DNA of 64,000 nt from an uncultured Tateyamaria sp. (lineage in GTDB: Bacteria; Pseudomonadota; Alphaproteobacteria; Rhodobacterales; Rhodobacteraceae). The stretch is from contig NZ_CANLAG010000001.1 in the NCBI RefSeq assembly GCF_947488715.1, positions 434,001-498,000 on the forward strand, written 5' to 3'. Below, piece by piece: positions 1 to 64,000 of the stretch. The notes beneath the pieces were generated by a model. The model saw nothing but the letters and a program-made list of their open reading frames with translations. It was not told the DNA's origin and did not search any database. Numbering within the stretch: the first letter of the stretch is position 1; every line of letters starts with the position of its first letter. The translations under genes were made by a program, and so were the position numbers.

Positions 1-50
1 ATGAGCGTGTCTGATGCCCGTGCCATACGCATTCCTTTCGGGTGTTTCAT
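1..50 (-). CDS. 5' end of a divergent gene, partial, possibly a regulator
   Basis: A minus-strand ATG at 50-48 is preceded at 6 nt by a GGAG ribosome binding site. Sixteen codons (MKHPKGMRMARASDTL) stay open to the window edge. The position, back to back with a TRAP operon, is where a GntR- or IclR-type regulator often sits, but too little is visible to assign a family. The strong ribosome site and the divergent layout are the only support. Confidence 0.4.
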   Translation of the reverse strand, partial: MKHPKGMRMARASDTL

Positions 51-109
51 AGCGATCTCCGCATCTGATCGCCAGCCAAAACTCAGTTATGTGAATCTTT
101 TGTCTTGCC

Positions 110-143
110 ATATGGATACATATAGATATTAAGAGGATACATA
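110..143. promoter_or_regulatory. candidate operator in the TRAP promoter region
   Basis: The nonamer GGATACATA occurs twice (114-122 and 135-143), 21 bp apart, about two helical turns. The first copy lies in an inverted repeat with arms ATATG and CATAT around a GATA centre (110-123). The second copy touches the AGGAGG ribosome site (143-148) of the dctP gene. The region lies between divergent genes, so a local regulator could act on both. No protein is assigned. Confidence 0.35.
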
Positions 144-155
144 GGAGGAATCGAA

Positions 156-1136
156 ATGAACAAATTTATCCAATCGACCATGCTCTCTTTTGCCCTTGTA
201 GGAGGGGCCGCGCAGGCGGAGGAACTGCGCTTGTCCCACCAGTGGTCCACCAGTGACGTGCGTCACGAAGTGGCTCAGATCGTCGCTGATGAAGTCGCGG
301 CAGCCGGTGTTGATCTTGAGATCACCATCTTTCCGTCGAAGTCGCTGTTTAAGCCGCGCGAGCAGTATCGCCCCTTGTCACGCGGGCAGTTGGACATGAC
401 GGTCTTTCCGCTGTCCTATGCAGGCGGTCAGCAACCGGCATTCAATCTGACGCTTATGCCCGGTCTTGTGAAAAACCATGATCACGCCGCCCGTCTGAGC
501 CATTCGCCCTTTATGGAGGCGCTTGAGGCAAGGATGGCCGAGGACGATGTGATGGTCCTGGTCCACGGCTACCTTGCCGGCGGGTTTGTCGGCAAAGACA
601 CCTGCATCACGCATCCAGATGATGTCGCGGGTTTGCAGACCCGTGCGGCGGGCAAGTCGTTTGAGCAAATGCTGGTTGGTGCCGATGCGTCGATCACGTC
701 TATGGCGTCATCCGAGATTTACTCGGCCATGCAGACGGGCGTTTTGGATGCGGCCAACACGTCGTCTTCGTCGTTCGTATCTTATCGGATTTTTGAGCAG
801 GTCGCCTGCTATACACCCGCGTCCGATATTGCGCTTTGGTTTCTGTACCAACCGCTGCTGATGAACAAATCCACGTTCGAGGGTTTGTCGGAAGAGCAAC
901 AAGCGGCCCTGCTTGCCGCGGCGGACGTGGCCGAGGCGCACTACCTTGAACAAGCCAAGCTGCAAGATGCCGCATCGGTCGATGTGTTCCGCGAAGCAGG
1001 CGTCGAAATCGCCGAAATGACAGCGGATGATTTCGCAGCATGGCAGGCGCTGGCCCAGGAAACATCCTATGCCGCGTTTGCGGCTGATGTCGAAGGCGGC
1101 CAAGAGCTGCTGGATATGGCGCTCGCGGTCGAGTGA
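156..1136 (+). CDS. dctP: TRAP transporter solute-binding protein, DctP family
   Basis: This 326-residue periplasmic protein captures a small carboxylate-type solute for the membrane pair encoded next. A Sec signal peptide spans about residues 1-21 with cleavage near AQA-EE. The body shows the DctP pattern, including the RAAGKSFEQM stretch, which lies where the family keeps its carboxylate-binding arginine. The ATG at 156 follows AGGAGG by 7 nt. The operon order is dctP, dctQ, dctM, isomerase-like enzyme. That enzyme suggests a dicarboxylate such as maleate or a substituted malonate, but this is inference from context. The family call is solid; the substrate is not. Confidence 0.9.
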   Translation: MNKFIQSTMLSFALVGGAAQAEELRLSHQWSTSDVRHEVAQIVADEVAAAGVDLEITIFPSKSLFKPREQYRPLSRGQLDMTVFPLSYAGGQQPAFNLTLMPGLVKNHDHAARLSHSPFMEALEARMAEDDVMVLVHGYLAGGFVGKDTCITHPDDVAGLQTRAAGKSFEQMLVGADASITSMASSEIYSAMQTGVLDAANTSSSSFVSYRIFEQVACYTPASDIALWFLYQPLLMNKSTFEGLSEEQQAALLAAADVAEAHYLEQAKLQDAASVDVFREAGVEIAEMTADDFAAWQALAQETSYAAFAADVEGGQELLDMALAVE

Positions 1137-1197
1137 CCCCAATTGCGAGGGGCGCGCAGCCTCTCGCCCATCTCAAACCAATTGGAAGGAAAACGTC

Positions 1198-1749
1198 ATG
1201 GCTGGCCATGCCCTTTCGGCTGCCCAACGCACAAAGAGCGAGAATGGTTTTGTGCGCGCAGTCCAGAATATTTCTAGTGTCGCCGGGTGGTGTTCTGCCT
1301 TGATGATTTTGGCCGCTGTTTTTCTCACGTGCCAAATGATCTTTATCCGCTTTGCACTGAACGGATCGACCGTTTGGCAAACCGAGATTGTCGTCTTCTT
1401 GGTGATTGCCGCGACCCTCATCGGGTTGCCGTTTGTGCAGTATCAACGCGGCCATGTGAACGTGGACCTCATCCCGTTGGCACTGAAAGGCAAAGCGCGA
1501 TTTGGGTTGGCCATTGTGACGCTGACGCTGTCGATCATCATCACAAGTGTGATGTTGTTCTATGCTTACGAGCATTGGCATTTCGCTTGGGCGCGAGGCT
1601 GGACATCGGACACCGTAACGGCGGTTCCCCTGTGGATACCCTACCTGTCGCTGCCTGTCGGTTTTGGCCTGTTGTGGCTGCAACTGATCGCCGATCTCAC
1701 AGCCCTTCTCACGAAATCTGAATCGCCCTTTGGGCTGGAGGCATCGTAA
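1198..1749 (+). CDS. dctQ: TRAP transporter small permease, DctQ family
   Basis: This is a 183-residue inner-membrane subunit with four hydrophobic segments (about 32-55, 68-85, 103-125 and 145-168), the usual DctQ layout. It pairs with DctM to form the Na+- or H+-driven channel. The start chosen is the ATG at 1198, preceded by GGAAGG; an upstream in-frame ATG at 1027 would run through the end of dctP and lacks DctQ-like sequence. The stop codon TAA shares its last base with the ATG of dctM, so the two are probably translated together. Confidence 0.9.
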   Translation: MAGHALSAAQRTKSENGFVRAVQNISSVAGWCSALMILAAVFLTCQMIFIRFALNGSTVWQTEIVVFLVIAATLIGLPFVQYQRGHVNVDLIPLALKGKARFGLAIVTLTLSIIITSVMLFYAYEHWHFAWARGWTSDTVTAVPLWIPYLSLPVGFGLLWLQLIADLTALLTKSESPFGLEAS

Positions 1750-3065
1750 TGGATCCCCTTCTTCTTGGTGCCCTGGTTGGCATCTGCACCATCCTGGTCC
1801 TGTTTTCTGGCGTGTCCGTCGGTGTTGGACTGCTGATCGTCTCTGCCGGTTTTCTGGTGATCTTTGATGGCATGCGGTCTCTGGAGCTGATGCCTGAGAT
1901 ATTCTTTGGCAATCTGGACAGCTTTGCCCTGCTGGCGATCCCCATGTTCATCATTATGGGGGCATCCATTGCGTCCACCCGCGCCGGAGCGGACCTGTAC
2001 GAAGCGTTGGAACGGTGGCTCACCCGTGTTCCCGGTGGCTTGGTCATTTCCAACCTGGGGGCTTGTGCCTTGTTCGCGGCAATGTCCGGGTCCAGCCCCG
2101 CCACATGTGCCGCCATCGGCAAAATGGGCATCCCGGAAATGCGCAAACGCGGCTACCCCGAGGGGATTGCCACGGGGTCCATCGCGGCAGGCGGTACGTT
2201 GGGTATCCTGATCCCGCCATCCGTCACCATGATCGTTTACGGTATCGCAACCGAGACCTCGATTGGCCGCCTGTTCTTGGCTGGTGTGTTCCCTGGGCTG
2301 TTGCTTGTGGCACTGTTCATGGTCTGGTCGCTCTACGCGACATGGAAATCTGGTGACCAAAACCTGCTGACTGCTCGCAGCTACACGTGGCGCGAAAAGT
2401 TCGAAGTCCTTCCACGCGTGCTGCCTTTCATCGGCATCATCATCGGTGTGCTCTATGCGATGTATGGTGGGGTTGCGACGCCGTCTGAGACGGCCGCTGT
2501 TGGCGCGCTTTTGTGCTTGGGCGTGGCAATCGTGATCTACAAACTTTTTGATCTCCGCAAAATCTGGACGATCCTGCAGGACAGCACCAAAGAGAGCGTG
2601 ATGATCCTGTTCATCATCGCCGCTGCGGGTGTGTTTTCCTACATGCTGTCGAGCCTGTTCATCACGCAAAGCATCGCGACATGGATCGGCACGCTGGATG
2701 TGAACCCTTGGGTTCTGATGATTGCGGTGAACATCTTCCTGATCATCGCGGGGTTCTTCTTGCCGCCTGTTGCGGTGATCCTGATGGCAGCACCGATCCT
2801 TTTGCCGATCATCACCACAGCTGGTTTTGATCCGATCTGGTTCGCCGTCATCCTGACGATCAACATGGAAATCGGCCTGATCTCACCACCTGTTGGCCTC
2901 AACCTCTATGTGATCAACGGCATCGCGCCCGACATCTCGCTCAAGACCATCCTCAAAGGCTCGCTGCCCTTCGTGGCCTGCATGTTGGTTGCCATTGTCC
3001 TGCTGTGCGTCTTCCCCGGTATCGCCACCTGGTTGCCAGAGGCCGTGATGGGCCCGGCACTCTAA
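1749..3065 (+). CDS. dctM: TRAP transporter large permease, DctM family
   Basis: The 438-residue polytopic membrane protein is the translocation subunit of the TRAP system and has normal DctM length. Recognisable DctM features are the GSSPATCAAIGKMGIPEM segment, followed by GYPEGIATGSIAAGGTLG, then ILIPPS, and near the C-terminus MEIGLISPPVGLNLYVING. The start overlaps the dctQ stop by one base. The next gene, an Asp/Glu-racemase-fold enzyme, begins 24 nt later and is probably in the same transcript. Confidence 0.92.
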   Translation: MDPLLLGALVGICTILVLFSGVSVGVGLLIVSAGFLVIFDGMRSLELMPEIFFGNLDSFALLAIPMFIIMGASIASTRAGADLYEALERWLTRVPGGLVISNLGACALFAAMSGSSPATCAAIGKMGIPEMRKRGYPEGIATGSIAAGGTLGILIPPSVTMIVYGIATETSIGRLFLAGVFPGLLLVALFMVWSLYATWKSGDQNLLTARSYTWREKFEVLPRVLPFIGIIIGVLYAMYGGVATPSETAAVGALLCLGVAIVIYKLFDLRKIWTILQDSTKESVMILFIIAAAGVFSYMLSSLFITQSIATWIGTLDVNPWVLMIAVNIFLIIAGFFLPPVAVILMAAPILLPIITTAGFDPIWFAVILTINMEIGLISPPVGLNLYVINGIAPDISLKTILKGSLPFVACMLVAIVLLCVFPGIATWLPEAVMGPAL

Positions 3066-3089
3066 CCCCCACATTTAAAGGAAATTCAC

Positions 3090-3875
3090 ATGTCCTACAC
3101 ATCCAAATACCGCCGCGTTGGCCTGATCGTTCCCAGCTCGAACGTGACCATGGAAACCGAAATCCCGGCCCTTTTGAAAGCCCGCGAAACCATCCTGCCG
3201 GACCGCTTTACATTCCACTCCTCCCGGATGCGGATGAAAAGCGTGGTGAAAGAAGAGCTGGAGGCGATGGATGCAGACAGCGTGCGCTGCGCGACCGAAC
3301 TGTCCGATGCCGCGGTCGAGGTCCAAGCCTATGCGTGCCTTGTCGCGATCATGTCCATGGGGCTGGGGTATCACCACGAATCCTACAAGAAGCTGAACCA
3401 AGCCACAGTGGATAACGGATGCCCCACGCCTGTCTTGAACTCTGCCGGCGCGCTTATTGATGGGCTCAAGGATTTGGGCGTCAAGAAAGTCTCGATCATC
3501 TGCCCCTACATGAAACCACTCACGAAACTGGTTGTCGACTACATCGAAAACGAGGGGATAGAGGTGCAGGATTTCCTTGCACTCGAAATCCCCGACAATC
3601 TCGAAGTCGCGTCCCAAGATCCGACCGCCCCGGCAGAGCTGTGGCGCAAACTGGATCTGCGCGGGGTGGATGCCATTGTCGCGTCGGCCTGTGTTCAAAT
3701 GCCGTCACTGCCATCGATTGAAATGATCGAACGTGCATCTGGCCTGCCCACACTGTCGGCGGCGGTTGCAACAACACGTCAAATCCTGCGCAGTTTGGAC
3801 CTGACAGAGATTGCACCCGGTGGTGGTGCGTTGCTTGCCGGTGGTGTGCCGCAGGCATTGCCAAAGGTGGCCTGA
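3090..3875 (+). CDS. maleate cis-trans isomerase / arylmalonate decarboxylase family enzyme
   Basis: The 261-residue cytoplasmic protein belongs to the Asp/Glu racemase superfamily, on the branch with maleate isomerase and arylmalonate decarboxylase. It has the PSSNVTMETEIP opening (about 15-26) and two candidate catalytic cysteines, Cys83 (YACLVA) and Cys201 (SACVQMPS), placed as in maleate isomerases. Two cysteines argue for an isomerase rather than the decarboxylase, which keeps only one. It is the last gene of the dctPQM operon, so it probably acts on the imported acid, converting for example maleate to fumarate. Substrate not proven. Confidence 0.72.
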   Translation: MSYTSKYRRVGLIVPSSNVTMETEIPALLKARETILPDRFTFHSSRMRMKSVVKEELEAMDADSVRCATELSDAAVEVQAYACLVAIMSMGLGYHHESYKKLNQATVDNGCPTPVLNSAGALIDGLKDLGVKKVSIICPYMKPLTKLVVDYIENEGIEVQDFLALEIPDNLEVASQDPTAPAELWRKLDLRGVDAIVASACVQMPSLPSIEMIERASGLPTLSAAVATTRQILRSLDLTEIAPGGGALLAGGVPQALPKVA

Positions 3876-3930
3876 CAAACAAGGTTGGCGCGTTTATCAA
3901 CGCGCTACCCCAAACATCCCAGGACGCGCT

Positions 3931-4713
3931 GTGGACAGCAAAGTTTCCATCTACCCCATCACGCAGGCGACCACGGCCACGTTCACGGAACTCTACTTTC
4001 GTCTGACGTTCTTCTTTTTCATCCAACGGGGCAGCAAATATGTCCTGACGCCGTCGCAGGGCGAGATGTTGGGCGAAGAGGGCGATTTGATGATCTTTCC
4101 GCCCGGCTCGATTGTGACGATGGAAAACCGCCCCGTGATGGAAAGCGACTATCGCGCGCTTGGCGTCAGTTACTCACACGATTTGATCAATGCGGTGTTC
4201 TCTGATTTGCCAAAATCCGATGCTGCACATGGGGTGCAGATTGTCCGCGCCGCCGAACACAATCCGTCCGATATTCTGGCGCTGATCCAGGACACATTGG
4301 ACAACAGTGCCTTGCCGGACACCATCCGGGATCACCGTTTGTTGGAACCGCTGTTGTGGCTGCGCGAGCAGGGCTTCCAACTGCCCACCCAAGTCGAAGA
4401 CGATCCGATCAGCCAGGTGCGCAGCCTGATCGAGTCCGATCTGAGCCATTCCTGGATGGCCGAAGAAGTGGCCGAACACTTTGCAATGAGCGAGGCGACG
4501 ATGCGCCGTTGGCTGTCCAAAAGCGGGCAAGGCTTTGCCAAGATACTGCTGCACACGCGTTTGGAACATGGGCTGAGCCTGTTGCAGACGACCGACGCTC
4601 AAGTGTCGGAAATCGCGTTGGATTGCGGGTTTAAAACGCCGTCGCATTTTTCCGACGCATTCCGCAAAAGGTTCGGGATTAAGCCAAAAGACATCCGTTT
4701 GGCCGCAGATTGA
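3931..4713 (+). CDS. AraC family transcriptional regulator
   Basis: This is a 260-residue regulator with an N-terminal ligand or oligomerisation region (PPGSIVTMEN is cupin-like) and two C-terminal AraC helix-turn-helix units at about 160-255. The second unit reads VSEIALDCGFKTPSHFSDAF and ends RKRFGIKPKDIR, a clear AraC signature. I chose the GTG at 3931, preceded by AGGA. An in-frame ATG at 3811 would overlap the isomerase-like gene by 65 nt and add an unrelated N-terminus. It follows that gene by 55 nt on the same strand and is the likely local regulator of the TRAP operon. Confidence 0.85.
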   Translation: MDSKVSIYPITQATTATFTELYFRLTFFFFIQRGSKYVLTPSQGEMLGEEGDLMIFPPGSIVTMENRPVMESDYRALGVSYSHDLINAVFSDLPKSDAAHGVQIVRAAEHNPSDILALIQDTLDNSALPDTIRDHRLLEPLLWLREQGFQLPTQVEDDPISQVRSLIESDLSHSWMAEEVAEHFAMSEATMRRWLSKSGQGFAKILLHTRLEHGLSLLQTTDAQVSEIALDCGFKTPSHFSDAFRKRFGIKPKDIRLAAD

Positions 4714-4814
4714 TCGAAATCCGATAATTCTTGATTGGGAGCCGGAAGCGGCACTGCGTTGTGATGGCTAGGTTAGTTTCATCAACAACACCGATCCCGG
4801 AAAGGATTAACCCA

Positions 4815-5339
4815 ATGACACGCACCATTTTCATCGCCGCCGCTTTGGCCGCTTCGCTTGCCGCACCGGCCATGGCCGATGGTTTCACTTTGACCAGTCC
4901 TGACATTGCCGAAGGTCAACAGCTCAGCTCTGATTTCGTGTTCAAGGGCTTTGGCTGCGAGGGCGGTAACACGGCCCCGACACTGGAGTGGTCCGGCGCA
5001 CCTGAAGGCACCGAAAGCTTTGCCGTCACTGTGTACGACCCCGACGCGCCGACCGGTTCGGGCTGGTGGCACTGGTTTGCCTTCAACATTCCGGCGGATG
5101 TGACATCGCTGCCCGGTGGTGGCGACGTGAACGGCGTCCAGCTGACCAATGACTACGGCGCGACAGGTTTCGGTGGTGCATGTCCTCCTCCCGGCGAAGT
5201 GCACCGCTACGAGTTCACCGTACACGCCTTGGGCGCCACGCTTGAGATCGACAATTCGGTCAGTAATGCGCTCGCAGGCTTCATGGTGAACGCAAACAGC
5301 TTGGCGTCGTCCACCATCACTGCGGTTTACAACCGCTAA
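4815..5339 (+). CDS. secreted PEBP family protein (YbhB/YbcL type)
   Basis: The 174-residue protein has a signal peptide (about 1-22, APAMA-DG) and a phosphatidylethanolamine-binding-protein fold. Ligand-pocket hallmarks are VYDPDAPTGSGWWHWFAFNI near the middle and, later, GGACPPPGEVHRYEFTVHAL. Bacterial members are called Raf-kinase-inhibitor-like, but their ligands are mostly unknown. The start is the ATG at 4815 because the signal peptide begins there. A second PEBP gene follows after 62 nt, so the two form a periplasmic/cytoplasmic pair in one probable transcript. Confidence 0.88.
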   Translation: MTRTIFIAAALAASLAAPAMADGFTLTSPDIAEGQQLSSDFVFKGFGCEGGNTAPTLEWSGAPEGTESFAVTVYDPDAPTGSGWWHWFAFNIPADVTSLPGGGDVNGVQLTNDYGATGFGGACPPPGEVHRYEFTVHALGATLEIDNSVSNALAGFMVNANSLASSTITAVYNR

Positions 5340-5345
5340 ACCAGT

Positions 5346-5371
5346 GCGCCTCGGCAGGTCTGTCGAGGCGC
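5346..5371 (+). other. intercistronic hairpin between the two PEBP genes
   Basis: Arms GCGCCTCG (5346-5353) and CGAGGCGC (5364-5371) form a perfect 8-bp stem with a 10-nt loop. No T run follows, so this is more likely an mRNA-processing or stability element than an intrinsic terminator. Confidence 0.4.
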
Positions 5372-5401
5372 TCCCCCGATATTTGCAACAGGGCCAATCC
5401 C

Positions 5402-6037
5402 ATGGACATCACTCTCAAAGCTTGGGCGCATGGTGCGCCGATCCCCGAAAAATTCGCATTCGGCAAAATCCCGGCGGAAGGCCGGTTCGACACCTCCGAC
5501 AACATCAACCCCGAGATCAGCTGGTCGAACGTGCCCGAAGGCACCAAATCCTTTGCCGTGATCATGCACGACCCGGACGTGCCGTCGTCGGGCGAAGATG
5601 TGAACCAAGAGGGCAAAACAGTGCCTGCCGATCTGCCGCGCGTCGATTTCTATCACTGGGTTGTGGTAAACATCCCCGCGTCCACACGCGACATCGCCGA
5701 AGGGGCGGACAGCCTTGGCGTGACACCGGGTGGCAAGACCGCAGGTCAGCGTTCATATGGCAAAACCGGTATCAACAGCTACACCGATTGGTTTGCTGGC
5801 GACGCGGATATGGGTGGCAACTACGGCGGCTATGACGGCCCGTGCCCGCCGTGGAATGACAGCATCATCCATCACTACCACGTCACGGTATATGCGCTGG
5901 ATGTTGAAGAGCTCGATCTTGATGGTGCGTTCACCGGGGCCGACGCTTTGGCCGCGTTCGAAGGGCATGTGCTGGCCGAGGCCTCGCACATGGGCACCTA
6001 TTCCATGAACCGTGATCTGCGCGATCAAGCCGCGTAA
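5402..6037 (+). CDS. cytoplasmic PEBP family protein (YbhB/YbcL type)
   Basis: The 211-residue paralogue of the preceding gene lacks a signal peptide. It keeps the PEBP pocket, seen as IMHDPDVP, then DFYHWVVVNIPAS and YDGPCPPWNDSIIHHYHVTV. It is longer because of inserted loops, notably after DPDVP (GEDVNQEGKTVPADLP) and the SYGKTGINSYTDWF region. Having one exported and one cytosolic member side by side suggests a duplication that diverged in location. No ligand can be inferred. Confidence 0.85.
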   Translation: MDITLKAWAHGAPIPEKFAFGKIPAEGRFDTSDNINPEISWSNVPEGTKSFAVIMHDPDVPSSGEDVNQEGKTVPADLPRVDFYHWVVVNIPASTRDIAEGADSLGVTPGGKTAGQRSYGKTGINSYTDWFAGDADMGGNYGGYDGPCPPWNDSIIHHYHVTVYALDVEELDLDGAFTGADALAAFEGHVLAEASHMGTYSMNRDLRDQAA

Positions 6038-6048
6038 CACAAACACTT

Positions 6049-6080
6049 CGGTCTGCGCCAAAACGCCCAGGCGCAGACCG
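6049..6080 (+). other. intercistronic hairpin upstream of the flavin reductase-like gene
   Basis: Arms CGGTCTGCGCC (6049-6059) and GGCGCAGACCG (6070-6080) form a perfect 11-bp stem with a 10-nt loop. It starts 11 nt after the upstream stop codon and ends 20 nt before the next start. No T tract follows. It may limit or stabilise the downstream message. Confidence 0.45.
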
Positions 6081-6100
6081 GCAACATCAGGAAAACGCCC

Positions 6101-6709
6101 ATGTTCTATGAACCGCGCAACGGCCACGGTCTGCCACACAACCCCTTTAACGCACTCATCACACCGCGCCCCATCGGTTGGATTTCGACGCGCGGGACTG
6201 ACGGGTCTGAAAACCTTGCGCCCTATTCGTTCTTCAACGGGGTGTCATATGCGCCGCCCCAGGTCATGTTCGCCTCGACCGCCAGCAAGGCGGATCGGAC
6301 GCGCGGCAAGGACTCCGTCGGGAATATCATCGACACCGGCGTGTTCTGCGTGAATGTCGTCGGGTTCGAGATGCGCGATGCCATGAACGCAACCTCGGCA
6401 CCTGCACCGCGTGACGTTGATGAGTTCGATCTGGCGGGGTTGGAGCGGGCAGATTGTGCAACCATCGCATGTTCGCGGGTGGCGGCGGCACCGGCCAGCA
6501 TGGAGTGTAAGCTGGTCAAAGTCGTTGATCTGCCGGGAGAGGCCAACATCGTGGTCTTTGGTGAGGTCACAGGTATCCATCTGCGCGATGAATACCTGAT
6601 CGACGGCATCTTTGACGTGACCAAGTTCCGACCGCTCGCAAGACTTGGCTATCGCGATTACACGGCCGTGTCCGATCTGTTCAGCCTTGATCGGCCGACC
6701 GCTGGATAA
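6101..6709 (+). CDS. flavin reductase-like domain protein
   Basis: The 202-residue protein belongs to the flavin reductase-like (DIM6/NTAB, split-barrel FMN-binding) family. It begins with the usual PRPIGWISTRG motif (about 24-34), followed by APYSFFNGVSYAPPQVMF and the FCVNVV strand. Such proteins bind FMN and reduce it or use it for redox chemistry, often for a partner oxygenase. No monooxygenase lies next to it, so the role is open. It is probably co-transcribed with the PEBP genes. The azoreductase gene ends tail to tail 4 nt downstream. Confidence 0.82.
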   Translation: MFYEPRNGHGLPHNPFNALITPRPIGWISTRGTDGSENLAPYSFFNGVSYAPPQVMFASTASKADRTRGKDSVGNIIDTGVFCVNVVGFEMRDAMNATSAPAPRDVDEFDLAGLERADCATIACSRVAAAPASMECKLVKVVDLPGEANIVVFGEVTGIHLRDEYLIDGIFDVTKFRPLARLGYRDYTAVSDLFSLDRPTAG

Positions 6710-6713
6710 GCGC

Positions 6714-7304
6714 CTAAAACAAGGCGTCGATTTGCTCAGCGACCCGGCTGTCGAGTGTCGCCGGGTCCACCACTGTCATATCCGCCGCGATGACATGCAC
6801 GTCCGTTAGCCCCAAGAACCCAAGCACGTGAACCAGGTAGGGCGACACAAAATCCATGTCCCCCATCACGGGAGTTTCGCCTGTTGCAACAACGATGTAC
6901 GCGGTTTTACCAGTGGCGAGCCCCACATATGTTTGTACCGGGTCCGGGCGGAATGTCACGCCTGGGCGCGCCACGTGATCCACCCAAGCCTTTAGCGCGG
7001 CAGGCAGGCCAAAGTTGTACATCGAGGCCGAGATGACCAGAATATCGGCATCGAGCAGTTCATGCACCATCGCATCAGACGTTGCCAATATCGCGTGTTG
7101 ATTGAGGGTGCGTTCATCGGCTGGTGTGAAACTCGCCCCGACCCAGTCTTCGGTCAGAAATGCGGCCTCATCACTGACCGTACGGGTGGTCACTGTGAGC
7201 GTTTCGTGGCGGGTTTGCAGGCGTTCGATGACCGCGTGGCCACCACTCAGGGACGCAGAGCCATTTTGGCGCACGCTAGACGTGACGTGAAGAACAGAAG
7301 TCAT
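6714..7304 (-). CDS. azoR: FMN-dependent NADH:quinone oxidoreductase / azoreductase
   Basis: The 196-residue flavodoxin-fold enzyme reduces quinones and azo compounds by two electrons using NADH. The core motif SASMYNFGLPAALKAWVDHV, followed by ARPGVTF, is diagnostic of AzoR. The usual N-terminal FMN phosphate loop is altered to TSSVRQNGSASLSG. I chose the ATG at 7304 because the conserved N-terminus starts there. It is the last gene of a four-gene minus-strand operon with sulfurtransferase, phosphatase-like and NTF2-like genes, suggesting a detoxification or redox-stress role. Confidence 0.85.
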   Translation of the reverse strand: MTSVLHVTSSVRQNGSASLSGGHAVIERLQTRHETLTVTTRTVSDEAAFLTEDWVGASFTPADERTLNQHAILATSDAMVHELLDADILVISASMYNFGLPAALKAWVDHVARPGVTFRPDPVQTYVGLATGKTAYIVVATGETPVMGDMDFVSPYLVHVLGFLGLTDVHVIAADMTVVDPATLDSRVAEQIDALF

Positions 7305-7332
7305 GGGGTTTCCAATTCGGACAGTTGTTTGG

Positions 7333-8175
7333 TTAGGAGGCTGGCGATTGTGCGACAGGGCGGTCCGGGTCCTGTTTCCAAACAGCAAATGAGCCGTCGA
7401 ACAGGATGCCTGTCTTGTCGATCATCGCGAGCGCCAAGAGGACAACCGTGGCGGCGTAGCCGGAGCCACAAGACGCGATCAGTGGTTTGGATGCCCAGCC
7501 GGGTGCGCGTTCATCCAAGACTTTTACGATCACGTCGGCGTCCAGAAACGTGCCGCTGTCCGGATCAAGCATTGCGCTGAACGGCACATTCAACGCACCC
7601 GGAATGTGGCCGCTGCGCGGGTCATCCGCGTTACCTGCGTAGTTAGCGGCCCCGCGTGCGTCGATGACACAGGCGCCGTCCTGAAGCGTCAGAAATTCCT
7701 CCAGATCAAGCTTGAGGCCCGGCACATGTTTGGGGATGAAGCTGCCTGTTTCGGGCACGGATGACAGGGTCGAAACCTGCATCCCCAAGTTTATCCAGTT
7801 GGCCCACCCGCCGTTCAGAACCCGCACGTTTTCAAATCCCCAATGTCGCATGGCCAACCAAATCCGGCCCGCAAACATGTGCGATGATGCGTCGTAGAGC
7901 ACGACAAGATCGCCCTCGTTGATACCAAGTGCGGCAAAGGACGCGCGCGCCTCTGCCTTAACGGCGATAGGGGCCAAACCGGGGGCCACGTCCTGCGCGA
8001 TGAAATGTTTGGTCCAATCCAGAAAGGCGGCACCGGGGATGTGCCCGGCGTCATAGTCATCCTGCAGGGCCCGTGCAGGTGACGCCCACGTGCCGCGCAC
8101 ATCAACGACTTTGACGTTCGGCGCAGCCATTACGGCGTTCAACTCGTCTGCTGAAATCAGAGGCCCCCGCGTCAT
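7333..8175 (-). CDS. sseA: tandem-rhodanese sulfurtransferase (thiosulfate/3-mercaptopyruvate type)
   Basis: The 280-residue protein has two rhodanese domains. The first carries VVDVRG (about 23-28) and YDAGHIPGAAFLDW but no active cysteine. The second carries IDARG and ends with the active-site loop CGSGYA, Cys236. The CGSG loop is closer to 3-mercaptopyruvate sulfurtransferases than to the CRKG loop of thiosulfate sulfurtransferases. The ATG (8175-8173) overlaps the stop of the upstream phosphatase-like gene by 4 nt (ATGA), so translation is probably coupled. The gene symbol is by family; the natural donor is not known. Confidence 0.85.
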   Translation of the reverse strand: MTRGPLISADELNAVMAAPNVKVVDVRGTWASPARALQDDYDAGHIPGAAFLDWTKHFIAQDVAPGLAPIAVKAEARASFAALGINEGDLVVLYDASSHMFAGRIWLAMRHWGFENVRVLNGGWANWINLGMQVSTLSSVPETGSFIPKHVPGLKLDLEEFLTLQDGACVIDARGAANYAGNADDPRSGHIPGALNVPFSAMLDPDSGTFLDADVIVKVLDERAPGWASKPLIASCGSGYAATVVLLALAMIDKTGILFDGSFAVWKQDPDRPVAQSPAS

Positions 8176-8714
8176 TGCGCAGCCCCCGAGATGTTGTCGG
8201 CCAGAAATGTCTGCCAAACCGTGTTGCGGGCAAAGTCATAGCCTGCGACGTCGCTCCAGATGGTTTCCAACTGCTCAAGCTCAGCAGCGCGTGTTTCCGG
8301 CGCATTGATGGCCCGATGCGCCGCGACAAGGGCAGAGGCACGGGCATTCGCCCAGCAATGGACAAGAACCTTACGATCCCCGACACGGTCCATGGCGTTC
8401 AGAAAGTTCTGAAACTCCTCCGATTTGGGATCGCGCCAGTTGACCGGCACATGGATGTATTCGACACCTTGGTTCGCCAGTATCTCCCCTTCTTCGGGGT
8501 TATAGATCCCCTCGGTCTCTGGGACGAGGTTGATCACAACTTCGATGCCGTCGTCCGCGGCCTCGGACAGTTGCGTGGCACTGGGCTGGCCAGAGGTCAG
8601 CACCGTTGGTTCAAACTGATAGAAATTGCGGGCTTCACTGATGTCAGCGAATGCGGGTGTCATTGCCAGTGTTGCCACGATGATTGCAGCACCTGTGATT
8701 TTGCGGATTGTCAT
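8172..8714 (-). CDS. exported protein-tyrosine-phosphatase-like protein with Cys-x4-Arg loop
   Basis: This is a 180-residue protein with a signal peptide (about 1-23, AFA-DI) and a dual-specificity-phosphatase-like fold. The expected P-loop is VHCWANARAS, Cys120 to Arg125, with four residues between them instead of the classic five. This matches a recognised but poorly studied PTP-like family, so it may be a variant phosphatase or a non-catalytic phosphate sensor. A general acid candidate is Asp95 in NWRDPKS. It lies between an NTF2-like gene and the sulfurtransferase, with which it overlaps by 4 nt. Confidence 0.72.
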   Translation of the reverse strand: MTIRKITGAAIIVATLAMTPAFADISEARNFYQFEPTVLTSGQPSATQLSEAADDGIEVVINLVPETEGIYNPEEGEILANQGVEYIHVPVNWRDPKSEEFQNFLNAMDRVGDRKVLVHCWANARASALVAAHRAINAPETRAAELEQLETIWSDVAGYDFARNTVWQTFLADNISGAAQ

Positions 8715-8747
8715 GTCTGTACCTCCTATCGAACGAAGCGTTTAGCC

Positions 8748-9101
8748 TTACTTGTTGACCGTCGTGTAGGTCTTGGAGACGATCTTCCAACCTACGTTCA
8801 GGCGCAGGAGTGTGAGCAGATCGAAGAACTGGAATGTCGGCAGATCAATGGTGACCTTGACCAGTGCCATGTCGTTGTTGACCTCAACGTGGGTAATTTC
8901 GCTGCTGTTGGGGGGAAGCGTTCCGCTGTCGGCCAGAGCCTCCAATGCGCTGCGCGGCGTCAGCACAAGGTTTCCGTCCGCGTCCAGCGAGTTCAGATTG
9001 ACGCTTGAATAGAACGCCTTAGCGACACGGGCGCCACTGCCATCGCGGATTCCTTCGATATAGTCGGTCACGGTCGCGATGATCTGGTCTTTGTCGGTCA
9101 T
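8748..9101 (-). CDS. NTF2-like / putative lumazine-binding protein
   Basis: The 117-residue cytoplasmic protein has the compact NTF2-like (SnoaL/lumazine-binding-2 type) pattern. An opening helix, IIATVTDYIEGIRDGSGARV, is followed by AKAFYSSVNL and ends GWKIVSKTYTTVNK. Proteins of this group bind small ligands or act as small isomerases or scaffolds; the ligand is unknown here. It is the first gene of the minus-strand operon, starts at the ATG at 9101, and is divergent from a LysR gene 73 bp away. Confidence 0.72.
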   Translation of the reverse strand: MTDKDQIIATVTDYIEGIRDGSGARVAKAFYSSVNLNSLDADGNLVLTPRSALEALADSGTLPPNSSEITHVEVNNDMALVKVTIDLPTFQFFDLLTLLRLNVGWKIVSKTYTTVNK

Positions 9102-9174
9102 GGTCTTGCCCCTTCCGTGGTCGTTGCTTGACCGACATGTATGGGCGAGGTTACGTTTAATAAAATGAAATGAT

Positions 9175-10041
9175 GTGAACGATGTGATGCAAAAAACAGA
9201 ACGCGATTTCACTGACGGCAACCTGTTGAAGACATTTGTCGAGATCGCGGATTGCAAGAACCTGACCCTCGCGGCCTCTCGGCTGAACCGAAGCCAATCT
9301 GCGATCAGTGTGCAACTGCGCAAATTGGAGGAAGAGTTGGGCACATCGCTGTTTGTGCGCGATGGCAAAGGCATGTCCCTATCGCCAAGCGGGGAAAAGT
9401 TGTTGCCTGCCGCGCGGCGTAGTCTGGCAGAATTGGCGGGGATCAAGTTGCTTTTTGCAGCACCTTTGAACGGTCGGATACGGGTCGGTATTCCAGAGGA
9501 TTTTGACGAGGGCGTGCTGGAAAAAGCGCTGTCCGATTTTCGCCGATCCAATCCGGGTGTCGAGGTTGTCGCGACATCGGGCTGCACCGCTGGTTTCGCG
9601 GATGCGATCCGGGCGGACGAATTGGATATTGCGGTCTGCTCTGCCGTCACAACGGTGCCGGGCGAGGTTTTTCGCGAACAGCAAGCCGTTTGGGCTGCAA
9701 GCGAGACGCTCAATCTCAAGGCAAATGATCCCGTGCCGCTTGCGATCATTGACCATGGATGCTGGCTAGCGGAACTGCCAAAGGTATCGCTGGACCAGCA
9801 AGGGCGTGCCTACAACGTCGCCTTTGCCTGCACGGGTATCATGAGCCAAAAGGCTGCGATCCGGGCCGGGTTCGCCGTTGGCGTCATTTATCAAGACAGC
9901 GTCGAAGAGGGCATGAAGATACTCACCGCAAAAGACAATTTCCCACCTCTGCCAAAGTTCAAAAGGTCCATTTTCATTGGCGACAACGCGCCGCGAGACT
10001 TGGCTGAAGCCATGGCGGATGCGATACGCCGCGCGGCCTAG
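9175..10041 (+). CDS. LysR family transcriptional regulator
   Basis: The 288-residue protein has an N-terminal winged helix-turn-helix at about 18-75 (LTLAASRLNRSQSAISVQL, then FVRDGKGMSLSPSGEKLL) and a LysR effector domain after residue 95. The start may be the GTG at 9175 or the ATG at 9187; the fold begins after both. It is divergent from the NTF2-like/phosphatase/sulfurtransferase/azoreductase operon with 73 bp between starts, the classic LysR arrangement, so it probably controls that operon. Its effector is unknown. The 200 bp that follow hold nothing I can identify. Confidence 0.88.
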   Translation: MNDVMQKTERDFTDGNLLKTFVEIADCKNLTLAASRLNRSQSAISVQLRKLEEELGTSLFVRDGKGMSLSPSGEKLLPAARRSLAELAGIKLLFAAPLNGRIRVGIPEDFDEGVLEKALSDFRRSNPGVEVVATSGCTAGFADAIRADELDIAVCSAVTTVPGEVFREQQAVWAASETLNLKANDPVPLAIIDHGCWLAELPKVSLDQQGRAYNVAFACTGIMSQKAAIRAGFAVGVIYQDSVEEGMKILTAKDNFPPLPKFKRSIFIGDNAPRDLAEAMADAIRRAA

Positions 10042-10241
10042 TGGGTGGATTGAGGAAAATGGCATTCCGTCACACGGTGCGTGCCTGCGGTTAAAGCGTA
10101 GCGGCAAGTCAACCAAGGCGAAGTACGGAATGCCGGCCTTGAGACGCGTAGATCCAACAGCGGCTTCGTCGCAACATAACCCTCGCTGCTTCCCGCAGGA
10201 AACGGGTCGCGCCGCCGCGTTGCTTCGCCTACCTTCCCCGC

Positions 10242-11102
10242 ATGGAACAGAACCCACAGACCCCCACCGAGACCGGTTATCATTACAACGTCATGCGGCG
10301 TGCCATTGACCTGATTGATGGCGCGGACGAGCCGCTGAGCCTGGAGGCGCTGGCGTCCGAGATGGGCATGAGCCCGGCGCATTTTCAGCGTGTCTTTTCC
10401 CGCTGGGTCGGCGTGTCGCCCAAGCGGTATCAACAGTATCTGGCGCTGGGCCATGCCAAGGCGTTGCTGAGCGAGCGGTTCACCACGCTGGAGACGGCCC
10501 ATGCCACGGGGTTGAGCGGGTCGGGGCGGCTGCATGACTTGTTTCTACGTTGGGAATCCATGTCGCCCGGTGACTATGCCAAGGGTGGCGACGGGCTGAC
10601 CATCTTTTGGGGGTGGTTCGACAGCCCCTTTGGGCTGGCCCTGGTGATGGGAACGGACAAGGGCATCTGTGGTCTGGGATTTGCCGCTGAGATGGGCGAG
10701 GACTGGGCCATGGAGGACCTGGTGCGGCGCTGGCCCAAAGCGCGTTATGTCGAGGACCCCATGCGGCTGCGGCCTTGGGTATTGGCGGCCTTCGGGGCCG
10801 AGGATGCCACGTTGAAAGAGGCACCACTGTACCTGATCGGCGCACCGTTCCAGATCAAGGTTTGGGAGGCTTTGCTACGGGTGCCGAGTGGCCATGTCAC
10901 CACCTATTCCGAGATCGCGGAGAGCATTGGCAACCCGCGCGCGGTGCGGGCGGTGGGCACAGCGGTGGGCCGCAACCCGGTCAGTTGGTTGATACCGTGC
11001 CACCGGGCCTTGCGCAAATCGGGTGGATTGGGCGGCTATCACTGGGGCCTGCCGGTCAAGCGTGCGCTGCTGGCCTTTGAGGCCGCGCGGGCCGAAGCCT
11101 GA
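10242..11102 (+). CDS. Ada-like AraC/O6-methylguanine-DNA methyltransferase fusion
   Basis: The 286-residue protein joins an AraC-type DNA-binding region (about 15-115, LSLEALASEMGMSPAHFQRV) to an O6-alkylguanine-DNA alkyltransferase domain (about 195-285). The alkyl acceptor is Cys253 in IPCHRAL. It lacks the N-terminal zinc domain that in Escherichia coli Ada takes methyl groups from phosphotriesters, so the classical Ada activation switch is missing. It should still repair O6-methylguanine. Regulation, if any, must use another signal. Confidence 0.88.
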   Translation: MEQNPQTPTETGYHYNVMRRAIDLIDGADEPLSLEALASEMGMSPAHFQRVFSRWVGVSPKRYQQYLALGHAKALLSERFTTLETAHATGLSGSGRLHDLFLRWESMSPGDYAKGGDGLTIFWGWFDSPFGLALVMGTDKGICGLGFAAEMGEDWAMEDLVRRWPKARYVEDPMRLRPWVLAAFGAEDATLKEAPLYLIGAPFQIKVWEALLRVPSGHVTTYSEIAESIGNPRAVRAVGTAVGRNPVSWLIPCHRALRKSGGLGGYHWGLPVKRALLAFEAARAEA

Positions 11103-11272
11103 GGCGCAGCCACGCACCAAATCAGCCGTACACGGGTGTTCACAGTCGTGCGCGGGATGTTGCTTATGACATTTTCCCCCTGTTTCCGGGAACCTGTGGC
11201 CCCTATCTTGCGTCATCATAATGGGTCTTGCCCGAACAAGGCCCTTCCTTGGAAGGCAGTAGGACAACAGAC

Positions 11273-11932
11273 ATGCTTAAATCCCCTCTCATCTTTGCCG
11301 TGGGCGCCATCGCCGCCCTGAGCGCCTGTACAGACCCCGCCGCGCTGGGCACCGTTGGCCCCAATGGCGAGCCCATCAATCAAAAGCGCAACACCGGCGC
11401 GGCCATTGGTGCCGCCTCTGGCGCGTTGATTGGTGCGGTTGCGGGTGATCGCAACACGGCGCTTGCGGGTGCAGTTGTGGGTGGCCTTGTGGGCGGTGCC
11501 ATCGGCTATGACCTCGACCAGCAAGAGGCCGAGCTGCGCCGCGATCTGAACAGCAATGTGACCATCACCAACACGGGCGACCGGTTGATCGTGTCCTTCC
11601 CTGAGGCGATCCTGTTTGCCACCGGCAGCTTTGCAGTGCGTCCGGGGCTTCAGGCCGACATGGGCGATCTGGCGGGCAGCTTGCAGCGCTATCCCAACTC
11701 GACTGTGCAGATCGTGGGCCACACCGACAGCGATGGTGACGCCGCGTTCAACCAGCAACTGTCCGAGCGCCGTGCCAATGCGGTGGCGGACGTGCTGATG
11801 GGGCAGGGTGTGCCATTTGGCCGAATCCAGACCTTTGGCCGGGGCGAAAGCCAGCCGATTGCGACAAATCTGACGCCCGAGGGCAAGGCCCAGAACCGGC
11901 GCGTGGAAATCGTGATCCTGCCCAACGCGTAA
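11273..11932 (+). CDS. OmpA family lipoprotein with glycine zipper
   Basis: The 219-residue outer-membrane lipoprotein has signal peptide and lipobox LSAC with Cys19. A glycine-zipper stretch (about 38-80, GAAIGAASGALIGAVAG and GAVVGGLVGGAIGYD) comes next, then an OmpA peptidoglycan-binding domain. That domain carries VGHTDSDGD and LSERRANAV, with a final NRRVEIVI. This layout matches YiaD-type proteins that link outer membrane and peptidoglycan. The ATG at 11273 is used because the lipoprotein signal begins there. A weak GC-rich hairpin follows the stop at about 11960-11985. Confidence 0.9.
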   Translation: MLKSPLIFAVGAIAALSACTDPAALGTVGPNGEPINQKRNTGAAIGAASGALIGAVAGDRNTALAGAVVGGLVGGAIGYDLDQQEAELRRDLNSNVTITNTGDRLIVSFPEAILFATGSFAVRPGLQADMGDLAGSLQRYPNSTVQIVGHTDSDGDAAFNQQLSERRANAVADVLMGQGVPFGRIQTFGRGESQPIATNLTPEGKAQNRRVEIVILPNA

Positions 11933-12039
11933 CGCCTAAATCTACATCATCACGACCTGGGGCTCGAGATTTGTTCTCGGGCCCCTTGCTTTGTTTCGGG
12001 GGGGCTGCACAGTGGGTGCAACTTGTTCGAGGAAAAGCC

Positions 12040-12582
12040 ATGACGACGCCAATTCTACTGGGGATTTCGGGCGCACTGCGTTCGGGGTCGACAAACCGCA
12101 AGCTGCTCCGCGAGGCGGCGCGGCTGTTTGGCGATTGCACCTATGTGGAGGCGGACATTCAGATCCCCCTCTATGACGGTGACATGGAAGAGGCGGACGG
12201 TGTCCCGGAGGCTGCGGAAACGCTGGCCGGTCAGATTGCAGAGGCGGATGCCGTTCTGGTGTCGACGCCGGAATACAACAAGGGTCCTTCGGGGGCGTTG
12301 AAAAACGCGCTGGATTGGGTCAGCCGGGTCAAGGGTGATCCCTGGGCGGACAAGCCGGTGGCGGTGATGTCAGCGGCGGCAGGCCGTGCCGGGGGCGAGC
12401 GCGCGCAGATGATCCTGCGTGGCTATCTGGTGCCGTTCCGGGCACGAGTATTGCAAGGTCCTGAGGTGCATCTGGCCGATTGTGGCAACCAATTCGACGA
12501 TGACGGGCGGCTGATCAGCGACGTTTATACCGCGACGCTGGGCCAGTTGATGCAGACGCTGCGGGCAGAAATCAAACGCTAG
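12040..12582 (+). CDS. NADPH-dependent FMN reductase family protein
   Basis: The 180-residue flavodoxin-like protein has the FMN phosphate loop GISGALRSGSTNRKLL at the N-terminus and the second signature STPEYNKGPSGALKNALDWV at about 82-101, typical of the NADPH-dependent FMN reductase/ChrR/YieF group. These enzymes reduce quinones, chromate or azo dyes. The ATG at 12040 places the flavin loop at the N-terminus as usual. The gene ends tail to tail with the glyoxalase-like gene, sharing 4 nt. Confidence 0.87.
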   Translation: MTTPILLGISGALRSGSTNRKLLREAARLFGDCTYVEADIQIPLYDGDMEEADGVPEAAETLAGQIAEADAVLVSTPEYNKGPSGALKNALDWVSRVKGDPWADKPVAVMSAAAGRAGGERAQMILRGYLVPFRARVLQGPEVHLADCGNQFDDDGRLISDVYTATLGQLMQTLRAEIKR

Positions 12583-12983
12583 GACGTGGGCGTGCTGATC
12601 TCGATCAGGTTCCGGTCGGGGTCGCGCACGTAGAGTGACAGGATCGGCCCCTGCGCGCCCGTGCGCGGAACCGGACCTTCTTCGATCCGGGTGCCAGTGG
12701 CGGCGAGGTGTGCCTGCCATTTGTCCAGCGGTGTGTCCGTCAGAAAACACAGATCTGCGGTGCCGGGGCCGGGCGCGTGCGCCTTGGGGTCAAATTCGCC
12801 GCCATGGGGGTGCAGGTTGATCTTGTGACGGCCAAAGGTCAGCGCATGGCGGGTGCTGCCATCGGCCACCTGAAACGGTTGGTGCACCATGCCGAGCACG
12901 CGGGTGTAAAAGGCGATGGTTGTGTCCATATCAGCCACCGTCAGGACAAGGTGGTCGAGGTGGGTCAGCGTGGGGTGTTCCAT
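12579..12983 (-). CDS. glyoxalase/VOC family protein
   Basis: The 134-residue protein has the vicinal-oxygen-chelate pattern: LDHLVLTVADMDTTIAFYTR at the start, a central ALTFGRHKINLH, and a final LYVRDPDRNLIEIS with the metal-ligand glutamate. Related small single-domain proteins include fosfomycin- or glyoxalase-like enzymes, but no substrate is evident. A longer open frame continues upstream to 13958 as a shadow of the neighbour; the true start is the ATG at 12983, where VOC homology begins. It is divergent from the hydratase-like gene with 30 bp between starts. Confidence 0.85.
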   Translation of the reverse strand: MEHPTLTHLDHLVLTVADMDTTIAFYTRVLGMVHQPFQVADGSTRHALTFGRHKINLHPHGGEFDPKAHAPGPGTADLCFLTDTPLDKWQAHLAATGTRIEEGPVPRTGAQGPILSLYVRDPDRNLIEISTPTS

Positions 12984-13013
12984 TTCCGGTCTCCGTCGCG
13001 CAGGGTGCGCACC

Positions 13014-13811
13014 ATGCAGAATGCCGATCCCGCCACGAGACGTCAAAGCGATGTGATGGACCCCGCCCGTGCGCAGGCGATGCAGGTGGCGCTTGGCCAC
13101 GCGCCGACGCTTGCGTCCGGCGATGCGCTGCCGCCGTTCTTTCACCAACTCTATTTCTGGACCCCTGTGGCCGCTGATGGTTTGGGCCGGGATGGGCATC
13201 CGCGTGTGGGTGGTTTGATCCCTGACATGGGGCTGCCGCGCCGGATGTGGGCCGGAGGACGGTTGGCCTTTTACGCACCCCTGCGGCTGGGGGCCGAGGC
13301 CGAACGTGTGTCGGTGTGCGAGGCTGCACAGGCCAAGACCGGGCGCACTGGGCCGCTGGCTTTTGTCACGCTGCGCCATGAGGTGTGGCAGGGCGGCGCG
13401 CTGTGCCTGACCGAGTGGCAGGACCTTGTCTACCGCGAGGACCCGGACGCCGATGCGCCCCGGCCCGTGCCGCCCGACGCGCCCACGGGTGCAGAGGCCG
13501 AGCGGGAGGTGCGGTTCGACGCCACGCTGCTCTTTCGCTATTCGGCGCTGACGTTCAACGGGCACCGCATCCATTACGACCAGCCCTATGCGCGCGCTGT
13601 CGAAGGGTATGACGGGTTGGTGGTGCATGGGCCGCTTTTGGCACAGCACCTGATGCTGATGGCGCAGGACGGTCTGGCGCCGCTTGAGAGCTTTGCCTTT
13701 CGCGCGGTGTCGCCGTTGATGCACCATGAGGCGGCGACGCTGTGCCGGGCGGGTCGCAAGCTGTGGGTGCGGGGGCCGGATGGGCGGCTGTGCATGCAGG
13801 CTGAAGCCTAG
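13014..13811 (+). CDS. HTD2/mesaconyl-C4-CoA hydratase-like protein
   Basis: The 265-residue protein is a double-hotdog dehydratase-type protein. A FAS1-like N-terminal half (WAGGRLAFYAPLRLGAEAER) precedes a C-terminal half with LLFRYSALTFNGHRIHYDQP, the hallmark of HTD2 and of 3-methylfumaryl- or mesaconyl-C4-CoA hydratases. It probably adds or removes water on a CoA or ACP ester. Members annotated from genome context act in itaconate/mesaconate or methylfumaryl-CoA steps; nothing nearby fixes the substrate. The ATG at 13014 is used. It overlaps the next gene tail to tail by 4 nt. Confidence 0.72.
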   Translation: MQNADPATRRQSDVMDPARAQAMQVALGHAPTLASGDALPPFFHQLYFWTPVAADGLGRDGHPRVGGLIPDMGLPRRMWAGGRLAFYAPLRLGAEAERVSVCEAAQAKTGRTGPLAFVTLRHEVWQGGALCLTEWQDLVYREDPDADAPRPVPPDAPTGAEAEREVRFDATLLFRYSALTFNGHRIHYDQPYARAVEGYDGLVVHGPLLAQHLMLMAQDGLAPLESFAFRAVSPLMHHEAATLCRAGRKLWVRGPDGRLCMQAEA

Positions 13812-14845
13812 AGCGAGGCCGCCACTTCGAAGCCCGGCGGGATGGTGTCGCGCCCGTCGAGGATCAGGTCGGCCATGGTGGTGGCGACCTTGGGGGCCAT
13901 GCCAAAGCCGATCTTGAACCCGCCATTGGCGATGAAATGCCCTGGCCGGTCGGGCCAAGCGCCCAGGATGGGTGCGCGGCTGCGGCTGCGCGGGCGCAGC
14001 CCGGCCCAGCGGGCGATCACGGGCACATCGGCCAACGCTGGCACGGCGGCGCGCGCGCGGGCCACGATATCGTCCAGTTGCGCATCCGTACCGGTGGGGT
14101 CCGTAAACTCGCGTTCTGTGGTCGATCCTATGGCGGTGGTGCCATCGGCATGGGGGATGATGTGCAGCGTGTCGGCAAAGAGCTGCGGCGCGTCCGGCAA
14201 GGCGAGATCGAGCAGGGCCGCCTGCCCCTTGATGCCCGCGCCCACGAGGCGGCTGTGCCCGGTATTCAGCGCCTCAAGGCCCGCCACGCCGGTCGCATGG
14301 ATCGTGATGTCGGTGTCTGTGCCTTCCGGTTTAATATCCACGCCCCGCGCCGCCAGTGCCGCAACCAGCGCCATGCAGGATTGGCGCGGGTGAATGCGGC
14401 CGCTGAGCGTGTCGTGGATCTCCATCCCCGTGGGGCTGTGCGCCGCCCAATGCGGGTCGGCCACGGGCCGCACTGTCCATGTCTCGGCATCGCCCCAGAG
14501 CGTCTGCGCCGATGCGCTGCGGGCGCGGGCCAGCGCGAGTGCTGCGTCATCGGCGATGGGCTGGCAGCGGCCCGTGCGGCCATAGCCCGAAGGCTGGCCA
14601 CCCGCCGCTTCGACCTCGGCCCAGAACCCTTGGGCCATCAGCAGGCTGTCAAGTTGGAACTGTTTCTTGGGGTTCCAATTTTCCGGCACATGCGGCGCCA
14701 GCGCACCCACGATGCCGCCGCTCGCCCTGGCGGCAGGGCCGTACGGGTCGATCACCTGCACCGACGCGCCGCGCGCGCGCAGTACCCATGCAATCGACAG
14801 GCCAAAGATGCCCGCGCCGCGTACCGTGATCTCTGCCGTTGCCAA
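13808..14845 (-). CDS. FAD-dependent oxidoreductase, stand-alone MnmC oxidase-domain-like
   Basis: The 345-residue protein has a dinucleotide-binding N-terminus (VRGAGIFGLSIAWVLRARG) and a DAO-type FAD fold ending GGFKIGFGMAPKVATTMADL. Its divergent neighbour is MnmD, the methyltransferase half of bifunctional MnmC. It therefore probably supplies the oxidase half, which removes the carboxymethyl group from cmnm5s2U34 in tRNA to give nm5s2U34. Glycine oxidase ThiO is the main alternative. The start appears to be TTG at 14845, as no ATG precedes the FAD motif. Confidence 0.68.
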   Translation of the reverse strand: MATAEITVRGAGIFGLSIAWVLRARGASVQVIDPYGPAARASGGIVGALAPHVPENWNPKKQFQLDSLLMAQGFWAEVEAAGGQPSGYGRTGRCQPIADDAALALARARSASAQTLWGDAETWTVRPVADPHWAAHSPTGMEIHDTLSGRIHPRQSCMALVAALAARGVDIKPEGTDTDITIHATGVAGLEALNTGHSRLVGAGIKGQAALLDLALPDAPQLFADTLHIIPHADGTTAIGSTTEREFTDPTGTDAQLDDIVARARAAVPALADVPVIARWAGLRPRSRSRAPILGAWPDRPGHFIANGGFKIGFGMAPKVATTMADLILDGRDTIPPGFEVAASL

Positions 14846-14895
14846 TGTCTGTCTCTTGTCCCAAGGTCGCCGCGACCCTCATACTAGGACCACCC

Positions 14896-15558
14896 ATGCA
14901 GGACCAGCACGCAGAGCTTGAATGGCGCGACAGCGGCGTCCCGGTGTCCACGCGGTTCGACGACCCGTATTTCAGCCTGGACAACGGGCTGGCCGAGACC
15001 CGGCATGTGTTTCTGGACGGCAATGACCTGCCTGCGCGGTTTCGGGACGGGTTCCATATTGCGGAGCTTGGCTTTGGCACGGGCCTCAATTTCCTGACGG
15101 CGTGGGCCGCGTGGCGGGATGCGGGCGTAGCGGGGCGGTTTCATTTCACCAGTTTCGAGGCCTATCCGATGGACACGGACGCGATGGCCCGCGCGCTTGC
15201 CGCCTTTCCCGAGGTGGCAGGGCTGGCGGCCCCGTTTTTGGCAGCGGGTGGCGGGTCGGCCAGGTTTGAGGACGCAGAGTTGACGGTGATCCAAGGTGAT
15301 GCGCGTGAGGCCCTGCCCGGCTGGCAAGGCCGCGCCGATGCGTGGTTTCTGGACGGGTTTTCGCCCGCGAAAAACCCCGAGCTGTGGGGGGCGGACCTGA
15401 TGGCGAAGGTCGCCGCGCACACTGTCCCCGCGGGGACAGCGGCCACCTACACGGCTGCGGGGTTCGTGCGCCGGGGCCTTGAAGACGCCGGGTTCACCGT
15501 GACACGCGCGCCGGGCTTTGGCCGCAAGCGGCACATGACGCGGGCGGTTTTGGGATGA
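14896..15558 (+). CDS. mnmD: tRNA 5-methylaminomethyl-2-thiouridine methyltransferase
   Basis: The 220-residue SAM-dependent enzyme methylates nm5s2U34 to mnm5s2U34 in the wobble position of certain tRNAs. The MnmD signature is clear: PVSTRFDDPYFSLDNGLAET with HVFLDGNDL, the SAM motif IAELGFGTGLNFLTAW, and DAWFLDGFSPAKNPELW. It is the stand-alone form corresponding to the N-terminal domain of MnmC. The ATG at 14896 leaves 50 bp to the divergent oxidase-like gene. The stop overlaps the EamA transporter start by 4 nt. Confidence 0.9.
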   Translation: MQDQHAELEWRDSGVPVSTRFDDPYFSLDNGLAETRHVFLDGNDLPARFRDGFHIAELGFGTGLNFLTAWAAWRDAGVAGRFHFTSFEAYPMDTDAMARALAAFPEVAGLAAPFLAAGGGSARFEDAELTVIQGDAREALPGWQGRADAWFLDGFSPAKNPELWGADLMAKVAAHTVPAGTAATYTAAGFVRRGLEDAGFTVTRAPGFGRKRHMTRAVLG

Positions 15559-16424
15559 GCCAGGGCAACAACACGCGGCTGGGCATTGCGCTGATGATCG
15601 CGGTGTCGGTTGTCTTTGCCAGCCAGGATGGGATTTCGCGGCATCTGGCGGGGGAATACAACGTCTTTATGGTGGTGATGATACGCTATTGGTTCTTTGC
15701 GGCCTTTGTCATCACGATTGCAGGGCGCAAGGCGGGCGGGCTGCGGGCGGCGGCGCGTACAAGTCAACCGGTGGTGCAGGGGCTGCGCGGGCTGCTGCTG
15801 GCCGCCGAGATTTGTGTCATGGTCACCGCGTTTACCATTCTGGGGCTGGTGGAGAGCCACGCAGTCCTTGCCGCCTATCCGCTGCTGGTGGCCGCGCTGT
15901 CGGGGCCGATCCTGGGTGAACGCGTCGGCTGGCGCCGGTGGGCGGCGATTGGTGTGGGGTTCGTGGGCGTGCTGTTCATCCTGAAACCCGGTCTGGGCGT
16001 GTTCGACCCGGCGGCGGTGATCCCGCTGGCCTCGGCGGTGATGTTTGCGGTGTACGGCCTGCTGACGCGCTATGTCGCGCGGGATGACAACACGGCGACC
16101 TCGTTTTTCTGGACGGGCACGGTGGGGGCGGTTGCGATGACCTGTGTGGGCCTGTGGTTTTGGGAGCCGATGAGTGCGGGCGACTGGCTGTGGATGGGCG
16201 CGCTGTGCCTGACGGGGGCGTCGGGGCATTGGCTGCTCATTCGCACGTACGAGGTGGCGGAGGCGAGCGCGGTGCAGCCATTCGCCTATTTCCAGATGGT
16301 GTTTGCCGCCCTTGTGGGCCTCGCCGTCTTTGGCGAAGTGCTGGAGACCAACGTAGTCATCGGCGCGCTGATCATCGTGGGCGCAGGGCTATTCACCCTG
16401 TGGCGCGAACGGCAGCAGGGTTGA
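15555..16424 (+). CDS. DMT superfamily transporter, EamA family
   Basis: The 289-residue inner-membrane protein has about ten hydrophobic segments arranged as two EamA repeats, for example VVFASQDGISRHLAGEYNV early and WLLIRTYEVAEASAVQPFAY late. Such proteins export amino acids or other metabolites; the substrate is unknown. It begins with an ATGA overlap with mnmD, so it is probably co-transcribed, but that need not mean shared function. Its 3' end overlaps the oppositely oriented lytic transglycosylase gene by 36 nt. Confidence 0.88.
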   Translation: MSQGNNTRLGIALMIAVSVVFASQDGISRHLAGEYNVFMVVMIRYWFFAAFVITIAGRKAGGLRAAARTSQPVVQGLRGLLLAAEICVMVTAFTILGLVESHAVLAAYPLLVAALSGPILGERVGWRRWAAIGVGFVGVLFILKPGLGVFDPAAVIPLASAVMFAVYGLLTRYVARDDNTATSFFWTGTVGAVAMTCVGLWFWEPMSAGDWLWMGALCLTGASGHWLLIRTYEVAEASAVQPFAYFQMVFAALVGLAVFGEVLETNVVIGALIIVGAGLFTLWRERQQG

Positions 16425-18356
16425 GCCGCCCAATTCCTGCGAAAACGGCACCGGCAGCGCATCGCCGCCCAGCCGGGCGCGGTAGATGGGCAGGCTTTCG
16501 GTGACGCGCATCACATAGTTGCGGGTTTCGCGGAAGGGGATGAATTCGATCCAGTCGACAAGCGCGTCCTCGCCCCGCCCGCGCGGATCACCATAAAGGT
16601 CCATCCAGCGGATCGGGCGGCTGGGGCCTGCGTTATAGGCTGCGGAGATCATCACCACGTTGCCGTCAAAGCGGCCCGCCAGCTGGCTGAGGAACTCTGA
16701 CCCCAGTTCGGCATTGTAGACAGGATCGGCGGTGAGCCGCGCGGTGCTGTGTTCGGCGCTGCGGCCAAGGTCATCGGCCACCTCGGCGGCGGTGGCGGGC
16801 ATGATCTGCATCAGCCCGCGCGCGCCGACGCCCGATTGTACGACCGGGTCAAATTCGCTTTCGCGTCGGGCGATGGCCAGCGACATTTCGGGCGCCATGG
16901 GCAGGTCGGCCTGCGCCAGCGGGTGCAGCGCATAGTAGGGCGCGTGCAGGGTGATGCCGCGCTGTGCCACGCGTTTGCCGATCATCACGGCCAGATGCGG
17001 CTGGCCTGCGTCGATGGCGGCCTGGCCCAGCATGGCGGCGGTCGGTCGGTCGAGATCTTCGGCCAGGTGAGTCCAGAACCGTTCGGCGAGGCTCAATTCG
17101 CCTGAGGCCTGCAAAAGCAGCCCGGCCTCGAAGAGATCGCGGCGGGCGAGATCAGAGGTTCGCCAGTCGGCAACCGTTTCGGACCCGTCGAGATCGGGAT
17201 CGACAGGCAACCCGCCACGTTCGGCAGCCAGCAGGCCGTAGAATGTCGTCTGGAACTGTGCGCCGTCGGCATAGGATGCCTGCGCGGCGTCCGGCTGGCC
17301 TGCGGCCTCATGGGCGCGCCCGATCCAGTACCCCGCTCGCCCACGGGAAATGGGCGATGCAATGGCGGCGCGGTGGTTCTGGAAATGCGCCAGCGCCAGT
17401 TCGGGATCGTCCAGTTGGCGCAGGGCGATGAACCCGGCCAGCCATTCAAGATCGGCGTAGTTTGACCCTTCGGTCAGGAAATGCCGCGCGGCGAGTTGGT
17501 AGGCGCGCGCGGGATCGCCGTCGCGCATTTCATCCCGTGCCATGGCGCGGCGGCGGTTGGCCCAAGCGGTGGGGTCGCCAAGCGTTTCCACGGATCGGGA
17601 CCGGTCGAGCAGAAGCGCCTTGGCATCAGCCCAACGCCCCTTGCGGATGCGCCATTCGAACCGGTCATGGGCCAGGCCGGGATCTTGTGCGAGCGCCTCG
17701 GGCACTGCGTCGATGCGGGCATCTACGGCGTCCGACAGGGTCTGGAGCGCGAGCCGCGCGCGGGCCAGCGCCGCCGCACCCTCAGGCACCAGCGGCAGCA
17801 TCCGGGTGGCGTCGGCGCGCGCACCGTCCCACAGCATCGCGGTCAGACGAGCGGTGTGATGCGGCGCGATCAGGCTGTCGTGACGCGCGATATACGTGGC
17901 CTGTGTCGAGGTGGACATGCGCATGCTGCGCCATGCCAGCACCAGCGTCGCCTCGGCCTCGCCTGCGTTGCCTGCTGCGATCTGGGCCGCGGCATAATCC
18001 AGCGCGCCCTGGGCGGTTTGCGGCCCGTCGGTGTCATAGAATGCGAGCACGGCGTTTGCGCCTGCTGCGGCGACGGCGTCCTCGGACTTGCGCCGCAGAA
18101 AGGGCAGGCCCGGCCAGTCGGGGCGGCGGTCGAGAAAGGCGGTGACCTCGGCATAGGTCCCGCGCCCGGCGCGCAGGCGTTGCCATTCGATGATGTCGGC
18201 GGCCACGGGGCCGTCCCGTGCGGCCAGTCGCGCCGCTGCATCCCAGTCGCCACCGCGCAGCGCATCCATGGCCCAGCCCAGCGGGCGGGGGCGTTCGGCC
18301 ATCGAGGCCACAACCGACAGAAAAAGCAGCACCAGGGCGAGGGCAATCCGGCTCAT
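16389..18356 (-). CDS. slt: soluble lytic murein transglycosylase, Slt70-like
   Basis: The 655-residue periplasmic enzyme cleaves peptidoglycan glycan strands with formation of 1,6-anhydromuropeptides. A signal peptide (about 1-19, VASMA-ER) is followed by a long alpha-helical superhelical domain with TPR-like repeats. A C-terminal SLT domain carries IARRESEFDPVVQSGVGARG with the catalytic glutamate in RRES, then LMQIMPATA and ISAAYNAGPSR. The ATG at 18356 is chosen because the signal peptide starts there. The gene is divergent from dapA, with 136 bp between starts. Confidence 0.9.
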   Translation of the reverse strand: MSRIALALVLLFLSVVASMAERPRPLGWAMDALRGGDWDAAARLAARDGPVAADIIEWQRLRAGRGTYAEVTAFLDRRPDWPGLPFLRRKSEDAVAAAGANAVLAFYDTDGPQTAQGALDYAAAQIAAGNAGEAEATLVLAWRSMRMSTSTQATYIARHDSLIAPHHTARLTAMLWDGARADATRMLPLVPEGAAALARARLALQTLSDAVDARIDAVPEALAQDPGLAHDRFEWRIRKGRWADAKALLLDRSRSVETLGDPTAWANRRRAMARDEMRDGDPARAYQLAARHFLTEGSNYADLEWLAGFIALRQLDDPELALAHFQNHRAAIASPISRGRAGYWIGRAHEAAGQPDAAQASYADGAQFQTTFYGLLAAERGGLPVDPDLDGSETVADWRTSDLARRDLFEAGLLLQASGELSLAERFWTHLAEDLDRPTAAMLGQAAIDAGQPHLAVMIGKRVAQRGITLHAPYYALHPLAQADLPMAPEMSLAIARRESEFDPVVQSGVGARGLMQIMPATAAEVADDLGRSAEHSTARLTADPVYNAELGSEFLSQLAGRFDGNVVMISAAYNAGPSRPIRWMDLYGDPRGRGEDALVDWIEFIPFRETRNYVMRVTESLPIYRARLGGDALPVPFSQELGGSTLLPFAPQGE

Positions 18357-18492
18357 CTCTTGCAATTCCTTGTCATGCGGGGCTAGAGCCTCTGAGCATA
18401 TGGCCGTCCTGTGACGTTTCAACTCACGATCGGGATATATGCCATTTCATACCAGGCCCTCTGCCTGCCACACGTAAAAAAGGAGCGTGAGA

Positions 18493-19365
18493 ATGTTTAA
18501 AGGTTCTATGCCTGCCCTCGTCACGCCGTTTCGTAACGGCGCTTTGGATCTGGAATGCCTCAAGAAGCTGGTCGAGTGGCATATTGGCGAAGGCACAAAT
18601 GGATTTGTGCCCGTTGGCACCACTGGCGAAAGCCCGACGTTGAGCCATGAAGAGCATGAGACCGTCATCGACACTGTGGTCAAGGCCACGGCGGGTCGTG
18701 TGCCGGTGATTGCCGGTGCCGGGTCGAACAACACGGTCGAGGCCATTCGGTTTGTGCAGTTTGCCGAAAAGGTCGGTGCGGATGCGGCGCTGGTCGTCAC
18801 GCCCTATTATAACAAGCCGACACAGCGGGGCCTGATCGCGCATTTCACCGCGCTGCATGATTGTGCGGATATCCCGATCATCATCTACAATATTCCCGGT
18901 CGGTCAGTGATTGATATGTCGCCTGCGACCATGGCTGAGTTGGCCAAACTGCCCCGTATCGTCGGGGTCAAGGATGCGACGGGCGACCTGGCCCGCGTGT
19001 GTGACACCCGTATGGCCTGTGGCCCTGATTTCATCCAACTGTCGGGCGAAGACGCCACCGCGCATGGGTTCAACGCTCAGGGCGGTGTCGGCTGTATCTC
19101 GGTCACTGCGAATGCTGTGCCGGGGCTGCTGGCCAAGATGCAGGCGGCTTGCCTTGCTGGCGACTATGCCACTGCGCTGGAGATCCAGGACAAGGTGATG
19201 CCGCTGCACAAGGCGATCTTTACGGAGCCGGGTCTGGTGGGTGCGAAATACGCGATGTCGCGTCTGGGCCTGTGTTCGGATGAGGTGCGTTTGCCGTTGA
19301 CCAGCCTGTCGGATGAGACCAAGGCGATGGTGGATGCCGCGTTGGTGCATGCCGGCGTGATGTAA
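18493..19365 (+). CDS. dapA: 4-hydroxy-tetrahydrodipicolinate synthase
   Basis: The 290-residue aldolase condenses pyruvate with aspartate semialdehyde in the lysine/diaminopimelate pathway. Family features are PALVTPF at the start, [14 protein letters not shown] (about 43-56), the [16 protein letters not shown] segment, [10 protein letters not shown], and the Schiff-base lysine in [10 protein letters not shown]. The ATG at 18493 lies 7 nt after AGGAG (18481-18485); a GTG two codons earlier is less well placed. Two REP-like hairpins follow the stop. Confidence 0.95.
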
Positions 19366-19370
19366 AGAAA

Positions 19371-19430
19371 AGGTGCGCGCAGAGCGCGCACCCTATAGAG
19401 TTGGGGTAGGGTGCGCATTTATTGCGCACC
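19371..19430. repeat. inverted pair of REP-like hairpins (BIME-like)
   Basis: Two hairpins lie between the convergent dapA and soeC genes. One has arms GGTGCGCGC (19372-19380) and GCGCGCACC (19384-19392), followed on the minus-strand reading by ATAGGG. The other reads GTAGGG on the plus strand (19406-19411), with arms GGTGCGCA (19410-19417) and TGCGCACC (19423-19430). A GTAG-type foot before a hairpin is the hallmark of REP elements, and the two face opposite ways. They could also terminate transcription from both sides. Related singles lie at 31727-31748 and 59532-59556. Confidence 0.55.
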
Positions 19431-19440
19431 GATACTCTGT

Positions 19441-20313
19441 CTAGCGTTTGCCGTAGTAGAGGCCGACCACGTGTTCGGCCTCTGCAAAAAAGAGCCAGCG
19501 TGAGGCAAGTGCGCCGCCCACGTAGCTGACGACCGCCAGCAGGGCTACCCAGTGCGAGAACGGTGCAGCCAGCAGAACAATCGGGATCACGGCCATCAGG
19601 ACAATGGCGATGATGCGCAGTTTGAGGCTGTGCTTGCGTCCAACGACATAGGCAAATTCGCGCAGCAGGTAGTTGGTGCCGGTATGCGGTGGTTCAAAGG
19701 CCCGCACGCCGCCTTCGGTGCCGAGGCCCGTTGCGGTTGCGAGCGTTGATCCGGAGGCCGCCAGTGCGCCGTCACCTTTGGCCCAGAGCAGGACCTGGAT
19801 CACGGCGGAGATCGCCAAAAGACCCATGGCCCATGTGATCTGTCCGGCCAGCAGCGCGCCACCTGCGAGGCCGTAGCTGAGGAACATGGCCGGTGTGAGC
19901 GGCGAGTTCCAACGTGGAATGGTCTTGAGCTGGGTATAGATCATGGATGTGGTGAAGATGGTCAGCAGCGAAAACAACGCGCCGATCACGCCGAACAGGC
20001 CCCAGCGTTGGCCAAAGAACACGAGGCCCGCGCCATAGATTGCCATGGTGATCAGGGCGATGACGGCGCACCAGCCCTCGCGGCTGAGCCATGAGGAGCG
20101 CCACTGGGTGAACGCCTTAAGCGCGCGTTCGGGGTGGCCCAGGTGGAAGGTGGACGAGATCAACCCGCCCACGGCGCAGAGATAGGCGATGGCGAAGAAG
20201 GCGAAAGCGGTCCAGCCGGTGACATCCGGGATGCCAAGCCCGAGAAAGGTCAGCAGACCAAAGCCGAGACCCGAGAACACGGTGAAGAAAATGACGGATG
20301 GTGCCGGGTGCAT
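19441..20313 (-). CDS. soeC: membrane anchor subunit of a DmsC-type molybdoenzyme, probable SoeC
   Basis: The 290-residue polytopic protein belongs to the DmsC anchor family (about eight hydrophobic segments; GGLISSTFHLGHPERALKAF and then WRSSWLSREG are conserved signatures). It would bind the iron-sulfur subunit at the cytoplasmic face and pass electrons to quinone. It is the last gene of the xsc-pta-soeA-(small protein)-soeB-soeC run. Its start overlaps the soeB stop by one base (TGATG). The Soe name is inference from gene order and the Tat-less catalytic subunit; a DMSO-reductase anchor is the alternative. Confidence 0.78.
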   Translation of the reverse strand: MHPAPSVIFFTVFSGLGFGLLTFLGLGIPDVTGWTAFAFFAIAYLCAVGGLISSTFHLGHPERALKAFTQWRSSWLSREGWCAVIALITMAIYGAGLVFFGQRWGLFGVIGALFSLLTIFTTSMIYTQLKTIPRWNSPLTPAMFLSYGLAGGALLAGQITWAMGLLAISAVIQVLLWAKGDGALAASGSTLATATGLGTEGGVRAFEPPHTGTNYLLREFAYVVGRKHSLKLRIIAIVLMAVIPIVLLAAPFSHWVALLAVVSYVGGALASRWLFFAEAEHVVGLYYGKR

Positions 20314-21089
20314 CAGAGTTTCTCCAGTGTCTTGTCGAGCCAGCCGAGGAAGCCTGATGCCTCTTGGGCCACGGGTTCGAGATAGGGGGCAAGGATGTCG
20401 ATGTCGCCTGCGCCCTCAGACAGGGTGTCCTTGGGGCGGGGCGGCAGGTATTTATTGACGGGTTTGGTGCCCTGTTCGGGCATCAGGTCCATGCCGCCGC
20501 GTTCGGCGCTGAGCTTGGACACGTTGCTGTCGGGATCCGCGAAGTCACCGAAGTGGCGGGCACCGGCGGGGCAGGTGCGCACACAGGCCGGTTCGCGGTC
20601 TTCCTCGGGCAGGTTTTCGTTATAGATCCGGTCGACGCAGAGGGTGCATTTTTTCATCACCTTTTCGACCTGGTCCATTTCGCGGGCGCCGTATGGGCAG
20701 GCCCAGGCGCAGAGGCCGCAGCCGATGCAGTCCGACTCATTGACCAGAACAATTCCGTCCTCGACCCTCTTGTAGCTGGCGCCTGTGGGGCAGACGGTGA
20801 CGCAAGGCGCGTCCTCGCAGTGCAGGCAGGATTTGGGGAAGTGGATCAGTTGCGCCTCGGGCGCGGGTTGATCCTTGAGCACAGGTGGTTTGACCTCGAA
20901 ACTGTGCACGCGGTTGAGGAAAGTGCCCGATGGGTCGCTGCCATAGGCATCCGTGTCGGACAGCGGCGCGCCGTAGTTTTCGGTGTTCCAGCCTTTGCAC
21001 GAGATCACGCAGGCGTGGCAGCCGACGCAGGTGTCGAGGTCGATGACGAGACCAAGCTTGCGCGTGGTGGATTGGGGAAGGGTGGTCAT
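20313..21089 (-). CDS. soeB: four-cluster ferredoxin subunit of the molybdoenzyme, probable SoeB
   Basis: The 258-residue electron-transfer subunit has four cysteine clusters: DTCVGCHACVISCKGWN, CLHCEDAPCVTVCPTGA, DCIGCGLCAWACPYGA, and KCTLCVDRIYNE followed by ACVRTCPAGA. This is the DmsB/PsrB pattern for up to four [4Fe-4S] clusters. The ATG at 21089 starts the conserved N-terminus. It overlaps the stop of the small membrane gene by 4 nt. It would carry electrons from SoeA to SoeC in the cytoplasm. The long C-terminal tail after residue 205 is normal for this family. Confidence 0.82.
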   Translation of the reverse strand: MTTLPQSTTRKLGLVIDLDTCVGCHACVISCKGWNTENYGAPLSDTDAYGSDPSGTFLNRVHSFEVKPPVLKDQPAPEAQLIHFPKSCLHCEDAPCVTVCPTGASYKRVEDGIVLVNESDCIGCGLCAWACPYGAREMDQVEKVMKKCTLCVDRIYNENLPEEDREPACVRTCPAGARHFGDFADPDSNVSKLSAERGGMDLMPEQGTKPVNKYLPPRPKDTLSEGAGDIDILAPYLEPVAQEASGFLGWLDKTLEKL

Positions 21090-21295
21090 GCGAATGCTCC
21101 TGCTGCGGGGGCAGGACCGGGGCGCTGCCCCAGACCCCGAGGTATTTCGAGCGAAAGGAAGGGAGAGGTGTTGTGTAGGGCTCCGATTGGTTCGGCCTTG
21201 GACATGTCCCAGTTTGCGATGAAGTAGATTAATGAGCCGACCGCGACCGCCACAAAGGCCGCGATGGCGATCAATGTTCGCCCGACGCCGGTCAT
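21086..21295 (-). CDS. 69-residue single-pass membrane protein inside the soe operon
   Basis: This small gene encodes one hydrophobic helix (about residues 7-28, LIAIAAFVAVAVGSLIYFIA) and a proline/glycine-rich tail. It is coupled on both sides by ATGA overlaps: its start overlaps the soeA stop (21292-21295) and its stop overlaps the soeB start (21086-21089). This makes real translation likely. The tail from about residue 44 is encoded by GC-rich sequence that looks like a roseobacter intergenic repeat (about 21101-21162). I recognise no family. It could be an assembly or anchor subunit. Confidence 0.62.
   Translation of the reverse strand: MTGVGRTLIAIAAFVAVAVGSLIYFIANWDMSKAEPIGALHNTSPFLSLEIPRGLGQRPGPAPAAGAFA
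21101..21162. repeat. GC-rich repeat-like segment inside the small soe-operon gene
   Basis: The plus strand reads GGGGCGCTGCCCCAGACCCC (21118-21137), then GAGGTATTTCGAGCGAAAGG. GC-rich hairpin blocks followed by a GTATTT and GAAAGG stretch are a recurring intergenic motif that I recall from Rhodobacterales genomes. Here it is read through in frame as the C-terminus of the 69-residue protein. Copy number in this genome cannot be judged from one window. Confidence 0.4.
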
Positions 21296-24102
21296 TTGCC
21301 GACCTTCCAGGCGAGGTGTTGTGGGCCTTTGCCAACGGGCGATTTGATGGGTTTCATCGCGGGTTGGGATTCGGCGGGTGCGTCGGCCTTTTCGATGCGG
21401 ACCTTGAGGTCGAACCACGCGGCCTGCCCGGTGATGGGGTCCGAGTTGGCCCAGCGGAGGCCGTCACCTTTGGGTGGCAGCAGTTCGTGGATCAGGTGGT
21501 TGAGCAGGAAGCCTTTGGTCGCTTCGGGCGCGTTTTCGTCGAGGGCCCATGCGCCTTTGCGTTTGCCGATGGCGTTCCACGTCCAGACCGTGTTTTCGTT
21601 GAGCGCGGCCATTTCGAGGACCGGGACGGTGATCTCGCCGTGGGGCGAGGTCACTTTGGCCCAGTCGCCGTCGGTCAGGTTGTTGTCCTGCATCAGTTTG
21701 GTCGGCAGGTAGAGCGGGTTATGCCCGTGCAGTTGGCGCAACCATGCGTTTTGTGACCCCCACGAGTGGTACATCGCCATGGGGCGCTGTGTGAGCGCGG
21801 TGATCGGGAAATCGTCCACCCGGTTTTCTGGCGCGGGATCGTACCAGATCGGCAGCGGGTCCATCGTAGTCTTGATCCGCTCGCGCAAATGGTCGGGAGG
21901 CTGGCGGTCGCCGTGCCCCTCAGCCGCCAATTGGAAGCGCCGCATGGGTTCAACATAGAGCGAGAACAGGTAGGGTTGCGGGCTGTCGTAAAGCCCGAGG
22001 TTGACCGCCCAGTCCTGATACCCTGCATTCCAGGGTTTGTAGTAGTTCGCACCGTCCGGGATGTGTTCGACGAAGAAGCCCCCGTTTTCGATGTATTTGT
22101 CGAGCTGGTCGGGGTTTACGTCACCGCGTCCGGCCTGATCGCCGTCACCGCGGAACCCGGCAAGCGGGCCAATGCCGGGTTTGCGTTCGTGGTTGACGAT
22201 GTAGTCGGCGTAATCGGCGTATTTCTGGCTGCCGTCCTCGTTGGTAAAGCCAGGAAGGCCGAGTTTGGCACCGAGTTCGCAGAGCACCGATTGGAACCCG
22301 CGCACGTCGCGGTCGGGCTCGATCACGGGCCAGCGGATGGCGTCGGCGGCGGCGTCGGCCTCGCAAATGGGGCGGTCGAGCAGCGAGATACAGTCGTGGC
22401 GTTCCAGATACGTGGTGTCGGGCAGGATCAGGTCGGCATAGGCGACCATTTCCGAGCTATACGCATCCGAATAGATGATGCGCGGGATCACGTAGTCGCC
22501 GCTTTCGTCCTTGTCCGTCAGCATGTCGATGACGCCACGGGTGTTCATGGACGAGTTCCACGACATGTTGGCCATATACATGAACAGCGTGTCGATCTTG
22601 TAGGGATCGCCTGCATGGGCGTTCGAGATCACCATGTGCATGAGGCCGTGGGCGCTCATCGGGTTTTCCCAGGTGAACGCCTTGTCGATGCGGGCGGGTG
22701 TGCCGTCTTCTTTCAGCGCCAGATCGTCGGGGCCGTGCACAAAGCCAAGGTGCGGGCCGTCGAGCGGGCAATCGGGCGTCGTGTTGCAGTGCGGTTTGGG
22801 GTGCGCTGTGGCCGGTTTGGGATAGGGCGGTTTGAAGCGGAAGCCGCCGGGGACTTCGACGCTGCCCAGCAGGATTTGCAGCACGTGCAGGGCGCGGCAG
22901 GTCTGGAACCCGTTGGCGTGGGCGCTGATGCCGCGCATGGAGTGGAAGGAGACCGGGCGGCCCTGCATGGTTTTATGCGTTTCGCCGCGGAAGTCGGTCC
23001 ATTCCTGGTCCAGCTCGAACGCTTCCTCGAACGCCACGCGGGCAATTTCGTTAGCGATGGCACGGATGCGTCCCGCAGAAATGCCGACGCGGTCGGCCAC
23101 CGCTTCGGGTGTGTATTCGTCGGACAGATACCGTTCGGCCATGTGCTGCATGACAGTGCGGTGGCTGATGCCTGCGTGTCGGTGCGTGGCGGCGAGGTCG
23201 GGTTTGACCCCTTTCTGATCGAAGGGCGTCAGTTTGCCGGTGGCGCGGTCCATCACCAGCTCTTTGCCTTCGTCATCGCGCAGCAACAGGCCAAATTCGG
23301 GCGATTTCTCGTCGCCGTTCACGAGGCAGGGCGCGTTGGTGTATTGGGCGAGGTAATTCAGGTCGATTTTACCTGCTTTCATCAGGCAGTGGACCATAGA
23401 CAGAATGAACAACCCGTCGGTGCCGGGCGTGATGCCGACCCAATCGTCGGCTACGGCATTGTATCCGGTACGGATTGGGTTCACGCCGATGACGCGCGCG
23501 CCGCGGGCCTTGATCTTGCCGATGCCCATCTTGATCGGGTTGCTGTCGTGGTCTTCGGCGACGCCGAACAGCATGAACAGCTTGGTATGGTCCCAGTCGG
23601 GCTGACCAAATTCCCAGAACGCGCCGCCCATTGTGTAGATGCCGGCGGCCGCCATGTTCACTGAGCAGAAACCGCCATGTGCCGCGTAGTTTGGCGTGCC
23701 GAAGTTCTGGGCAAAGAAGCTGGTGAAGGACTGCGATTGGTCTCGACCTGTGAAGAATGCGAGCTTGCTCGGATCGCTCTTGCGGACCGGGGCCAGCCAA
23801 TCGGTGGCGATTTGCAGCGCCTCGTCCCATTCGATCTCTTGGAATTCGCCCGAGCCGCGTTCGCCAACACGCTTCAGCGGCTTGCGCAGACGCGAGGGTG
23901 CGTTGACCTGCATAATCCCTGCCGAGCCCTTGGCGCAGAGCACGCCCTGGTTCACCGGGTGGTCGCGGTTGCCTTCGATATAGGCGACTTTACCGTCCTT
24001 GAGGTGCACGTTGATGCCGCAGCGGCAGGCGCACATGTAACAGGTGGTTTTGCGGACCTCGTCAGAGACCTTGGGCGACAGATCGAGCTTGGGCTGGTTC
24101 AT
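21292..24102 (-). CDS. soeA: molybdopterin oxidoreductase catalytic subunit, probable cytoplasmic sulfite dehydrogenase SoeA
   Basis: The 936-residue protein is a DMSO-reductase-superfamily molybdoenzyme. The N-terminus starts directly at the [4Fe-4S] motif, Cys21-x2-Cys24-x3-Cys28-x27-Cys56, with no twin-arginine signal, so it should stay in the cytoplasm. MGD-binding stretches follow, such as FFTGRDQSQSF and GVNPIRTGYN. DmsA-type enzymes are exported by Tat, which argues against DMSO reductase. The position after xsc and pta (ATGA overlap with pta) fits SoeA, which oxidises the sulfite released by Xsc. Function is inference from context. Confidence 0.78.
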   Translation of the reverse strand: MNQPKLDLSPKVSDEVRKTTCYMCACRCGINVHLKDGKVAYIEGNRDHPVNQGVLCAKGSAGIMQVNAPSRLRKPLKRVGERGSGEFQEIEWDEALQIATDWLAPVRKSDPSKLAFFTGRDQSQSFTSFFAQNFGTPNYAAHGGFCSVNMAAAGIYTMGGAFWEFGQPDWDHTKLFMLFGVAEDHDSNPIKMGIGKIKARGARVIGVNPIRTGYNAVADDWVGITPGTDGLFILSMVHCLMKAGKIDLNYLAQYTNAPCLVNGDEKSPEFGLLLRDDEGKELVMDRATGKLTPFDQKGVKPDLAATHRHAGISHRTVMQHMAERYLSDEYTPEAVADRVGISAGRIRAIANEIARVAFEEAFELDQEWTDFRGETHKTMQGRPVSFHSMRGISAHANGFQTCRALHVLQILLGSVEVPGGFRFKPPYPKPATAHPKPHCNTTPDCPLDGPHLGFVHGPDDLALKEDGTPARIDKAFTWENPMSAHGLMHMVISNAHAGDPYKIDTLFMYMANMSWNSSMNTRGVIDMLTDKDESGDYVIPRIIYSDAYSSEMVAYADLILPDTTYLERHDCISLLDRPICEADAAADAIRWPVIEPDRDVRGFQSVLCELGAKLGLPGFTNEDGSQKYADYADYIVNHERKPGIGPLAGFRGDGDQAGRGDVNPDQLDKYIENGGFFVEHIPDGANYYKPWNAGYQDWAVNLGLYDSPQPYLFSLYVEPMRRFQLAAEGHGDRQPPDHLRERIKTTMDPLPIWYDPAPENRVDDFPITALTQRPMAMYHSWGSQNAWLRQLHGHNPLYLPTKLMQDNNLTDGDWAKVTSPHGEITVPVLEMAALNENTVWTWNAIGKRKGAWALDENAPEATKGFLLNHLIHELLPPKGDGLRWANSDPITGQAAWFDLKVRIEKADAPAESQPAMKPIKSPVGKGPQHLAWKVGK

Positions 24103-25112
24103 GTGGTCTCCTGGTTTGCGGCGGCCTGTAGGGCCGTGACGGCGATCATGTGGACCACGTCATCAGCGGTGCAGCCGCGGCTGAGGTCATTGGCAGGTTT
24201 CGCGAGCCCTTGCAGAACGGGACCGATGGCGGTGCAGCCGCCGACCCGTTGGGCGATCTTGTAGCCGATATTGCCTGCGTCGAGATTGGGAAAGATCATC
24301 ACGTTGGCATGGCCTGCGACGTCTGATCCCTTGGCCTTGCTGGCGCCGACGTCGGGGACGAATGCGGCGTCAAACTGCATCTCGCCGTCGGACGCGATGT
24401 CGGGGCGCTGTTCGGACAGCAGTTTCGCGGCGTCCGACACTTTGGTGACGTTTGGATGGCGGGCGCTGCCCATCGTCGAAAATGACAGCATCGCCACCTT
24501 GGGGGTGCCGCCCAGAAGGGCAGTGTAAGACCCCGCAGACTGCGCTGCGATGGCGGCGAGTTCTTCGCTGCTGGGGTCGATCACGAGACCGCTGTCGGAA
24601 AAGATCATGGCGTCGCGTCCGGAGGGATGCCCGTCAGGCAGCACCATCAGGAAAAAGCTGGACACGAGGGCTGCATCCTTGGCCTTGCCGATGACTTGCA
24701 GGGCGGCGCGTACGGTGTCGGACGTCGTGGCAACAGCGCCGCCAACTGTGCCATCGGCCTGGCCCTCACGGACCATCATCGCGGCAAAAACCAGCGGATC
24801 GCGCACCAGTTCGGCGGCTTTTTCGGGTGTGACGCCCTTGTGCTGGCGCAGCGCATGGAAGGCGTCGGCAAAGCCGTCAGTGAGATCGGAGGTCGCGGGG
24901 TCCGCGATGTGCAATGTGTCGGAGGTGGCGGCGCTCTGGGCGCTCAGCTCTGCGGCGATGGTTGCCGTGTCTCCGACCAGAGAAATCTGGGCCAGTCCGG
25001 TGGACGTGGCGGATACGGCGGCAGCCACGATCCGGGGATCGTGGCCTTCGCTCAGCACAATGTGTGCGGGATGGGCCGCAGCGCGGCTCTGGAGTGTGCC
25101 CAGTACGCTCAT
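24099..25112 (-). CDS. pta: phosphate acetyltransferase of taurine catabolism
   Basis: The 337-residue enzyme converts acetyl phosphate, the product of Xsc, to acetyl-CoA. Family hallmarks are HIVLSEGHDPRIVAAA at the N-terminus, GTVGGAVATTSDTVRAAL, MIFSDSGLVIDPSSEELAAI, and the end segment VGGCTAIGPVLQGLAKPAND with DLSRGC. It is the short single-domain form without the DRTGG and P-loop regions. The ATG at 25112 is chosen; an extension to 25139 adds nine unconserved residues. It lies 37 nt after xsc and overlaps soeA by 4 nt, so the three form one operon. Confidence 0.92.
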   Translation of the reverse strand: MSVLGTLQSRAAAHPAHIVLSEGHDPRIVAAAVSATSTGLAQISLVGDTATIAAELSAQSAATSDTLHIADPATSDLTDGFADAFHALRQHKGVTPEKAAELVRDPLVFAAMMVREGQADGTVGGAVATTSDTVRAALQVIGKAKDAALVSSFFLMVLPDGHPSGRDAMIFSDSGLVIDPSSEELAAIAAQSAGSYTALLGGTPKVAMLSFSTMGSARHPNVTKVSDAAKLLSEQRPDIASDGEMQFDAAFVPDVGASKAKGSDVAGHANVMIFPNLDAGNIGYKIAQRVGGCTAIGPVLQGLAKPANDLSRGCTADDVVHMIAVTALQAAANQETT

Positions 25113-25149
25113 GCGGCCCGTCCTGTTTTTTTGATACAACCCACGTGGA

Positions 25150-26928
25150 TTACACGACCTGCGGACGCATGTCGTCTTTGGAGATACCAGCCACTTCGAC
25201 GGGCTTCTTCATCGCGTCGCGGCGGAAGGGGTCGCCCAGTTCCTGGTTGATCATCGCTTCGATCAGGGTGGTGACACCGTTTTCCATCTGGTCCTTGATC
25301 GCTTGGTCCAGCGCCGCTGTCAGCTCTTCCTGAGTGCGGGCGACGACGCCTTTGAGGCCGCATGCGTTGGCGATACCGGCGTAAGACACCTGCTCGTCCA
25401 GCTCTGTGCCGACAAAGTTGTCGTCGAACCACAGGGTCGAGTTCCGCTTTTCCGCGCCCCACTGGTAGTTGCGGAAGACGATCTGCGTGATGGCAGGCCA
25501 CTCGCCACGGCCGATGGCTGTCAGTTCGTTGACCGAGATGCCGAAGGCGCCGTCACCAGCAAAGCCGACAACTGGTACGTCGGGCTTGCCGATTTTCGCA
25601 CCCACGATCGACGGCAGGCCGTAGCCACAGGGGCCGAACAGGCCGGGGGCCAGATACTTGCGGGACTCGTTGAACGAAGGATAGGCGTTACCGATGGCGC
25701 AGTTGTTGCCGATGTCGGAGGAGATGATCGCTTCGACAGGCAGCGCGGCCTGGATGGCACGCCATGCCATGCGGGGGGCCATCCAGTCAGGTTTCGCAGC
25801 ACGCGCACGCTCGTTCCAGTTGGTGCCGGGATCGTCCTGTTCCTCGGTCATCGAGGTCAGTTCCTGCGCCCATGCGGATTTGGTGGTCGCGATGGTGTTC
25901 TTGCGCTCGGCGCGGTTGGTGTCGCCCGCGTCATCCGCCAGTTGTGCGGTGATGCCGTTGGCCACTTTGGCCGCGTCGCCCACGATACCCACGGTGACCT
26001 TTTTGGTCAGGCCGATGCGGTCAGGGTTCAGGTCAACCTGAATGATCTTGGCGTCTGTGGGCCAGTAATCGATGCCGTAACCGGGCAGGGTCGAGAACGG
26101 GTTGAGGCGTGTGCCAAGGCACAGAACAACATCCGCTTGGCTGATCAACTGCATGCCAGCCTTGGAGCCGTTGTAGCCCAGCGGACCTGCAAACAGCGGG
26201 TGGTTGCCGGGGAAGGCGTCGTTGTGCTGGTAACCAACACATACAGGCGCGTCGAGCTTCTCGGCCAGAACGCGTGAGGCTTCGATGCCGCCCTTGGACA
26301 GAACCGCACCAGCACCGTTCAGGATGACGGGAAATTTCGCTTCGCTCAGCATCTTGGCGGCTTCGGCCACGGCGGTGTCACCACCCTGGGGCAGTTCAAA
26401 GTCCACGATGACGGGCAGGTCGATGTCGACCACTTGGGTCCAGAAGTCGCGGGGGATGTTGATCTGAGCAGGGGCCGAGGCGCGCTTGGCTTGCATGATG
26501 ACGCGGTTCAGGGTTTCGGCGATACGCGATGGGTCACGGACCTCTTCCTGATAGGCGACGCAATCGGCGAACAGGTTCATCTGTTCCATTTCCTGGAAGC
26601 CACCCTGGCCGATGGTCTTGTTCGCGGCCTGCGGTGTGACCAGCAGAACGGGCGTGTGGTTCCAGTAGGCAGTTTTCACAGCGGTGACGAAGTTCGTGAT
26701 GCCGGGGCCGTTTTGCGCGATCATCATGCACATTTTGCCAGTGGCGCGGGTAAAGCCGTCAGCCATCATGCCGCCGGATGTCTCGTGGGCGCAGTCCCAG
26801 AACTTGATCCCGGCATCGGGGAAGATGTCCGAGATCGGCATCATGGCCGAGCCGATGATGCCAAACGCATTGTCGATCCCGTGCATCTGCAGCGTTTTTA
26901 CAAAGGCTTCTTCGGTTGTCATCTTCAT
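25150..26928 (-). CDS. xsc: sulfoacetaldehyde acetyltransferase
   Basis: The 592-residue thiamine-diphosphate enzyme cleaves sulfoacetaldehyde with phosphate into acetyl phosphate and sulfite. It has the ThDP fold with FWDCAHETSGGMMADGFTRA (active glutamate region) at the N-terminus and VVGFAGDGAFGISVNEL (GDG, cofactor Mg site) in the C-terminal domain. Length matches Xsc (about 590). The ATG at 26928 follows GGAG by 8 nt. The order xsc-pta-soe makes the annotation secure. A pair of CTGG repeats lies about 92-119 bp upstream, probably for TauR. Confidence 0.95.
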   Translation of the reverse strand: MKMTTEEAFVKTLQMHGIDNAFGIIGSAMMPISDIFPDAGIKFWDCAHETSGGMMADGFTRATGKMCMMIAQNGPGITNFVTAVKTAYWNHTPVLLVTPQAANKTIGQGGFQEMEQMNLFADCVAYQEEVRDPSRIAETLNRVIMQAKRASAPAQINIPRDFWTQVVDIDLPVIVDFELPQGGDTAVAEAAKMLSEAKFPVILNGAGAVLSKGGIEASRVLAEKLDAPVCVGYQHNDAFPGNHPLFAGPLGYNGSKAGMQLISQADVVLCLGTRLNPFSTLPGYGIDYWPTDAKIIQVDLNPDRIGLTKKVTVGIVGDAAKVANGITAQLADDAGDTNRAERKNTIATTKSAWAQELTSMTEEQDDPGTNWNERARAAKPDWMAPRMAWRAIQAALPVEAIISSDIGNNCAIGNAYPSFNESRKYLAPGLFGPCGYGLPSIVGAKIGKPDVPVVGFAGDGAFGISVNELTAIGRGEWPAITQIVFRNYQWGAEKRNSTLWFDDNFVGTELDEQVSYAGIANACGLKGVVARTQEELTAALDQAIKDQMENGVTTLIEAMINQELGDPFRRDAMKKPVEVAGISKDDMRPQVV

Positions 26929-27019
26929 GGCGGCGCTCTCCAAAATAAAAAATGGGGGCGTCGAATCGCCCCGGACAGATTGAAAGCACGATACTGGGTC
27001 GTGCGTGACGGCGTTAGGG

Positions 27020-27046
27020 CCAGATTTTTCAGCCAAATAATACCAG
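27020..27046 (-). promoter_or_regulatory. candidate TauR operator upstream of xsc
   Basis: On the minus strand two direct repeats read CTGGTATTAT and CTGGCCCTAA, their CTGG boxes starting at 27046 and 27023, 23 bp apart. The distal repeat overlaps the 3' end of tauR (stop at 27048-27050 region). MocR-type regulators bind direct repeats about two helical turns apart. The proximal repeat is almost identical to the one upstream of tpa. See 28517-28550 and 30367-30401 for the other two pairs. Confidence 0.58.
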
Positions 27047-27047
27047 T

Positions 27048-28505
27048 TCAAAGTCCAAGGCTTTGGCCGATCAATGCGATGCCCTGGCCGATCCTGTCTG
27101 CTTGTATCGAGGAATAGCCAAGGCGGTAATATGTGCGCGGTTGCGCCTCGCTCGCAAAGAAGGCGTGGCCCGGTTCGATCAGGACGCCGTTGTTGCGCAG
27201 GTTGTGGGCGAGGGTACGTGTGTCTTGTCCCTCGGGCGCGCGCATCCAGAAGGACGAGCCGCCAAACGCGCCCAGTCCCGCAATGTCGAGGCCAGTCTCG
27301 TCGATGGCCTTTTGCATGGCGCTGCGGCGGGTGTGCAGGGCGGCGCCCATCTTGCGGATCTGGGCATCGTAGTGGCCCATCGACAGGAAATAAGCGGCAG
27401 TGCGCTGGATGTGTCCGGGCGGGTGTCGCAGCACAGATGTGCGCAGTGCGCGGGCCTCGCGTACAAAGGGTTCGGAGCCCACGAGATAGCCCAGCCGCAG
27501 CCCCGGAAACAGGGATTTTGAGAAGCTGCCAACATAGATCACGCGGCCATCGCTATCCATGGATTTGAGCGCCGGTGAAGGTGGTTCGAGAAAGGACATT
27601 TCGAACTCGTAATCGTCCTCGACGATGAGGGCGTCGAGGTCACGGGCGCGGTCCAGCAGAGCCTGTCGCCGACCCATGGGCATGGTCGCCGTGGTGGGGC
27701 ATTGGTGGCTGGGCGTTGTAAAGATCACGTCCGTTTCAGGCGGGATAGCATCGGGTGGCAGGCCGTCCCGATCCACGCGCACAGGGGCCATATGGCACCG
27801 GGACTGCGTCAAAATTTCGCGCAAGGCAGGATAGCACGGGTCCTCAAAGGCAGCGGTGCGGCGCTGGGTCAGCAAGACTTGGGCGGCGAGCCACAGCGCG
27901 TTCTGCGCGCCCATGGTGATCAGGATCTGATCGGCATTCGCGGCGATCCCGCGCCGGGGCAGGGTGTTGCGTTGAATGAACTCGATCAGTTGCGGATCGT
28001 CCTGATCGAAATAGTCCGAAGTCAGCGCCGAAAAATCGCGTTGCCCCAGGGCCTGAAGGGCGCATTGCCGCCAGTTGGCGTGGTCAAACAATTGGGGGTC
28101 GGTTTGCCCGTAGATAAAGGGATACCGAAAGCGCGCCCAGTCCTGTGGTTTGTTCAGTGTCATGCCGCCGGAAAACCGTTGTCCGATGGCGCGGGTCCAG
28201 TCGACGGAATCGCCGGTTTCCAGTTGTGGCTGAAACACGGGTGGCACGGGCGCGTTGGTGGACACATAATACCCTGAGCGCCCGCGTGCGGTCAGGTAGT
28301 CGGAGGCCACCAGTTCGGTGTAGGCGAGGGTGACTGTGATCCGGCTGATGCCCAGGTGCGCGGCCAGTTTGCGCGTCGAAGGCAGCTTTTCCCCGGTGCC
28401 GAAACGACCAGAAAGGATGCCGTGCGCAATCATCTGCTGCACCTGACTTTGCAAGGTGCCCTGATGGTTCGGCGACAGAAAGAACGTTTCGACAGGGAGG
28501 GTCAT
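27048..28505 (-). CDS. tauR: MocR-type transcriptional regulator of taurine use
   Basis: The 485-residue protein fuses a GntR winged helix (about 15-80: MIAHGILSGRFGTGEKLPST, then RKLAAHLGISRITVTLAYTE) to an aminotransferase-like domain that binds PLP and probably senses taurine. The PLP lysine lies in VGSFSKSLFPGLRLGYL. In Rhodobacter capsulatus, TauR of this type activates tpa. Here the gene sits between tpa and xsc on the same strand. The ATG is at 28505. A pair of CTGG repeats just upstream suggests self-control. Confidence 0.9.
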   Translation of the reverse strand: MTLPVETFFLSPNHQGTLQSQVQQMIAHGILSGRFGTGEKLPSTRKLAAHLGISRITVTLAYTELVASDYLTARGRSGYYVSTNAPVPPVFQPQLETGDSVDWTRAIGQRFSGGMTLNKPQDWARFRYPFIYGQTDPQLFDHANWRQCALQALGQRDFSALTSDYFDQDDPQLIEFIQRNTLPRRGIAANADQILITMGAQNALWLAAQVLLTQRRTAAFEDPCYPALREILTQSRCHMAPVRVDRDGLPPDAIPPETDVIFTTPSHQCPTTATMPMGRRQALLDRARDLDALIVEDDYEFEMSFLEPPSPALKSMDSDGRVIYVGSFSKSLFPGLRLGYLVGSEPFVREARALRTSVLRHPPGHIQRTAAYFLSMGHYDAQIRKMGAALHTRRSAMQKAIDETGLDIAGLGAFGGSSFWMRAPEGQDTRTLAHNLRNNGVLIEPGHAFFASEAQPRTYYRLGYSSIQADRIGQGIALIGQSLGL

Positions 28506-28516
28506 ATGGTCACACT

Positions 28517-28550
28517 AATCTGGACCTATAGAGGAATCAATCTGGATGTA
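28517..28550 (+). promoter_or_regulatory. candidate TauR operator upstream of tauR
   Basis: On the plus strand AATCTGGA occurs at 28517-28524 and 28539-28546, 22 bp apart, extending to CTGGACCTAT and CTGGATGTAA. These match the CTGGA(C)-TAA-type boxes I recall for R. capsulatus TauR. They begin 12 bp upstream of the tauR start codon and face opposite to the tpa and xsc pairs, so binding here could block tauR transcription. The rest of the 28506-28873 gap is AT-rich to about 28650, then has no recognisable feature before the tpa terminator. Confidence 0.55.
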
Positions 28551-28821
28551 AATCCAAATGAATTAAAGCATCCTCAATTATCATATTAGAGCGATTCTAT
28601 TTGCATTGCAACAAAAATGAGACAAAAAGTTTCAAAAATGCGAAAAATGATGGCCGCGCGTTATCGAAGCCCATGATCGGGCCAGTGCGTTCCCGGGTGT
28701 AGGGCGTTTGTCATCCTGGCGCAAAGTTGGTGCGCACGAATCTGGCGGTAACACTGCGGGGAGAGCATGGACTGTTTGAGCAGAGATCGGCGCGCAGCCG
28801 GTGTTTGCGCGCCAGGCAAGA

Positions 28822-28849
28822 AAAAAGGCGGGGAGATCCCCGCCTTTTT
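28822..28849 (-). terminator. intrinsic terminator downstream of tpa
   Basis: GGCGGGG (28827-28833) pairs with CCCCGCC (28838-28844) around AGAT. The stem is flanked by A5 on one side and T5 on the other, so it can work in either direction. It lies 25 bp after the tpa stop on the minus strand. Confidence 0.85.
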
Positions 28850-28873
28850 CAAATTAGCTGCCCGAGAGAGGCG

Positions 28874-30268
28874 TTAGCCAAACACGCGTGTCAGCGCGCC
28901 ATCGACGGCAGAGACGATCTGGTCGATGTCATCCTTGGTGGCGATGAGGGCGGGCGAGAAACAGAGCGTGTTGTTCCGACCGGGCAGTGACCGGTTGGTC
29001 GCGCCGATGATCACCGCTTGCTTCATGCAGTCGCCAACAACGGCCTGCACCATCTTTTCCTGCGCAGGTTCGCGGGTGTCACGATCTGCGACCAGTTCGG
29101 CCCCGAGGAACAGACCCTTGCCGCGCACGTCGCCGATCACGCTGTGCTTGTCCTGAAGGGCGCGCAGCTCGTCGAGCATGTAGTCGCCCATGGCCACTGT
29201 GTTGCTCAGCAAATCCTCGTCTTCGATGATCCGCATATTCTCGATCGCCGCCGCAGGGCCAGCCGTGCAGCCGCCAAAGGTCGAGATGTCGCGGAAGTAG
29301 TTCAGGTGGTCCGAGGTGTCGTCCTTGAACATGTCAAAGACTTCGTTTGTGGTCGCAAGGCAGGCGATGGCCGCATAGCCGGACGCGACACCCTTGGCCA
29401 TTGTCACCATATCGGGCTGGATGCCGTAGTGCTGGTAGCCAAACCATGTGCCGGTGCGCCCGATACCACAAACGACCTCGTCGATGTGCAGCAGGATGTC
29501 ATATTTCTTGCAGATCTCTGCCACGCGGGGCCAGTAGCCGTCGGGGGCTTCGATCACACCGCCGCCTGCAGTCACAGGTTCGAGGCAGAGTGCGCCAACC
29601 GTATCGGGGCCTTCGCGCAGGATGACCTCTTCGATCTGGTTGGCGGCCCATTCACCGTAGTTCTGCTCTGGAGCGCCTTCCTGTTCGTGCTTGCGATATT
29701 CGAGGCAGTGCGGCACGCGGACAAAGCCGGGCGCAAAGGGGCCGTATTGCGCGTTGCGCTCGTCCTGGCCACCCGCCGACATCGCGGCCAGTGTGGAGCC
29801 GTGGTAGTCGCGGTCGCGGTACAGGATCTTGTGCTTTTTGCCACCGTAGCGCTTGTGCGCGATCTGGCGGACCAGCTTGAAGGCTTTCTCGTTCGCCTCG
29901 GAACCGGAGTTCACATAGTAGACGCGGTCGAGGCCCGGCATCTTGCTGATCAGCTTTTCGGCAAAGAGCGCGCCGGGGATGGTGCCGACGGTGCCGCCAA
30001 AGAAGTTCATTTTAACGATGGCGTCGCGCACGGCGTCGCCCATGCTTTCGCGGCCGTAGCCTACGTTGACGGTCCAGACACCGCCGGACACCGCGTCGAT
30101 ATGTTCGATGCCTTTTTGGTCCCACACGCGGAGGCCCTTGCCTTCGACAATGATTTTCGGGTCCGCGCCGGTAAAGAATGGCTGGTGTTGAACCAGATGG
30201 TGCCACACATTTGCGCGGTCGGCCTCGACAACGCGGCTGATGTCGTTTTCGTTGAACGTTCCGTCCAT
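28874..30268 (-). CDS. tpa: taurine:pyruvate aminotransferase
   Basis: The 464-residue class III PLP aminotransferase transfers the amino group of taurine to pyruvate, giving sulfoacetaldehyde and alanine. Features are YYVNSGSEANEKAFKLVRQ (about 117-135), DRDYHGSTLAAMSAGG, the IDEVVCGIGRTG motif with the PLP aspartate, and the PLP lysine Lys292 in TMAKGVASGY. Length and the neighbours xsc, tauR and tauABC make Tpa the best call. The ATG is at 30268. It is divergent from tauA across a 395-bp region with a TauR-like operator, and ends at a strong terminator. Confidence 0.93.
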   Translation of the reverse strand: MDGTFNENDISRVVEADRANVWHHLVQHQPFFTGADPKIIVEGKGLRVWDQKGIEHIDAVSGGVWTVNVGYGRESMGDAVRDAIVKMNFFGGTVGTIPGALFAEKLISKMPGLDRVYYVNSGSEANEKAFKLVRQIAHKRYGGKKHKILYRDRDYHGSTLAAMSAGGQDERNAQYGPFAPGFVRVPHCLEYRKHEQEGAPEQNYGEWAANQIEEVILREGPDTVGALCLEPVTAGGGVIEAPDGYWPRVAEICKKYDILLHIDEVVCGIGRTGTWFGYQHYGIQPDMVTMAKGVASGYAAIACLATTNEVFDMFKDDTSDHLNYFRDISTFGGCTAGPAAAIENMRIIEDEDLLSNTVAMGDYMLDELRALQDKHSVIGDVRGKGLFLGAELVADRDTREPAQEKMVQAVVGDCMKQAVIIGATNRSLPGRNNTLCFSPALIATKDDIDQIVSAVDGALTRVFG

Positions 30269-30366
30269 AGCATTTGACCTTTCGATGTTTGGGGGACCCA
30301 ATGAAATAAGGGCGTATTTCGCCCGTCAACTTTTACATCGCTGAGAATCTAGTCACGACAGTAGGG

Positions 30367-30401
30367 CCAGTTTAACCCAATAAGTACATCCAGTTTTACC
30401 C
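30367..30401. promoter_or_regulatory. candidate TauR operator between tpa and tauA
   Basis: Plus-strand repeats CCAGTTTAACCC (30367-30378) and CCAGTTTTACCC (30390-30401) are 23 bp apart and differ at one base. Read from the minus strand they give CTGGATGTAC and CTGGCCCTAC, matching the xsc pair. They lie about 100 bp upstream of tpa. TATAGAT at 30408-30414 just beyond is a possible -10 box for tauA. The remaining leader to the tauA start (30415-30663) shows no gene or motif that I can name. Confidence 0.62.
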
Positions 30402-30663
30402 TTTTGGTATAGATTTGTATTTGGTTGACCCGTCAATTTGCCTTGTTTTCAAGCCTCTGGCGCAGTTTTCGGAATCCCAAAGGCCGGTTTCAAGTCGTAG
30501 GATTTGTGGCGCTTTGTTTCATTTTACGTTGATCCGGCGCAAATTTTGGGCTCCGATCACGCCAGCGCAGCGCGTGTCGCGCGCCACCAGAGGCGGATCA
30601 CCGCCCGAACCTATCCAAAAAACGTGCAGCTCAGATGGCTGCATGAACCACGGGAGTAACAAG

Positions 30664-31671
30664 ATGACATTCAAGACCAAGCTGATGGGTGCCGTTGCAG
30701 CCACCGCAATGTTGGCGGGCGCACAAGGTGCCGTCGCCGCCGGTCATGGCGGTGAGATCACCGTCGCCTATTTCCTGGAATGGCCGATGCCGTTCCAGTT
30801 CGCCAAAGAAACGGGCATGTACGAAGAGGCCATGGGGGGCACCAAGATCAACTGGGTGAGCTTTGACACCGGCACCGCGATGTCCGCGGCGATGGCGTCG
30901 GGCGACGTTCAGATCTCGGTCAGCCAAGGTGTGCCGCCGTTCGTGGTTGCAGCTTCCGCCGGTCAGGACATCCAGATCGTTGATGTGGCCGTGTCCTATT
31001 CCGAGAACGACAACTGTGTCGTGTCCTCGGGTTTGGAGATCGACAAGGAATCCGCAGGCGAACTGGCCGGCAAGAAAGTCGCCGTGCCACTGGGCACAGC
31101 CGCGCACTACGGCTTCCTGAGCCAAATGAACCACTTTGGCGTGGATCTGGCATCGCTGGACGTTGTTGACATGGCACCCGCCGAAGGTGCGGCCGCCCTG
31201 GCACAGGGTTCGGTCGACATGGCATGTGGCTGGGGTGGCGCACTGCGTCGCATGAAAGAGTCCGGCAACGTGCTGCTGACCGGTGCGGAAAAAGAAGAGC
31301 TGGGCATCCTGGTGTTTGACGCCACAACTGCCCCTGCAAACTTCATCGCCGAAGAAGGCGAGCTGCTGAGCCAGTTCCTGTCTGTCACAGCCGCAGCCAA
31401 CGCAATGTGGGCCGATGAGGCCAACCAGGCGAAAATGCTGCCCGTGATCGCCAAGGACGCTGGTATGGACGAAGATGCGACAGCCGCAACGCTAGCGACC
31501 TTCAAGTTCCCCACGGTTGAAGAGCAACTGAGCGAAGCATGGCTCGGTGGTACGGCTCCTGCCTTCATGAAAGGTGTGGCCGACGTGTTCGTGAACGCGG
31601 GTTCCATCGACAGCGCGCTCGACAGCTATGAAGGCACTGTGAACACAGCGCCCCTCGCCGCAGCGAAGTAA
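30664..31671 (+). CDS. tauA: taurine ABC transporter substrate-binding protein
   Basis: The 335-residue periplasmic protein has a signal peptide (about 1-26, GAVAA-GH) and a TauA/SsuA-type binding fold, for example VAYFLEWPMPFQFAKETGMY and ISVSQGVPPFVVAASAGQ. It delivers taurine to TauBC. I chose the ATG at 30664 because it opens the signal peptide and follows GGGAG; the frame continues upstream without homology. Its 3' flank has a terminator-like hairpin, which should leave tauA mRNA in excess over tauBC. Confidence 0.93.
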   Translation: MTFKTKLMGAVAATAMLAGAQGAVAAGHGGEITVAYFLEWPMPFQFAKETGMYEEAMGGTKINWVSFDTGTAMSAAMASGDVQISVSQGVPPFVVAASAGQDIQIVDVAVSYSENDNCVVSSGLEIDKESAGELAGKKVAVPLGTAAHYGFLSQMNHFGVDLASLDVVDMAPAEGAAALAQGSVDMACGWGGALRRMKESGNVLLTGAEKEELGILVFDATTAPANFIAEEGELLSQFLSVTAAANAMWADEANQAKMLPVIAKDAGMDEDATAATLATFKFPTVEEQLSEAWLGGTAPAFMKGVADVFVNAGSIDSALDSYEGTVNTAPLAAAK

Positions 31672-31680
31672 GATCATCGG

Positions 31681-31718
31681 AAAGGGGCTCGCGTGCCATG
31701 TGCGCGCGGGCCCTTTTT
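31681..31718 (+). terminator. partial terminator between tauA and tauB
   Basis: An imperfect stem runs from AAAGGGGCTCGCG to CGCGCGGGCCCTTT and ends in a five-T run (31712-31718 region). It follows the binding-protein gene and precedes the ATPase gene, the usual place for a leaky terminator that lowers expression of the membrane and ATPase subunits. Confidence 0.65.
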
Positions 31719-31726
31719 CATACCGA

Positions 31727-31748
31727 GGCGGGGTGAACCCCGCCCTAC
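31727..31748 (-). repeat. REP-like hairpin with GTAGGG foot
   Basis: On the minus strand the segment reads GTAGGG, then a hairpin GGCGGGG-TTCA-CCCCGCC sharing its first bases. It resembles the elements at 19406-19430 and 59532-59556 in having GTAG before a GC-rich palindrome. Confidence 0.45.
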
Positions 31749-31784
31749 CGGGTGCTTTAACACCCAAGCCACAGGTGGGAACCT

Positions 31785-32591
31785 ATGTCCGGATTATCTA
31801 TCCAAAGTATTTCGATGCGCTTTGATTTGCCCAATGGCGGGCATGTTCAGGCGCTGCAAGATGTGTCGCTGGACCTCAAGGCCGGAGAGCTGTTGAGCGT
31901 GCTTGGCCCGTCGGGGTGCGGTAAGACCACTCTATTGAACATCGTTGCGGGCTTTTTGGCGCCGACCGATGGCAAGATGATCCTGAACGGTCACGAGATC
32001 AGCGGACCCGATGCCGAACGCGGCATGGTGTTCCAGCAAGGCGCGCTTTTTGAATGGATGAGCGTGCGTGAGAATGTGGGCTTTGGCCCGTCGATGAAGG
32101 GCATGCCCAAGACCGACAAGGCGGAGATCGTGGATCACCTGCTGGATGTGGTGGGTTTGCAGGACTTCAAGGAAAAGGCCGTTTACGAGTTGTCGGGGGG
32201 CATGCAGCAGCGTGTGGCTTTGGCCCGCTGTCTGGCCAATGATCCCGACGTGATCCTGATGGACGAACCCTTGGGCGCGCTGGATGCGCTGACCCGCGAA
32301 AAGATGCAGAGCCTTGTGCTGAAGCTGTGGAAAGAGACGGGCAAGACAATCATCCTGATCACCCACTCCGTCGAAGAGGCATTGTTGCTGGGCGAGCGTT
32401 TGCTGGTCATGGCCCCGCGCCCTGGCCGTATTCACAAGGAATACCGCCTGCCATTTGCGGAGATGGGCGTTGATGCCGATCTGCGTGAGGTCAAGAAACA
32501 TCCCGAGTTCTCGGAGCGTCGCGAAGAGATTCTGGGCATGATCTGGGATATGGAAGAAGAAATTATGGGCCGTACGGAGGCAGCGACATGA
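31785..32591 (+). CDS. tauB: taurine ABC transporter ATP-binding protein
   Basis: The 268-residue ATPase has Walker A GPSGCGKTTLLN (about 46-57), the ABC signature LSGGMQQRVALARCLA (about 138-153), Walker B VILMDEPLGALD and the switch histidine in ILITHSVEEAL. It powers taurine uptake with TauC. The gene begins 113 bp after tauA and ends with a 4-nt overlap with tauC. The identity as TauB rather than SsuB rests on the tpa/xsc neighbourhood. Confidence 0.92.
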   Translation: MSGLSIQSISMRFDLPNGGHVQALQDVSLDLKAGELLSVLGPSGCGKTTLLNIVAGFLAPTDGKMILNGHEISGPDAERGMVFQQGALFEWMSVRENVGFGPSMKGMPKTDKAEIVDHLLDVVGLQDFKEKAVYELSGGMQQRVALARCLANDPDVILMDEPLGALDALTREKMQSLVLKLWKETGKTIILITHSVEEALLLGERLLVMAPRPGRIHKEYRLPFAEMGVDADLREVKKHPEFSERREEILGMIWDMEEEIMGRTEAAT

Positions 32592-33853
32592 TCCCGTTTT
32601 TGATTTACGTCGCGATCTTTGTGGTCGCCTTTTTCGTTGTCACCAAGATCGCGCAGCGGTCGGCGATTTCCGACTATGGATCGCTCAAGACGGTGACGTT
32701 TGGTGATGAAAGCGCCGTGACGCCCAATCGGGCGGCGAGTGTGATTTCGATCCTGACCATTTTCCTGCTGTGGGGGATGTTTACCGGGTCGGCCCTGTTG
32801 CCAAAATTCCTGCATGCGCCGGGTCCGTTCGAGGGCACTGGTACGTTTGAATACACCGCTCAGGCGGGAAATGAGCGTGACACAGCCACGGTCACGGTTG
32901 TGGTGCATCCTATCGATACGCCCACCGATGCGCCCGAAGTGGCCCCCGGTGACGGCTGGGCCAAGGATGACAGCGTGGCCATCGGCATGTGGCGGTCGGG
33001 CCTGTTGCGGGTGGACCGCAACGATGAGCTGGGCCGCGGTGACGGTGCCGAGGTAGTCGAGATCAACGGATCCAAGGTACAGCCCGGAGACACGGTCGAT
33101 GTGGGCTTTGCCACGGTGACGATTTCCGACAAAGGCACGCCGAACATTCAGCCCAACAAGGGCTGGCAGATGGAGCCCATCTGGCTTCCGGCACCTGAGG
33201 CTGTGGTCAAGCGGATTGGCGAGATCGCAAGCGAGGGGTTCCGTGGGTCCACATTGTGGGAGCATCTGGGCTATTCGCTGTTCCGCGTTGTTGTCGGGTT
33301 CTTCTTTGGTGCGCTTGTTGGTATTCCGCTGGGCTATGCCATGGGTCTGAGCAACTGGTTCCGGGGGTGGTTTGACCCAATCGTGGAATTCATGCGTCCG
33401 GTGCCGCCCTTGGCGCTGATCCCTCTGGTGATCATTTGGGCGGGCATTGGTGAAACCGGCAAGATCATCCTGCTGTTCCTTGCTGCGCTCTGGATTATGG
33501 CGATTGCGGCGCGGTCCGGTGTGTCCGGCGTCAAAATCTCCAAGGTGCATGCGGCCTATAGTCTGGGTGCGTCCAAGGCGCAGATCATGCGGCACGTGAT
33601 TGTGCCCAACTCGTTGCCCGAGATCTTTACCGGGGCGCGGGTTGCGATGGGCGTCTGTTGGGGAACGGTTGTGGCCGCCGAACTGGTCGCCGCCGAACAG
33701 GGTGCTGGCATGATGATCATGGTCGCGTCCAAGTTCCAGAATACGGACATCGTGATCATGGGTATCATCCTGATCGGCATCATCGGTTTCGGCATCGACA
33801 TGCTGATGCGCTGGGCCGAACGGCTGTTGGTGCCTTGGAAGGGCAAAGGCTAA
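32588..33853 (+). CDS. tauC: taurine ABC transporter permease with an extra N-terminal domain
   Basis: The 421-residue protein is far longer than the usual TauC/SsuC (about 260-280). The typical permease occupies about residues 195-421, from WLPAPEAVVKRI to the EAA-loop segment AAYSLGASKAQIMRHVIVPN. Before it come two hydrophobic segments (about 5-19 and 50-67) and a hydrophilic, beta-rich domain at about 78-192. That domain begins GTFEYTAQAGNERDTATVTV, which resembles cadherin-like/Ig-like repeats, and should face the periplasm. It may dock TauA. The gene ends at a clear terminator. Confidence 0.88.
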   Translation: MIPFLIYVAIFVVAFFVVTKIAQRSAISDYGSLKTVTFGDESAVTPNRAASVISILTIFLLWGMFTGSALLPKFLHAPGPFEGTGTFEYTAQAGNERDTATVTVVVHPIDTPTDAPEVAPGDGWAKDDSVAIGMWRSGLLRVDRNDELGRGDGAEVVEINGSKVQPGDTVDVGFATVTISDKGTPNIQPNKGWQMEPIWLPAPEAVVKRIGEIASEGFRGSTLWEHLGYSLFRVVVGFFFGALVGIPLGYAMGLSNWFRGWFDPIVEFMRPVPPLALIPLVIIWAGIGETGKIILLFLAALWIMAIAARSGVSGVKISKVHAAYSLGASKAQIMRHVIVPNSLPEIFTGARVAMGVCWGTVVAAELVAAEQGAGMMIMVASKFQNTDIVIMGIILIGIIGFGIDMLMRWAERLLVPWKGKG

Positions 33854-33883
33854 ACGCCACCCCATCCCATGCAAGATCAAGAG

Positions 33884-33908
33884 CGGCGCCCAACGGGCGC
33901 CGTTTTTT
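33884..33908 (+). terminator. intrinsic terminator of tauABC
   Basis: CGGCGCCC (33884-33891) pairs with GGGCGCCG (33895-33902) around AAC, followed by six T residues. It lies 31 bp after the tauC stop and closes the taurine transport operon. Confidence 0.9.
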
Positions 33909-34077
33909 ATGGGCGGGCAGCGGGAATTGTCGCCCCCTATGACAGGGGGCGACAGAGTCACTGAAATGCTGTGTGAAATGTGTGTGCAGCCAAAGGTCGG
34001 GGTGTCCGACGCGTGCCGCGCGGCCGGCACCTAGCCCGATTTGGTAACGTCTGTATGACACCCGGCTCAGGCGCTGC

Positions 34078-34132
34078 GCGTCACAAATCCTTTGCAAGAC
34101 TGTAACCGTCAGGTTTCAAAACTGTCACCGAT
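34078..34132 (+). promoter_or_regulatory. candidate Pho box array upstream of phnC
   Basis: CTGTCAC-like heptamers recur on an 11-bp register: GCGTCAC at 34078, CTGTAAC at 34100 and CTGTCAC at 34122, with weaker matches (CCTTTGC, AGGTTTC) at 34089 and 34111. PhoB binds CTGTCAT-type repeats spaced 11 bp, so phosphate-starvation control of the phosphonate importer is likely. The array ends 50 bp before the chosen phnC start. The rest of the 33909-34077 gap shows nothing I can name. Confidence 0.55.
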
Positions 34133-34182
34133 CAGACATGGACGGTGCGTATTCCGGCCCCCAAGCACAAACGGGGGCTCAC

Positions 34183-34995
34183 ATGCTGGCAATCGACCGA
34201 TTGACGAAACGCTTTGGCGACAAGACCGCTGTGGATGCCGCGTCATTCGTGACCGACAAACCGACCATGATCGGGATCATTGGGCGGTCTGGTGCGGGCA
34301 AATCCACGTTGTTGCGCATGATCAACCGCTTGGCCGAGCCGACCGAGGGGCGCATCACCTACAATGGTGAGGACGTCACACACCTGTCTGGTGCGCGGCG
34401 GCGGGACTGGCAATCGCGCTGTGCGATGATCTTTCAACAGTTCAATCTGGTGCCGCGTATGGATGTGGTTAGCAACGTGCTGCACGGCACGCTGAACCGT
34501 CGGTCGACGCTGGCCACGATGTTCAACTTATACCCGCAGGCCGACATCCACACGGCCATCGACATCCTTGATCGTCTGGGCATCGCAGAACAAGCGCCCA
34601 AACGGGCCGAGGCCTTGTCCGGCGGTCAGCAGCAGCGGGTCGCCATTGCGCGCGCGTTGATGCAGGACCCGGACATTATCCTGGCGGATGAACCCATCGC
34701 GTCGCTTGATCCGATGAACGCCCAGATCGTGATGGAGGCCCTACGCCGCATCCATGACGAAGATGGGCGGACAGTGATTTGCAACCTGCACACGCTGGAT
34801 ACTTCGCGCCGCTATTGCGACCGGGTGATTGGGATGCGGGATGGGCGGATCGTGTTCGACGGCACGCCTGCACAACTGACCACTGGTGTTGCGCGCGACA
34901 TCTACGGCGCGGGCGCCGATTTTTCCGAAGCTGCGACCTCGACCGAGATCGAGACGCTGAACCAGGCCGGTGCGGCAATCCGCGTTCCGGCCTGA
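34183..34995 (+). CDS. phnC: phosphonate ABC transporter ATP-binding protein
   Basis: The 270-residue ATPase shows Walker [16 protein letters not shown], a PhnC-type Q-loop [20 protein letters not shown], signature [17 protein letters not shown] and Walker [14 protein letters not shown]. The inserted segment after [11 protein letters not shown] is typical of PhnC. The ATG at 34183 opens the family N-terminus [12 protein letters not shown] and follows a GGGGG stretch. An in-frame ATG at 34138 would lie right against the Pho box and is unlikely. It energises import of phosphonates or phosphite through PhnE. Confidence 0.92.
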
Positions 34996-35033
34996 CTTTT
35001 TTACAATCCATGTCCAACTGACGGAGACGACCC

Positions 35034-35942
35034 ATGAAAACGACTTTTGCCCTGGCCCTGGCCGCCACAACCGCGCTGAGCGGTGTCGCATATGCCGAGA
35101 CCATCAACGAATTTCGCATCGGCATCCTGGGCGGCGAGAACGCCCAGGACCGTCTGAACTCGTATTCCTGCCTGCAAGGTTACACCGAAGACGCGCTGGG
35201 CGTTGAGGTCAAGCTGTTCGCGCCTGCCGACTATAACGGTGTCATCCAGGGCCTGTTGGGCGGCACCATCGACATGGCGTGGCTGGGTGCGTCGTCCTAC
35301 GCGGCGACATTCCTGCAAGACCCCGAAGCGGTCGAGCCGGTTCTGGTCAAGGTGAACGTGGACGGGTCCATCGGCTATCATTCCATCGGGTTTGCCCGCA
35401 CCGAATCCGGCATCACATCGCTGGATGACATGAAGGGCAAGGACTTTGGCTTTGGCGACCCGAACTCGACCTCTGGCTATCTGATCCCGTCGATCGAGAT
35501 CCCCGAGGCCACAGGCGCAACAATGGAATCCGACGACTACTTTGGTGAGGTCAAATTCACCGGCGGCCACGAGCAGACCATCGTCGCTGTGTTCAACGGT
35601 GACATCGACGCAGGCGTGACCTGGGCTGACGGTCAGGGCGACTGGGAAGACGGCTATAACTCCGGCGCATTGCGCAAGGCGGTTGATGCCGGTCTGGTCG
35701 ACATGAACGAGCTGACGCAGATCTGGAAATCCAAGGTCATCCCCGAAGGTCCCATCGTGCTGCGCAAGGCGTTGCCTGCGGATGTGCGTGCCACGATGAC
35801 GGCGCTGGTCGACGGTCTGCACGAGCGTGACCAGGACTGTGCCTACGCTGTGGCGGCTGGCGAAACGCTCGGTTTTCAGCCGGTGACGCATGACACCTAC
35901 ACATCGGTGATCGAGGCGCGCAAAGCCAAGATCAGCAACTGA
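35034..35942 (+). CDS. phnD: phosphonate ABC transporter substrate-binding protein
   Basis: The 302-residue periplasmic protein has a signal peptide (about 1-22, GVAYA-ET) and a PhnD fold, seen in RIGILGGENAQDRL, LLGGTIDMAWLGASSYAATF and KDFGFGDPNSTSGYLIPS. The last motif is the conserved ligand loop. Length is normal. It lies 38 nt after phnC and is followed by a hairpin with T4, which may give it more mRNA than the permease genes. The exact substrate (2-aminoethylphosphonate, alkylphosphonate or phosphite) cannot be read from the sequence. Confidence 0.92.
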   Translation: MKTTFALALAATTALSGVAYAETINEFRIGILGGENAQDRLNSYSCLQGYTEDALGVEVKLFAPADYNGVIQGLLGGTIDMAWLGASSYAATFLQDPEAVEPVLVKVNVDGSIGYHSIGFARTESGITSLDDMKGKDFGFGDPNSTSGYLIPSIEIPEATGATMESDDYFGEVKFTGGHEQTIVAVFNGDIDAGVTWADGQGDWEDGYNSGALRKAVDAGLVDMNELTQIWKSKVIPEGPIVLRKALPADVRATMTALVDGLHERDQDCAYAVAAGETLGFQPVTHDTYTSVIEARKAKISN

Positions 35943-35954
35943 TTTCCACATCAC

Positions 35955-35984
35955 ACGGGGTCGCCAGACAGGCGGCCCCGTTTT
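35955..35984 (+). terminator. attenuating hairpin between phnD and phnE
   Basis: CGGGGTCGCC (35956-35965) pairs with GGCGGCCCCG (35971-35980) with one bulge pair, followed by TTTT. It follows the binding-protein gene and precedes the permease genes, which suggests partial termination. Confidence 0.6.
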
Positions 35985-36000
35985 CAAATCGAGCATCCCC

Positions 36001-36852
36001 ATGACCGACGCCACTGCGCAGATACAGGCCAACTATATGGCCCTTGTAAACCGTCGTCGCCTGTACGGCGGTTTGACGCTCGCGGTGTTTGCCCTGCTGA
36101 TGATCAGCGGGTTCAACATCGCTGACGACCGCAACGCGGGTGGGTTTTGGGACGGGTTGCACAACATTGGCGATTATCCCGCTGATGTCCTGTCCGAGGC
36201 CTGGGCCAAGCGGGCCGACCTGCCGGGTCTTTTGGTCAAATACATCCCGGCGCTGATCGAGACGATCAACATTGCTGCTGTGTCCACATTGGTCGGCGCG
36301 GTTGCTGGGCTGTTTCTGTCGCTGTTGTCCACGCGCGGTCTGGCGCGGTGGCCGCGCGCCATTCCGGTCTTTCGGCGGTTCATGGACCTGATGCGTGCCA
36401 TCCCCGAGATCGTCATTGCCCTGATGCTGATATTCGTCATGGGCGGCGGGCCTGTGCCTGCGATGATTGCCATTGCAATCCACACCGCGGGCGCATTGGG
36501 CAAGATGTTTTCCGAAGTGGCCGAGAATGCCGACCTCAAACCCGTCGATGGTTTGAAATCGACCGGGGCCACATGGTCGCAACAAATGCTGCTGGGCGTG
36601 ATCCCGCAGATTGCACCCAACTACCTCAGCTATGCTTTGCTGCGGTTCGAGATCAATATCCGCGCCTCGGCGATCCTGGGTTTCGTTGGCGCAGGCGGGA
36701 TCGGCTATGAGCTGCGCAATGCGATGGCTTGGGGGCCGGGCCGATTTGACGAGGCGGCGGCTATTTTTATCCTGCTCTTTGCCACCATCGTGGCCTTTGA
36801 CCAGGTGTCGTCGCGCTACCGCGACCGTTTGACCAAGGGGGCGCGGGCATGA
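36001..36852 (+). CDS. phnE: phosphonate ABC transporter permease, first copy
   Basis: The 283-residue inner-membrane protein is a standard-length PhnE. It has about six hydrophobic segments and the EAA-type loop AHTAGALGKMFSEVAEN-like segment (here HTAGALGKMFSEVAENADLK) followed by GATWSQQMLLGVIPQI. It forms a heteromeric channel with the second PhnE encoded immediately downstream, as ATGA overlap (36849-36852) indicates coupled translation. Confidence 0.9.
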   Translation: MTDATAQIQANYMALVNRRRLYGGLTLAVFALLMISGFNIADDRNAGGFWDGLHNIGDYPADVLSEAWAKRADLPGLLVKYIPALIETINIAAVSTLVGAVAGLFLSLLSTRGLARWPRAIPVFRRFMDLMRAIPEIVIALMLIFVMGGGPVPAMIAIAIHTAGALGKMFSEVAENADLKPVDGLKSTGATWSQQMLLGVIPQIAPNYLSYALLRFEINIRASAILGFVGAGGIGYELRNAMAWGPGRFDEAAAIFILLFATIVAFDQVSSRYRDRLTKGARA

Positions 36853-38168
36853 GCGACGTTGCAACATTGAAACTGGATGCTGACGGGCTGATCCAGCGCA
36901 AGAGGCTGATTGCCTGTGCGGTGCCTGCGGTGATCCTGGCCTATCTTGTCTACGTCTTTTTCGCCTTTGACGTTCTGGGTCTGGCACAGCGGGCCAAGTG
37001 GGACAACGCAGTCACGTTGGTGTCCGACAGTTGGTCCTATAAGACGCATGTGACACGGTCCAACCGGTCGGGTGCGGTCGACTATGCGGTCGAGGGCGAG
37101 CGCAAGGGGCGGTATCCCGATGGTGCGCGCCCCGAATGGGTGACAGGCGGGGATGATGCGTTGCGCATCGCATTGGGTGACGGGGCAATGGTGACATTGC
37201 TGCCGGGCAACGCCACCCGGATCGAAGTACCCACGTTTGGCGTGATCGACGCCGTGTTGGCCGACGGTCAGATTGTCACCAACCTCAGCGGTACGCTGCC
37301 CGATTGGATCAATGCCAGCCCGCGCCGGGTGACCATCACCACCGACAATGGGCGGGTGACACTGACGCGGTCCAAGACCGAAGTGTTCCGGTATCAGGGC
37401 GGTTGGGAGCTGTTCTTTTTCACACTGGCCTCGCCCTATCACGGGGTGCCGGTGACCCAGATCCTGTTCGGAGAACAGATCGACCCCGCGCAGTCCAATG
37501 TGGCCGGAGCATGGGGTGACTTCTGGGGCAATCCCATGTGGCGGCATGCCGACGTTGTCTGGGCCATTGGCGAGACCATCCTGATGGCGTTTCTGGGCAC
37601 ATTTGGCGCTGCAATGATCGCGCTGCCGCTGGCATTCATGGTGGCGCGCAACTTTGCCCCCTTGGCGCTGGTGCGGGGTGTGACGCGGCGGCTCTTTGAC
37701 TTTGTGCGCGGCGTTGATGCGTTGATCTGGACTATCGTTCTGGCGCGGGCCTTTGGTCCGGGGCCGTTGACCGGTGCCTTGGCAATCCTGATCACGGACA
37801 CGGGCACGTTCGGCAAGATTTTCTCCGAAGCGTTGGAGAACGTGGACGCCAAACAGATCGAAGGTGTCGCGTCGACCGGGGCCAAGCCGATGCAGCGTTA
37901 CCGCTTTGGGGTGATCCCACAGATTGTGCCGGTGCTGTTGGCGCAGATCCTCTATTTCCTGGAATCGAATACCCGGTCCGCGACGATCATCGGTGCAATC
38001 ACAGGGGGCGGCATTGGTCTGCTGCTGACGCAAGCGATGCAGACGCAAAAAGATTGGGAAGAGGTCGCCTATTACATCGTCCTGGTTGTGCTGATGGTGA
38101 TGTTCATGGACTGGTTCTCTGGTTGGCTGCGCGGTCGTCTGATTGGGCGCAGTGAAGGCAAACACTGA
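36849..38168 (+). CDS. phnE: phosphonate ABC transporter permease, second copy with large periplasmic insert
   Basis: The 439-residue PhnE paralogue has one hydrophobic segment (about 20-43), a hydrophilic region of about 180 residues (46-225), then the permease core with the loop ITDTGTFGKIFSEALENVDA and STGAKPMQRYRFGVIPQIVP. The insert contains beta-rich sequence such as VTITTDNGRVTLTRSKTEVF and is expected in the periplasm. Long second PhnE proteins occur in other alphaproteobacteria. The stop overlaps the start of the acetyltransferase gene by one base. Confidence 0.88.
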   Translation: MSDVATLKLDADGLIQRKRLIACAVPAVILAYLVYVFFAFDVLGLAQRAKWDNAVTLVSDSWSYKTHVTRSNRSGAVDYAVEGERKGRYPDGARPEWVTGGDDALRIALGDGAMVTLLPGNATRIEVPTFGVIDAVLADGQIVTNLSGTLPDWINASPRRVTITTDNGRVTLTRSKTEVFRYQGGWELFFFTLASPYHGVPVTQILFGEQIDPAQSNVAGAWGDFWGNPMWRHADVVWAIGETILMAFLGTFGAAMIALPLAFMVARNFAPLALVRGVTRRLFDFVRGVDALIWTIVLARAFGPGPLTGALAILITDTGTFGKIFSEALENVDAKQIEGVASTGAKPMQRYRFGVIPQIVPVLLAQILYFLESNTRSATIIGAITGGGIGLLLTQAMQTQKDWEEVAYYIVLVVLMVMFMDWFSGWLRGRLIGRSEGKH

Positions 38169-38782
38169 TGGCGCGCCTCGGCAAGGATGTGTTTCTGCAT
38201 GCAGATGTGGAGGTGACCGAGACCACGTTTGGTCACTATGTCGAAGTCGGCAAGGGATCGCGGATCGTCTATGCGACATTGGGCGACTATTCCTATTGTG
38301 ACCGCTATGCCGACATTGCGAACGCGACTGTGGGCAAGTTTTCCAACATTGCGAGCTTTGTCCGGATTGGGGCGACAGATCACCCGCTGCATACGGCGAG
38401 CTGTCACCACTTTCTCTACCGGTCAGATGACTATTGGGACGATGCCGGGCGGGACGAGGCGTTCTTTGCCCATCGCAGGTCCCGCCGCGCGACCGTGGGC
38501 CACGATACCTGGCTGGGGCATGGGGCGATGATAAAGCCAGAAGTGATTGTGGGTGATGGTGCCGTGGTCGCAGCGGGCGCGGTCGTGACCAGGGACGTTG
38601 CGCCTTACACGATTGTGGCGGGCACCCCTGCCGTGCAATTGCGTGACCGGCAGCCAGAGGGCATTGCCGAGCGCCTTGTGGCGCTGGCGTGGTGGGACTG
38701 GCCCCACGACCGTTTGCGCGGCGCTTTGGATGATTTTCGCAGGCTGCCCGCCGAAGCGTTTCTGGAGAAATACGGAGGCTGA
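38168..38782 (+). CDS. hexapeptide-repeat acetyltransferase of phosphonate clusters
   Basis: The 204-residue protein has the left-handed beta-helix pattern of xenobiotic/chloramphenicol acetyltransferases. The repeats are seen in VGDGAVVAAGAVVTRDVAPY, preceded by the active-site region IGATDHPLHTASCHHF and HDTWLGHGAMIKPEVI. A subgroup (TIGR03308-like) is linked to phosphonate operons and may acetylate aminoalkylphosphonates. The one-base overlap with phnE supports that role. No C-P lyase genes follow in this window, so catabolic genes must be elsewhere if present. Confidence 0.82.
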   Translation: MARLGKDVFLHADVEVTETTFGHYVEVGKGSRIVYATLGDYSYCDRYADIANATVGKFSNIASFVRIGATDHPLHTASCHHFLYRSDDYWDDAGRDEAFFAHRRSRRATVGHDTWLGHGAMIKPEVIVGDGAVVAAGAVVTRDVAPYTIVAGTPAVQLRDRQPEGIAERLVALAWWDWPHDRLRGALDDFRRLPAEAFLEKYGG

Positions 38783-38788
38783 TGGGCA

Positions 38789-39388
38789 CTATGGCACGGT
38801 GATGACCTGTCCGGTGCCTGCGCCTTCGACGGCTTTGACATAGGCGCGTCCAACATCCTCGGCCGGTACCGGCGCGTGACCTGGAAAGAGTGCACCATAG
38901 CGGTCCTGCGACGTGTCGAGCAGGCCGGGGCTGACCACGTTCAGCCGGAGGCCGCGTGGCATTTCAATGGCCGCGCCGGAAACGAACCCCGACAGCGCGC
39001 CGTTTGCCGTGGCCGCGCCGATGCCTCCGCGCACTGGATCGCGGTCAAGGATCCCGCTGGTTAGGGTAAAGGAGCCCGCGTCGGCAACAGTGTTCAGTCC
39101 GCACAGGACCAGATTGATCTGGCCCATCACCTTGTGTCGCATGCCGTAAAGCATCGTGTCGTGGTCGTGATCCGCAAGCGGGCAAAACCGCACCTCACCT
39201 GCAGTGCTGACAACGGCATCGACCTGCCCGATATGGGAGAACATCGCAGTCACTGCCGCAGCGTCCGACATATCGAGTGTCACATCCCCGCGTGAGCGGC
39301 CCGCACGGATCAGGTCATGCCGCTCGCCCAATGCGGCGCAGGCCGCGCGCCCGACGTCACCATAGGCGCCAACGATAAGAATCCTCAT
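38789..39388 (-). CDS. short-chain dehydrogenase family protein
   Basis: The 199-residue protein has an NAD(P)-binding N-terminus MRILIVGAYGDVGRAACAAL and VVSTAGEVRF. The later part reads FTLTSGILDRDPVRGGIGAA and LRLNVVSPGLLDTS. The usual Tyr-x3-Lys catalytic pair is not visible: the equivalent position reads GIGAATANGALSGF, as in the short SDR subgroup without classical tyrosine. It may be an NADP-binding sensor or a weak reductase. Its start lies inside the MerR gene (32-nt overlap), so the two are probably translated from one message. Confidence 0.75.
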   Translation of the reverse strand: MRILIVGAYGDVGRAACAALGERHDLIRAGRSRGDVTLDMSDAAAVTAMFSHIGQVDAVVSTAGEVRFCPLADHDHDTMLYGMRHKVMGQINLVLCGLNTVADAGSFTLTSGILDRDPVRGGIGAATANGALSGFVSGAAIEMPRGLRLNVVSPGLLDTSQDRYGALFPGHAPVPAEDVGRAYVKAVEGAGTGQVITVP

Positions 39389-39746
39389 GCCATGCCTCCA
39401 TGATCTGCTCATAGCGCTCAATCTTGCGCCCCAGCAGCGCACGGCATTGATCAAGGTGCTGCTGCTGTTGATCGAGATGGGCGCCATGCGCTTCCAACAT
39501 CTCTTTTCGGTCGGCAATGGTCGCATCGCCATGGCGGTACAGATTGGCAAACGCCTTCATCCGTGCGGTGGGCTTGCCGGTGTTGCGCAGGGACGCGAGC
39601 AAGACAAACCAGTCCAGATTTTCAGGGGTGAACCGACGTTGCCCATCTGGTGCCCGCGCGATGGGCGGACAGACGCCGGATTTCTCATAGTAGCGGATGG
39701 TGTCGATGCTCCGCCCGCATTTCCCGGAGACTTCTGTAATCTTCAT
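39357..39746 (-). CDS. MerR family transcriptional regulator
   Basis: The 129-residue protein has the MerR winged helix at the N-terminus (MKITEVSGKCGRSIDTIRYY, then EKSGVCPPIARAPDGQRRF) and a glutamine-rich coiled-coil dimer helix (DQQQQHLDQCRALLGRKIER). No C-terminal metal-binding cysteine pair is present, so a metal sensor is unlikely. The pairing with an SDR gene is common for MerR proteins that respond to small organic or electrophilic compounds. The ATG at 39746 is well placed. Confidence 0.87.
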   Translation of the reverse strand: MKITEVSGKCGRSIDTIRYYEKSGVCPPIARAPDGQRRFTPENLDWFVLLASLRNTGKPTARMKAFANLYRHGDATIADRKEMLEAHGAHLDQQQQHLDQCRALLGRKIERYEQIMEAWHEDSYRWRLW

Positions 39747-39819
39747 GGTTGGGTCCTTTCACAGCATCGCCAAAAGGACCCTAGCAAGCTGGAGTTGCTC
39801 CAGCGCAAGCGGAAAAATC

Positions 39820-40052
39820 TGGTGGATCTGCGCAACCGAACCGCTGCATTCAGGGTGACGGCGCAGCCGATGCCCGTCGGTCGGCGCCCACGGATGCAGC
39901 TTTAACATGTCTTGGTGGCGAGGAACGGTGGAGCATAGCGGGATCGAACCGCTGCACTCAGGGTGACGGCGCAGCCGTTGCCCGTAAGTCAGCGCCTGCG
40001 GATGCAGTTGTCACATGTCTTGATGGCGAGGAATGGTGGAGCATAGCGGGAT
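39820..40052 (-). repeat. 108-bp tandem repeats downstream of tRNA-Ala, each with a copy of the tRNA 3' end
   Basis: Two adjacent 108-bp units (39837-39944 and 39945-40052) match at 96 of 108 positions with no gaps. The junction phrase CGAACCGCTG recurs at 39837, 39945 and 40053, the last inside the tRNA gene. Each unit carries a copy of the last 29 bases of the tRNA gene (TGGTGGAGCATAG onwards). The copy at 39926-39954 matches 28 of 29 and that at 39820-39846 is degenerate. Spacers are 79 bp. The layout resembles the rtT repeats behind Escherichia coli tyrT. Confidence 0.85.
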
Positions 40053-40109
40053 CGAACCGCTGACCTCCTGCATGCCATGCAGGCGCTCTCCCAGCTGAGC
40101 TAATGCCCC
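40034..40109 (-). tRNA. tRNA-Ala (anticodon GGC)
   Basis: The 76-nt gene on the minus strand folds as a normal cloverleaf. The acceptor GGGGCAT pairs with ATGCTCC (one G-T pair), the D arm contains AGCTCAGCTGGGAGAGC, the anticodon stem CCTGC/GCAGG encloses the loop ATGGCAT (anticodon GGC), and the T arm contains GGTTCGATCC. CCA is encoded at the 3' end (40036-40034). It reads GCC and GCU alanine codons. The repeats described at 39820-40052 lie just downstream. Confidence 0.95.
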
Positions 40110-40199
40110 ATTCCTGGTTGGCCGTTTGGCCGTGCGCCGCTGATTAGGCGCTTTGCCGAACGGGATCAAGCGAAAAAGACCCCGTTCGACCCTTGGTTT

Positions 40200-40529
40200 T
40201 CAGGACTCGTCGTCCTCGGATGCGACGTCGGCCAGTTCTTCGAGGGGGACTGTATCTTCGTCCTCTTCGTCGTCCAGCAAATCGTCGTCCAGTTCCACAT
40301 CGACGTCATCATCGTCGAGCACCTGATCCTCGTCCTCGGACGCGGTTGCAGCCTTGGCTTTGGCTGTTACGGCATCTTCGGCGTCGGCTGCAATCATGCG
40401 CGTCTTGGTGCTGTCCAGTTCGACCACATCGCCTGTATAGGGGCTGACGATGGGATTCCGGTTCATGTCATAAAACCGTTTACCCGTGGTTGGGCACAGG
40501 CGTTTGGTGCCCCATTCTTCCTTTGGCAT
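40200..40529 (-). CDS. TIGR02300-type protein, acidic C-terminus
   Basis: The 109-residue protein has the conserved N-terminal block MPKEEWGTKRLCPTTGKRFY, then DMNRNPIVSPYTG, and a very acidic C-terminal tail (about 68-109, runs of Asp and Glu such as DDDDVDVELDDDLLDDEED). The family is widespread in alphaproteobacteria and has no firm function; a single CP motif makes a zinc site uncertain. The ATG at 40529 starts the conserved block. The tRNA-Ala gene is 90 bp downstream on the same strand. Confidence 0.88.
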   Translation of the reverse strand: MPKEEWGTKRLCPTTGKRFYDMNRNPIVSPYTGDVVELDSTKTRMIAADAEDAVTAKAKAATASEDEDQVLDDDDVDVELDDDLLDDEEDEDTVPLEELADVASEDDES

Positions 40530-40672
40530 CGGTGATCCTTCGTGTCTCGTGTGGCCTGCGGTGCGATGGCGCGACAGCGCGCGGTGCAGGACGTCCATAT
40601 TGCGGCGATTCTGGGCAAGTGCCATAAGGCCGGGACGGAGTCAAAGCCTTATGACGCAATGGGGGAAATGGG

Positions 40673-41365
40673 GTGGCGGAGCATGTGCTTCAAGGGGATC
40701 CGGATATCCCGCTGACCTTGCGCCGATCTGCGCGGGCGCGGCGCATCACATTGCGTATTTCCCAATTGGATGGACGGGTGACCCTGACAGCGCCAAATGC
40801 GGTGCCAACGAACGAGGCGCTGGCCTTTGCCCACCAGAAAGAGCGGTGGATTCGCAAGCATTTGGAAGCGCGACCCGGTGAAGTGCGTGTCACCGTTGGC
40901 GCAGTTCTGCCCGTCGAGGGGATGCCGCGGCGGATTGATCCGGGGCGCGGCCGTACTGTTGAGCTGACGGATGACGCCCTTCTGGTGCCGGGAAAAGTAG
41001 ACGCGGTGCCGCGTCGCCTGCTGGGATATCTCAAGGCGCATGCACGTGACCGTTTGGCCGCCGCCTGTGACGTTTATGCAGCGCGGTTGGGTCAGTCGTA
41101 TTCCGGCCTCAGTATTCGAGACACCCGGTCCCGTTGGGGGTCATGTTCCTCGACTGGGCGGCTGATGTTTTCGTGGCGCTTGATCCTCGCGCCGGTGCCC
41201 GTGCTGAACTATGTGGCGGCACATGAGGTTGCGCATCTGGCCCAGATGAACCACTCGCCCGCGTTCTGGGCCGAGGTTGAACGCATCCACGGACCCTATA
41301 CCGAAATGCGTCGGTGGTTGCGCACGGATGGCAACGACCTGCACCGCTACCGATTTGGCGATTGA
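40673..41365 (+). CDS. YgjP/DUF45 family metal-dependent hydrolase
   Basis: The 230-residue protein has the zinc-peptidase-like motif HEVAH (His184 to His188) with a third ligand probably His194 in MNHSPAFW. The upstream hallmark IRDTRSRWGSCSSTGRLMFS is the other signature of this family. These proteins resemble SprT and M48-like peptidases; some were reported to have nucleotide pyrophosphohydrolase activity, so the reaction is unsettled. The start appears to be GTG at 40673, since ATGs just upstream are out of frame. Confidence 0.85.
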   Translation: MAEHVLQGDPDIPLTLRRSARARRITLRISQLDGRVTLTAPNAVPTNEALAFAHQKERWIRKHLEARPGEVRVTVGAVLPVEGMPRRIDPGRGRTVELTDDALLVPGKVDAVPRRLLGYLKAHARDRLAAACDVYAARLGQSYSGLSIRDTRSRWGSCSSTGRLMFSWRLILAPVPVLNYVAAHEVAHLAQMNHSPAFWAEVERIHGPYTEMRRWLRTDGNDLHRYRFGD

Positions 41366-41390
41366 CCCACGGTTCTGCCTGTGATCACAA

Positions 41391-42047
41391 ATGCCCATGC
41401 AAGTATCGCCACGCCCAAGAGACAGCACAACAGCCGCCCATGATCGCGTGTATCGGCGGTTGCGGACACGGATCATGCACGGCGACATCCCGCCGGGGCA
41501 GGCCCTGACACTGCGCGGGATTGGCAAACAGTACGATGTGTCCATGACACCTGTGCGCGAGGCTGCCCGCCGCCTCGTGGCTGAGGGTGCGTTAACGCTG
41601 TCGCCGTCCGGGCGCATGTCGACGCCCGAGCTGTCGAATGAACGGATCGAGGAATTGGCCGCGCTGCGGGCGTTGATCGAGGTCGAACTCGCAACGCGGG
41701 CGTTGCCGCGTGCGCATCTTGCATTGATTGAGCGGCTTCAATCCATCAACGGCGCGGTGGCCGAGGCTGTCGCGCACCGTGATGCCGTGAGCTATATCCG
41801 CACGAACCTCGAATTCCATCGCACACTGTACCTGCGGGCGCAGGCACCCGCGATGCTGGCCATGGCAGAGACCGTGTGGTTGCAGATGGGACCGACGATG
41901 CGGTCGCTCTATGGCAGATTGCGGCGCACTGAGCCGCCGCGCTATCACCGTCTGATCATTGCGGCCCTGCGTGCGGGGGACGAGCCGGGGTTGCGGCTTG
42001 CGGTCCGATCCGACGTCACCCAAGGGTTGCGTATGCTCGCCACCTGA
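41391..42047 (+). CDS. GntR family regulator with FCD domain
   Basis: The 218-residue protein has a GntR winged helix (about 17-80, RVYRRLRTRIMHGDIPPGQA and VSMTPVREAARRLVAEGAL) and an all-helical FCD effector domain with the metal-ligand pattern RTNLEFHRTLY. FCD regulators often sense carboxylates. There is no clear target next to it; the following gene is an orphan histidine kinase on the same strand 62 nt away. The start may be 41391 or the ATG two codons later. Confidence 0.88.
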   Translation: MPMQVSPRPRDSTTAAHDRVYRRLRTRIMHGDIPPGQALTLRGIGKQYDVSMTPVREAARRLVAEGALTLSPSGRMSTPELSNERIEELAALRALIEVELATRALPRAHLALIERLQSINGAVAEAVAHRDAVSYIRTNLEFHRTLYLRAQAPAMLAMAETVWLQMGPTMRSLYGRLRRTEPPRYHRLIIAALRAGDEPGLRLAVRSDVTQGLRMLAT

Positions 42048-42109
42048 CACGTTAAGCGTTTGGTAGACTTGCCCGGTATATGTCTCGTTGCACTGAACGA
42101 GGGTGACCG

Positions 42110-43183
42110 ATGCAGACGCAAGACTTTTCGAGTTATGATTTCGTGGACGAGGCGATCTTTGTCCTGAAGGCGGATGCGGCGGGTCGCCCGATTTATCATT
42201 TTCTCAATGCGTGTGGTCTGAACAGTCTGGGCAAGACGTTGGACCAGGTGCGCGATCAACCGGCTTACGAGATATTTTCCGGGCGCGCGGCCTATTCCGT
42301 TTACAGGCGACAGTGCCGCGCGTGGTCAGATGCCCAATCCACCGAGTACGAGGTTGCGCTGCCGATCAAGGACGCGACAACCTGGGTCCATACGCGGTTG
42401 CGCGCCGTCTATGACGATGCGGGCGCCCTGAGCTATATGGTTGGCACATCCAAGGACATCACCGACCACCGCGAGCAGATACAAGCGCAAGCGATGGCCC
42501 ACGCGGCGGCCCGCGAGATGGAAGACCTGGTATGTCTGGCCGCGCATGATTTGCGCAGTCCGATCGGCAATCTGAAAACGCTGGCCTCCGTGATGCGCCA
42601 GGACTTTGTGGATCATGGTGACGGCAAAGTTCAGTTAATTGATATGATTGATAAAATCGCAGACAAAGCGTTGTCTGTTGTCTCTGACATCATGGCGCAG
42701 GCGCTCGCTGCGAATGCGCCGGACCAGACGACGACATTTGATTTCGGGGCGTTGTGTGACGATGTCATGGTTCTGCTGGACCCGATGCGGTCACACAGTG
42801 CGGAATTTCCGCGTGTTGAGGTTCAGGCCGATTACACCGTAGTCCAGATCATCCTGCGCAATCTCATCGACAACGCCATCAAGTTCTCGGGCAAGCCCTC
42901 GGTCCACATACAGATCGGTGTCACTCAGATGAACGCACAGCGCCTGGTGTTTTCTGTGCTCGATGATGGGGATGGTTTCGGCGATGTGGCCGTCAATGCG
43001 TATGGACCGGACGCAGGGCCGGTCGAATCCATTGGCGGATATGGCTTGTTGGGGGTGCGCCGCCTTGCGCGGTCACGCGGCGGGCGTGTCACCGTTGCAC
43101 AGCGCGATGTTGGCGCAGAAGTGCTGTTTGAACTGCCGGGTATCGTCGTAGGCGCGGATATGCAGGCAACTGGCGTCGGTTAG
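42110..43183 (+). CDS. soluble PAS-domain sensor histidine kinase
   Basis: The 357-residue cytoplasmic kinase has a PAS domain (about 10-118, ending [18 protein letters not shown]), a HisKA dimer helix with the phospho-acceptor His146 ([16 protein letters not shown]), and a HATPase domain with [10 protein letters not shown] (N box), LDDGDGFG (G1 box) and GGYGLLGV (G2 box). No membrane segment or receiver is present, and no response regulator is adjacent, so the partner is unknown. The ATG follows GAGGGTG. Its 3' end overlaps accA tail to tail by 4 nt. Confidence 0.87.
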
Positions 43184-44142
43184 GCCGCCAGCCCCGTTTG
43201 CCCCAGGTCGAGGAATTTTTTGCGGCGGTCTGCGATCAGGGCGCTGGGGTCCTTGCCGTCCAGTTCCGTCAACATGCCGGCGATTGCGGCACTGACCGAT
43301 GCAATCGTGGCCGCAGGATGGCGGTGGGCGCCGCCAACGGATTCCGGGATGATACGGTCGATCACACCCAACTGCTTGAGGTCCTGTGCCGTCAGGCGCA
43401 ATGCCTCTGCCGCCTCGCGCATTTTCTCAGCGTCTTTCCACAAGATCGACGCACAGCCTTCGGGGCTGATCACGGAATAGACAGAGTGTTCCAGCATCGC
43501 CACGCGGTTGGCTGTGGCAAAGGCAACAGCACCACCTGATCCGCCCTCACCAATGACAATCGACATCAGGGGCACGCCGATTTGCAGGCATTTCTCGGTC
43601 GACCGGGCAATGGCTTCGGATTGGCCGCGCTCTTCCGCACCTTTGCCGGGATAGGCGCCGGGGGTGTCCACCAGCGTGATCACCGGCAGGCCAAATCGGT
43701 GTGCCATGTCCATCAGCCGGATGGCTTTGCGGTAACCTTCGGGGCGGGCCATGCCAAAGTTGCGTTCGATCCGGGATTTGGTGTCATTGCCCTTTTCATG
43801 GCCGATCACAACGACGGGGCGGTCGTCGAAACGAGCCAGACCGCCCATAACGGCGTGATCGTCGGCAAAATTGCGATCCCCGGCCAGAGGTGTGTATTCG
43901 GTGAACAGCGCCTCGATATAGTCGGTGCAATGCGGACGATCCGGGTGGCGGGCCACCTGGCATTTCCGCCATGGCGTGAGATCCTTGTAGAGGTCGGCCA
44001 GCAATACTTCGGCCTTGGCGTCGAGGGCGGTGGCCTCGTCCGAGACATCCATGTCCTCGTTTTGGCGCGCGAGTGCCCGCAGCTCTTCGGCCTTGCCTTC
44101 GATTTCGGCCAACGGCTTTTCGAATTCCAGATATTGCGTCAC
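43180..44142 (-). CDS. accA: acetyl-CoA carboxylase carboxyltransferase subunit alpha
   Basis: The 320-residue subunit transfers the carboxyl group from biotin carboxyl carrier protein to acetyl-CoA, together with AccD. Family motifs are [20 protein letters not shown], then [40 protein letters not shown] and [19 protein letters not shown]. The start codon is GTG (44142-44140), reading [10 protein letters not shown], the normal AccA N-terminus. It is a stand-alone gene here, as in many alphaproteobacteria. Confidence 0.95.
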
Positions 44143-44201
44143 GCGCGATCTCCGCCTCTTGGTTTGCCGCTATATGGCGGGGCGCGTCGCAATTTGCAAC
44201 G

Positions 44202-44795
44202 CTAGGGAAAGAGGACCGGGTAGAGCGATGCCACCAGCAATACAGCCATGGACCAGTTGAAAGCGGTCAAACGCGCAGGATTGGTGAGGATGCGCGCCAT
44301 CTGTTGCCCCAGCAACGTCCATGAACTGACCGCAGGCAAGTTGATGGCACCAAAGACTGCCGCGACGATGGCAATCGCCCACACCGACGTGTCGGGCGTG
44401 TAGACGGTGACAGCCGTCAGGGCCATGGTCCATGCCTTTGGATTGACCCATTGGAATGCGGCGGCCTGTAGGAATGTCATCGGCGTGCCGGTGTTGGACG
44501 ATGCGTCGGACGGCGCGGCATGCGCGATTTTCCAGGCCAGCCACAGTAGGTACAGCACGGACGCCCCTTTGAGGATCGTGTGGCTGACTGGATAGGCATC
44601 GAACACCTGCACCAGCCCGGCCCCCACAAGCAGCACCATAAAGACAAAGCCGAGACCGACCCCCAGCATATGTGGGATCGTCCGGCGAAAGCCGAAATTC
44701 GCGCCCGACGCCATGAGCATCAGGTTGTTGGGGCCCGGCGTGATCGAGCTGACAAAGGCAAAGACGGCCAAAGCGCTGATGAGTTCAAGTGTCAT
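44202..44795 (-). CDS. LysE/RhtB family amino-acid exporter
   Basis: The 197-residue membrane protein has the LysE signature at the N-terminus (AVFAFVSSITPGPNNLMLMA) and about six hydrophobic segments, with GASVLYLLWLAWKIA and AAFQWVNPKAWTMAL as further family marks. It probably exports an amino acid or derivative. It is divergent from an Lrp-type regulator, 72 bp between starts, the common arrangement for regulated exporters. The ATG at 44795 places the signature correctly. Confidence 0.9.
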   Translation of the reverse strand: MTLELISALAVFAFVSSITPGPNNLMLMASGANFGFRRTIPHMLGVGLGFVFMVLLVGAGLVQVFDAYPVSHTILKGASVLYLLWLAWKIAHAAPSDASSNTGTPMTFLQAAAFQWVNPKAWTMALTAVTVYTPDTSVWAIAIVAAVFGAINLPAVSSWTLLGQQMARILTNPARLTAFNWSMAVLLVASLYPVLFP

Positions 44796-44867
44796 GTGCA
44801 ACAAATGGCAAGAAGCGCGCCGCTTAGGATTGCAAATTTGTAGGGCATGCGGAAAGCTACGCAATGA

Positions 44868-45320
44868 ATGGCGAAGGTTGACGCGATAAACGACAATATA
44901 TTGTCAGAGCTTGGTCGAGACGGCCGGATCAGCAACATCGACCTTGCGGCACGGGTGGGGCTGTCGCCCTCTGCGTGTCTGCGCCGTGTTCAGGAGTTGG
45001 AGCGCACAGGCGTCATCAGCGGGTACCGCGCCGTTCTGGACCGGACCAAATTGGGCACGGGGTTTGTCGCGTATATCGGTGTCGGTCTGAACAGTCATAC
45101 GAAGGCCAGTCAGGAAGCCTTTGAACGGGCTATTGCCCATGCACCCGAGGTGCGGGAATGCCACAACATCACCGGAAATGTGGAATATTTGTTGCGTGTC
45201 GAATGCGCGGATCTGGTCAGCTACAAGTCGTTTCACACGGATATGTTGGGCGCGCTGCCGCAGGTGAACGGCATTACGACTTATGTGGTGATCGGATCCC
45301 CAAAGGATGAGCGCGCATAG
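44868..45320 (+). CDS. Lrp/AsnC family transcriptional regulator
   Basis: The 150-residue protein has an N-terminal helix-turn-helix (DNILSELGRDGRISNIDLAA, then RVGLSPSACLRRVQELE) and a C-terminal RAM effector domain ending ALPQVNGITTYVVIGSPKDE. These proteins form octamers and respond to amino acids. Divergent placement suggests that it controls the LysE exporter upstream. The short divergent region holds ATTGCAAATTTG, an AT-rich imperfect palindrome suited to Lrp binding, but this is only a candidate. Confidence 0.9.
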   Translation: MAKVDAINDNILSELGRDGRISNIDLAARVGLSPSACLRRVQELERTGVISGYRAVLDRTKLGTGFVAYIGVGLNSHTKASQEAFERAIAHAPEVRECHNITGNVEYLLRVECADLVSYKSFHTDMLGALPQVNGITTYVVIGSPKDERA

Positions 45321-45321
45321 G

Positions 45322-45789
45322 TCACTGTGTGGCTTGTGCGCTGATCGCTGCAAAGATCCCATCGAGTTCGGTCGCAAGTGTGGCAAGCTCTGGGCCAGCC
45401 TCGTCCACGTAGGGTGCAAAGACGGTCGATGGCAGTTTGTAGCTGAGAGTGGCCGTGCCATCCTGGTTTTCAGTGACGTAGACCCGTACCGGCGCTTCGA
45501 TCATGGCGGCGGTCGACAGGTTCAGGATGTTAACGGCGTAGACGTTGTTGAACAGACCGATCACGCGGTTGCCGGGGATGGTGATGCCCCTTTGTCTGGC
45601 GGCCCCTGTTGGGCCTGCTTGCGTGACGACGCCCATTTTGTGCGCCTTGGCGGCCGATTTCACATCAGCGATCAGGGCGTCATAGGATTTTGAACTGGGT
45701 GTGACGGACCAGCCCGCGCGTTGTGCCATCTCGGCGTGGGCGGTCTGTGTGCACAGGATCAGGGCAAGAGCGGCGAACAGGCGTGTCAT
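45322..45789 (-). CDS. exported DUF302 protein
   Basis: The 155-residue protein has a signal peptide (about 1-19, TAHAE) and a DUF302 domain, visible as YDALIADVKSAAKAHKMGVV, then VIGLFNNVYAVNILNLSTAA and the ending KLPSTVFAPYVDEAGPELA. The family has no established function; some members occur near sulfur-oxidation or metal-related genes. The ATG at 45789 starts the signal peptide. It ends one base from the Lrp regulator stop. Confidence 0.82.
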   Translation of the reverse strand: MTRLFAALALILCTQTAHAEMAQRAGWSVTPSSKSYDALIADVKSAAKAHKMGVVTQAGPTGAARQRGITIPGNRVIGLFNNVYAVNILNLSTAAMIEAPVRVYVTENQDGTATLSYKLPSTVFAPYVDEAGPELATLATELDGIFAAISAQATQ

Positions 45790-45921
45790 ATCGGGGTCCT
45801 TACTGTTTGGGACAGTCAACAATGGCTGGGCGAAGATGCCCAATCACGTCTCTGTGCGGTTCCCTGCCTATGAAGGCAGGCGGTCTTTGCGGGCGTTTGG
45901 GCTGTGCTGTATCGCAGTGCA

Positions 45922-46404
45922 ATGAGATGGCTTGTTTTCCTGTGCATTGTAATCGTGACTGCGTGTGGACGCCCTGAACCCGCGCCGGTTTTGGAGGCTG
46001 TGCCGCTATACCCGAACGAAACAGTCGCATTGCGCGCGCAGATCGAAGCAGCGGCGGCGCGGAACGACGTGCCTGTGGCGTTGGTGCAGCGGGTGATTGT
46101 GCGCGAGAGCACGCACAGGCCGGAGGCGCGAAATGGTACCTATTATGGGCTCATGCAGATTCTGCCAGCGACAGCGCGCAGCATGGGGTTTCGCGGAGAA
46201 CCCGATGCGCTGTTGGATGCGGAGACGAATTTGAAGTTTGCAGTCCGGTATTTGCGCGGTGCGTGGTTGGTGTCAGGGGGCGACATGGATGCCGCCGTGA
46301 TGTGGTACGCGCGGGGGTATTATTACGAAGCCAAGCGCTTGGGGTTGATTGCCGAGACAGGTGTTGATGGGCGCAAGGATTGGTCTGTGGAGGATGGGGG
46401 CTGA
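45922..46404 (+). CDS. small lytic transglycosylase lipoprotein
   Basis: The 160-residue protein has a lipoprotein signal with Cys15 (VTAC) and an SLT domain: VIVRESTHRPEARNGTYYGL with the catalytic Glu62, then MQILPATARSMGF and FAVRYLRGAW. It probably trims peptidoglycan from the membrane side. I prefer the ATG at 45922, since the lipobox is then close to the start; a GTG six codons upstream is possible. A perfect 8-bp hairpin (46409-46427) follows the stop. Confidence 0.85.
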   Translation: MRWLVFLCIVIVTACGRPEPAPVLEAVPLYPNETVALRAQIEAAAARNDVPVALVQRVIVRESTHRPEARNGTYYGLMQILPATARSMGFRGEPDALLDAETNLKFAVRYLRGAWLVSGGDMDAAVMWYARGYYYEAKRLGLIAETGVDGRKDWSVEDGG

Positions 46405-46408
46405 CGTG

Positions 46409-46427
46409 CTTTGGCCTGTGGCCAAAG
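46409..46427. terminator. hairpin between convergent genes
   Basis: CTTTGGCC (46409-46416) and GGCCAAAG (46420-46427) form a perfect 8-bp stem with a TGT loop between the small transglycosylase gene and the mcl1 3' end. There is no T run on either side, so it may be a Rho-independent terminator of reduced strength or an mRNA 3'-end stabiliser. Confidence 0.45.
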
Positions 46428-46451
46428 ACACCCCACCCACCATCCCTATTG

Positions 46452-47411
46452 TCACGCGCCGGCGATCATCTCGGATTGCCGCACGATGACTTCGGCCTGT
46501 TTGATCGACGCAATATCGACCAACCGCCCTTTGTAGACCGTGGCGCCTTCACCCTTGGCCTTGGCTGCGTCCATTGCTGCCAAGATCTCGCGGGCTTCGG
46601 CCACAGCGGCCTCTGATGGGGTAAAGACTTCGTTGGCGATGGCGACCTGTTTGGGATGGATGGCCCATTTGCCGACCATGCCCAGTGTTGCCGAGCGCAG
46701 TGCCTGTGCCCGGAAGCCGTCGTCATCAGAGAAATCGCCAAAGGGACCATCCACCGGCAGGACGCCGTGTGTCCGGCATGCGGCGACGATGGCTGCTTGT
46801 GCCCAGTGCCATGGGTCGGACCAGTGTTTCTGGCCGTCGCGGATCATGTAGTAGTTTTCTTGTGTTCCGCCGATTCCGGTGGTTGCCATGCCCATGGAGG
46901 CCGCGAAATCTGCGGCGCCCAGCGACATAGCGGCCATGCGGGGAGAAGCGGCTGCGATCTCTTCGACGTGGGCGATGCCTGCTGCGGATTCGATGATGAC
47001 TTCGAATGTGATGGGTTTTGTGCGGCCCTTGGCGGTTTCGATGGCAGTGACGAGGGCGTCGACGGCATAGACATCGGCTGCATTGCCGACCTTTGGGATC
47101 ATGATCTGGTCTAGCCTGTCGGGCGCTTGTTCCAGCAGGTCGACGACGTCACGATACCAGTAGGGTGTATCGAGGCCGTTGATGCGCACCGACAGCGTCT
47201 TGGTTCCCCAGTCGATGTCGCCGATGGCCTGAATGATGTTGGCGCGAGCGCTGTCCTTGTCGGAGGGGGCCACGCTGTCTTCGAGGTCCAGGTTGATGAC
47301 ATCGGCAGCGGAGGCAGCCATTTTTTCGAAAATGGCAGGGCGAGATCCGGGGCCAAAGAGTTGGCAGCGATTGGGGCGTGCAGGCGGTGTGGGTTGAAGG
47401 CGGAAGGACAT
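46452..47411 (-). CDS. mcl1: L-malyl-CoA/beta-methylmalyl-CoA lyase
   Basis: The 319-residue enzyme cleaves beta-methylmalyl-CoA to glyoxylate and propionyl-CoA and malyl-CoA to glyoxylate and acetyl-CoA in the ethylmalonyl-CoA pathway. The N-terminus MSFRLQPTPPARPNRCQLFG is almost that of the Rhodobacter sphaeroides enzyme. CitE-type motifs follow: AADVINLDLEDSVAPSDKDS, SLGAADFAASMG and GKWAIHPKQVAIANEVF. It is used when acetate, C2 or similar carbon is assimilated, which fits acetyl-CoA production from taurine. A palindrome lies 54 bp upstream. Confidence 0.93.
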   Translation of the reverse strand: MSFRLQPTPPARPNRCQLFGPGSRPAIFEKMAASAADVINLDLEDSVAPSDKDSARANIIQAIGDIDWGTKTLSVRINGLDTPYWYRDVVDLLEQAPDRLDQIMIPKVGNAADVYAVDALVTAIETAKGRTKPITFEVIIESAAGIAHVEEIAAASPRMAAMSLGAADFAASMGMATTGIGGTQENYYMIRDGQKHWSDPWHWAQAAIVAACRTHGVLPVDGPFGDFSDDDGFRAQALRSATLGMVGKWAIHPKQVAIANEVFTPSEAAVAEAREILAAMDAAKAKGEGATVYKGRLVDIASIKQAEVIVRQSEMIAGA

Positions 47412-47464
47412 GGGCGACCCCTTGGCAACATTGTTTCGTTTTTCTCTGTCACGCAGCTATTAAA

Positions 47465-47482
47465 TTGCGTAGCGGTACGCAA
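47465..47482. promoter_or_regulatory. palindrome in the mcl1 upstream region
   Basis: TTGCGTA (47465-47471) and TACGCAA (47476-47482) form a perfect 7-bp inverted repeat around GCGG, starting 54 bp upstream of the mcl1 start. TTGC-N10-GCAA resembles the TTTGCAAA-type boxes bound by short-chain acyl-CoA regulators of the RamB/PccR group. A second TTTGC lies at 47490-47495. The remaining bases of the 47412-47673 region show nothing definite. Confidence 0.4.
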
Positions 47483-47673
47483 CCATCATTTTGCAGGTGC
47501 AGCATTCGAGTCGGCGGCGTGTGCGTTTCATGGCGGCTTCGCGCAAGTTTCTTCGAACAATTTGCTAATTGGCGCTGAAATCTACGGTTAAGGACTGCGT
47601 CAGAGCGCGCTTCGCAATGGTTTTGCGCAGAAAACCGGTAAAATCGCGCGGAACTGCTATGGGGAAATGCGAC

Positions 47674-48672
47674 ATGATTCAGACACCGTATCTTTTGTTC
47701 CTGGGCGACGCGCCTGACCAACTGGCTGCGAAAGTGGCGCAAGGCATCAAGGACTGGCGCCCCGAGAATGCAGTGGGTCAATTCCGACTGCCGGGCTGTG
47801 GTGCGGATATGGGCCTTGCCGACATGTCCCTCGAAGAAGGGCTGAAGGCCGGTGCGAAAACACTGGTCATTGGTGTGGCCAACCGGGGTGGCGTGATTTC
47901 GGATGAGTGGAAGGTCGTTTTAGTTCAAGCCTTGCAGATGGGGTATGATCTGGCGGCTGGCCTGCACAACTTGCTGCGCGACGAAAACGAATTGCAGTCG
48001 GCAGCCAAGGTCAATGGCGGTACGCTGCATGACGTGCGGGTGCCGACAATCGCCTATCCCATTGCCAACGGCAAGAAACGGACAGGCAAGCGGGTTTTGG
48101 CCATTGGGACGGATTGTTCCTGTGGCAAGATGTATACCGCCATGTCCATGGACGCAGAGATGCGCGACCGGGGGATGAAATCCGATTTCCGCGCAACTGG
48201 GCAGACTGGTATTTTGATCACGGGCAAGGGTGTGCCGTTGGACGCTGTGATTGCCGATTTCATGGCCGGCGCCGTTGAATACCTGACACCCGACAACGAT
48301 GCGGATCACTGGGATCACATCGAAGGGCAGGGCAGCCTGTTCCACGTGTCCTATTCCGGGGTCACCATGGCGTTGATCCATGGCGGTCAGCCGGATGCAT
48401 TGGTGCTGTGCCACGAACCCACGCGGACACACATGCGCGGACTGCCGCACTACGGTTTGCCGTCGTTGGAGACACTGCGTGACACGGCACTGCCCTTGGC
48501 GCGTGTGGCCAACCCGGATTGCTTTGTGGCGGGTGTGTCGGTCAACACGAAGGCTTTGGATGAGGCGGCGGCGCAAGCCTGCCTGAAAGAGATCGAAGAT
48601 CGCATGGGCCTGCCCGCAACGGACCCGTTCCGTTTTGGCGCTGGCAAGCTGGTGGATGCGCTGGCATCCTGA
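47674..48672 (+). CDS. dgcN: DUF1611 family protein, probable D-glutamate N-acetyltransferase DgcN
   Basis: The 332-residue protein belongs to DUF1611, with a nucleotide- or CoA-binding loop AIGTDCSCGKMYTAMSMDAE in the middle and a C-terminal part containing GQGSLFHVSYSGVTMALIHG. In marine bacteria DgcN is reported to acetylate D-glutamate, and DgcA to racemise N-acetyl-D-glutamate to the L form. The next gene is an enolase-superfamily epimerase, supporting this reading. The ATG at 47674 follows GGGGAAA by 7-8 nt; the frame is open further upstream. Confidence 0.75.
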   Translation: MIQTPYLLFLGDAPDQLAAKVAQGIKDWRPENAVGQFRLPGCGADMGLADMSLEEGLKAGAKTLVIGVANRGGVISDEWKVVLVQALQMGYDLAAGLHNLLRDENELQSAAKVNGGTLHDVRVPTIAYPIANGKKRTGKRVLAIGTDCSCGKMYTAMSMDAEMRDRGMKSDFRATGQTGILITGKGVPLDAVIADFMAGAVEYLTPDNDADHWDHIEGQGSLFHVSYSGVTMALIHGGQPDALVLCHEPTRTHMRGLPHYGLPSLETLRDTALPLARVANPDCFVAGVSVNTKALDEAAAQACLKEIEDRMGLPATDPFRFGAGKLVDALAS

Positions 48673-48735
48673 CGCAGAGATAGCGGGGCCTCATGGCCCC
48701 GCGTTGGCTGGTATTTGGCAAGGCGAGGGCGGGAT

Positions 48736-49701
48736 ATGCGCATCGAAGTGACCCGAGACGCGTTCAAATTGGCGCAGGTTTTCACCATTTCCCGTGGGTC
48801 TCGGACAGAAGCGAATGTGCTGACTGTGCGCATCTCGGATGGCGATGCAAACGGTTGGGGCGAGTGTGTGCCCTACACCCGCTATGACGAAACGTTGGAC
48901 AGCGTCATGGCTGAAATCGCGGGTTTGCCGGAGACTGTATCGCGCGAGGCGCTCTACGACTTGCTGCCCGCAGGGGCCGCACGGAATGCTGTCGATTGTG
49001 CATTGTGGGACCTTGAGGCCAAGCAGGCCGGGAAACGTATGTGGGACATGGCCGGGTTGCCCGTGCCGGGCCCCGAGATCACGGCCTATACGCTGTCGCT
49101 GGACACGCCAGAGGCGATGCAGGCGCAAGCGGTCACACATGCGCACCGCCCGCTGCTCAAGATCAAACTGGGCACGCCCGATGACATGCCGCGTCTGGAG
49201 GCGGTGCGTGCCGGTGCACCAAAGTCGCGGATCATCGTGGACGCCAACGAGGGGTGGTCCGCCGAAGTCTATGCCGACCTTGCACCCCATCTGGTGCGTT
49301 TGGGCGTTGATCTGGTGGAACAACCCCTGCCCGCTGATCAGGACGACGCGTTGTTGGGGATGGAACGGCCTGTGCCGGTCTGTGCCGACGAAAGCTGCCA
49401 TGATCGGGCGAGCCTGCCCCATCTGAAGGGCAAATACGACCTCATCAACATCAAGCTGGACAAGGCCGGTGGGCTGACAGAGGCCCTGGCGCTGCGGGCC
49501 GAAGCGCTCGCTCAGGGCTACGGCATCATGATCGGGTGCATGGTTGGATCGTCCCTCGCGATGGCGCCTGCGACCCTGTTGGCGCAAGGGGCGTCGATCG
49601 TGGACCTTGACGGCCCATTGCTGTTGGCCGAAGACAGGGACACCCCGCTGACATTTGATGATGCCGGTGTGCATCCGCCCAAGGCGGCGCTGTGGGGCTG
49701 A
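48736..49701 (+). CDS. dgcA: enolase-superfamily epimerase, probable N-acetyl-D-glutamate racemase DgcA
   Basis: The 321-residue protein has the muconate-lactonising/dipeptide-epimerase fold. The first acid-base lysine lies in PLLKIKLGTPDD, metal ligands in IIVDANEGWS, DLVEQPLP and VCADESCHD, and the second lysine in YDLINIKLDKAGGLTEAL. This pattern fits L-Ala-D/L-Glu epimerases and the DgcA racemase. The dgcN neighbour 63 nt upstream favours DgcA. Use would be D-glutamate to glutamate conversion via N-acetyl forms. The ATG at 48736 gives the normal N-terminus. Confidence 0.8.
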   Translation: MRIEVTRDAFKLAQVFTISRGSRTEANVLTVRISDGDANGWGECVPYTRYDETLDSVMAEIAGLPETVSREALYDLLPAGAARNAVDCALWDLEAKQAGKRMWDMAGLPVPGPEITAYTLSLDTPEAMQAQAVTHAHRPLLKIKLGTPDDMPRLEAVRAGAPKSRIIVDANEGWSAEVYADLAPHLVRLGVDLVEQPLPADQDDALLGMERPVPVCADESCHDRASLPHLKGKYDLINIKLDKAGGLTEALALRAEALAQGYGIMIGCMVGSSLAMAPATLLAQGASIVDLDGPLLLAEDRDTPLTFDDAGVHPPKAALWG

Positions 49702-49722
49702 TTGAACGATAAGGGGGCGCAA

Positions 49723-50526
49723 ATGCCAAATTGGTTTGGACTGTTTTTGGGCCTTATCCTGACACTGGCGTCCGGAGCGGCGATGGCGCAGCAGCCGTGG
49801 ACCGTTGTGCTGACCAAGAAACAGGCCAAGGCGCTGGCCGAGTTGTCCGGCGAGCCTGATGTGACCGCATTTGCGATTTCGCCGGACGGTGCATGGGGCC
49901 GGTCCTGGGGCTACGACAGTGCGGAAAATGCTGGCGCACGGGCGGTCAACTTTTGTCAGTCCGAACTGCGACCGGGCAAGCGTGACTGTTTTCTGTTCGA
50001 ACTGGCAGGCAAACGTATGGTCCCTGAGGTCGTTGAGACGCGCAAGGTGTCCAAGGTTTACAGACCTGTAAACGGCCGTCAGGCGGCCGCGCTGTTCGGT
50101 CGGGTCGATTTCGACTTTGCGGGCAATGTCCCTGCCGCCGCAGCGCAACACCAAACGGCGCTCTCGTCTCCAGCGGGGCTGCGCGAGGACAAGGCGCTGC
50201 GCAAAGCTCTGGAAAACCGCAGCATCATGTCACTCAAGGCCAAAGGCTTCGCTGTGGTCTTTGAAGATGTCTATGCGGAACAGATTGCTATGGGCAGCGG
50301 TGGGCTGCTCAAAACATATTTTGACAGCTGGACCGTCACATCCGAAGGGCTTGTGTGCATGTTTGACGGGTATTGGGCGTCGACGGGCAAACCCCGTGGC
50401 ACCGTGTGCCTGATCCTGCATGATGCGACGGACGGCGCAGTGACAATGGCGTGGGGCAACAAACCCAATGCGCGACAGAAAATGCAATTGATCGCAGGCG
50501 ACGCTCGATTCGCCACTGCACGGTAA
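49723..50526 (+). CDS. exported protein of unknown function in the D-amino-acid cluster
   Basis: The 267-residue protein has a signal peptide (about 1-22, GAAMA-QQ) and two parts. The N-terminal half carries AFAISPDGAWGRSWGYDSAE with two cysteines (FCQSELRPGKRDCFLFEL), a stretch resembling DUF4189 or peptide-like exported modules. The C-terminal half carries VYAEQIAMGSGGLLKTYFDS and CMFDGYWASTGKPRGTVCLI. I do not recognise a family with confidence. The ATG at 49723 follows AAGGGGGC. It lies between dgcA (21 nt) and the aminotransferase gene (33 nt). Confidence 0.75.
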   Translation: MPNWFGLFLGLILTLASGAAMAQQPWTVVLTKKQAKALAELSGEPDVTAFAISPDGAWGRSWGYDSAENAGARAVNFCQSELRPGKRDCFLFELAGKRMVPEVVETRKVSKVYRPVNGRQAAALFGRVDFDFAGNVPAAAAQHQTALSSPAGLREDKALRKALENRSIMSLKAKGFAVVFEDVYAEQIAMGSGGLLKTYFDSWTVTSEGLVCMFDGYWASTGKPRGTVCLILHDATDGAVTMAWGNKPNARQKMQLIAGDARFATAR

Positions 50527-50559
50527 ACGGGCGCGGCCCGGACAAGAAGGATAAGAGAC

Positions 50560-51420
50560 ATGCGCACTGTTTATGTAAATGGCGACTACTTGCCCGAGAA
50601 CGAGGCCAAGGTGTCGATCTTTGACCGTGGGTTCCTGATGGCGGACGGGGTGTACGAGGTGACATCGGTTCTGGACGGCAAGCTGATTGATTTCGACGGC
50701 CACGCCGTGCGGCTTCAGCGTTCGCTGGACGAACTCGACATGGCATCTCCGATTTCCAAGGAAGACCTGCTTGAAGTGCACCGCGAACTGGTGCGTCTGA
50801 ACGGGATCGAAGAAGGGATGATCTATCTCCAGATCACACGGGGTGCGCCGGATGATCGGGATTTCGCCTTTCCCGATCCCGAGACGACGCCCCAGACCAT
50901 CGTTCTGTTCACACAGAACAAGCCCGGACTGGCAGATAACCCCGCCGCCAAAAAGGGGATGAAGGTCATCAGCATCGAAGACATCCGCTGGGGCCGTCGT
51001 GACATCAAGACGGTGCAATTGTTGTACCCGTCGATGGGCAAGATGATGGCCAAAAAGGCCGGGGCCGATGACGCCTGGATGATCCAGGACGGGTTTGTCA
51101 CCGAAGGGACGTCAAACAACGCCTACATTGTCAAAGGCAACAAGATCATCACCCGCGCAAAATCCAAGGATATCCTGCACGGCATCACCCGCGCGGCTGT
51201 GCTGCGGTTTGCCCAAGAGGCGCAAATGGAGGTTGAGGAACGCAACTTTACCATCGACGAGGCCCGAGAGGCCGACGAGGCGTTCATCACTTCGGCGTCG
51301 ACTTTTGTGATGCCGGTTGTCGAAATCGATGGTCAGACGCTGGGCGATGGCACACCCGGTCGTGTCGCGCCGCGTTTGCGTGAAATCTACCTTGACGAGA
51401 GCCGCAAAGCGGCAGTCTGA
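50560..51420 (+). CDS. dat: D-amino-acid aminotransferase
   Basis: The 286-residue class IV PLP enzyme starts MRTVYVNGDYLPENEAKVSI and FDRGFLMADGVYEV, with the catalytic lysine Lys150 in RRDIKTVQLLYPSMG. TEGTSNNAYIVKGNKIITRA is a further fold-IV mark. Branched-chain aminotransferases share the fold, but the DRGF-ADGVYE opening and DIKT lysine fit D-amino-acid aminotransferase, which interconverts D-alanine and D-glutamate. Position after dgcN-dgcA supports D-amino-acid use. It ends at a strong terminator. Confidence 0.85.
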   Translation: MRTVYVNGDYLPENEAKVSIFDRGFLMADGVYEVTSVLDGKLIDFDGHAVRLQRSLDELDMASPISKEDLLEVHRELVRLNGIEEGMIYLQITRGAPDDRDFAFPDPETTPQTIVLFTQNKPGLADNPAAKKGMKVISIEDIRWGRRDIKTVQLLYPSMGKMMAKKAGADDAWMIQDGFVTEGTSNNAYIVKGNKIITRAKSKDILHGITRAAVLRFAQEAQMEVEERNFTIDEAREADEAFITSASTFVMPVVEIDGQTLGDGTPGRVAPRLREIYLDESRKAAV

Positions 51421-51432
51421 TCGACCACTTCA

Positions 51433-51474
51433 AAGCCCGCTTTTCAATTACCTCTTGAAAAGCGGGCTTTTTAT
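51433..51474 (+). terminator. intrinsic terminator after dat
   Basis: A 15-bp stem joins AAGCCCGCTTTTCAA (51433-51447) to TTGAAAAGCGGGCTT (51455-51469) around a 7-nt loop, followed by a T-rich end. It closes the dgcN-dgcA-unknown-dat run. Confidence 0.92.
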
Positions 51475-51520
51475 TCCCATCTCAGAATGTGAACTATATT
51501 AACATCGAGGGGCAAATTAA

Positions 51521-52414
51521 ATGAATGAAGAGCTTATACTGAGCCTGCTGAGCGAGAACCTGATCTTGATCTTGGGTGCCGTGTTCCTGCTTGTCTGTCT
51601 GTTTCTGGGCGTTCGCATCGTGCCGCAATCCGAGCAATACGTGGTTGAACGATTTGGCCGTTTGCACTCGGTGCTCGGGCCGGGCATCAACTTTATCGTG
51701 CCGTTTCTGGACGTTGTGCGTCACAAGGTGTCAGTGCTGGAACGTCAGTTGCCGAATGCCAGCCAGGATGCAATCACGTCGGACAACGTGCTGGTACAGG
51801 TTGAAACCAGCATCTTTTACCGGGTGACGGAACCTGAGCGCACTGTGTACCGGATCCGCGACGTGGACGGTGCGGTCCAGACCACTGTGGCCGGGATCGT
51901 GCGCGCCGAGATCGGCAAGATGGAGTTGGATGAGGTCCAATCGAACCGCTCGCAACTGATCAACCAGATCAAACACCTGGTCGAAGAGGCCGTGAACGAT
52001 TGGGGTATCGAAGTGACGCGCGCCGAAATTCTGGACGTGAACCTGGACACTGCAACCCGCGAGGCGATGCTGCAGCAGCTGAATGCCGAACGCGCGCGTC
52101 GCGCCGCGGTGACCGAAGCCGAAGGTAGCAAACGCGCGACCGAGTTGAACGCGGACGCAGAGCTGTATGCAGCCGAACAAGCCGCCAAGGCGCGCCGTGT
52201 TGAGGCGGAGGCCGAGGCTTATGCCACGCAGGTTGTGGCCGAGGCGATTGCGACCCACGGGATCGAAGCGGCGCAGTATCAGGTCGCTTTGAAACAGGTG
52301 GATGCCGTGTCGGCCATGGCGTCGGGTGATGGTCAGCAGACCGTCATTCTGCCAGCCAGTGCAATGGACGCTTTCGGTGAAGCCTTTGGGATGTTGGCGG
52401 GGAGGAAGAAATGA
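51521..52414 (+). CDS. qmcA: SPFH/stomatin-like membrane protease-associated protein
   Basis: The 297-residue protein has one N-terminal membrane segment (about 8-27), then the SPFH domain (IVPQSEQYVVERFGRLHSVL, GINFIVPFLDVVRHKVSVL) and a C-terminal alanine/glutamate-rich coiled coil (RRAAVTEAEGSKRATELNAD). Such proteins form large rings that organise membrane proteases. It is followed with a 4-nt overlap by an NfeD gene, the standard partner. The ATG follows GAGGGG by 8 nt. Confidence 0.9.
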   Translation: MNEELILSLLSENLILILGAVFLLVCLFLGVRIVPQSEQYVVERFGRLHSVLGPGINFIVPFLDVVRHKVSVLERQLPNASQDAITSDNVLVQVETSIFYRVTEPERTVYRIRDVDGAVQTTVAGIVRAEIGKMELDEVQSNRSQLINQIKHLVEEAVNDWGIEVTRAEILDVNLDTATREAMLQQLNAERARRAAVTEAEGSKRATELNADAELYAAEQAAKARRVEAEAEAYATQVVAEAIATHGIEAAQYQVALKQVDAVSAMASGDGQQTVILPASAMDAFGEAFGMLAGRKK

Positions 52415-52698
52415 TGACGGATCTCTGGTCAGTCTGGTGGGTATGGATCGTTGCCGCATTGACGCTGGCGTTGATCGAAGTGTTCATCCCTGCCTTTGTC
52501 TTTCTTGGTCTGGCCGTTGGTGCCGCCGTGGTTGGGGTCGCACTTGGCTTTGGCCTGCTGGGCTGGGTCGGCGCCGGGTTGCCCATGCTGCTCTTGCTGT
52601 TTGCAGTGTCGTCCGTGGTCGCGGCCATTGCCCTGCGCAACATCATCGGCGTTCGGCGCGGACAGGTCAAACACTGGGACCGCGATATCAACGAATGA
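52411..52698 (+). CDS. NfeD-like membrane protein
   Basis: The 95-residue protein has three hydrophobic segments (IVAALTLALIEVFIPAFVFL, AAVVGVALGFGLLGWVGAGL, LLLLFAVSSVVAAIALRNII) and a short tail. It is the membrane part of NfeD, without the C-terminal OB domain of the longest members. NfeD proteins bind and modulate the SPFH partner encoded upstream, with which it overlaps by ATGA. Confidence 0.88.
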   Translation: MMTDLWSVWWVWIVAALTLALIEVFIPAFVFLGLAVGAAVVGVALGFGLLGWVGAGLPMLLLLFAVSSVVAAIALRNIIGVRRGQVKHWDRDINE

Positions 52699-52706
52699 TA
52701 TGCCGT

Positions 52707-52732
52707 CGGGCGGAGCATTGCTCCGCCCGTTT
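52707..52732. terminator. terminator hairpin after nfeD
   Basis: CGGGCGGAGC (52707-52716) and GCTCCGCCCG (52720-52729) form a perfect 10-bp stem with an ATT loop, followed by TTT. It lies between the convergent nfeD and OsmC genes and may stop transcription from the plus strand. Confidence 0.7.
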
Positions 52733-52734
52733 GG

Positions 52735-53325
52735 TCAGGCGCCGTTGCCGGAGTGGCTGAGCGCAGTGTCGCCATTGTGGACCAGCCGTGTGGTCCAGGG
52801 GATCGGATTGCGCAGCGCAAAATGCGCCATGCAGGCTCCTTCGGCCTCCGCCAGCAATGCCTCGATCCGGTCACGGGGTTCGGGGCTTTCGATCAGAACA
52901 TGTGTTTCGACAAGCTCCGTCCTGCCGTCGGTCGTGTGCCCCAAGTCGCGCATATGCCCGAGGTTGGTGGCAAAACGCACCCGTTGTTCCAGCCGCAGAG
53001 ACGTGATTTCGATCTTGCGCGCAGTGTAGATGTCGGTGAGGTGCGTCATCAGGCAGAACCCGATGCCTGCGCAGAAATAGGCCAGCGGGGGCGGTGCCTG
53101 ATCTTCGCCCACCGGGGGTTGTTCGTCACAATAAAGCGTGAGCGGTGAAAAGCCGGGGATGTTCACGGACACCGATCCGGTCTTGTGCTGCATGTTTCCG
53201 GCCTCGGCCACAAGGTTCACCTCGAACTGCAGCGGATCGGGCGCTTTGGCCCGTTTGAACGGGTCCGGTGTGAATGCAGTGGGCTCGGGGGCGTCAACGG
53301 CGCGCTGACCAACGCGGTATGTCAC
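52735..53325 (-). CDS. OsmC family protein
   Basis: The 196-residue protein is an OsmC-fold protein. Candidate redox cysteines lie in PLAYFCAGIGFCLMTHLTD and EGACMAHFAL. OsmC/Ohr members reduce organic hydroperoxides, but the cysteine pattern here is not the classical Ohr one, so the substrate is open. The start is a GTG (53325-53323) that overlaps the stop of the DUF1244 gene by 4 nt. Confidence 0.75.
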   Translation of the reverse strand: MTYRVGQRAVDAPEPTAFTPDPFKRAKAPDPLQFEVNLVAEAGNMQHKTGSVSVNIPGFSPLTLYCDEQPPVGEDQAPPPLAYFCAGIGFCLMTHLTDIYTARKIEITSLRLEQRVRFATNLGHMRDLGHTTDGRTELVETHVLIESPEPRDRIEALLAEAEGACMAHFALRNPIPWTTRLVHNGDTALSHSGNGA

Positions 53326-53636
53326 GACTTGTCCCCGACATTCTGGGCAAAGGCATCCTTGAAGGTCTCTTGCTGGGCGGCGCTTGCGTCTGTTTGGTAG
53401 TCCGCCTTCCAGTCATCCATCGTCATGCCATAGAACGTCTCGCGCGCGGCATCCTTGGTCATATCGATGCCGCGCTTGTTCGCGGCCTCCTGATACCAGC
53501 GCGACAGGCAGTTCCGGCAGAACCCAGCCAGGTTCATCATGTCGATGTTCTGCACATCTGTCCGGTCCTGCATCAGGTGTTGGCGCAGGCGACGGAATGC
53601 GGCGGCCTCGAGTTCGAGCTGGGTTTGGTCATCCAT
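53322..53636 (-). CDS. DUF1244 family protein
   Basis: The 104-residue protein matches DUF1244, with the block NLAGFCRNCLSRWYQEAANK and DAARETFYGMTMDDWKADYQ. The Cys-x2-Cys pair may bind a metal. The family is found mainly in proteobacteria and has no known function. It is the first gene of a two-gene unit with OsmC, from the ATG at 53636. Confidence 0.88.
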   Translation of the reverse strand: MDDQTQLELEAAAFRRLRQHLMQDRTDVQNIDMMNLAGFCRNCLSRWYQEAANKRGIDMTKDAARETFYGMTMDDWKADYQTDASAAQQETFKDAFAQNVGDKS

Positions 53637-53678
53637 TTGGTCGGTCCTTTTGTGTGCGATCTGGCGGGGCGTGAGAGA

Positions 53679-54416
53679 TCACAGATTGGCTTGCAAGCGC
53701 GCGGCGTCAAGATGCGGGGCCAGACGCGCCGCCCATTCCTGTTGGCCTTCCGCCTGTGTGATCAAATCCTGGCGTAGCTCCAGGATGACATTCGGGCGAC
53801 CGGGAATATGGGCATGCTGGCTCATCGCATCGCCGGGGAAAAATCCCGCATAGGGCGCGTTGTCACCCACAGGTGTGGTCAAATCCGCGGTCAGGCGTTG
53901 GATCAACGGATCGGCAATACGCCGGTCTTGCGCAGAGAGCACGCCAATCTCCCAGGGTCGCGGCGGGCGGCCAACAAGCTGCGGGGTAAAGCTGTGCATG
54001 GCGAGGAAGCATACCTCACGCCCGGCGGCGGTGTGCGCGATGGCACTGTGATAAGGCGCATAAAGGGTGTCGATCCGGCGTTGTCGCTCTTCGTCCGGCA
54101 GGATGCGATTGCCGGGGATGATTGTCCCGTCATACAGCTGGGGGATCAGGGTGGGATCGTCGGCACCCCGGTTCGGGTCAATCACGAGACGTGAAAAATT
54201 GGCACTGACAACTGGCGCATTCAGCAACACACCCAACGCCCGCGCGACACCAAGCGCGCCAATATCTATGGCGATGTGGCGCTCCATTTCCGCGTCCGGT
54301 AGGCCAAGCGTGCCGCCATTGACATGGGGCGGCACAAGGTTCGTGGCATGATCACAGGTAATGACCCACGGGCCGTTTCGATCTGCGCCGTCGATGAAAT
54401 AGGGGATGTGTGTCAT
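53679..54416 (-). CDS. N-formylglutamate amidohydrolase family protein
   Basis: The 245-residue enzyme has family hallmarks ITCDHATNLVPPHVNGG, HIAIDIGALGVARAL, SRLVIDPNRGADDPTLIPQL and FLAMHSFTPQLVGRPPRPWE, with metal-ligand histidines visible in CDHA and MHS. True HutG homologues finish histidine breakdown, but no other hut gene is present, so the in vivo amide substrate may differ. The ATG at 54416 is divergent from pyk with 102 bp between starts. Confidence 0.87.
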   Translation of the reverse strand: MTHIPYFIDGADRNGPWVITCDHATNLVPPHVNGGTLGLPDAEMERHIAIDIGALGVARALGVLLNAPVVSANFSRLVIDPNRGADDPTLIPQLYDGTIIPGNRILPDEERQRRIDTLYAPYHSAIAHTAAGREVCFLAMHSFTPQLVGRPPRPWEIGVLSAQDRRIADPLIQRLTADLTTPVGDNAPYAGFFPGDAMSQHAHIPGRPNVILELRQDLITQAEGQQEWAARLAPHLDAARLQANL

Positions 54417-54518
54417 GTAACCTTCACCAAATGTGTCGCAGGTTTAGGCCAGTTGCCATGGGAAGTGAATTGGGCAATAAGGCCCCCGTTAGCGATATCA
54501 TTAGAGAGGCCTGCCACT

Positions 54519-55964
54519 ATGAGACGTATGCGAAACGTGAAAATCGTGGCAACGCTGGGCCCCGCATCCGACACATACGACATGATCCGCTCCCTGCATG
54601 AGGCAGGCGCGGATGTGTTTCGGTTGAACATGTCGCACGGCAGCCATGCCGAGATTGCGGAAAAGCACGCGATCATTCGCAAGATCGAGGAAGACACCGG
54701 ATCGACCATCGGCATCCTTGCCGACTTGCAAGGCCCCAAACTGCGCGTGGGTGTGTTTGCCGGTGACAGCGAGATGCTGGACGAAGGCGCCAAGTTCCGC
54801 CTCGACCTCGACACCGCAGATGGCGACAGCAGCCGCGTGTGCCTGCCACACCCTGAAATTTTTGCAGCCCTCGAACCGGGCAAGACATTGCTGGTCAACG
54901 ATGGCAAGATCCGGCTCAAGGTCGAAGACTGCGGTCCGGACTTTGCCGACTGCGTCGTGGTGACTGGCGGTGTGATTTCCAACCGCAAGGGCGTCAACGT
55001 CCCGGATGTTGAACTGCCCCTGGCCGCGCTTTCCGAGAAAGACCGGGCCGACCTCGAATTTGTGGCCGAGTTGGGCGTTGACTGGATGGCGCTTTCCTTT
55101 GTCCAGCGCCCCGCGGATGTGCAAGAGGCGCGTGACCTGATCAAGGGGCGCGCTGCCGTTCTGTCCAAGATTGAAAAGCCCAACGCGGTTGAGCGGTTTG
55201 ACGACATTCTGGCTGTGAGCGACGGCATCATGGTCGCGCGCGGCGATCTTGGTGTGGAATTGCCCGTCCAGAATGTGCCGCCTATTCAGAAACGTCTGGT
55301 GCGCAAGTGCCGTCATGCCGCCAAGCCGGTGATCGTCGCCACGCAGATGCTGGAAAGCATGATTGAAAGCCCGATGCCGACCCGCGCCGAGGTCAGCGAT
55401 GTGGCGACGGCGATCTATGAAGGTGCCGATGCCGTCATGCTGAGCGCCGAAAGTGCTGCGGGCAGCTATCCGATTGATGCCGTGACGACGATGGACCGTG
55501 TGGCGGCAGAGGTCGAACAGGACCCGACCTATACCCAGATCATCGAAGCCAGCCGGAACCCGGTCCGTGGGTCCGTTGCGGATGGCATCGTGGCCGCCGC
55601 CCGCGAGATTGCGGAAACCGCGGACATCAAGGCGATTTGCTGCTTTACCCAAAGCGGGACAACCGCACTGTTGGTGGCCCGCGAACGGCCTCGCGTGCCG
55701 ATCATCGCACTGACCCCACTGGTCGGTACGGCCCGGCGCTTGGCGCTGAGCTGGGGCTGTAACTGTGCCATCACCGGCGTTATGGACCGGTTCAAAGGCG
55801 CGGTGGTGGGCGCTGCCAAAGCCGCCCGCGAAGAAGGCTTTGCCACAGCCGACGATCAGATCGTCGTCACGGCGGGTGTGCCCTTCAACGTGACAGGCAC
55901 GACAAACATCCTGCGCGTGGCCCCTTGTGATGAACGTTTGATTTACTCGACAGATCCGGAGTAA
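54519..55964 (+). CDS. pyk: pyruvate kinase
   Basis: The 481-residue glycolytic enzyme makes pyruvate and ATP from phosphoenolpyruvate and ADP. Family marks are VKIVATLGPASDTYDMIRSL, DVFRLNMSHGSH, ILADLQGPKLRVG, the active-site SKIEKPNAVERFDDI and MVARGDLGVELP, and KPVIVATQMLESMIESPMPT. The ATG at 54519 follows AGAGAGG. The frame is open upstream but unlike pyruvate kinase. The length is normal for the bacterial single-gene form. Confidence 0.96.
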   Translation: MRRMRNVKIVATLGPASDTYDMIRSLHEAGADVFRLNMSHGSHAEIAEKHAIIRKIEEDTGSTIGILADLQGPKLRVGVFAGDSEMLDEGAKFRLDLDTADGDSSRVCLPHPEIFAALEPGKTLLVNDGKIRLKVEDCGPDFADCVVVTGGVISNRKGVNVPDVELPLAALSEKDRADLEFVAELGVDWMALSFVQRPADVQEARDLIKGRAAVLSKIEKPNAVERFDDILAVSDGIMVARGDLGVELPVQNVPPIQKRLVRKCRHAAKPVIVATQMLESMIESPMPTRAEVSDVATAIYEGADAVMLSAESAAGSYPIDAVTTMDRVAAEVEQDPTYTQIIEASRNPVRGSVADGIVAAAREIAETADIKAICCFTQSGTTALLVARERPRVPIIALTPLVGTARRLALSWGCNCAITGVMDRFKGAVVGAAKAAREEGFATADDQIVVTAGVPFNVTGTTNILRVAPCDERLIYSTDPE

Positions 55965-55993
55965 CCTTTCCCCGATTAAGGTTAAGGTCTGTT

Positions 55994-56215
55994 ATGAGCC
56001 CCGATATGTATCTGGTGCTCGGCATATTGATTGCCGGGTTTTCTATCCCATCCGTTTTGTCCGCCCTGTCTGATCGCCGCGCGCCACGTGCCTCTGCGAT
56101 CACCATCCTGATTGCGGGTGGTCTGATCCTGCTTGCTGTCCAGACCCAACCGGGCGGCTACTCCCTTCAGGAAATACCGGATGTTTTTGTCCGGGTCATC
56201 GCCCGCTTTATCTGA
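55994..56215 (+). CDS. 73-residue membrane protein between pyk and rpmI
   Basis: The small protein has two hydrophobic segments (about 5-24 and 36-50) separated by a short basic loop (SDRRAPRAS), a hairpin-type membrane protein with a short tail ([10 protein letters not shown]). It starts 30 nt after pyk and is probably co-transcribed. I recognise no family name. Similar small membrane proteins at this place would point to a conserved gene. Confidence 0.65.
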
Positions 56216-56237
56216 AGGCGCTGGCACGCAATTGCTC

Positions 56238-56266
56238 TTGCCATAGGTCGGGCGACCTCCTATACG
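56238..56266 (+). promoter_or_regulatory. candidate sigma70 promoter for rpmI-rplT with a spacer palindrome
   Basis: TTGCCA (56238-56243) and TATACG (56261-56266) are separated by 17 bp, a good match to a housekeeping promoter, 78 bp upstream of the rpmI start. The spacer contains the perfect palindrome AGGTCGGGCGACCT (56245-56258). It could be a chance feature or an operator. Confidence 0.5.
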
Positions 56267-56343
56267 CCCAACTCGTTCCGCGCGTCCGGCCCAAGTGGCA
56301 TGCCGAGTCGCGCATCTACCGAACTCAAACGATGGAGACGGAA

Positions 56344-56544
56344 ATGCCCAAGATGAAGACGAAATCGAGCGCCAAAAAGCGCTTTAAGGTGACCGCGACC
56401 GGTAAGGTCATGGCAGGTCAAGCCGGCAAACGCCACGGCATGATCAAACGCACCCGCAAGTTCATTCGTGACGCCCGTGGCACCACGACCCTGTCGGCCC
56501 CCGACGCCAAAATCGTCAAGGGCTTCATGCCCTACGACCGCTGA
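56344..56544 (+). CDS. rpmI: 50S ribosomal protein L35
   Basis: The 66-residue basic protein has the L35 pattern [20 protein letters not shown] and [20 protein letters not shown]. The ATG at 56344 is used because the processed L35 starts PKMKTK; an ATG four codons upstream is less likely. It is followed after 15 nt by rplT, the usual gene order. No infC is in front of it. Confidence 0.97.
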
Positions 56545-56559
56545 TAGGAGGTATCTGAT

Positions 56560-56925
56560 ATGTCCCGTACCAAAGGTGGAACAGTCGCCCACGCCCGTCA
56601 CAAGAAGGTCATCAAGGCCGCCAAAGGTTACTATGGCCGCCGCAAGAGCACCTTCAAGGTCGCCCGCCAGGCGGTCGACAAGGCCAACCAATACGCCACG
56701 CGTGACCGTCATAACCGCAAGCGCAACTTCCGCGCGCTGTGGATCCAGCGGATCAACGCCGCCGTGCGTGCCCATGACGAGGCGCTGACATACAGCCGCT
56801 TTATCAATGGTCTGAACCTGGCCGGCATCGAAGTCGACCGCAAGGTTCTTGCCGACCTGGCCGTGAACGAGCCCGAGGCATTTGCCGCGATCGTGGATCA
56901 AGCCAAGGCACAGCTGACCGCCTGA
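56560..56925 (+). CDS. rplT: 50S ribosomal protein L20
   Basis: The 121-residue protein matches L20: [58 protein letters not shown]. The start follows a perfect AGGAGGT ribosome site. L20 binds 23S rRNA early in assembly and in many bacteria represses its own operon. A strong terminator follows. Confidence 0.97.
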
Positions 56926-56949
56926 TCGGCGCCTCAGTTCTGAGTTTTG

Positions 56950-56978
56950 AAAACCCCGGCCTCGTGCCGGGGTTTTTT
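56950..56978 (+). terminator. intrinsic terminator of rpmI-rplT
   Basis: AAAACCCCGGC (56950-56960) pairs with GCCGGGGTTTT (56966-56976) around CTCGT, followed by more T residues. It may also terminate the oppositely oriented gene that ends at 56978. Confidence 0.92.
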
Positions 56979-58273
56979 CATTCCGGGGTAGGTTGCGTGA
57001 TCTGCGCGCCGCCCGCATGGGTCAGGCGGATTGTGCATCCCGCCTCCAGTTCCGCGGCATAGGCGGTGGCCACGATGTTCCAGACCTCTTGCGGCGCGCT
57101 GGTCCAGACATCTGTGACATGGCAGTGAAAGTGGTCTTTCAACAGCGCGTCCGCGGCGTTTCCGAACGCAGCGCGGCGTTCGTTGATGTCCACATCGCCA
57201 CCACCACCGAAAAGGCTTGCTGTGGGGGTGACGATCTCGATCACGGCTTCGATCAACCCATTGACGAACACTTGATCATCCTGCTCTGCCGTGGCCATGT
57301 CGGCCAGCCCTTCGGCAAACAGGGCGGGATCGCAGTAAAACATTGTGCCCTCGTCGCGATCCAGAACCCCGAGGTAGAACGCGGCATAGGCCGCCGCCCC
57401 AAGTTCGGAGGTGTCGGCCATGGCCTGCCGGGCCGCAATCTCCAAACGCTCATAATCGCCGCCCCATCGTGGCAGCAGGTGAAAGGCGCGCTCGCGCATC
57501 GTCACCCAGCACCGCGGGTTCAGGGCGAGACAGCGCTGGAACACGGCGTCGCAGGCCGCGTCCTCCCATTCCGATGACAATGCGACCGTGTGCGTGACCG
57601 AGGCCAGCAGAAAGGACGTCTCCTTCTGGACGTCAAAGTCGGCCAACACTTCGTTGGCGCGTTCCAGATGCATCTCAAATCCGTGCCATCCGTCCGACGT
57701 CACCGCGTCGGCATAGTCACCACCGCGCCGCGCCCAGGCCATCTCCTCGTGCGCACGTGCCAGCATCGCGGCCAGACGGGGATCACGGTGATGTTCGGCA
57801 AAGGCCATTTCGAGCTTTTCAATGGAAGCAAGCGGCAGCTCTGATGCCACCATACCATAGCAGTCGTCGTTTTCCTCGAGGAACGTCAACTGCGCCCACC
57901 GCGCAGCACGCGTGCCGACATAGGTGAGCGGTTGCCCTTCGACCGACGTATTCACCGCGTCCCATCGCGCCATCTGGGTCAGGAATGCGGGCCACTTTTC
58001 TGTGCCAGCCAAGCCACGCATACGAAACATGGCGGCGGGTTCATGGGCGATTTCGTCGCGTGTTTTCGTGTCCAGCTCAAATTGCCCGTCCTCGACCTCC
58101 GGTACCGGGATGCCTGCGTCACCGATGGGGCTGTGTGCTTTGCTCAACCGCCAGAGTGCGCGGGGCATGGCCCAGACCAATATGATGGGCAGCAACATCA
58201 GGTTCAACGCCAGCCGCACCAGATAGGGCAGGCGCGGAAACAGGATTTCATATTGGCGGGCGAGGTACTGCAT
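56978..58273 (-). CDS. 431-residue protein of unknown function
   Basis: The protein begins with a basic segment and one hydrophobic stretch (about 18-36, YLVRLALNLMLLPIILVWAM), so it is probably membrane-anchored with a large cytoplasmic part. The remainder is rich in alanine and helices with tryptophan-containing, TPR-like stretches (HEEMAWARRGGDYADAVTSD, CLALNPRCWVTMRERAFHLL). I recognise no family. It lies between rplT and pheS on the opposite strand and has coding statistics like its neighbours. Confidence 0.72.
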   Translation of the reverse strand: MQYLARQYEILFPRLPYLVRLALNLMLLPIILVWAMPRALWRLSKAHSPIGDAGIPVPEVEDGQFELDTKTRDEIAHEPAAMFRMRGLAGTEKWPAFLTQMARWDAVNTSVEGQPLTYVGTRAARWAQLTFLEENDDCYGMVASELPLASIEKLEMAFAEHHRDPRLAAMLARAHEEMAWARRGGDYADAVTSDGWHGFEMHLERANEVLADFDVQKETSFLLASVTHTVALSSEWEDAACDAVFQRCLALNPRCWVTMRERAFHLLPRWGGDYERLEIAARQAMADTSELGAAAYAAFYLGVLDRDEGTMFYCDPALFAEGLADMATAEQDDQVFVNGLIEAVIEIVTPTASLFGGGGDVDINERRAAFGNAADALLKDHFHCHVTDVWTSAPQEVWNIVATAYAAELEAGCTIRLTHAGGAQITQPTPE

Positions 58274-58442
58274 GGTCGATACTCCTTACGCGCATGGGTT
58301 GAAACATGCGTGTTTGACCCGCATTCGACGGCGTTGGGGCGAAACTGTGACGTCGGGCGCGGCCATGGGCGACCCAAGCCCGGTTGCACTGTGCTGCGCG
58401 CAGCGTTAGATCGCTCTGAAACCACGTGGGAACAGCGGTGCC

Positions 58443-59516
58443 ATGGACGATCTCAAATCCAAATATCTGACCCTGATCGCAGAGGCCGGTGACGAGGCTA
58501 CGCTGGAAGACATCCGCATCACCGCCGTCGGCAAAAAGGGTGAGGTTGCCCTCAAGATGCGCGAGCTGGGCAAGATGACGCCCGAAGAACGCCAGGTGGC
58601 AGGACCGGCGCTCAACGCGCTCAAGGACGAGATCAACAGCGCGCTGGCCGCGAAAAAGGCTGCGCTGGCGGATGCCGCACTGGATGAACGGCTGCGCAGC
58701 GAATGGCTTGATGTGACGCTGCCCACCCGGCCACAGCGGCAGGGCACAATCCACCCGATCAGTCAGGTCAGCGAAGAGGTCACCGCGATCTTTGCCGAGA
58801 TGGGGTTCAGCGTTGCCGAGGGGCCGCGCATCGACACCGATTGGTACAACTTTGATGCGTTGAACATCCCCGGTCACCACCCTGCACGGGCCGAGATGGA
58901 CACGTTTTATATGCACCGCGCCGAGGGCGACAACCGCCCGCCGCACGTGTTGCGCACACACACGTCGCCGGTACAGATCCGGTCGATGGAAGCCTCTGGC
59001 GCGCCGACCCGCATCATCTGCCCCGGTGGTGTCTACCGCGCAGACTATGACCAGACCCACACGCCGATGTTCCACCAGGTCGAAGGCCTTGCCATCGACA
59101 AGGACATTTCGATGGCCAACCTGAAATGGGTGCTGGAAGAGTTCGTGAAGTCCTATTTCGAGGTGGACGGTGTTGATCTGCGCTTCCGCGCCTCGCACTT
59201 CCCCTTCACTGAACCATCGGCCGAGGTTGATATCCGCTGTTCTTGGGAGGGCGGTACACTCAAGGTTGGTGAGGGCGACGACTGGCTCGAAATCCTCGGC
59301 TCCGGCATGGTGCACCCTAAGGTCCTGCAGGCCGGAGGCATCGACCCGAACGAATGGCAGGGCTTTGCCTTTGGCATGGGGATCGACCGGATTGCGATGC
59401 TGAAATACGGCATCCCGGATTTGCGCGCGTTCTTTGACAGTGACTTGCGGTGGCTGCGCCACTACGGCTTTGCGGCGCTGGACGTGCCGACCTTGCACGG
59501 CGGGCTGAGCCGGTAG
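58443..59516 (+). CDS. pheS: phenylalanyl-tRNA synthetase alpha subunit
   Basis: The 357-residue class II synthetase subunit has an N-terminal coiled coil and the catalytic core with [77 protein letters not shown] and the motif 3 region [19 protein letters not shown]. It works as an alpha2-beta2 enzyme with PheT, encoded 1.2 kb downstream. The ATG is at 58443. Confidence 0.96.
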
Positions 59517-59531
59517 GCGATGTTTGGCACA

Positions 59532-59556
59532 GGTGCGCGGAGACCGCCCACCCTAC
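59532..59556 (-). repeat. REP-like hairpin with GTAGGG foot
   Basis: On the minus strand the segment reads GTAGGG at 59556-59551, then an imperfect hairpin GGTGGGCG-GTCTC-CGCGCACC. It is the third element of this type in the window, in the spacer between pheS and the small membrane protein gene. Confidence 0.4.
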
Positions 59557-59607
59557 GCAGGGTGAGCATTCATTGCACGCCATCCATTGCACGCTATGTT
59601 CCCCCAC

Positions 59608-59820
59608 ATGCGTCTTTGGCTTGTTCTTGCGATGATCGCCGTGATCGGCATTGCCCACATATTCCTGTGGCGGTCGGACATGCCCGTACATCTCAAGGTC
59701 ACGTTCACCGTCCTCAACGTCGCGGGTTGGACCATCGTTCTGGCGCCGATCCTGTTGATCGACCGCTGGTTGGAGGCGATCCAGCGGCGCAACCGCGACG
59801 ACCACGACAATGTGACGTGA
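59608..59820 (+). CDS. 70-residue membrane protein between pheS and pheT
   Basis: The small protein has two hydrophobic segments (LWLVLAMIAVIGIAHIFLW and VTFTVLNVAGWTIVLAPILL) and a charged tail (RWLEAIQRRNRDDHDNVT). The start may be the ATG at 59608 or one at 59596. It lies in the pheS-pheT interval and is probably read through from pheS. Function unknown. Confidence 0.6.
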   Translation: MRLWLVLAMIAVIGIAHIFLWRSDMPVHLKVTFTVLNVAGWTIVLAPILLIDRWLEAIQRRNRDDHDNVT

Positions 59821-59851
59821 CACCGGACCGCAGATGCGTAGCGTGCGGCGC

Positions 59852-60673
59852 ATGAGATTTCTGTTTTGCCTGATCGCCCTTTGCTGGGCGCTGCCTGCCG
59901 CCGCCATGGGGCCATGGCAGCGTGACACCTGCCACCTTGATGTCCCCTGTGTGCTGGATGACCGGTCCTATCACGTCAAGGAACCGGACGACTGGGACGG
60001 GACCAGCCCGATGCCGGTTCTGATCCACTTCCACGGGTGGCAGCGTACGGGCGCACTGCCTGTCCAGCACCAGCGAATTTCCGGCGCCACGCGTCGCCGG
60101 GGTGTGTTGTTGATCGCGCCCAACGGCATCCGCAAGACATGGGACATGTGGTACCCGGAAACCGACGATGTGCAGTTCGCGGTGGACGTTCTGGCGGACG
60201 TGATGGCGCGCTATCCTATCGATCCCGATAACATCTTTCTGTCGGGGTACTCCTACGGATCGATCATGGCATGGCGTGTTGCCTGCGACCGCGGCCAAGA
60301 GATGAACGTGCGCGCGCTCCTGGGCATTTCAGGCACGATCAGCCAATCCGAAGATTGCGCCCAGTTCCCACAAGAGGCGCGCCACGTGCATGGCCTCAAG
60401 GACAACGTGCTGGACTTTCCTTACGGCCCGCAGGGCGAGACGGAGTATCCCGTTTCGCTGTGGCGCGATCACCTTGGTTGCACTGACGTGGTGACGGATA
60501 CACGCGACTGGTCCGTGGTGGATTTCCTGACGCTGACACGCACGGAATGGGGTGATTGCGCGGAGGGAACCAAAGTGACGCTCGACATTCATTCGGGCGG
60601 GCATTTCATCCCGCACGGCTGGATCGGTCGGCAACTCGACGAATTGCTGGACCGCCGCCCGACCTACCCCTGA
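59852..60673 (+). CDS. exported alpha/beta-hydrolase, polyhydroxybutyrate-depolymerase/feruloyl-esterase type
   Basis: The 273-residue protein has a signal peptide (about 1-18, LPAAA-MG) and an LpqC-type alpha/beta-hydrolase fold. The oxyanion region is LIHFHGWQRTG, the nucleophile Ser134 lies in SGYSYGS, and a final HSGGHFIPHGW contains the catalytic histidine. Four cysteines near the N- and C-terminal parts (CHLDVPC, GCTDVV, WGDCAEG) suit periplasmic disulfides. It probably hydrolyses an ester, perhaps an oligomeric or aromatic one. It sits between pheS and pheT, likely in the same transcript. Confidence 0.82.
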   Translation: MRFLFCLIALCWALPAAAMGPWQRDTCHLDVPCVLDDRSYHVKEPDDWDGTSPMPVLIHFHGWQRTGALPVQHQRISGATRRRGVLLIAPNGIRKTWDMWYPETDDVQFAVDVLADVMARYPIDPDNIFLSGYSYGSIMAWRVACDRGQEMNVRALLGISGTISQSEDCAQFPQEARHVHGLKDNVLDFPYGPQGETEYPVSLWRDHLGCTDVVTDTRDWSVVDFLTLTRTEWGDCAEGTKVTLDIHSGGHFIPHGWIGRQLDELLDRRPTYP

Positions 60674-60758
60674 CAGCGCTTGCAAGCCCCGCGCGGCTTG
60701 CACCTCGGCGCGAACTTTGCCATTGCAGACGCAACCGCCAAGGCAAGGGACACACCCG

Positions 60759-63155
60759 ATGAAATTCACGCTCAGCTGGCTCAAGCAGCACCTCGACACC
60801 ACCGCCACGGTGGACGAGATCACCTATGCTCTGACCGATCTCGGCCTCGAAGTTGAAGGCGTCGAAGACCGTGGGGCAAAGCTGGCTGACTTTACAATCG
60901 GCCATGTCCTGAGTGCGGAAAAACACCCCGATGCCGACCGCCTGCGCGTGTGTCAGGTGGCGACCGATGAGGGCACCAAACAGATCATTTGCGGCGCGCC
61001 CAATGCCCGCGAAGGTATCACCGTTGTGGTCGCAAAACCGGGCGTCTACGTGCCCGGCATCGACACCACCATCGGCGTGGGCAAGATCCGGGGCATCGAG
61101 AGCTTTGGCATGATGGCCTCCGAGCGCGAGATGGAGCTGTCTGACGAGCATGACGGCATCATCGAATTGCCGAGTGGTGAGGTGGGTGAACGTTTCGTCG
61201 ATTGGTTGGCTGCAAATGATCCGGCCAAGGTCGACCCGGTGATCGAAATCGCGATCACGCCCAACCGCCCTGATGCGCTTGGCGTGCGCGGCATTGCACG
61301 CGACCTCGCCGCACGCGGTCTCGGTTCGATGCGGCTTTGCCCGGCACCCGATGTCGAGGGCGCGTTCGTGTCTGACATCTCCGTCAGCATTGATGAGGAT
61401 ACGTTGGATGGCTGCCCCGTCTTTTTCGGTCGCCTGATCCGCGGTGTTCAGAACGGACCAAGCCCCGCGTGGCTTCAGGATCGTCTGCGCGCCATTGGCC
61501 TTCGCCCGATCTCGTTCCTCGTGGATGTGACCAACTACTTTACCTATGACCAAAACCGCCCCCTGCACGTCTTTGATGCGGACAAGGTTGCGGGCAATCT
61601 GCGGGTGCACCGTGCAACAGGCGGCGAAGAGATCATAGCGCTGGACGAAAAGAACTATACCCTTCAACCCGGTCAGATGGTCATTTCCGATGAAAACGGT
61701 GCTGAAAGCATCGCGGGCATCATGGGTGGCGCGGAAACAGGCTGTACCGAAGAGACCGTGAATGTCTTTGTGGAAAGCGCCTATTGGGACCCGGTCCAGA
61801 TCGCTTATGCGGGCCGCGCGCTCAAGATCAACTCGGACGCGCGCTATCGCTTTGAACGTGGCGTTGACCCGTCCTTTACGCCTGTGGGGCTGGACCATGC
61901 TTGCGCCATGATCCTCGAACACGCTGGCGGCACAGCCTCCAACATGATCAGTGCGGGGGCCGTCCCTGACACAAGCCGCGCCTACCGGCTGGACGCGGCG
62001 CGGGTGCAAAGCCTTGTTGGTATGGACATTCCAGAAAGCGAACAGCGCCAGACACTGACAGCACTTGGTTTCCGGCTCGAGGGCGATATGGCCCATGTCC
62101 CCAGCTGGCGTCCCGATGTGATGGGCGAGGCCGACCTCGTCGAAGAAGTGGCGCGTGTTGCATCCCTGACCAAACTCCAAGGCCGTCCGTTGCCGCGCTT
62201 GACCACAGGTGTGCCAAAGCCCGTGATGACCCCGATCCAGCGTCGCGAACAGATTGCCCGCCGCACCGCGGCCGCGCTGGGCTACAACGAATGCGTCACC
62301 TACAGCTTTATCGATCAGGCTTCGGCCGTGTTGTTCGGCGGCGGCGATGACACGACCCGTCTTGAGAACCCCATTTCCAGCGATATGAGCCATATGCGCC
62401 CTGCGTTGCTGCCGGGTTTGCTGCAAGCGGCTGCGCGCAACCAGGCGCGGGGTTTCATGGACCTTGCCTTGTTCGAGGTCGGTCCGGCCTTTCACGGTGG
62501 TGAACCGGGTGAACAGCATCTTTTGGTGTCCGGCCTTTTGGTTGGCCGAACAGGGCCCAAGGACGTGCACGGCGCATCCCGACCCGTCGATGTCTATGAC
62601 GTCAAGGCCGACGCCGAGGCTGTGCTGAACGCCATGGGCGCACCGGCAAAGGTGCAGATCATGCGCGGTGCGCAGGAGTGGTGGCACCCGGGTCGCCACG
62701 GTAGAATCTGTCTGGGTCCGAAAAAGGTGCTTGGCGTATTTGGTGAACTGCATCCGCGCGTTCTCGAGGCGATGGACATCAAGGGGCCAGCCATGGCCTT
62801 TACGCTCTGGCCTGCCGAAATTCCGATGCCACGCAAGACGGGCGCAACCCGTCAGGCGCTCGATATCAGTGACTTGCAATCGGTCGAGCGCGACTTTGCC
62901 TTTGTGGTCGATGCCGATGTCGAGGCTTTGACGTTGGTCAACGCCGCTGCGGGGGCCGACAAGGCGCTGATCGACGATGTGCGCGTGTTTGACGAATTCA
63001 TTGGCGGCAGCCTGGGTGAGGGCAAGAAATCCCTGGCCATCACCGTGCGCCTGCAACCGCGTGACGTGACGCTCAAGGACGCGGACATCGAAGCTGTGGC
63101 ACAAAAGGTCGTGGAAAAGGTGACCAAAGCCACCGGCGGCACCCTGCGCGGATAA
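60759..63155 (+). CDS. pheT: phenylalanyl-tRNA synthetase beta subunit
   Basis: The 798-residue subunit has the EMAP/OB tRNA-binding domain at the N-terminus (HVLSAEKHPDADRLRVCQVA, IICGAPNAREGI), a B3/B4 editing region, the B5 DNA-binding-like domain, and a C-terminal ferredoxin-like anticodon domain (VERDFAFVVDADVEALTLVN). The ATG at 60759 begins MKFTLSWLKQHLD, the standard PheT start. It pairs with PheS; two unrelated genes separate them here. Confidence 0.96.
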   Translation: MKFTLSWLKQHLDTTATVDEITYALTDLGLEVEGVEDRGAKLADFTIGHVLSAEKHPDADRLRVCQVATDEGTKQIICGAPNAREGITVVVAKPGVYVPGIDTTIGVGKIRGIESFGMMASEREMELSDEHDGIIELPSGEVGERFVDWLAANDPAKVDPVIEIAITPNRPDALGVRGIARDLAARGLGSMRLCPAPDVEGAFVSDISVSIDEDTLDGCPVFFGRLIRGVQNGPSPAWLQDRLRAIGLRPISFLVDVTNYFTYDQNRPLHVFDADKVAGNLRVHRATGGEEIIALDEKNYTLQPGQMVISDENGAESIAGIMGGAETGCTEETVNVFVESAYWDPVQIAYAGRALKINSDARYRFERGVDPSFTPVGLDHACAMILEHAGGTASNMISAGAVPDTSRAYRLDAARVQSLVGMDIPESEQRQTLTALGFRLEGDMAHVPSWRPDVMGEADLVEEVARVASLTKLQGRPLPRLTTGVPKPVMTPIQRREQIARRTAAALGYNECVTYSFIDQASAVLFGGGDDTTRLENPISSDMSHMRPALLPGLLQAAARNQARGFMDLALFEVGPAFHGGEPGEQHLLVSGLLVGRTGPKDVHGASRPVDVYDVKADAEAVLNAMGAPAKVQIMRGAQEWWHPGRHGRICLGPKKVLGVFGELHPRVLEAMDIKGPAMAFTLWPAEIPMPRKTGATRQALDISDLQSVERDFAFVVDADVEALTLVNAAAGADKALIDDVRVFDEFIGGSLGEGKKSLAITVRLQPRDVTLKDADIEAVAQKVVEKVTKATGGTLRG

Positions 63156-63168
63156 GGGCTGGTCGCGC

Positions 63169-64000
63169 CTATTGGTCGGCGAGCACGTCGGCCAGCAGGT
63201 CAAAGACCAACCTGATCCGTTTGCTGTTGTGCAGGTCACGATGTGTGACCAGCCACACCGGGAAACGCAGGTCGGTCACACCATCCAGCAGGCGCACCAC
63301 GTCGTCGAATTGTGCCGCAATGTGGTCTGACATCGGAAAGATGCCAAAGCCACGCCGCAGCATCTCCCAGATCGTGATGCCGCTGGTAGACCCGGCGCGC
63401 AGGTTGTCGTGACCCACGGGCAGCCCGCGTTCCTCCATCGCAGCGACAAAGGCGTCGTCATTGCCCATGCTGATAAAGTCATGGTCCGAAAGGTCCGCAA
63501 TGGCTTGTGGCATCCCATGTGCGGCCACATAGGATTTCGATGCATAGAGGTGGGCAGAGGCGTCGCTGATCCGTCGGGCAATCAGATCGGGATCGGTTGG
63601 ACGGACGTGACGAATGGCGATGTCAGCCTCGCGTTTGAGGATGTCCCGGATGTCATTCGCCGCAATCACGTCGACGCGCAGCCGGGGTGCGACGCTGCGC
63701 AACTGCATCAGGGTGGCAGGCAGCACATAGGCGCTCATCATGTCGGAGGCGGTCACGCGAATGGTGCCGTCCAATGCCTGTGTGCGCCCCTGCGCCATCA
63801 GCGAAATCCGGGCGGCGGCATCGGACATGCTGCGCGCCTGTGCCAACAGATCCGCCCCCGCGTCCGTCAGTTGCAGGGCACGCCCGGTGCGTTCAAAGAG
63901 GGCGAGTTTCAATTCCTGTTCGAGAGCCGTGATTTGCCGTCCAACGGTGGGTTGGGTCAAACCCAATTGCCGCGCCGCCGCAGACAAGGACCCGGCATCG
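63169..64000 (-). CDS. LysR family transcriptional regulator, partial at the right edge
   Basis: The visible part has 277 codons. The helix-turn-helix reads SLSAAARQLGLTQPTVGRQI and TALEQELKLALFERTGRALQ, followed by a LysR effector domain with DMMSAYVLPATLMQLRSVA and a run-out at RIRLVFDLLADVLAD. The frame stays open to the edge (DAGSLSAAARQ), so the true start lies beyond base 64000; an ATG-like start at 63987 would truncate the helix-turn-helix. It ends 13 nt from the pheT stop, tail to tail. Confidence 0.88.
   Translation of the reverse strand, partial: DAGSLSAAARQLGLTQPTVGRQITALEQELKLALFERTGRALQLTDAGADLLAQARSMSDAAARISLMAQGRTQALDGTIRVTASDMMSAYVLPATLMQLRSVAPRLRVDVIAANDIRDILKREADIAIRHVRPTDPDLIARRISDASAHLYASKSYVAAHGMPQAIADLSDHDFISMGNDDAFVAAMEERGLPVGHDNLRAGSTSGITIWEMLRRGFGIFPMSDHIAAQFDDVVRLLDGVTDLRFPVWLVTHRDLHNSKRIRLVFDLLADVLADQ

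Follow-up and report, generated by a model that had tools for sequence, protein, structure and literature searches.

Tandem repeats behind the tRNA-Ala(GGC) gene of an uncultured Tateyamaria sp. are real, conserved and wider in distribution than first described. Each repeat unit opens with a spacer of variable sequence, continues with an imperfect hairpin that is conserved, and closes with a copy of the final ~28 nt of the tRNA behind which it lies; the start of the tail copy forms the 3' base of the hairpin, and the 5' arm pairs with that start. Five tRNA species (Ala, Thr, Val(TAC), Val(CAC) and Met) are involved, and each carries its own tail. We consider it quite possible, while stopping short of calling it probable, that these are conserved trailer hairpins whose tail copies arose in the DNA through duplication promoted by the hairpin, in a family of the rtT kind.

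Trailer units in the window and own-tail copies in the genus

The window is the whole stretch of DNA analysed, 64,000 nucleotides in length, and its array lies between a MerR-family regulator gene and the tRNA-Ala(GGC) gene (Table 1). An earlier note on this DNA, made from the sequence alone, described a 108-bp period marked by CGAACCGCTG at 39837, 39945 and 40053. These coordinates hold on direct reading of the sequence, and Tandem Repeats Finder reports a period of 108 with 2.1 copies, 89% matches and 0% indels at 39837-40062, in agreement with the two gapless, 89% identical units of the note. No other array is reported by this program within the window. The repeated tail corresponds to the final 28-29 nt of the gene, and its copies are as the note described them, with the near one matching the last 29 nt of the tRNA at all positions except one, the far one degenerate, and a spacer of 79 bp. 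In hairpin 1 the 5' arm reads CGCTGAC, complementary to GTCAGCG in the tRNA, and the 3' arm continues into the tail copy. A consensus scan finds neither an intrinsic terminator nor a sigma-70 promoter near the array. A Rho-type, C-rich spacer was rejected as a special feature; the spacers have more C than G, no more so than the other tRNA trailers of the same genome (P 0.16).

Table 1. Features of the tRNA-Ala(GGC) locus, in window coordinates. The R1 and R2 scores of both hairpins are marked as by construction because both models were built with them.
Feature	Coordinates	Strand	Basis
tRNA-Ala(GGC) gene, CCA encoded	40034..40109	-	ARAGORN; Rfam RF00005, 61.3 bits
Trailer unit 1 (108 bp): variable spacer, hairpin and tail copy	39926..40033	-	Sequence; Tandem Repeats Finder; unit measurement
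Hairpin 1	39949..39996	-	Covariance model R1 76.1 bits, R2 69.8 bits (by construction)
Tail copy 1	39926..39954	-	28/29 identical to tRNA 3' end, including CC of CCA
Trailer unit 2 (106 bp), more degenerate	39820..39925	-	Sequence; Tandem Repeats Finder
Hairpin 2	39841..39888	-	R1 63.3 bits, R2 56.9 bits (by construction)
Tail copy 2, degenerate (CAGCGGTTCGGTTGCGCAGATCCACCA), 2 nt shorter than copy 1	39820..39846	-	Sequence
MerR-family regulator, next gene after array	39357..39746	-	Pfam MerR_1, E 1.4e-11
FYDLN_acid family gene, other side of tRNA	40200..40625	-	Pfam PF09538, E 6.4e-27

Among the 39 tRNA rows of the same genome, three are followed within 700 nt by a copy of their own final 25 nt: Ala(GGC) with one mismatch, Thr(GGT) with none, and Val(TAC) with two copies having none and five. 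The best match for 35 other rows has 9-13 mismatches of 25 over the same distance (one of these rows offers only 125 nt to scan, and one further row has no downstream sequence). The own-tail copies are beyond chance.

A query with the array against 60 relatives yields matches extending past the tRNA in genomes of the same genus. The search of related genomes that the earlier note proposed finds tail copies behind tRNA-Ala(GGC), on the same contig, in 12 of 20 Tateyamaria genomes and none in six; the count leaves out G016 and G018, in which the gene is at a contig end and similar units end another contig, and disregards a weak match with seven mismatches 613 nt behind the Ala gene of G011. The note had named the absence of any repeat in close relatives as part of what would make the array a local slippage scar, and repeats are present in these relatives. 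Its link to tRNA-Ala stands insofar as copies do lie behind that gene, and falls insofar as it is not specific to Ala. With loci fetched by the tRNA alone, so as to avoid a hairpin-based choice, and a threshold of at most seven mismatches of 25, own-tail copies are found behind Thr(GGT) in 11 of 19 genus genomes (G005, in which ARAGORN calls no Thr tRNA, being left out), behind Val(TAC) and elongator Met in eight of 20 each, and behind Val(CAC) in five of the ten of 20 genomes in which it was read. The reverse-complement control for the Thr, Val and Met tail copies gives 0 of 69.

The covariance model of the hairpin, R1, finds matches at E<=0.1 in 18 of the 20 genomes of the genus. Outside tRNA-Ala, 33 of the 41 R1 loci fetched contain a tRNA, namely Thr(GGT), Val(TAC), Val(CAC), Met(CAT) and once Tyr, and the remaining eight are four dispersed palindromes, three RNase P RNA genes and one stray unit.

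Two of these tRNAs have features of their own. There are two main versions of tRNA-Thr(GGT) in the genus, differing in the acceptor stem and elsewhere, with a third in G012 (L218-L237), and the Thr(GGT) tail copies observed match the version of their own genome. The elongator-type tRNA-Met (CAT) has a C5-A68 acceptor-stem mismatch in all 20 genus genomes read (L126 1501-1577; L268-L287).

Beyond the genus, a pattern scan of 84,980 species genomes returns 17 stretches, in Tateyamaria, Yoonia, Roseicyclus, Sulfitobacter, Marimonas and other Rhodobacteraceae. Seven of the nine loci examined have a tRNA (Met, Thr or Val) with a copy of its own tail; at the Sulfitobacter locus, Val-type units adjoin sequence in which ARAGORN calls no tRNA, and the remaining locus, L191, is the stray unit of G015 discussed below. 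A second model, R2, has matches in seven of 248 family genomes at E<=1e-4, five of them linked to tRNAs (G000, G010, G092, G095 and G113), one behind a superoxide dismutase gene (G230) and one a palindrome with no tRNA called (G024). In a scan of the class, two of 289 genomes match, one being the genome of the window itself and the other lacking a called tRNA. These family and class counts are lower bounds, because the strict filters lose weak matches. Among the open-licence literature matches listed, there is no description of such repeats behind Rhodobacterales tRNAs.

Unit layout, hairpin pairing and the choice between RNA and DNA

Unit length varies little. Of 65 units measured, 48 are 112-116 bp long in a range of 108-123 bp, with spacings of 95-134 only being counted, which excludes the 172-204 bp units of G003, G006, G007 and G011. 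Marimonas lutisalis (G113) was entered twice in the unit, identity, arm and array-end analyses, and the duplicate is removed from the counts of 65 units and of 47 first units. The hairpin lies about 36-48 nt from the tRNA. In the longer units (172-204 bp) there are extra palindromes of a kind that is also dispersed in the genomes. Dispersed GC-rich double hairpins (CCCCTCTCGCGCATCG..CGATACGCTGCCGGGGCGACGCGC..) are seen away from tRNAs (L119-L122; L053 541-800), and they have also been incorporated into the long tRNA trailer units.

Identity between genomes is 0.80-0.90 in the 5' arm, 0.72-0.79 in the core and 0.83-0.93 in the tail copy, in a comparison that favours conserved cores since its loci were mostly found with the hairpin model. 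Spacer identity is 0.51-0.56 versus 0.46-0.48 for shuffled sequence, which is near saturation, and the spacer was rejected as a conserved RNA because its identity is close to the shuffled level. Of 47 arrays, 24 have a first tail copy without mismatch over 25 nt. Many of the arms and bulges, and the decay of tails at single loci, were read by eye from the sequence.

The pairing of the hairpin covaries. Across 59 distinct hairpins, in an alignment fitted to model R1 (the pair counts of A3, an alignment fitted in this way, lean toward the R1 structure), the covariation score is 0.276 versus 0.108 (sd 0.008) for shuffled alignments and at most 0.078 for slid partners; 85% of the cells pair, and 10 of 18 pairs include changes on both sides. 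For 20 mostly Ala hairpins the score is 0.130 versus 0.083 shuffled and up to 0.108 slid. MAFFT and RNAalifold, with no structure supplied, recover the base stem in four of the five tRNA families, Ala being the exception.

The 5' arm is complementary to the T-stem of the tRNA that it follows. For Ala this arm is CGCTGAC (7 nt in five of 12 genomes and shorter elsewhere), for Thr TCTCGAC, for Val(TAC) and Met CCCGAC, and for Val(CAC) CCTGAC. The Thr arm tracks its T-stem between genera, with CGGAG and CCGGAC in Roseicyclus versus GAGAG and TCTCGAC in Tateyamaria. The mean complement is 6.14 nt to the tRNA in question versus 5.02 nt to other tRNAs; in 11 of 49 arrays (one genome counted twice) it beats all other tRNAs and in 27 it ties. 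Single arm matches have shuffle P values from 0.005 to 0.6. In 44 of 47 first units the longest complement to the T-stem region of the same tRNA ends beside the core, at unit position 46-58 (it is shifted in G014 Ala), and this constancy of position is stronger evidence than the individually weak arm matches.

Folding itself is unremarkable. The mean energy z is -0.58 over 61 copies, with the fold closing on the start of the copy in 42 of them, and the transcript of a tRNA with its array folds no better than shuffled sequence (z -0.49).

The earlier note offered two readings of the array, one of which was that the long trailer is processed into small RNAs. In its full form, the units would be RNA genes, the trailer being cut at the CCA copies into ~110-nt small RNAs with tRNA-like tails that serve as regulators or decoys. 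In favour of this are the strong covariation, the constant orientation and distance behind tRNAs, the near-constant unit length with a saturated spacer, and the annotation of rttR of E. coli as a small RNA in its sequence record. We nonetheless think this reading unlikely, given the unconserved spacer, the loss of the tail copy from G005 Val(TAC) and G001 Thr with the hairpin match retained, the finding of no Rfam family except tRNA at the gathering score in the array loci searched, and the kinds of mismatch in the stem. Selection on an RNA stem should give more G-U than A-C, whereas the hairpins have G-U:A-C of 18:17 (two columns omitted, one with frequent U-G and one mostly unpaired) versus 32:3 in the stems (acceptor and T) of 38 different tRNAs from the window's genome, a yardstick in which an Asp gene truncated at a contig end contributes one of the three A-C cells and all four 'other' cells. 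The difference has a P of 0.0004, or 0.036 with all columns and the conserved U-G included (45:17 versus 32:3), both values being rough because the hairpin rows are related.

With G-U not preferred, the pairing appears to be maintained without preference for the transcribed strand, as template switching between the arms could do, and this strand symmetry argues against a purely RNA role. Template switching is reported both to create hairpins and to maintain them (PMC8794818). Such switching at quasi-palindromes, together with unequal exchange, might maintain and spread the units as neutral DNA with no function at all, a reading that the strand-symmetric pairing and the decay of arrays would fit; many of these tRNAs in the genus have no tail copies, so the copies are dispensable. 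We regard this too as unlikely. The core and arm are conserved despite a near-saturated spacer, the same tRNAs are involved in several genera, and mismatches and bulges are conserved; pure template switching cannot by itself explain the core, as it would erase the conserved bulges and internal loop. Two claims are therefore kept separate, namely that the hairpin is something that is maintained and that the tail copies arise at the DNA level.

Array dynamics, possible mobility and proposed origin

Neighbouring units are fully identical in G010 Ala, in G092 Met and in a Yoonia metagenome-assembled genome (MAG). The interpretation in the earlier note is partly supported; its second reading, repeated recombination at the tRNA end, is favoured by near-identical neighbours and by the strand-symmetric pairing. 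Array ends clearly reach into the hairpin in G010 and G011 Ala, G009 and G010 Thr, and G015 Val(CAC). What follows the last CCA is unlike the unit (score <=4) in 26 of 49 arrays, a total in which one genome counts twice. That arrays always end at the hairpin apex had been the impression by eye; this rule was rejected, the ends being mixed.

Duplication promoted by the hairpin, the reading that we tentatively prefer, may be pictured as follows. The hairpin would be an old REP-like palindrome lying ~36-48 nt behind five tRNAs and kept by selection, most likely through a role in the tRNA transcript, as a 3' trailer hairpin that serves 3'-end formation as a stop or a site of processing. Tail copies would be DNA-level by-products, in which replication stalls at the hairpin, the stalled nascent end slips back to the tRNA T-arm through short homology, and the slipped end re-copies tail, spacer and hairpin to give a tandem unit. 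Later exchange of the tRNA tail with its copies would add, remove and homogenise units, and template switching between the hairpin arms would preserve the fit between the 5' arm and the T-stem of each tRNA. Slippage from a hairpin-stalled strand back to the gene end is, we infer, the simplest process that can be named. Two results sit awkwardly with it: the G-U counts speak against selection on a stem at the RNA level, which makes the step of trailer-hairpin selection weak, and slippage predicts a partial end unit reaching into the hairpin, which the mixed array ends do not all fit.

In G015 the Met and Val(TAC) units are identical at 83 of 86 positions outside their tails, and the tails differ. 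A stray complete unit with a Met tail is present in the same genome (G015 C10; L163, about 9498-9616), where it adjoins an apparent start codon at CCACCAT, and its contig carries a relaxase gene (Pfam Relaxase, E 2.1e-08). A search for the empty site yielded none that is clean, the flank aligning with G017 and G008 and stopping at the apparent start codon. Carriage by plasmids, phages or viruses was rejected, as no match was found in plasmids, phages or viral contigs (the last searched with the Val/Met/Thr-type pattern only). A Y1 (RAYT-type) transposase was likewise rejected as the mover: G000 has no Y1_Tnp domain, and the domain occurs at E<=0.001 in four of 20 genus genomes, three over the cut-off, and is absent from 16.

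T-arm to CCA is a segment commonly used for attachment by integrases, and attachment-site copies at tRNA 3' ends are copies of this part downstream of the gene. The units could on these grounds be footprints of site-specific integration, with tails that tyrosine integrases of mobile elements left behind as copies of their attachment sites, and the copied segment, the stray unit on a relaxase contig beside an apparent start codon and the shared Met and Val(TAC) unit of G015 would all suit this. It is an improbable reading, in view of the near-uniform unit length and the lack of matches in plasmids, phages or (for the Val/Met/Thr-type pattern) viral contigs; units of 103-204 bp are also too short to hold an integrated element with an integrase between the copies. 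The trailer units share with attachment-site copies of integrated elements the T-arm-to-CCA copy downstream of the tRNA, and differ from them in being tandem and short, with a conserved hairpin at near-fixed spacing. A related idea is that the units are gene-less cassettes, each made of a tRNA tail and a folded single-strand recombination site, the latter an imperfect hairpin whose extrahelical bases are conserved and which resembles integron attC sites in kind. A recombinase would add these ~114-bp cassettes to tRNA genes, remove them and move them from one such gene to another. If true, this idea would explain the strand-symmetric yet imperfect pairing, the array ends at CCA, the identical neighbours, the shared Met and Val(TAC) unit of G015 and the stray unit on the relaxase contig; we hold it to be very improbable.

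Comparison with rtT repeats and other palindromes

The parallel that the earlier note drew with the rtT repeats of E. coli not only holds, it goes deeper, since in the E. coli units, too, one arm can pair with the beginning of the copy. The tandem rtT units that follow tyrV in E. coli K-12 measure 178 bp, each closing with an exact copy of the tRNA 3' end (19 of 19 nt, at 178, 356 and 534). A 10-nt arm in the first unit, GGGGAAGGAT, repeats the start of the copy in reverse complement (reached in 4 of 2000 shuffles), and the same letters are visible in the second and third units. The K-12 stretch examined has four RtT matches, three behind tyrV and one in the tyrT-tyrV spacer (L212 664-795). 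The trailer units described here differ in unit length (~114 bp, versus 178 bp), in the copy (~28 nt from the T-stem 5' strand, versus 19 nt from the T-stem 3' strand) and in range, with five tRNA species in several genera compared with the single operon of the E. coli repeats (tyrT/tyrV; RF00391, rttR, tpr). The RtT model (RF00391) that gives the four matches in E. coli gives none at E<=5 in the window array region (38700-41500).

Two properties can be taken to mark repeats as rtT-like: the units directly follow a tRNA in tandem and each closes with its 3' end copied, and, a property derived here, one arm can pair with the first part of that tail copy. The Rhodobacteraceae units have the first; the second is seen beside the core in 44 of the 47 first units, and in E. 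coli as well. Judged by layout and sequence, they are best regarded as an rtT-like family that lies outside the RtT sequence family of Rfam.

The superoxide dismutase locus of G230 follows the same plan behind a protein gene. The 3' end of the gene is tandemly duplicated (L165 1459-1630) with arm, core and copy in the same order: the gene end is GGTCAATTGG, the arm is CCAATTGACC (1 of 2000 shuffles), the core resembles that of the tRNA units, and the copy starts with GGTGAATTGG. In all three settings (the tRNA units, E. coli and this gene) the copy begins at the end of a hairpin, and by the Rfam model the E. coli sequence is unrelated.

To our knowledge, the rtT repeats of E. coli have looked like a one-off. 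Their plan of a tail copy, an arm matching the start of the copy and a hairpin between them is found again in several genera, behind five tRNA species, and also at one protein gene, which suggests a general way for hairpins behind genes to generate tandem copies of gene ends. Arrays ranging from 0 to 3 units across the species of one genus provide natural replicates for studying the role of a long trailer.

REP elements are alike in being imperfect palindromes, and related palindromes are dispersed (L119-L122) and built into the 172-204 bp units. The trailer hairpins are unlike REP elements in that an arm matches the neighbouring tRNA, in their location behind tRNAs and in the lack of a Y1 domain in G000. 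A REP survey counts rttR as REP-bearing (PMC12306157).

We also note that model R1 matches the 5' part of RNase P RNA (RF00010) in G006, G007 and G011 (L109, L111 and L117). The segment involved, CTTACGGGCATTGGC...GCCAATACCCTGAG, resembles the trailer hairpin, either through a shared palindrome or by chance.
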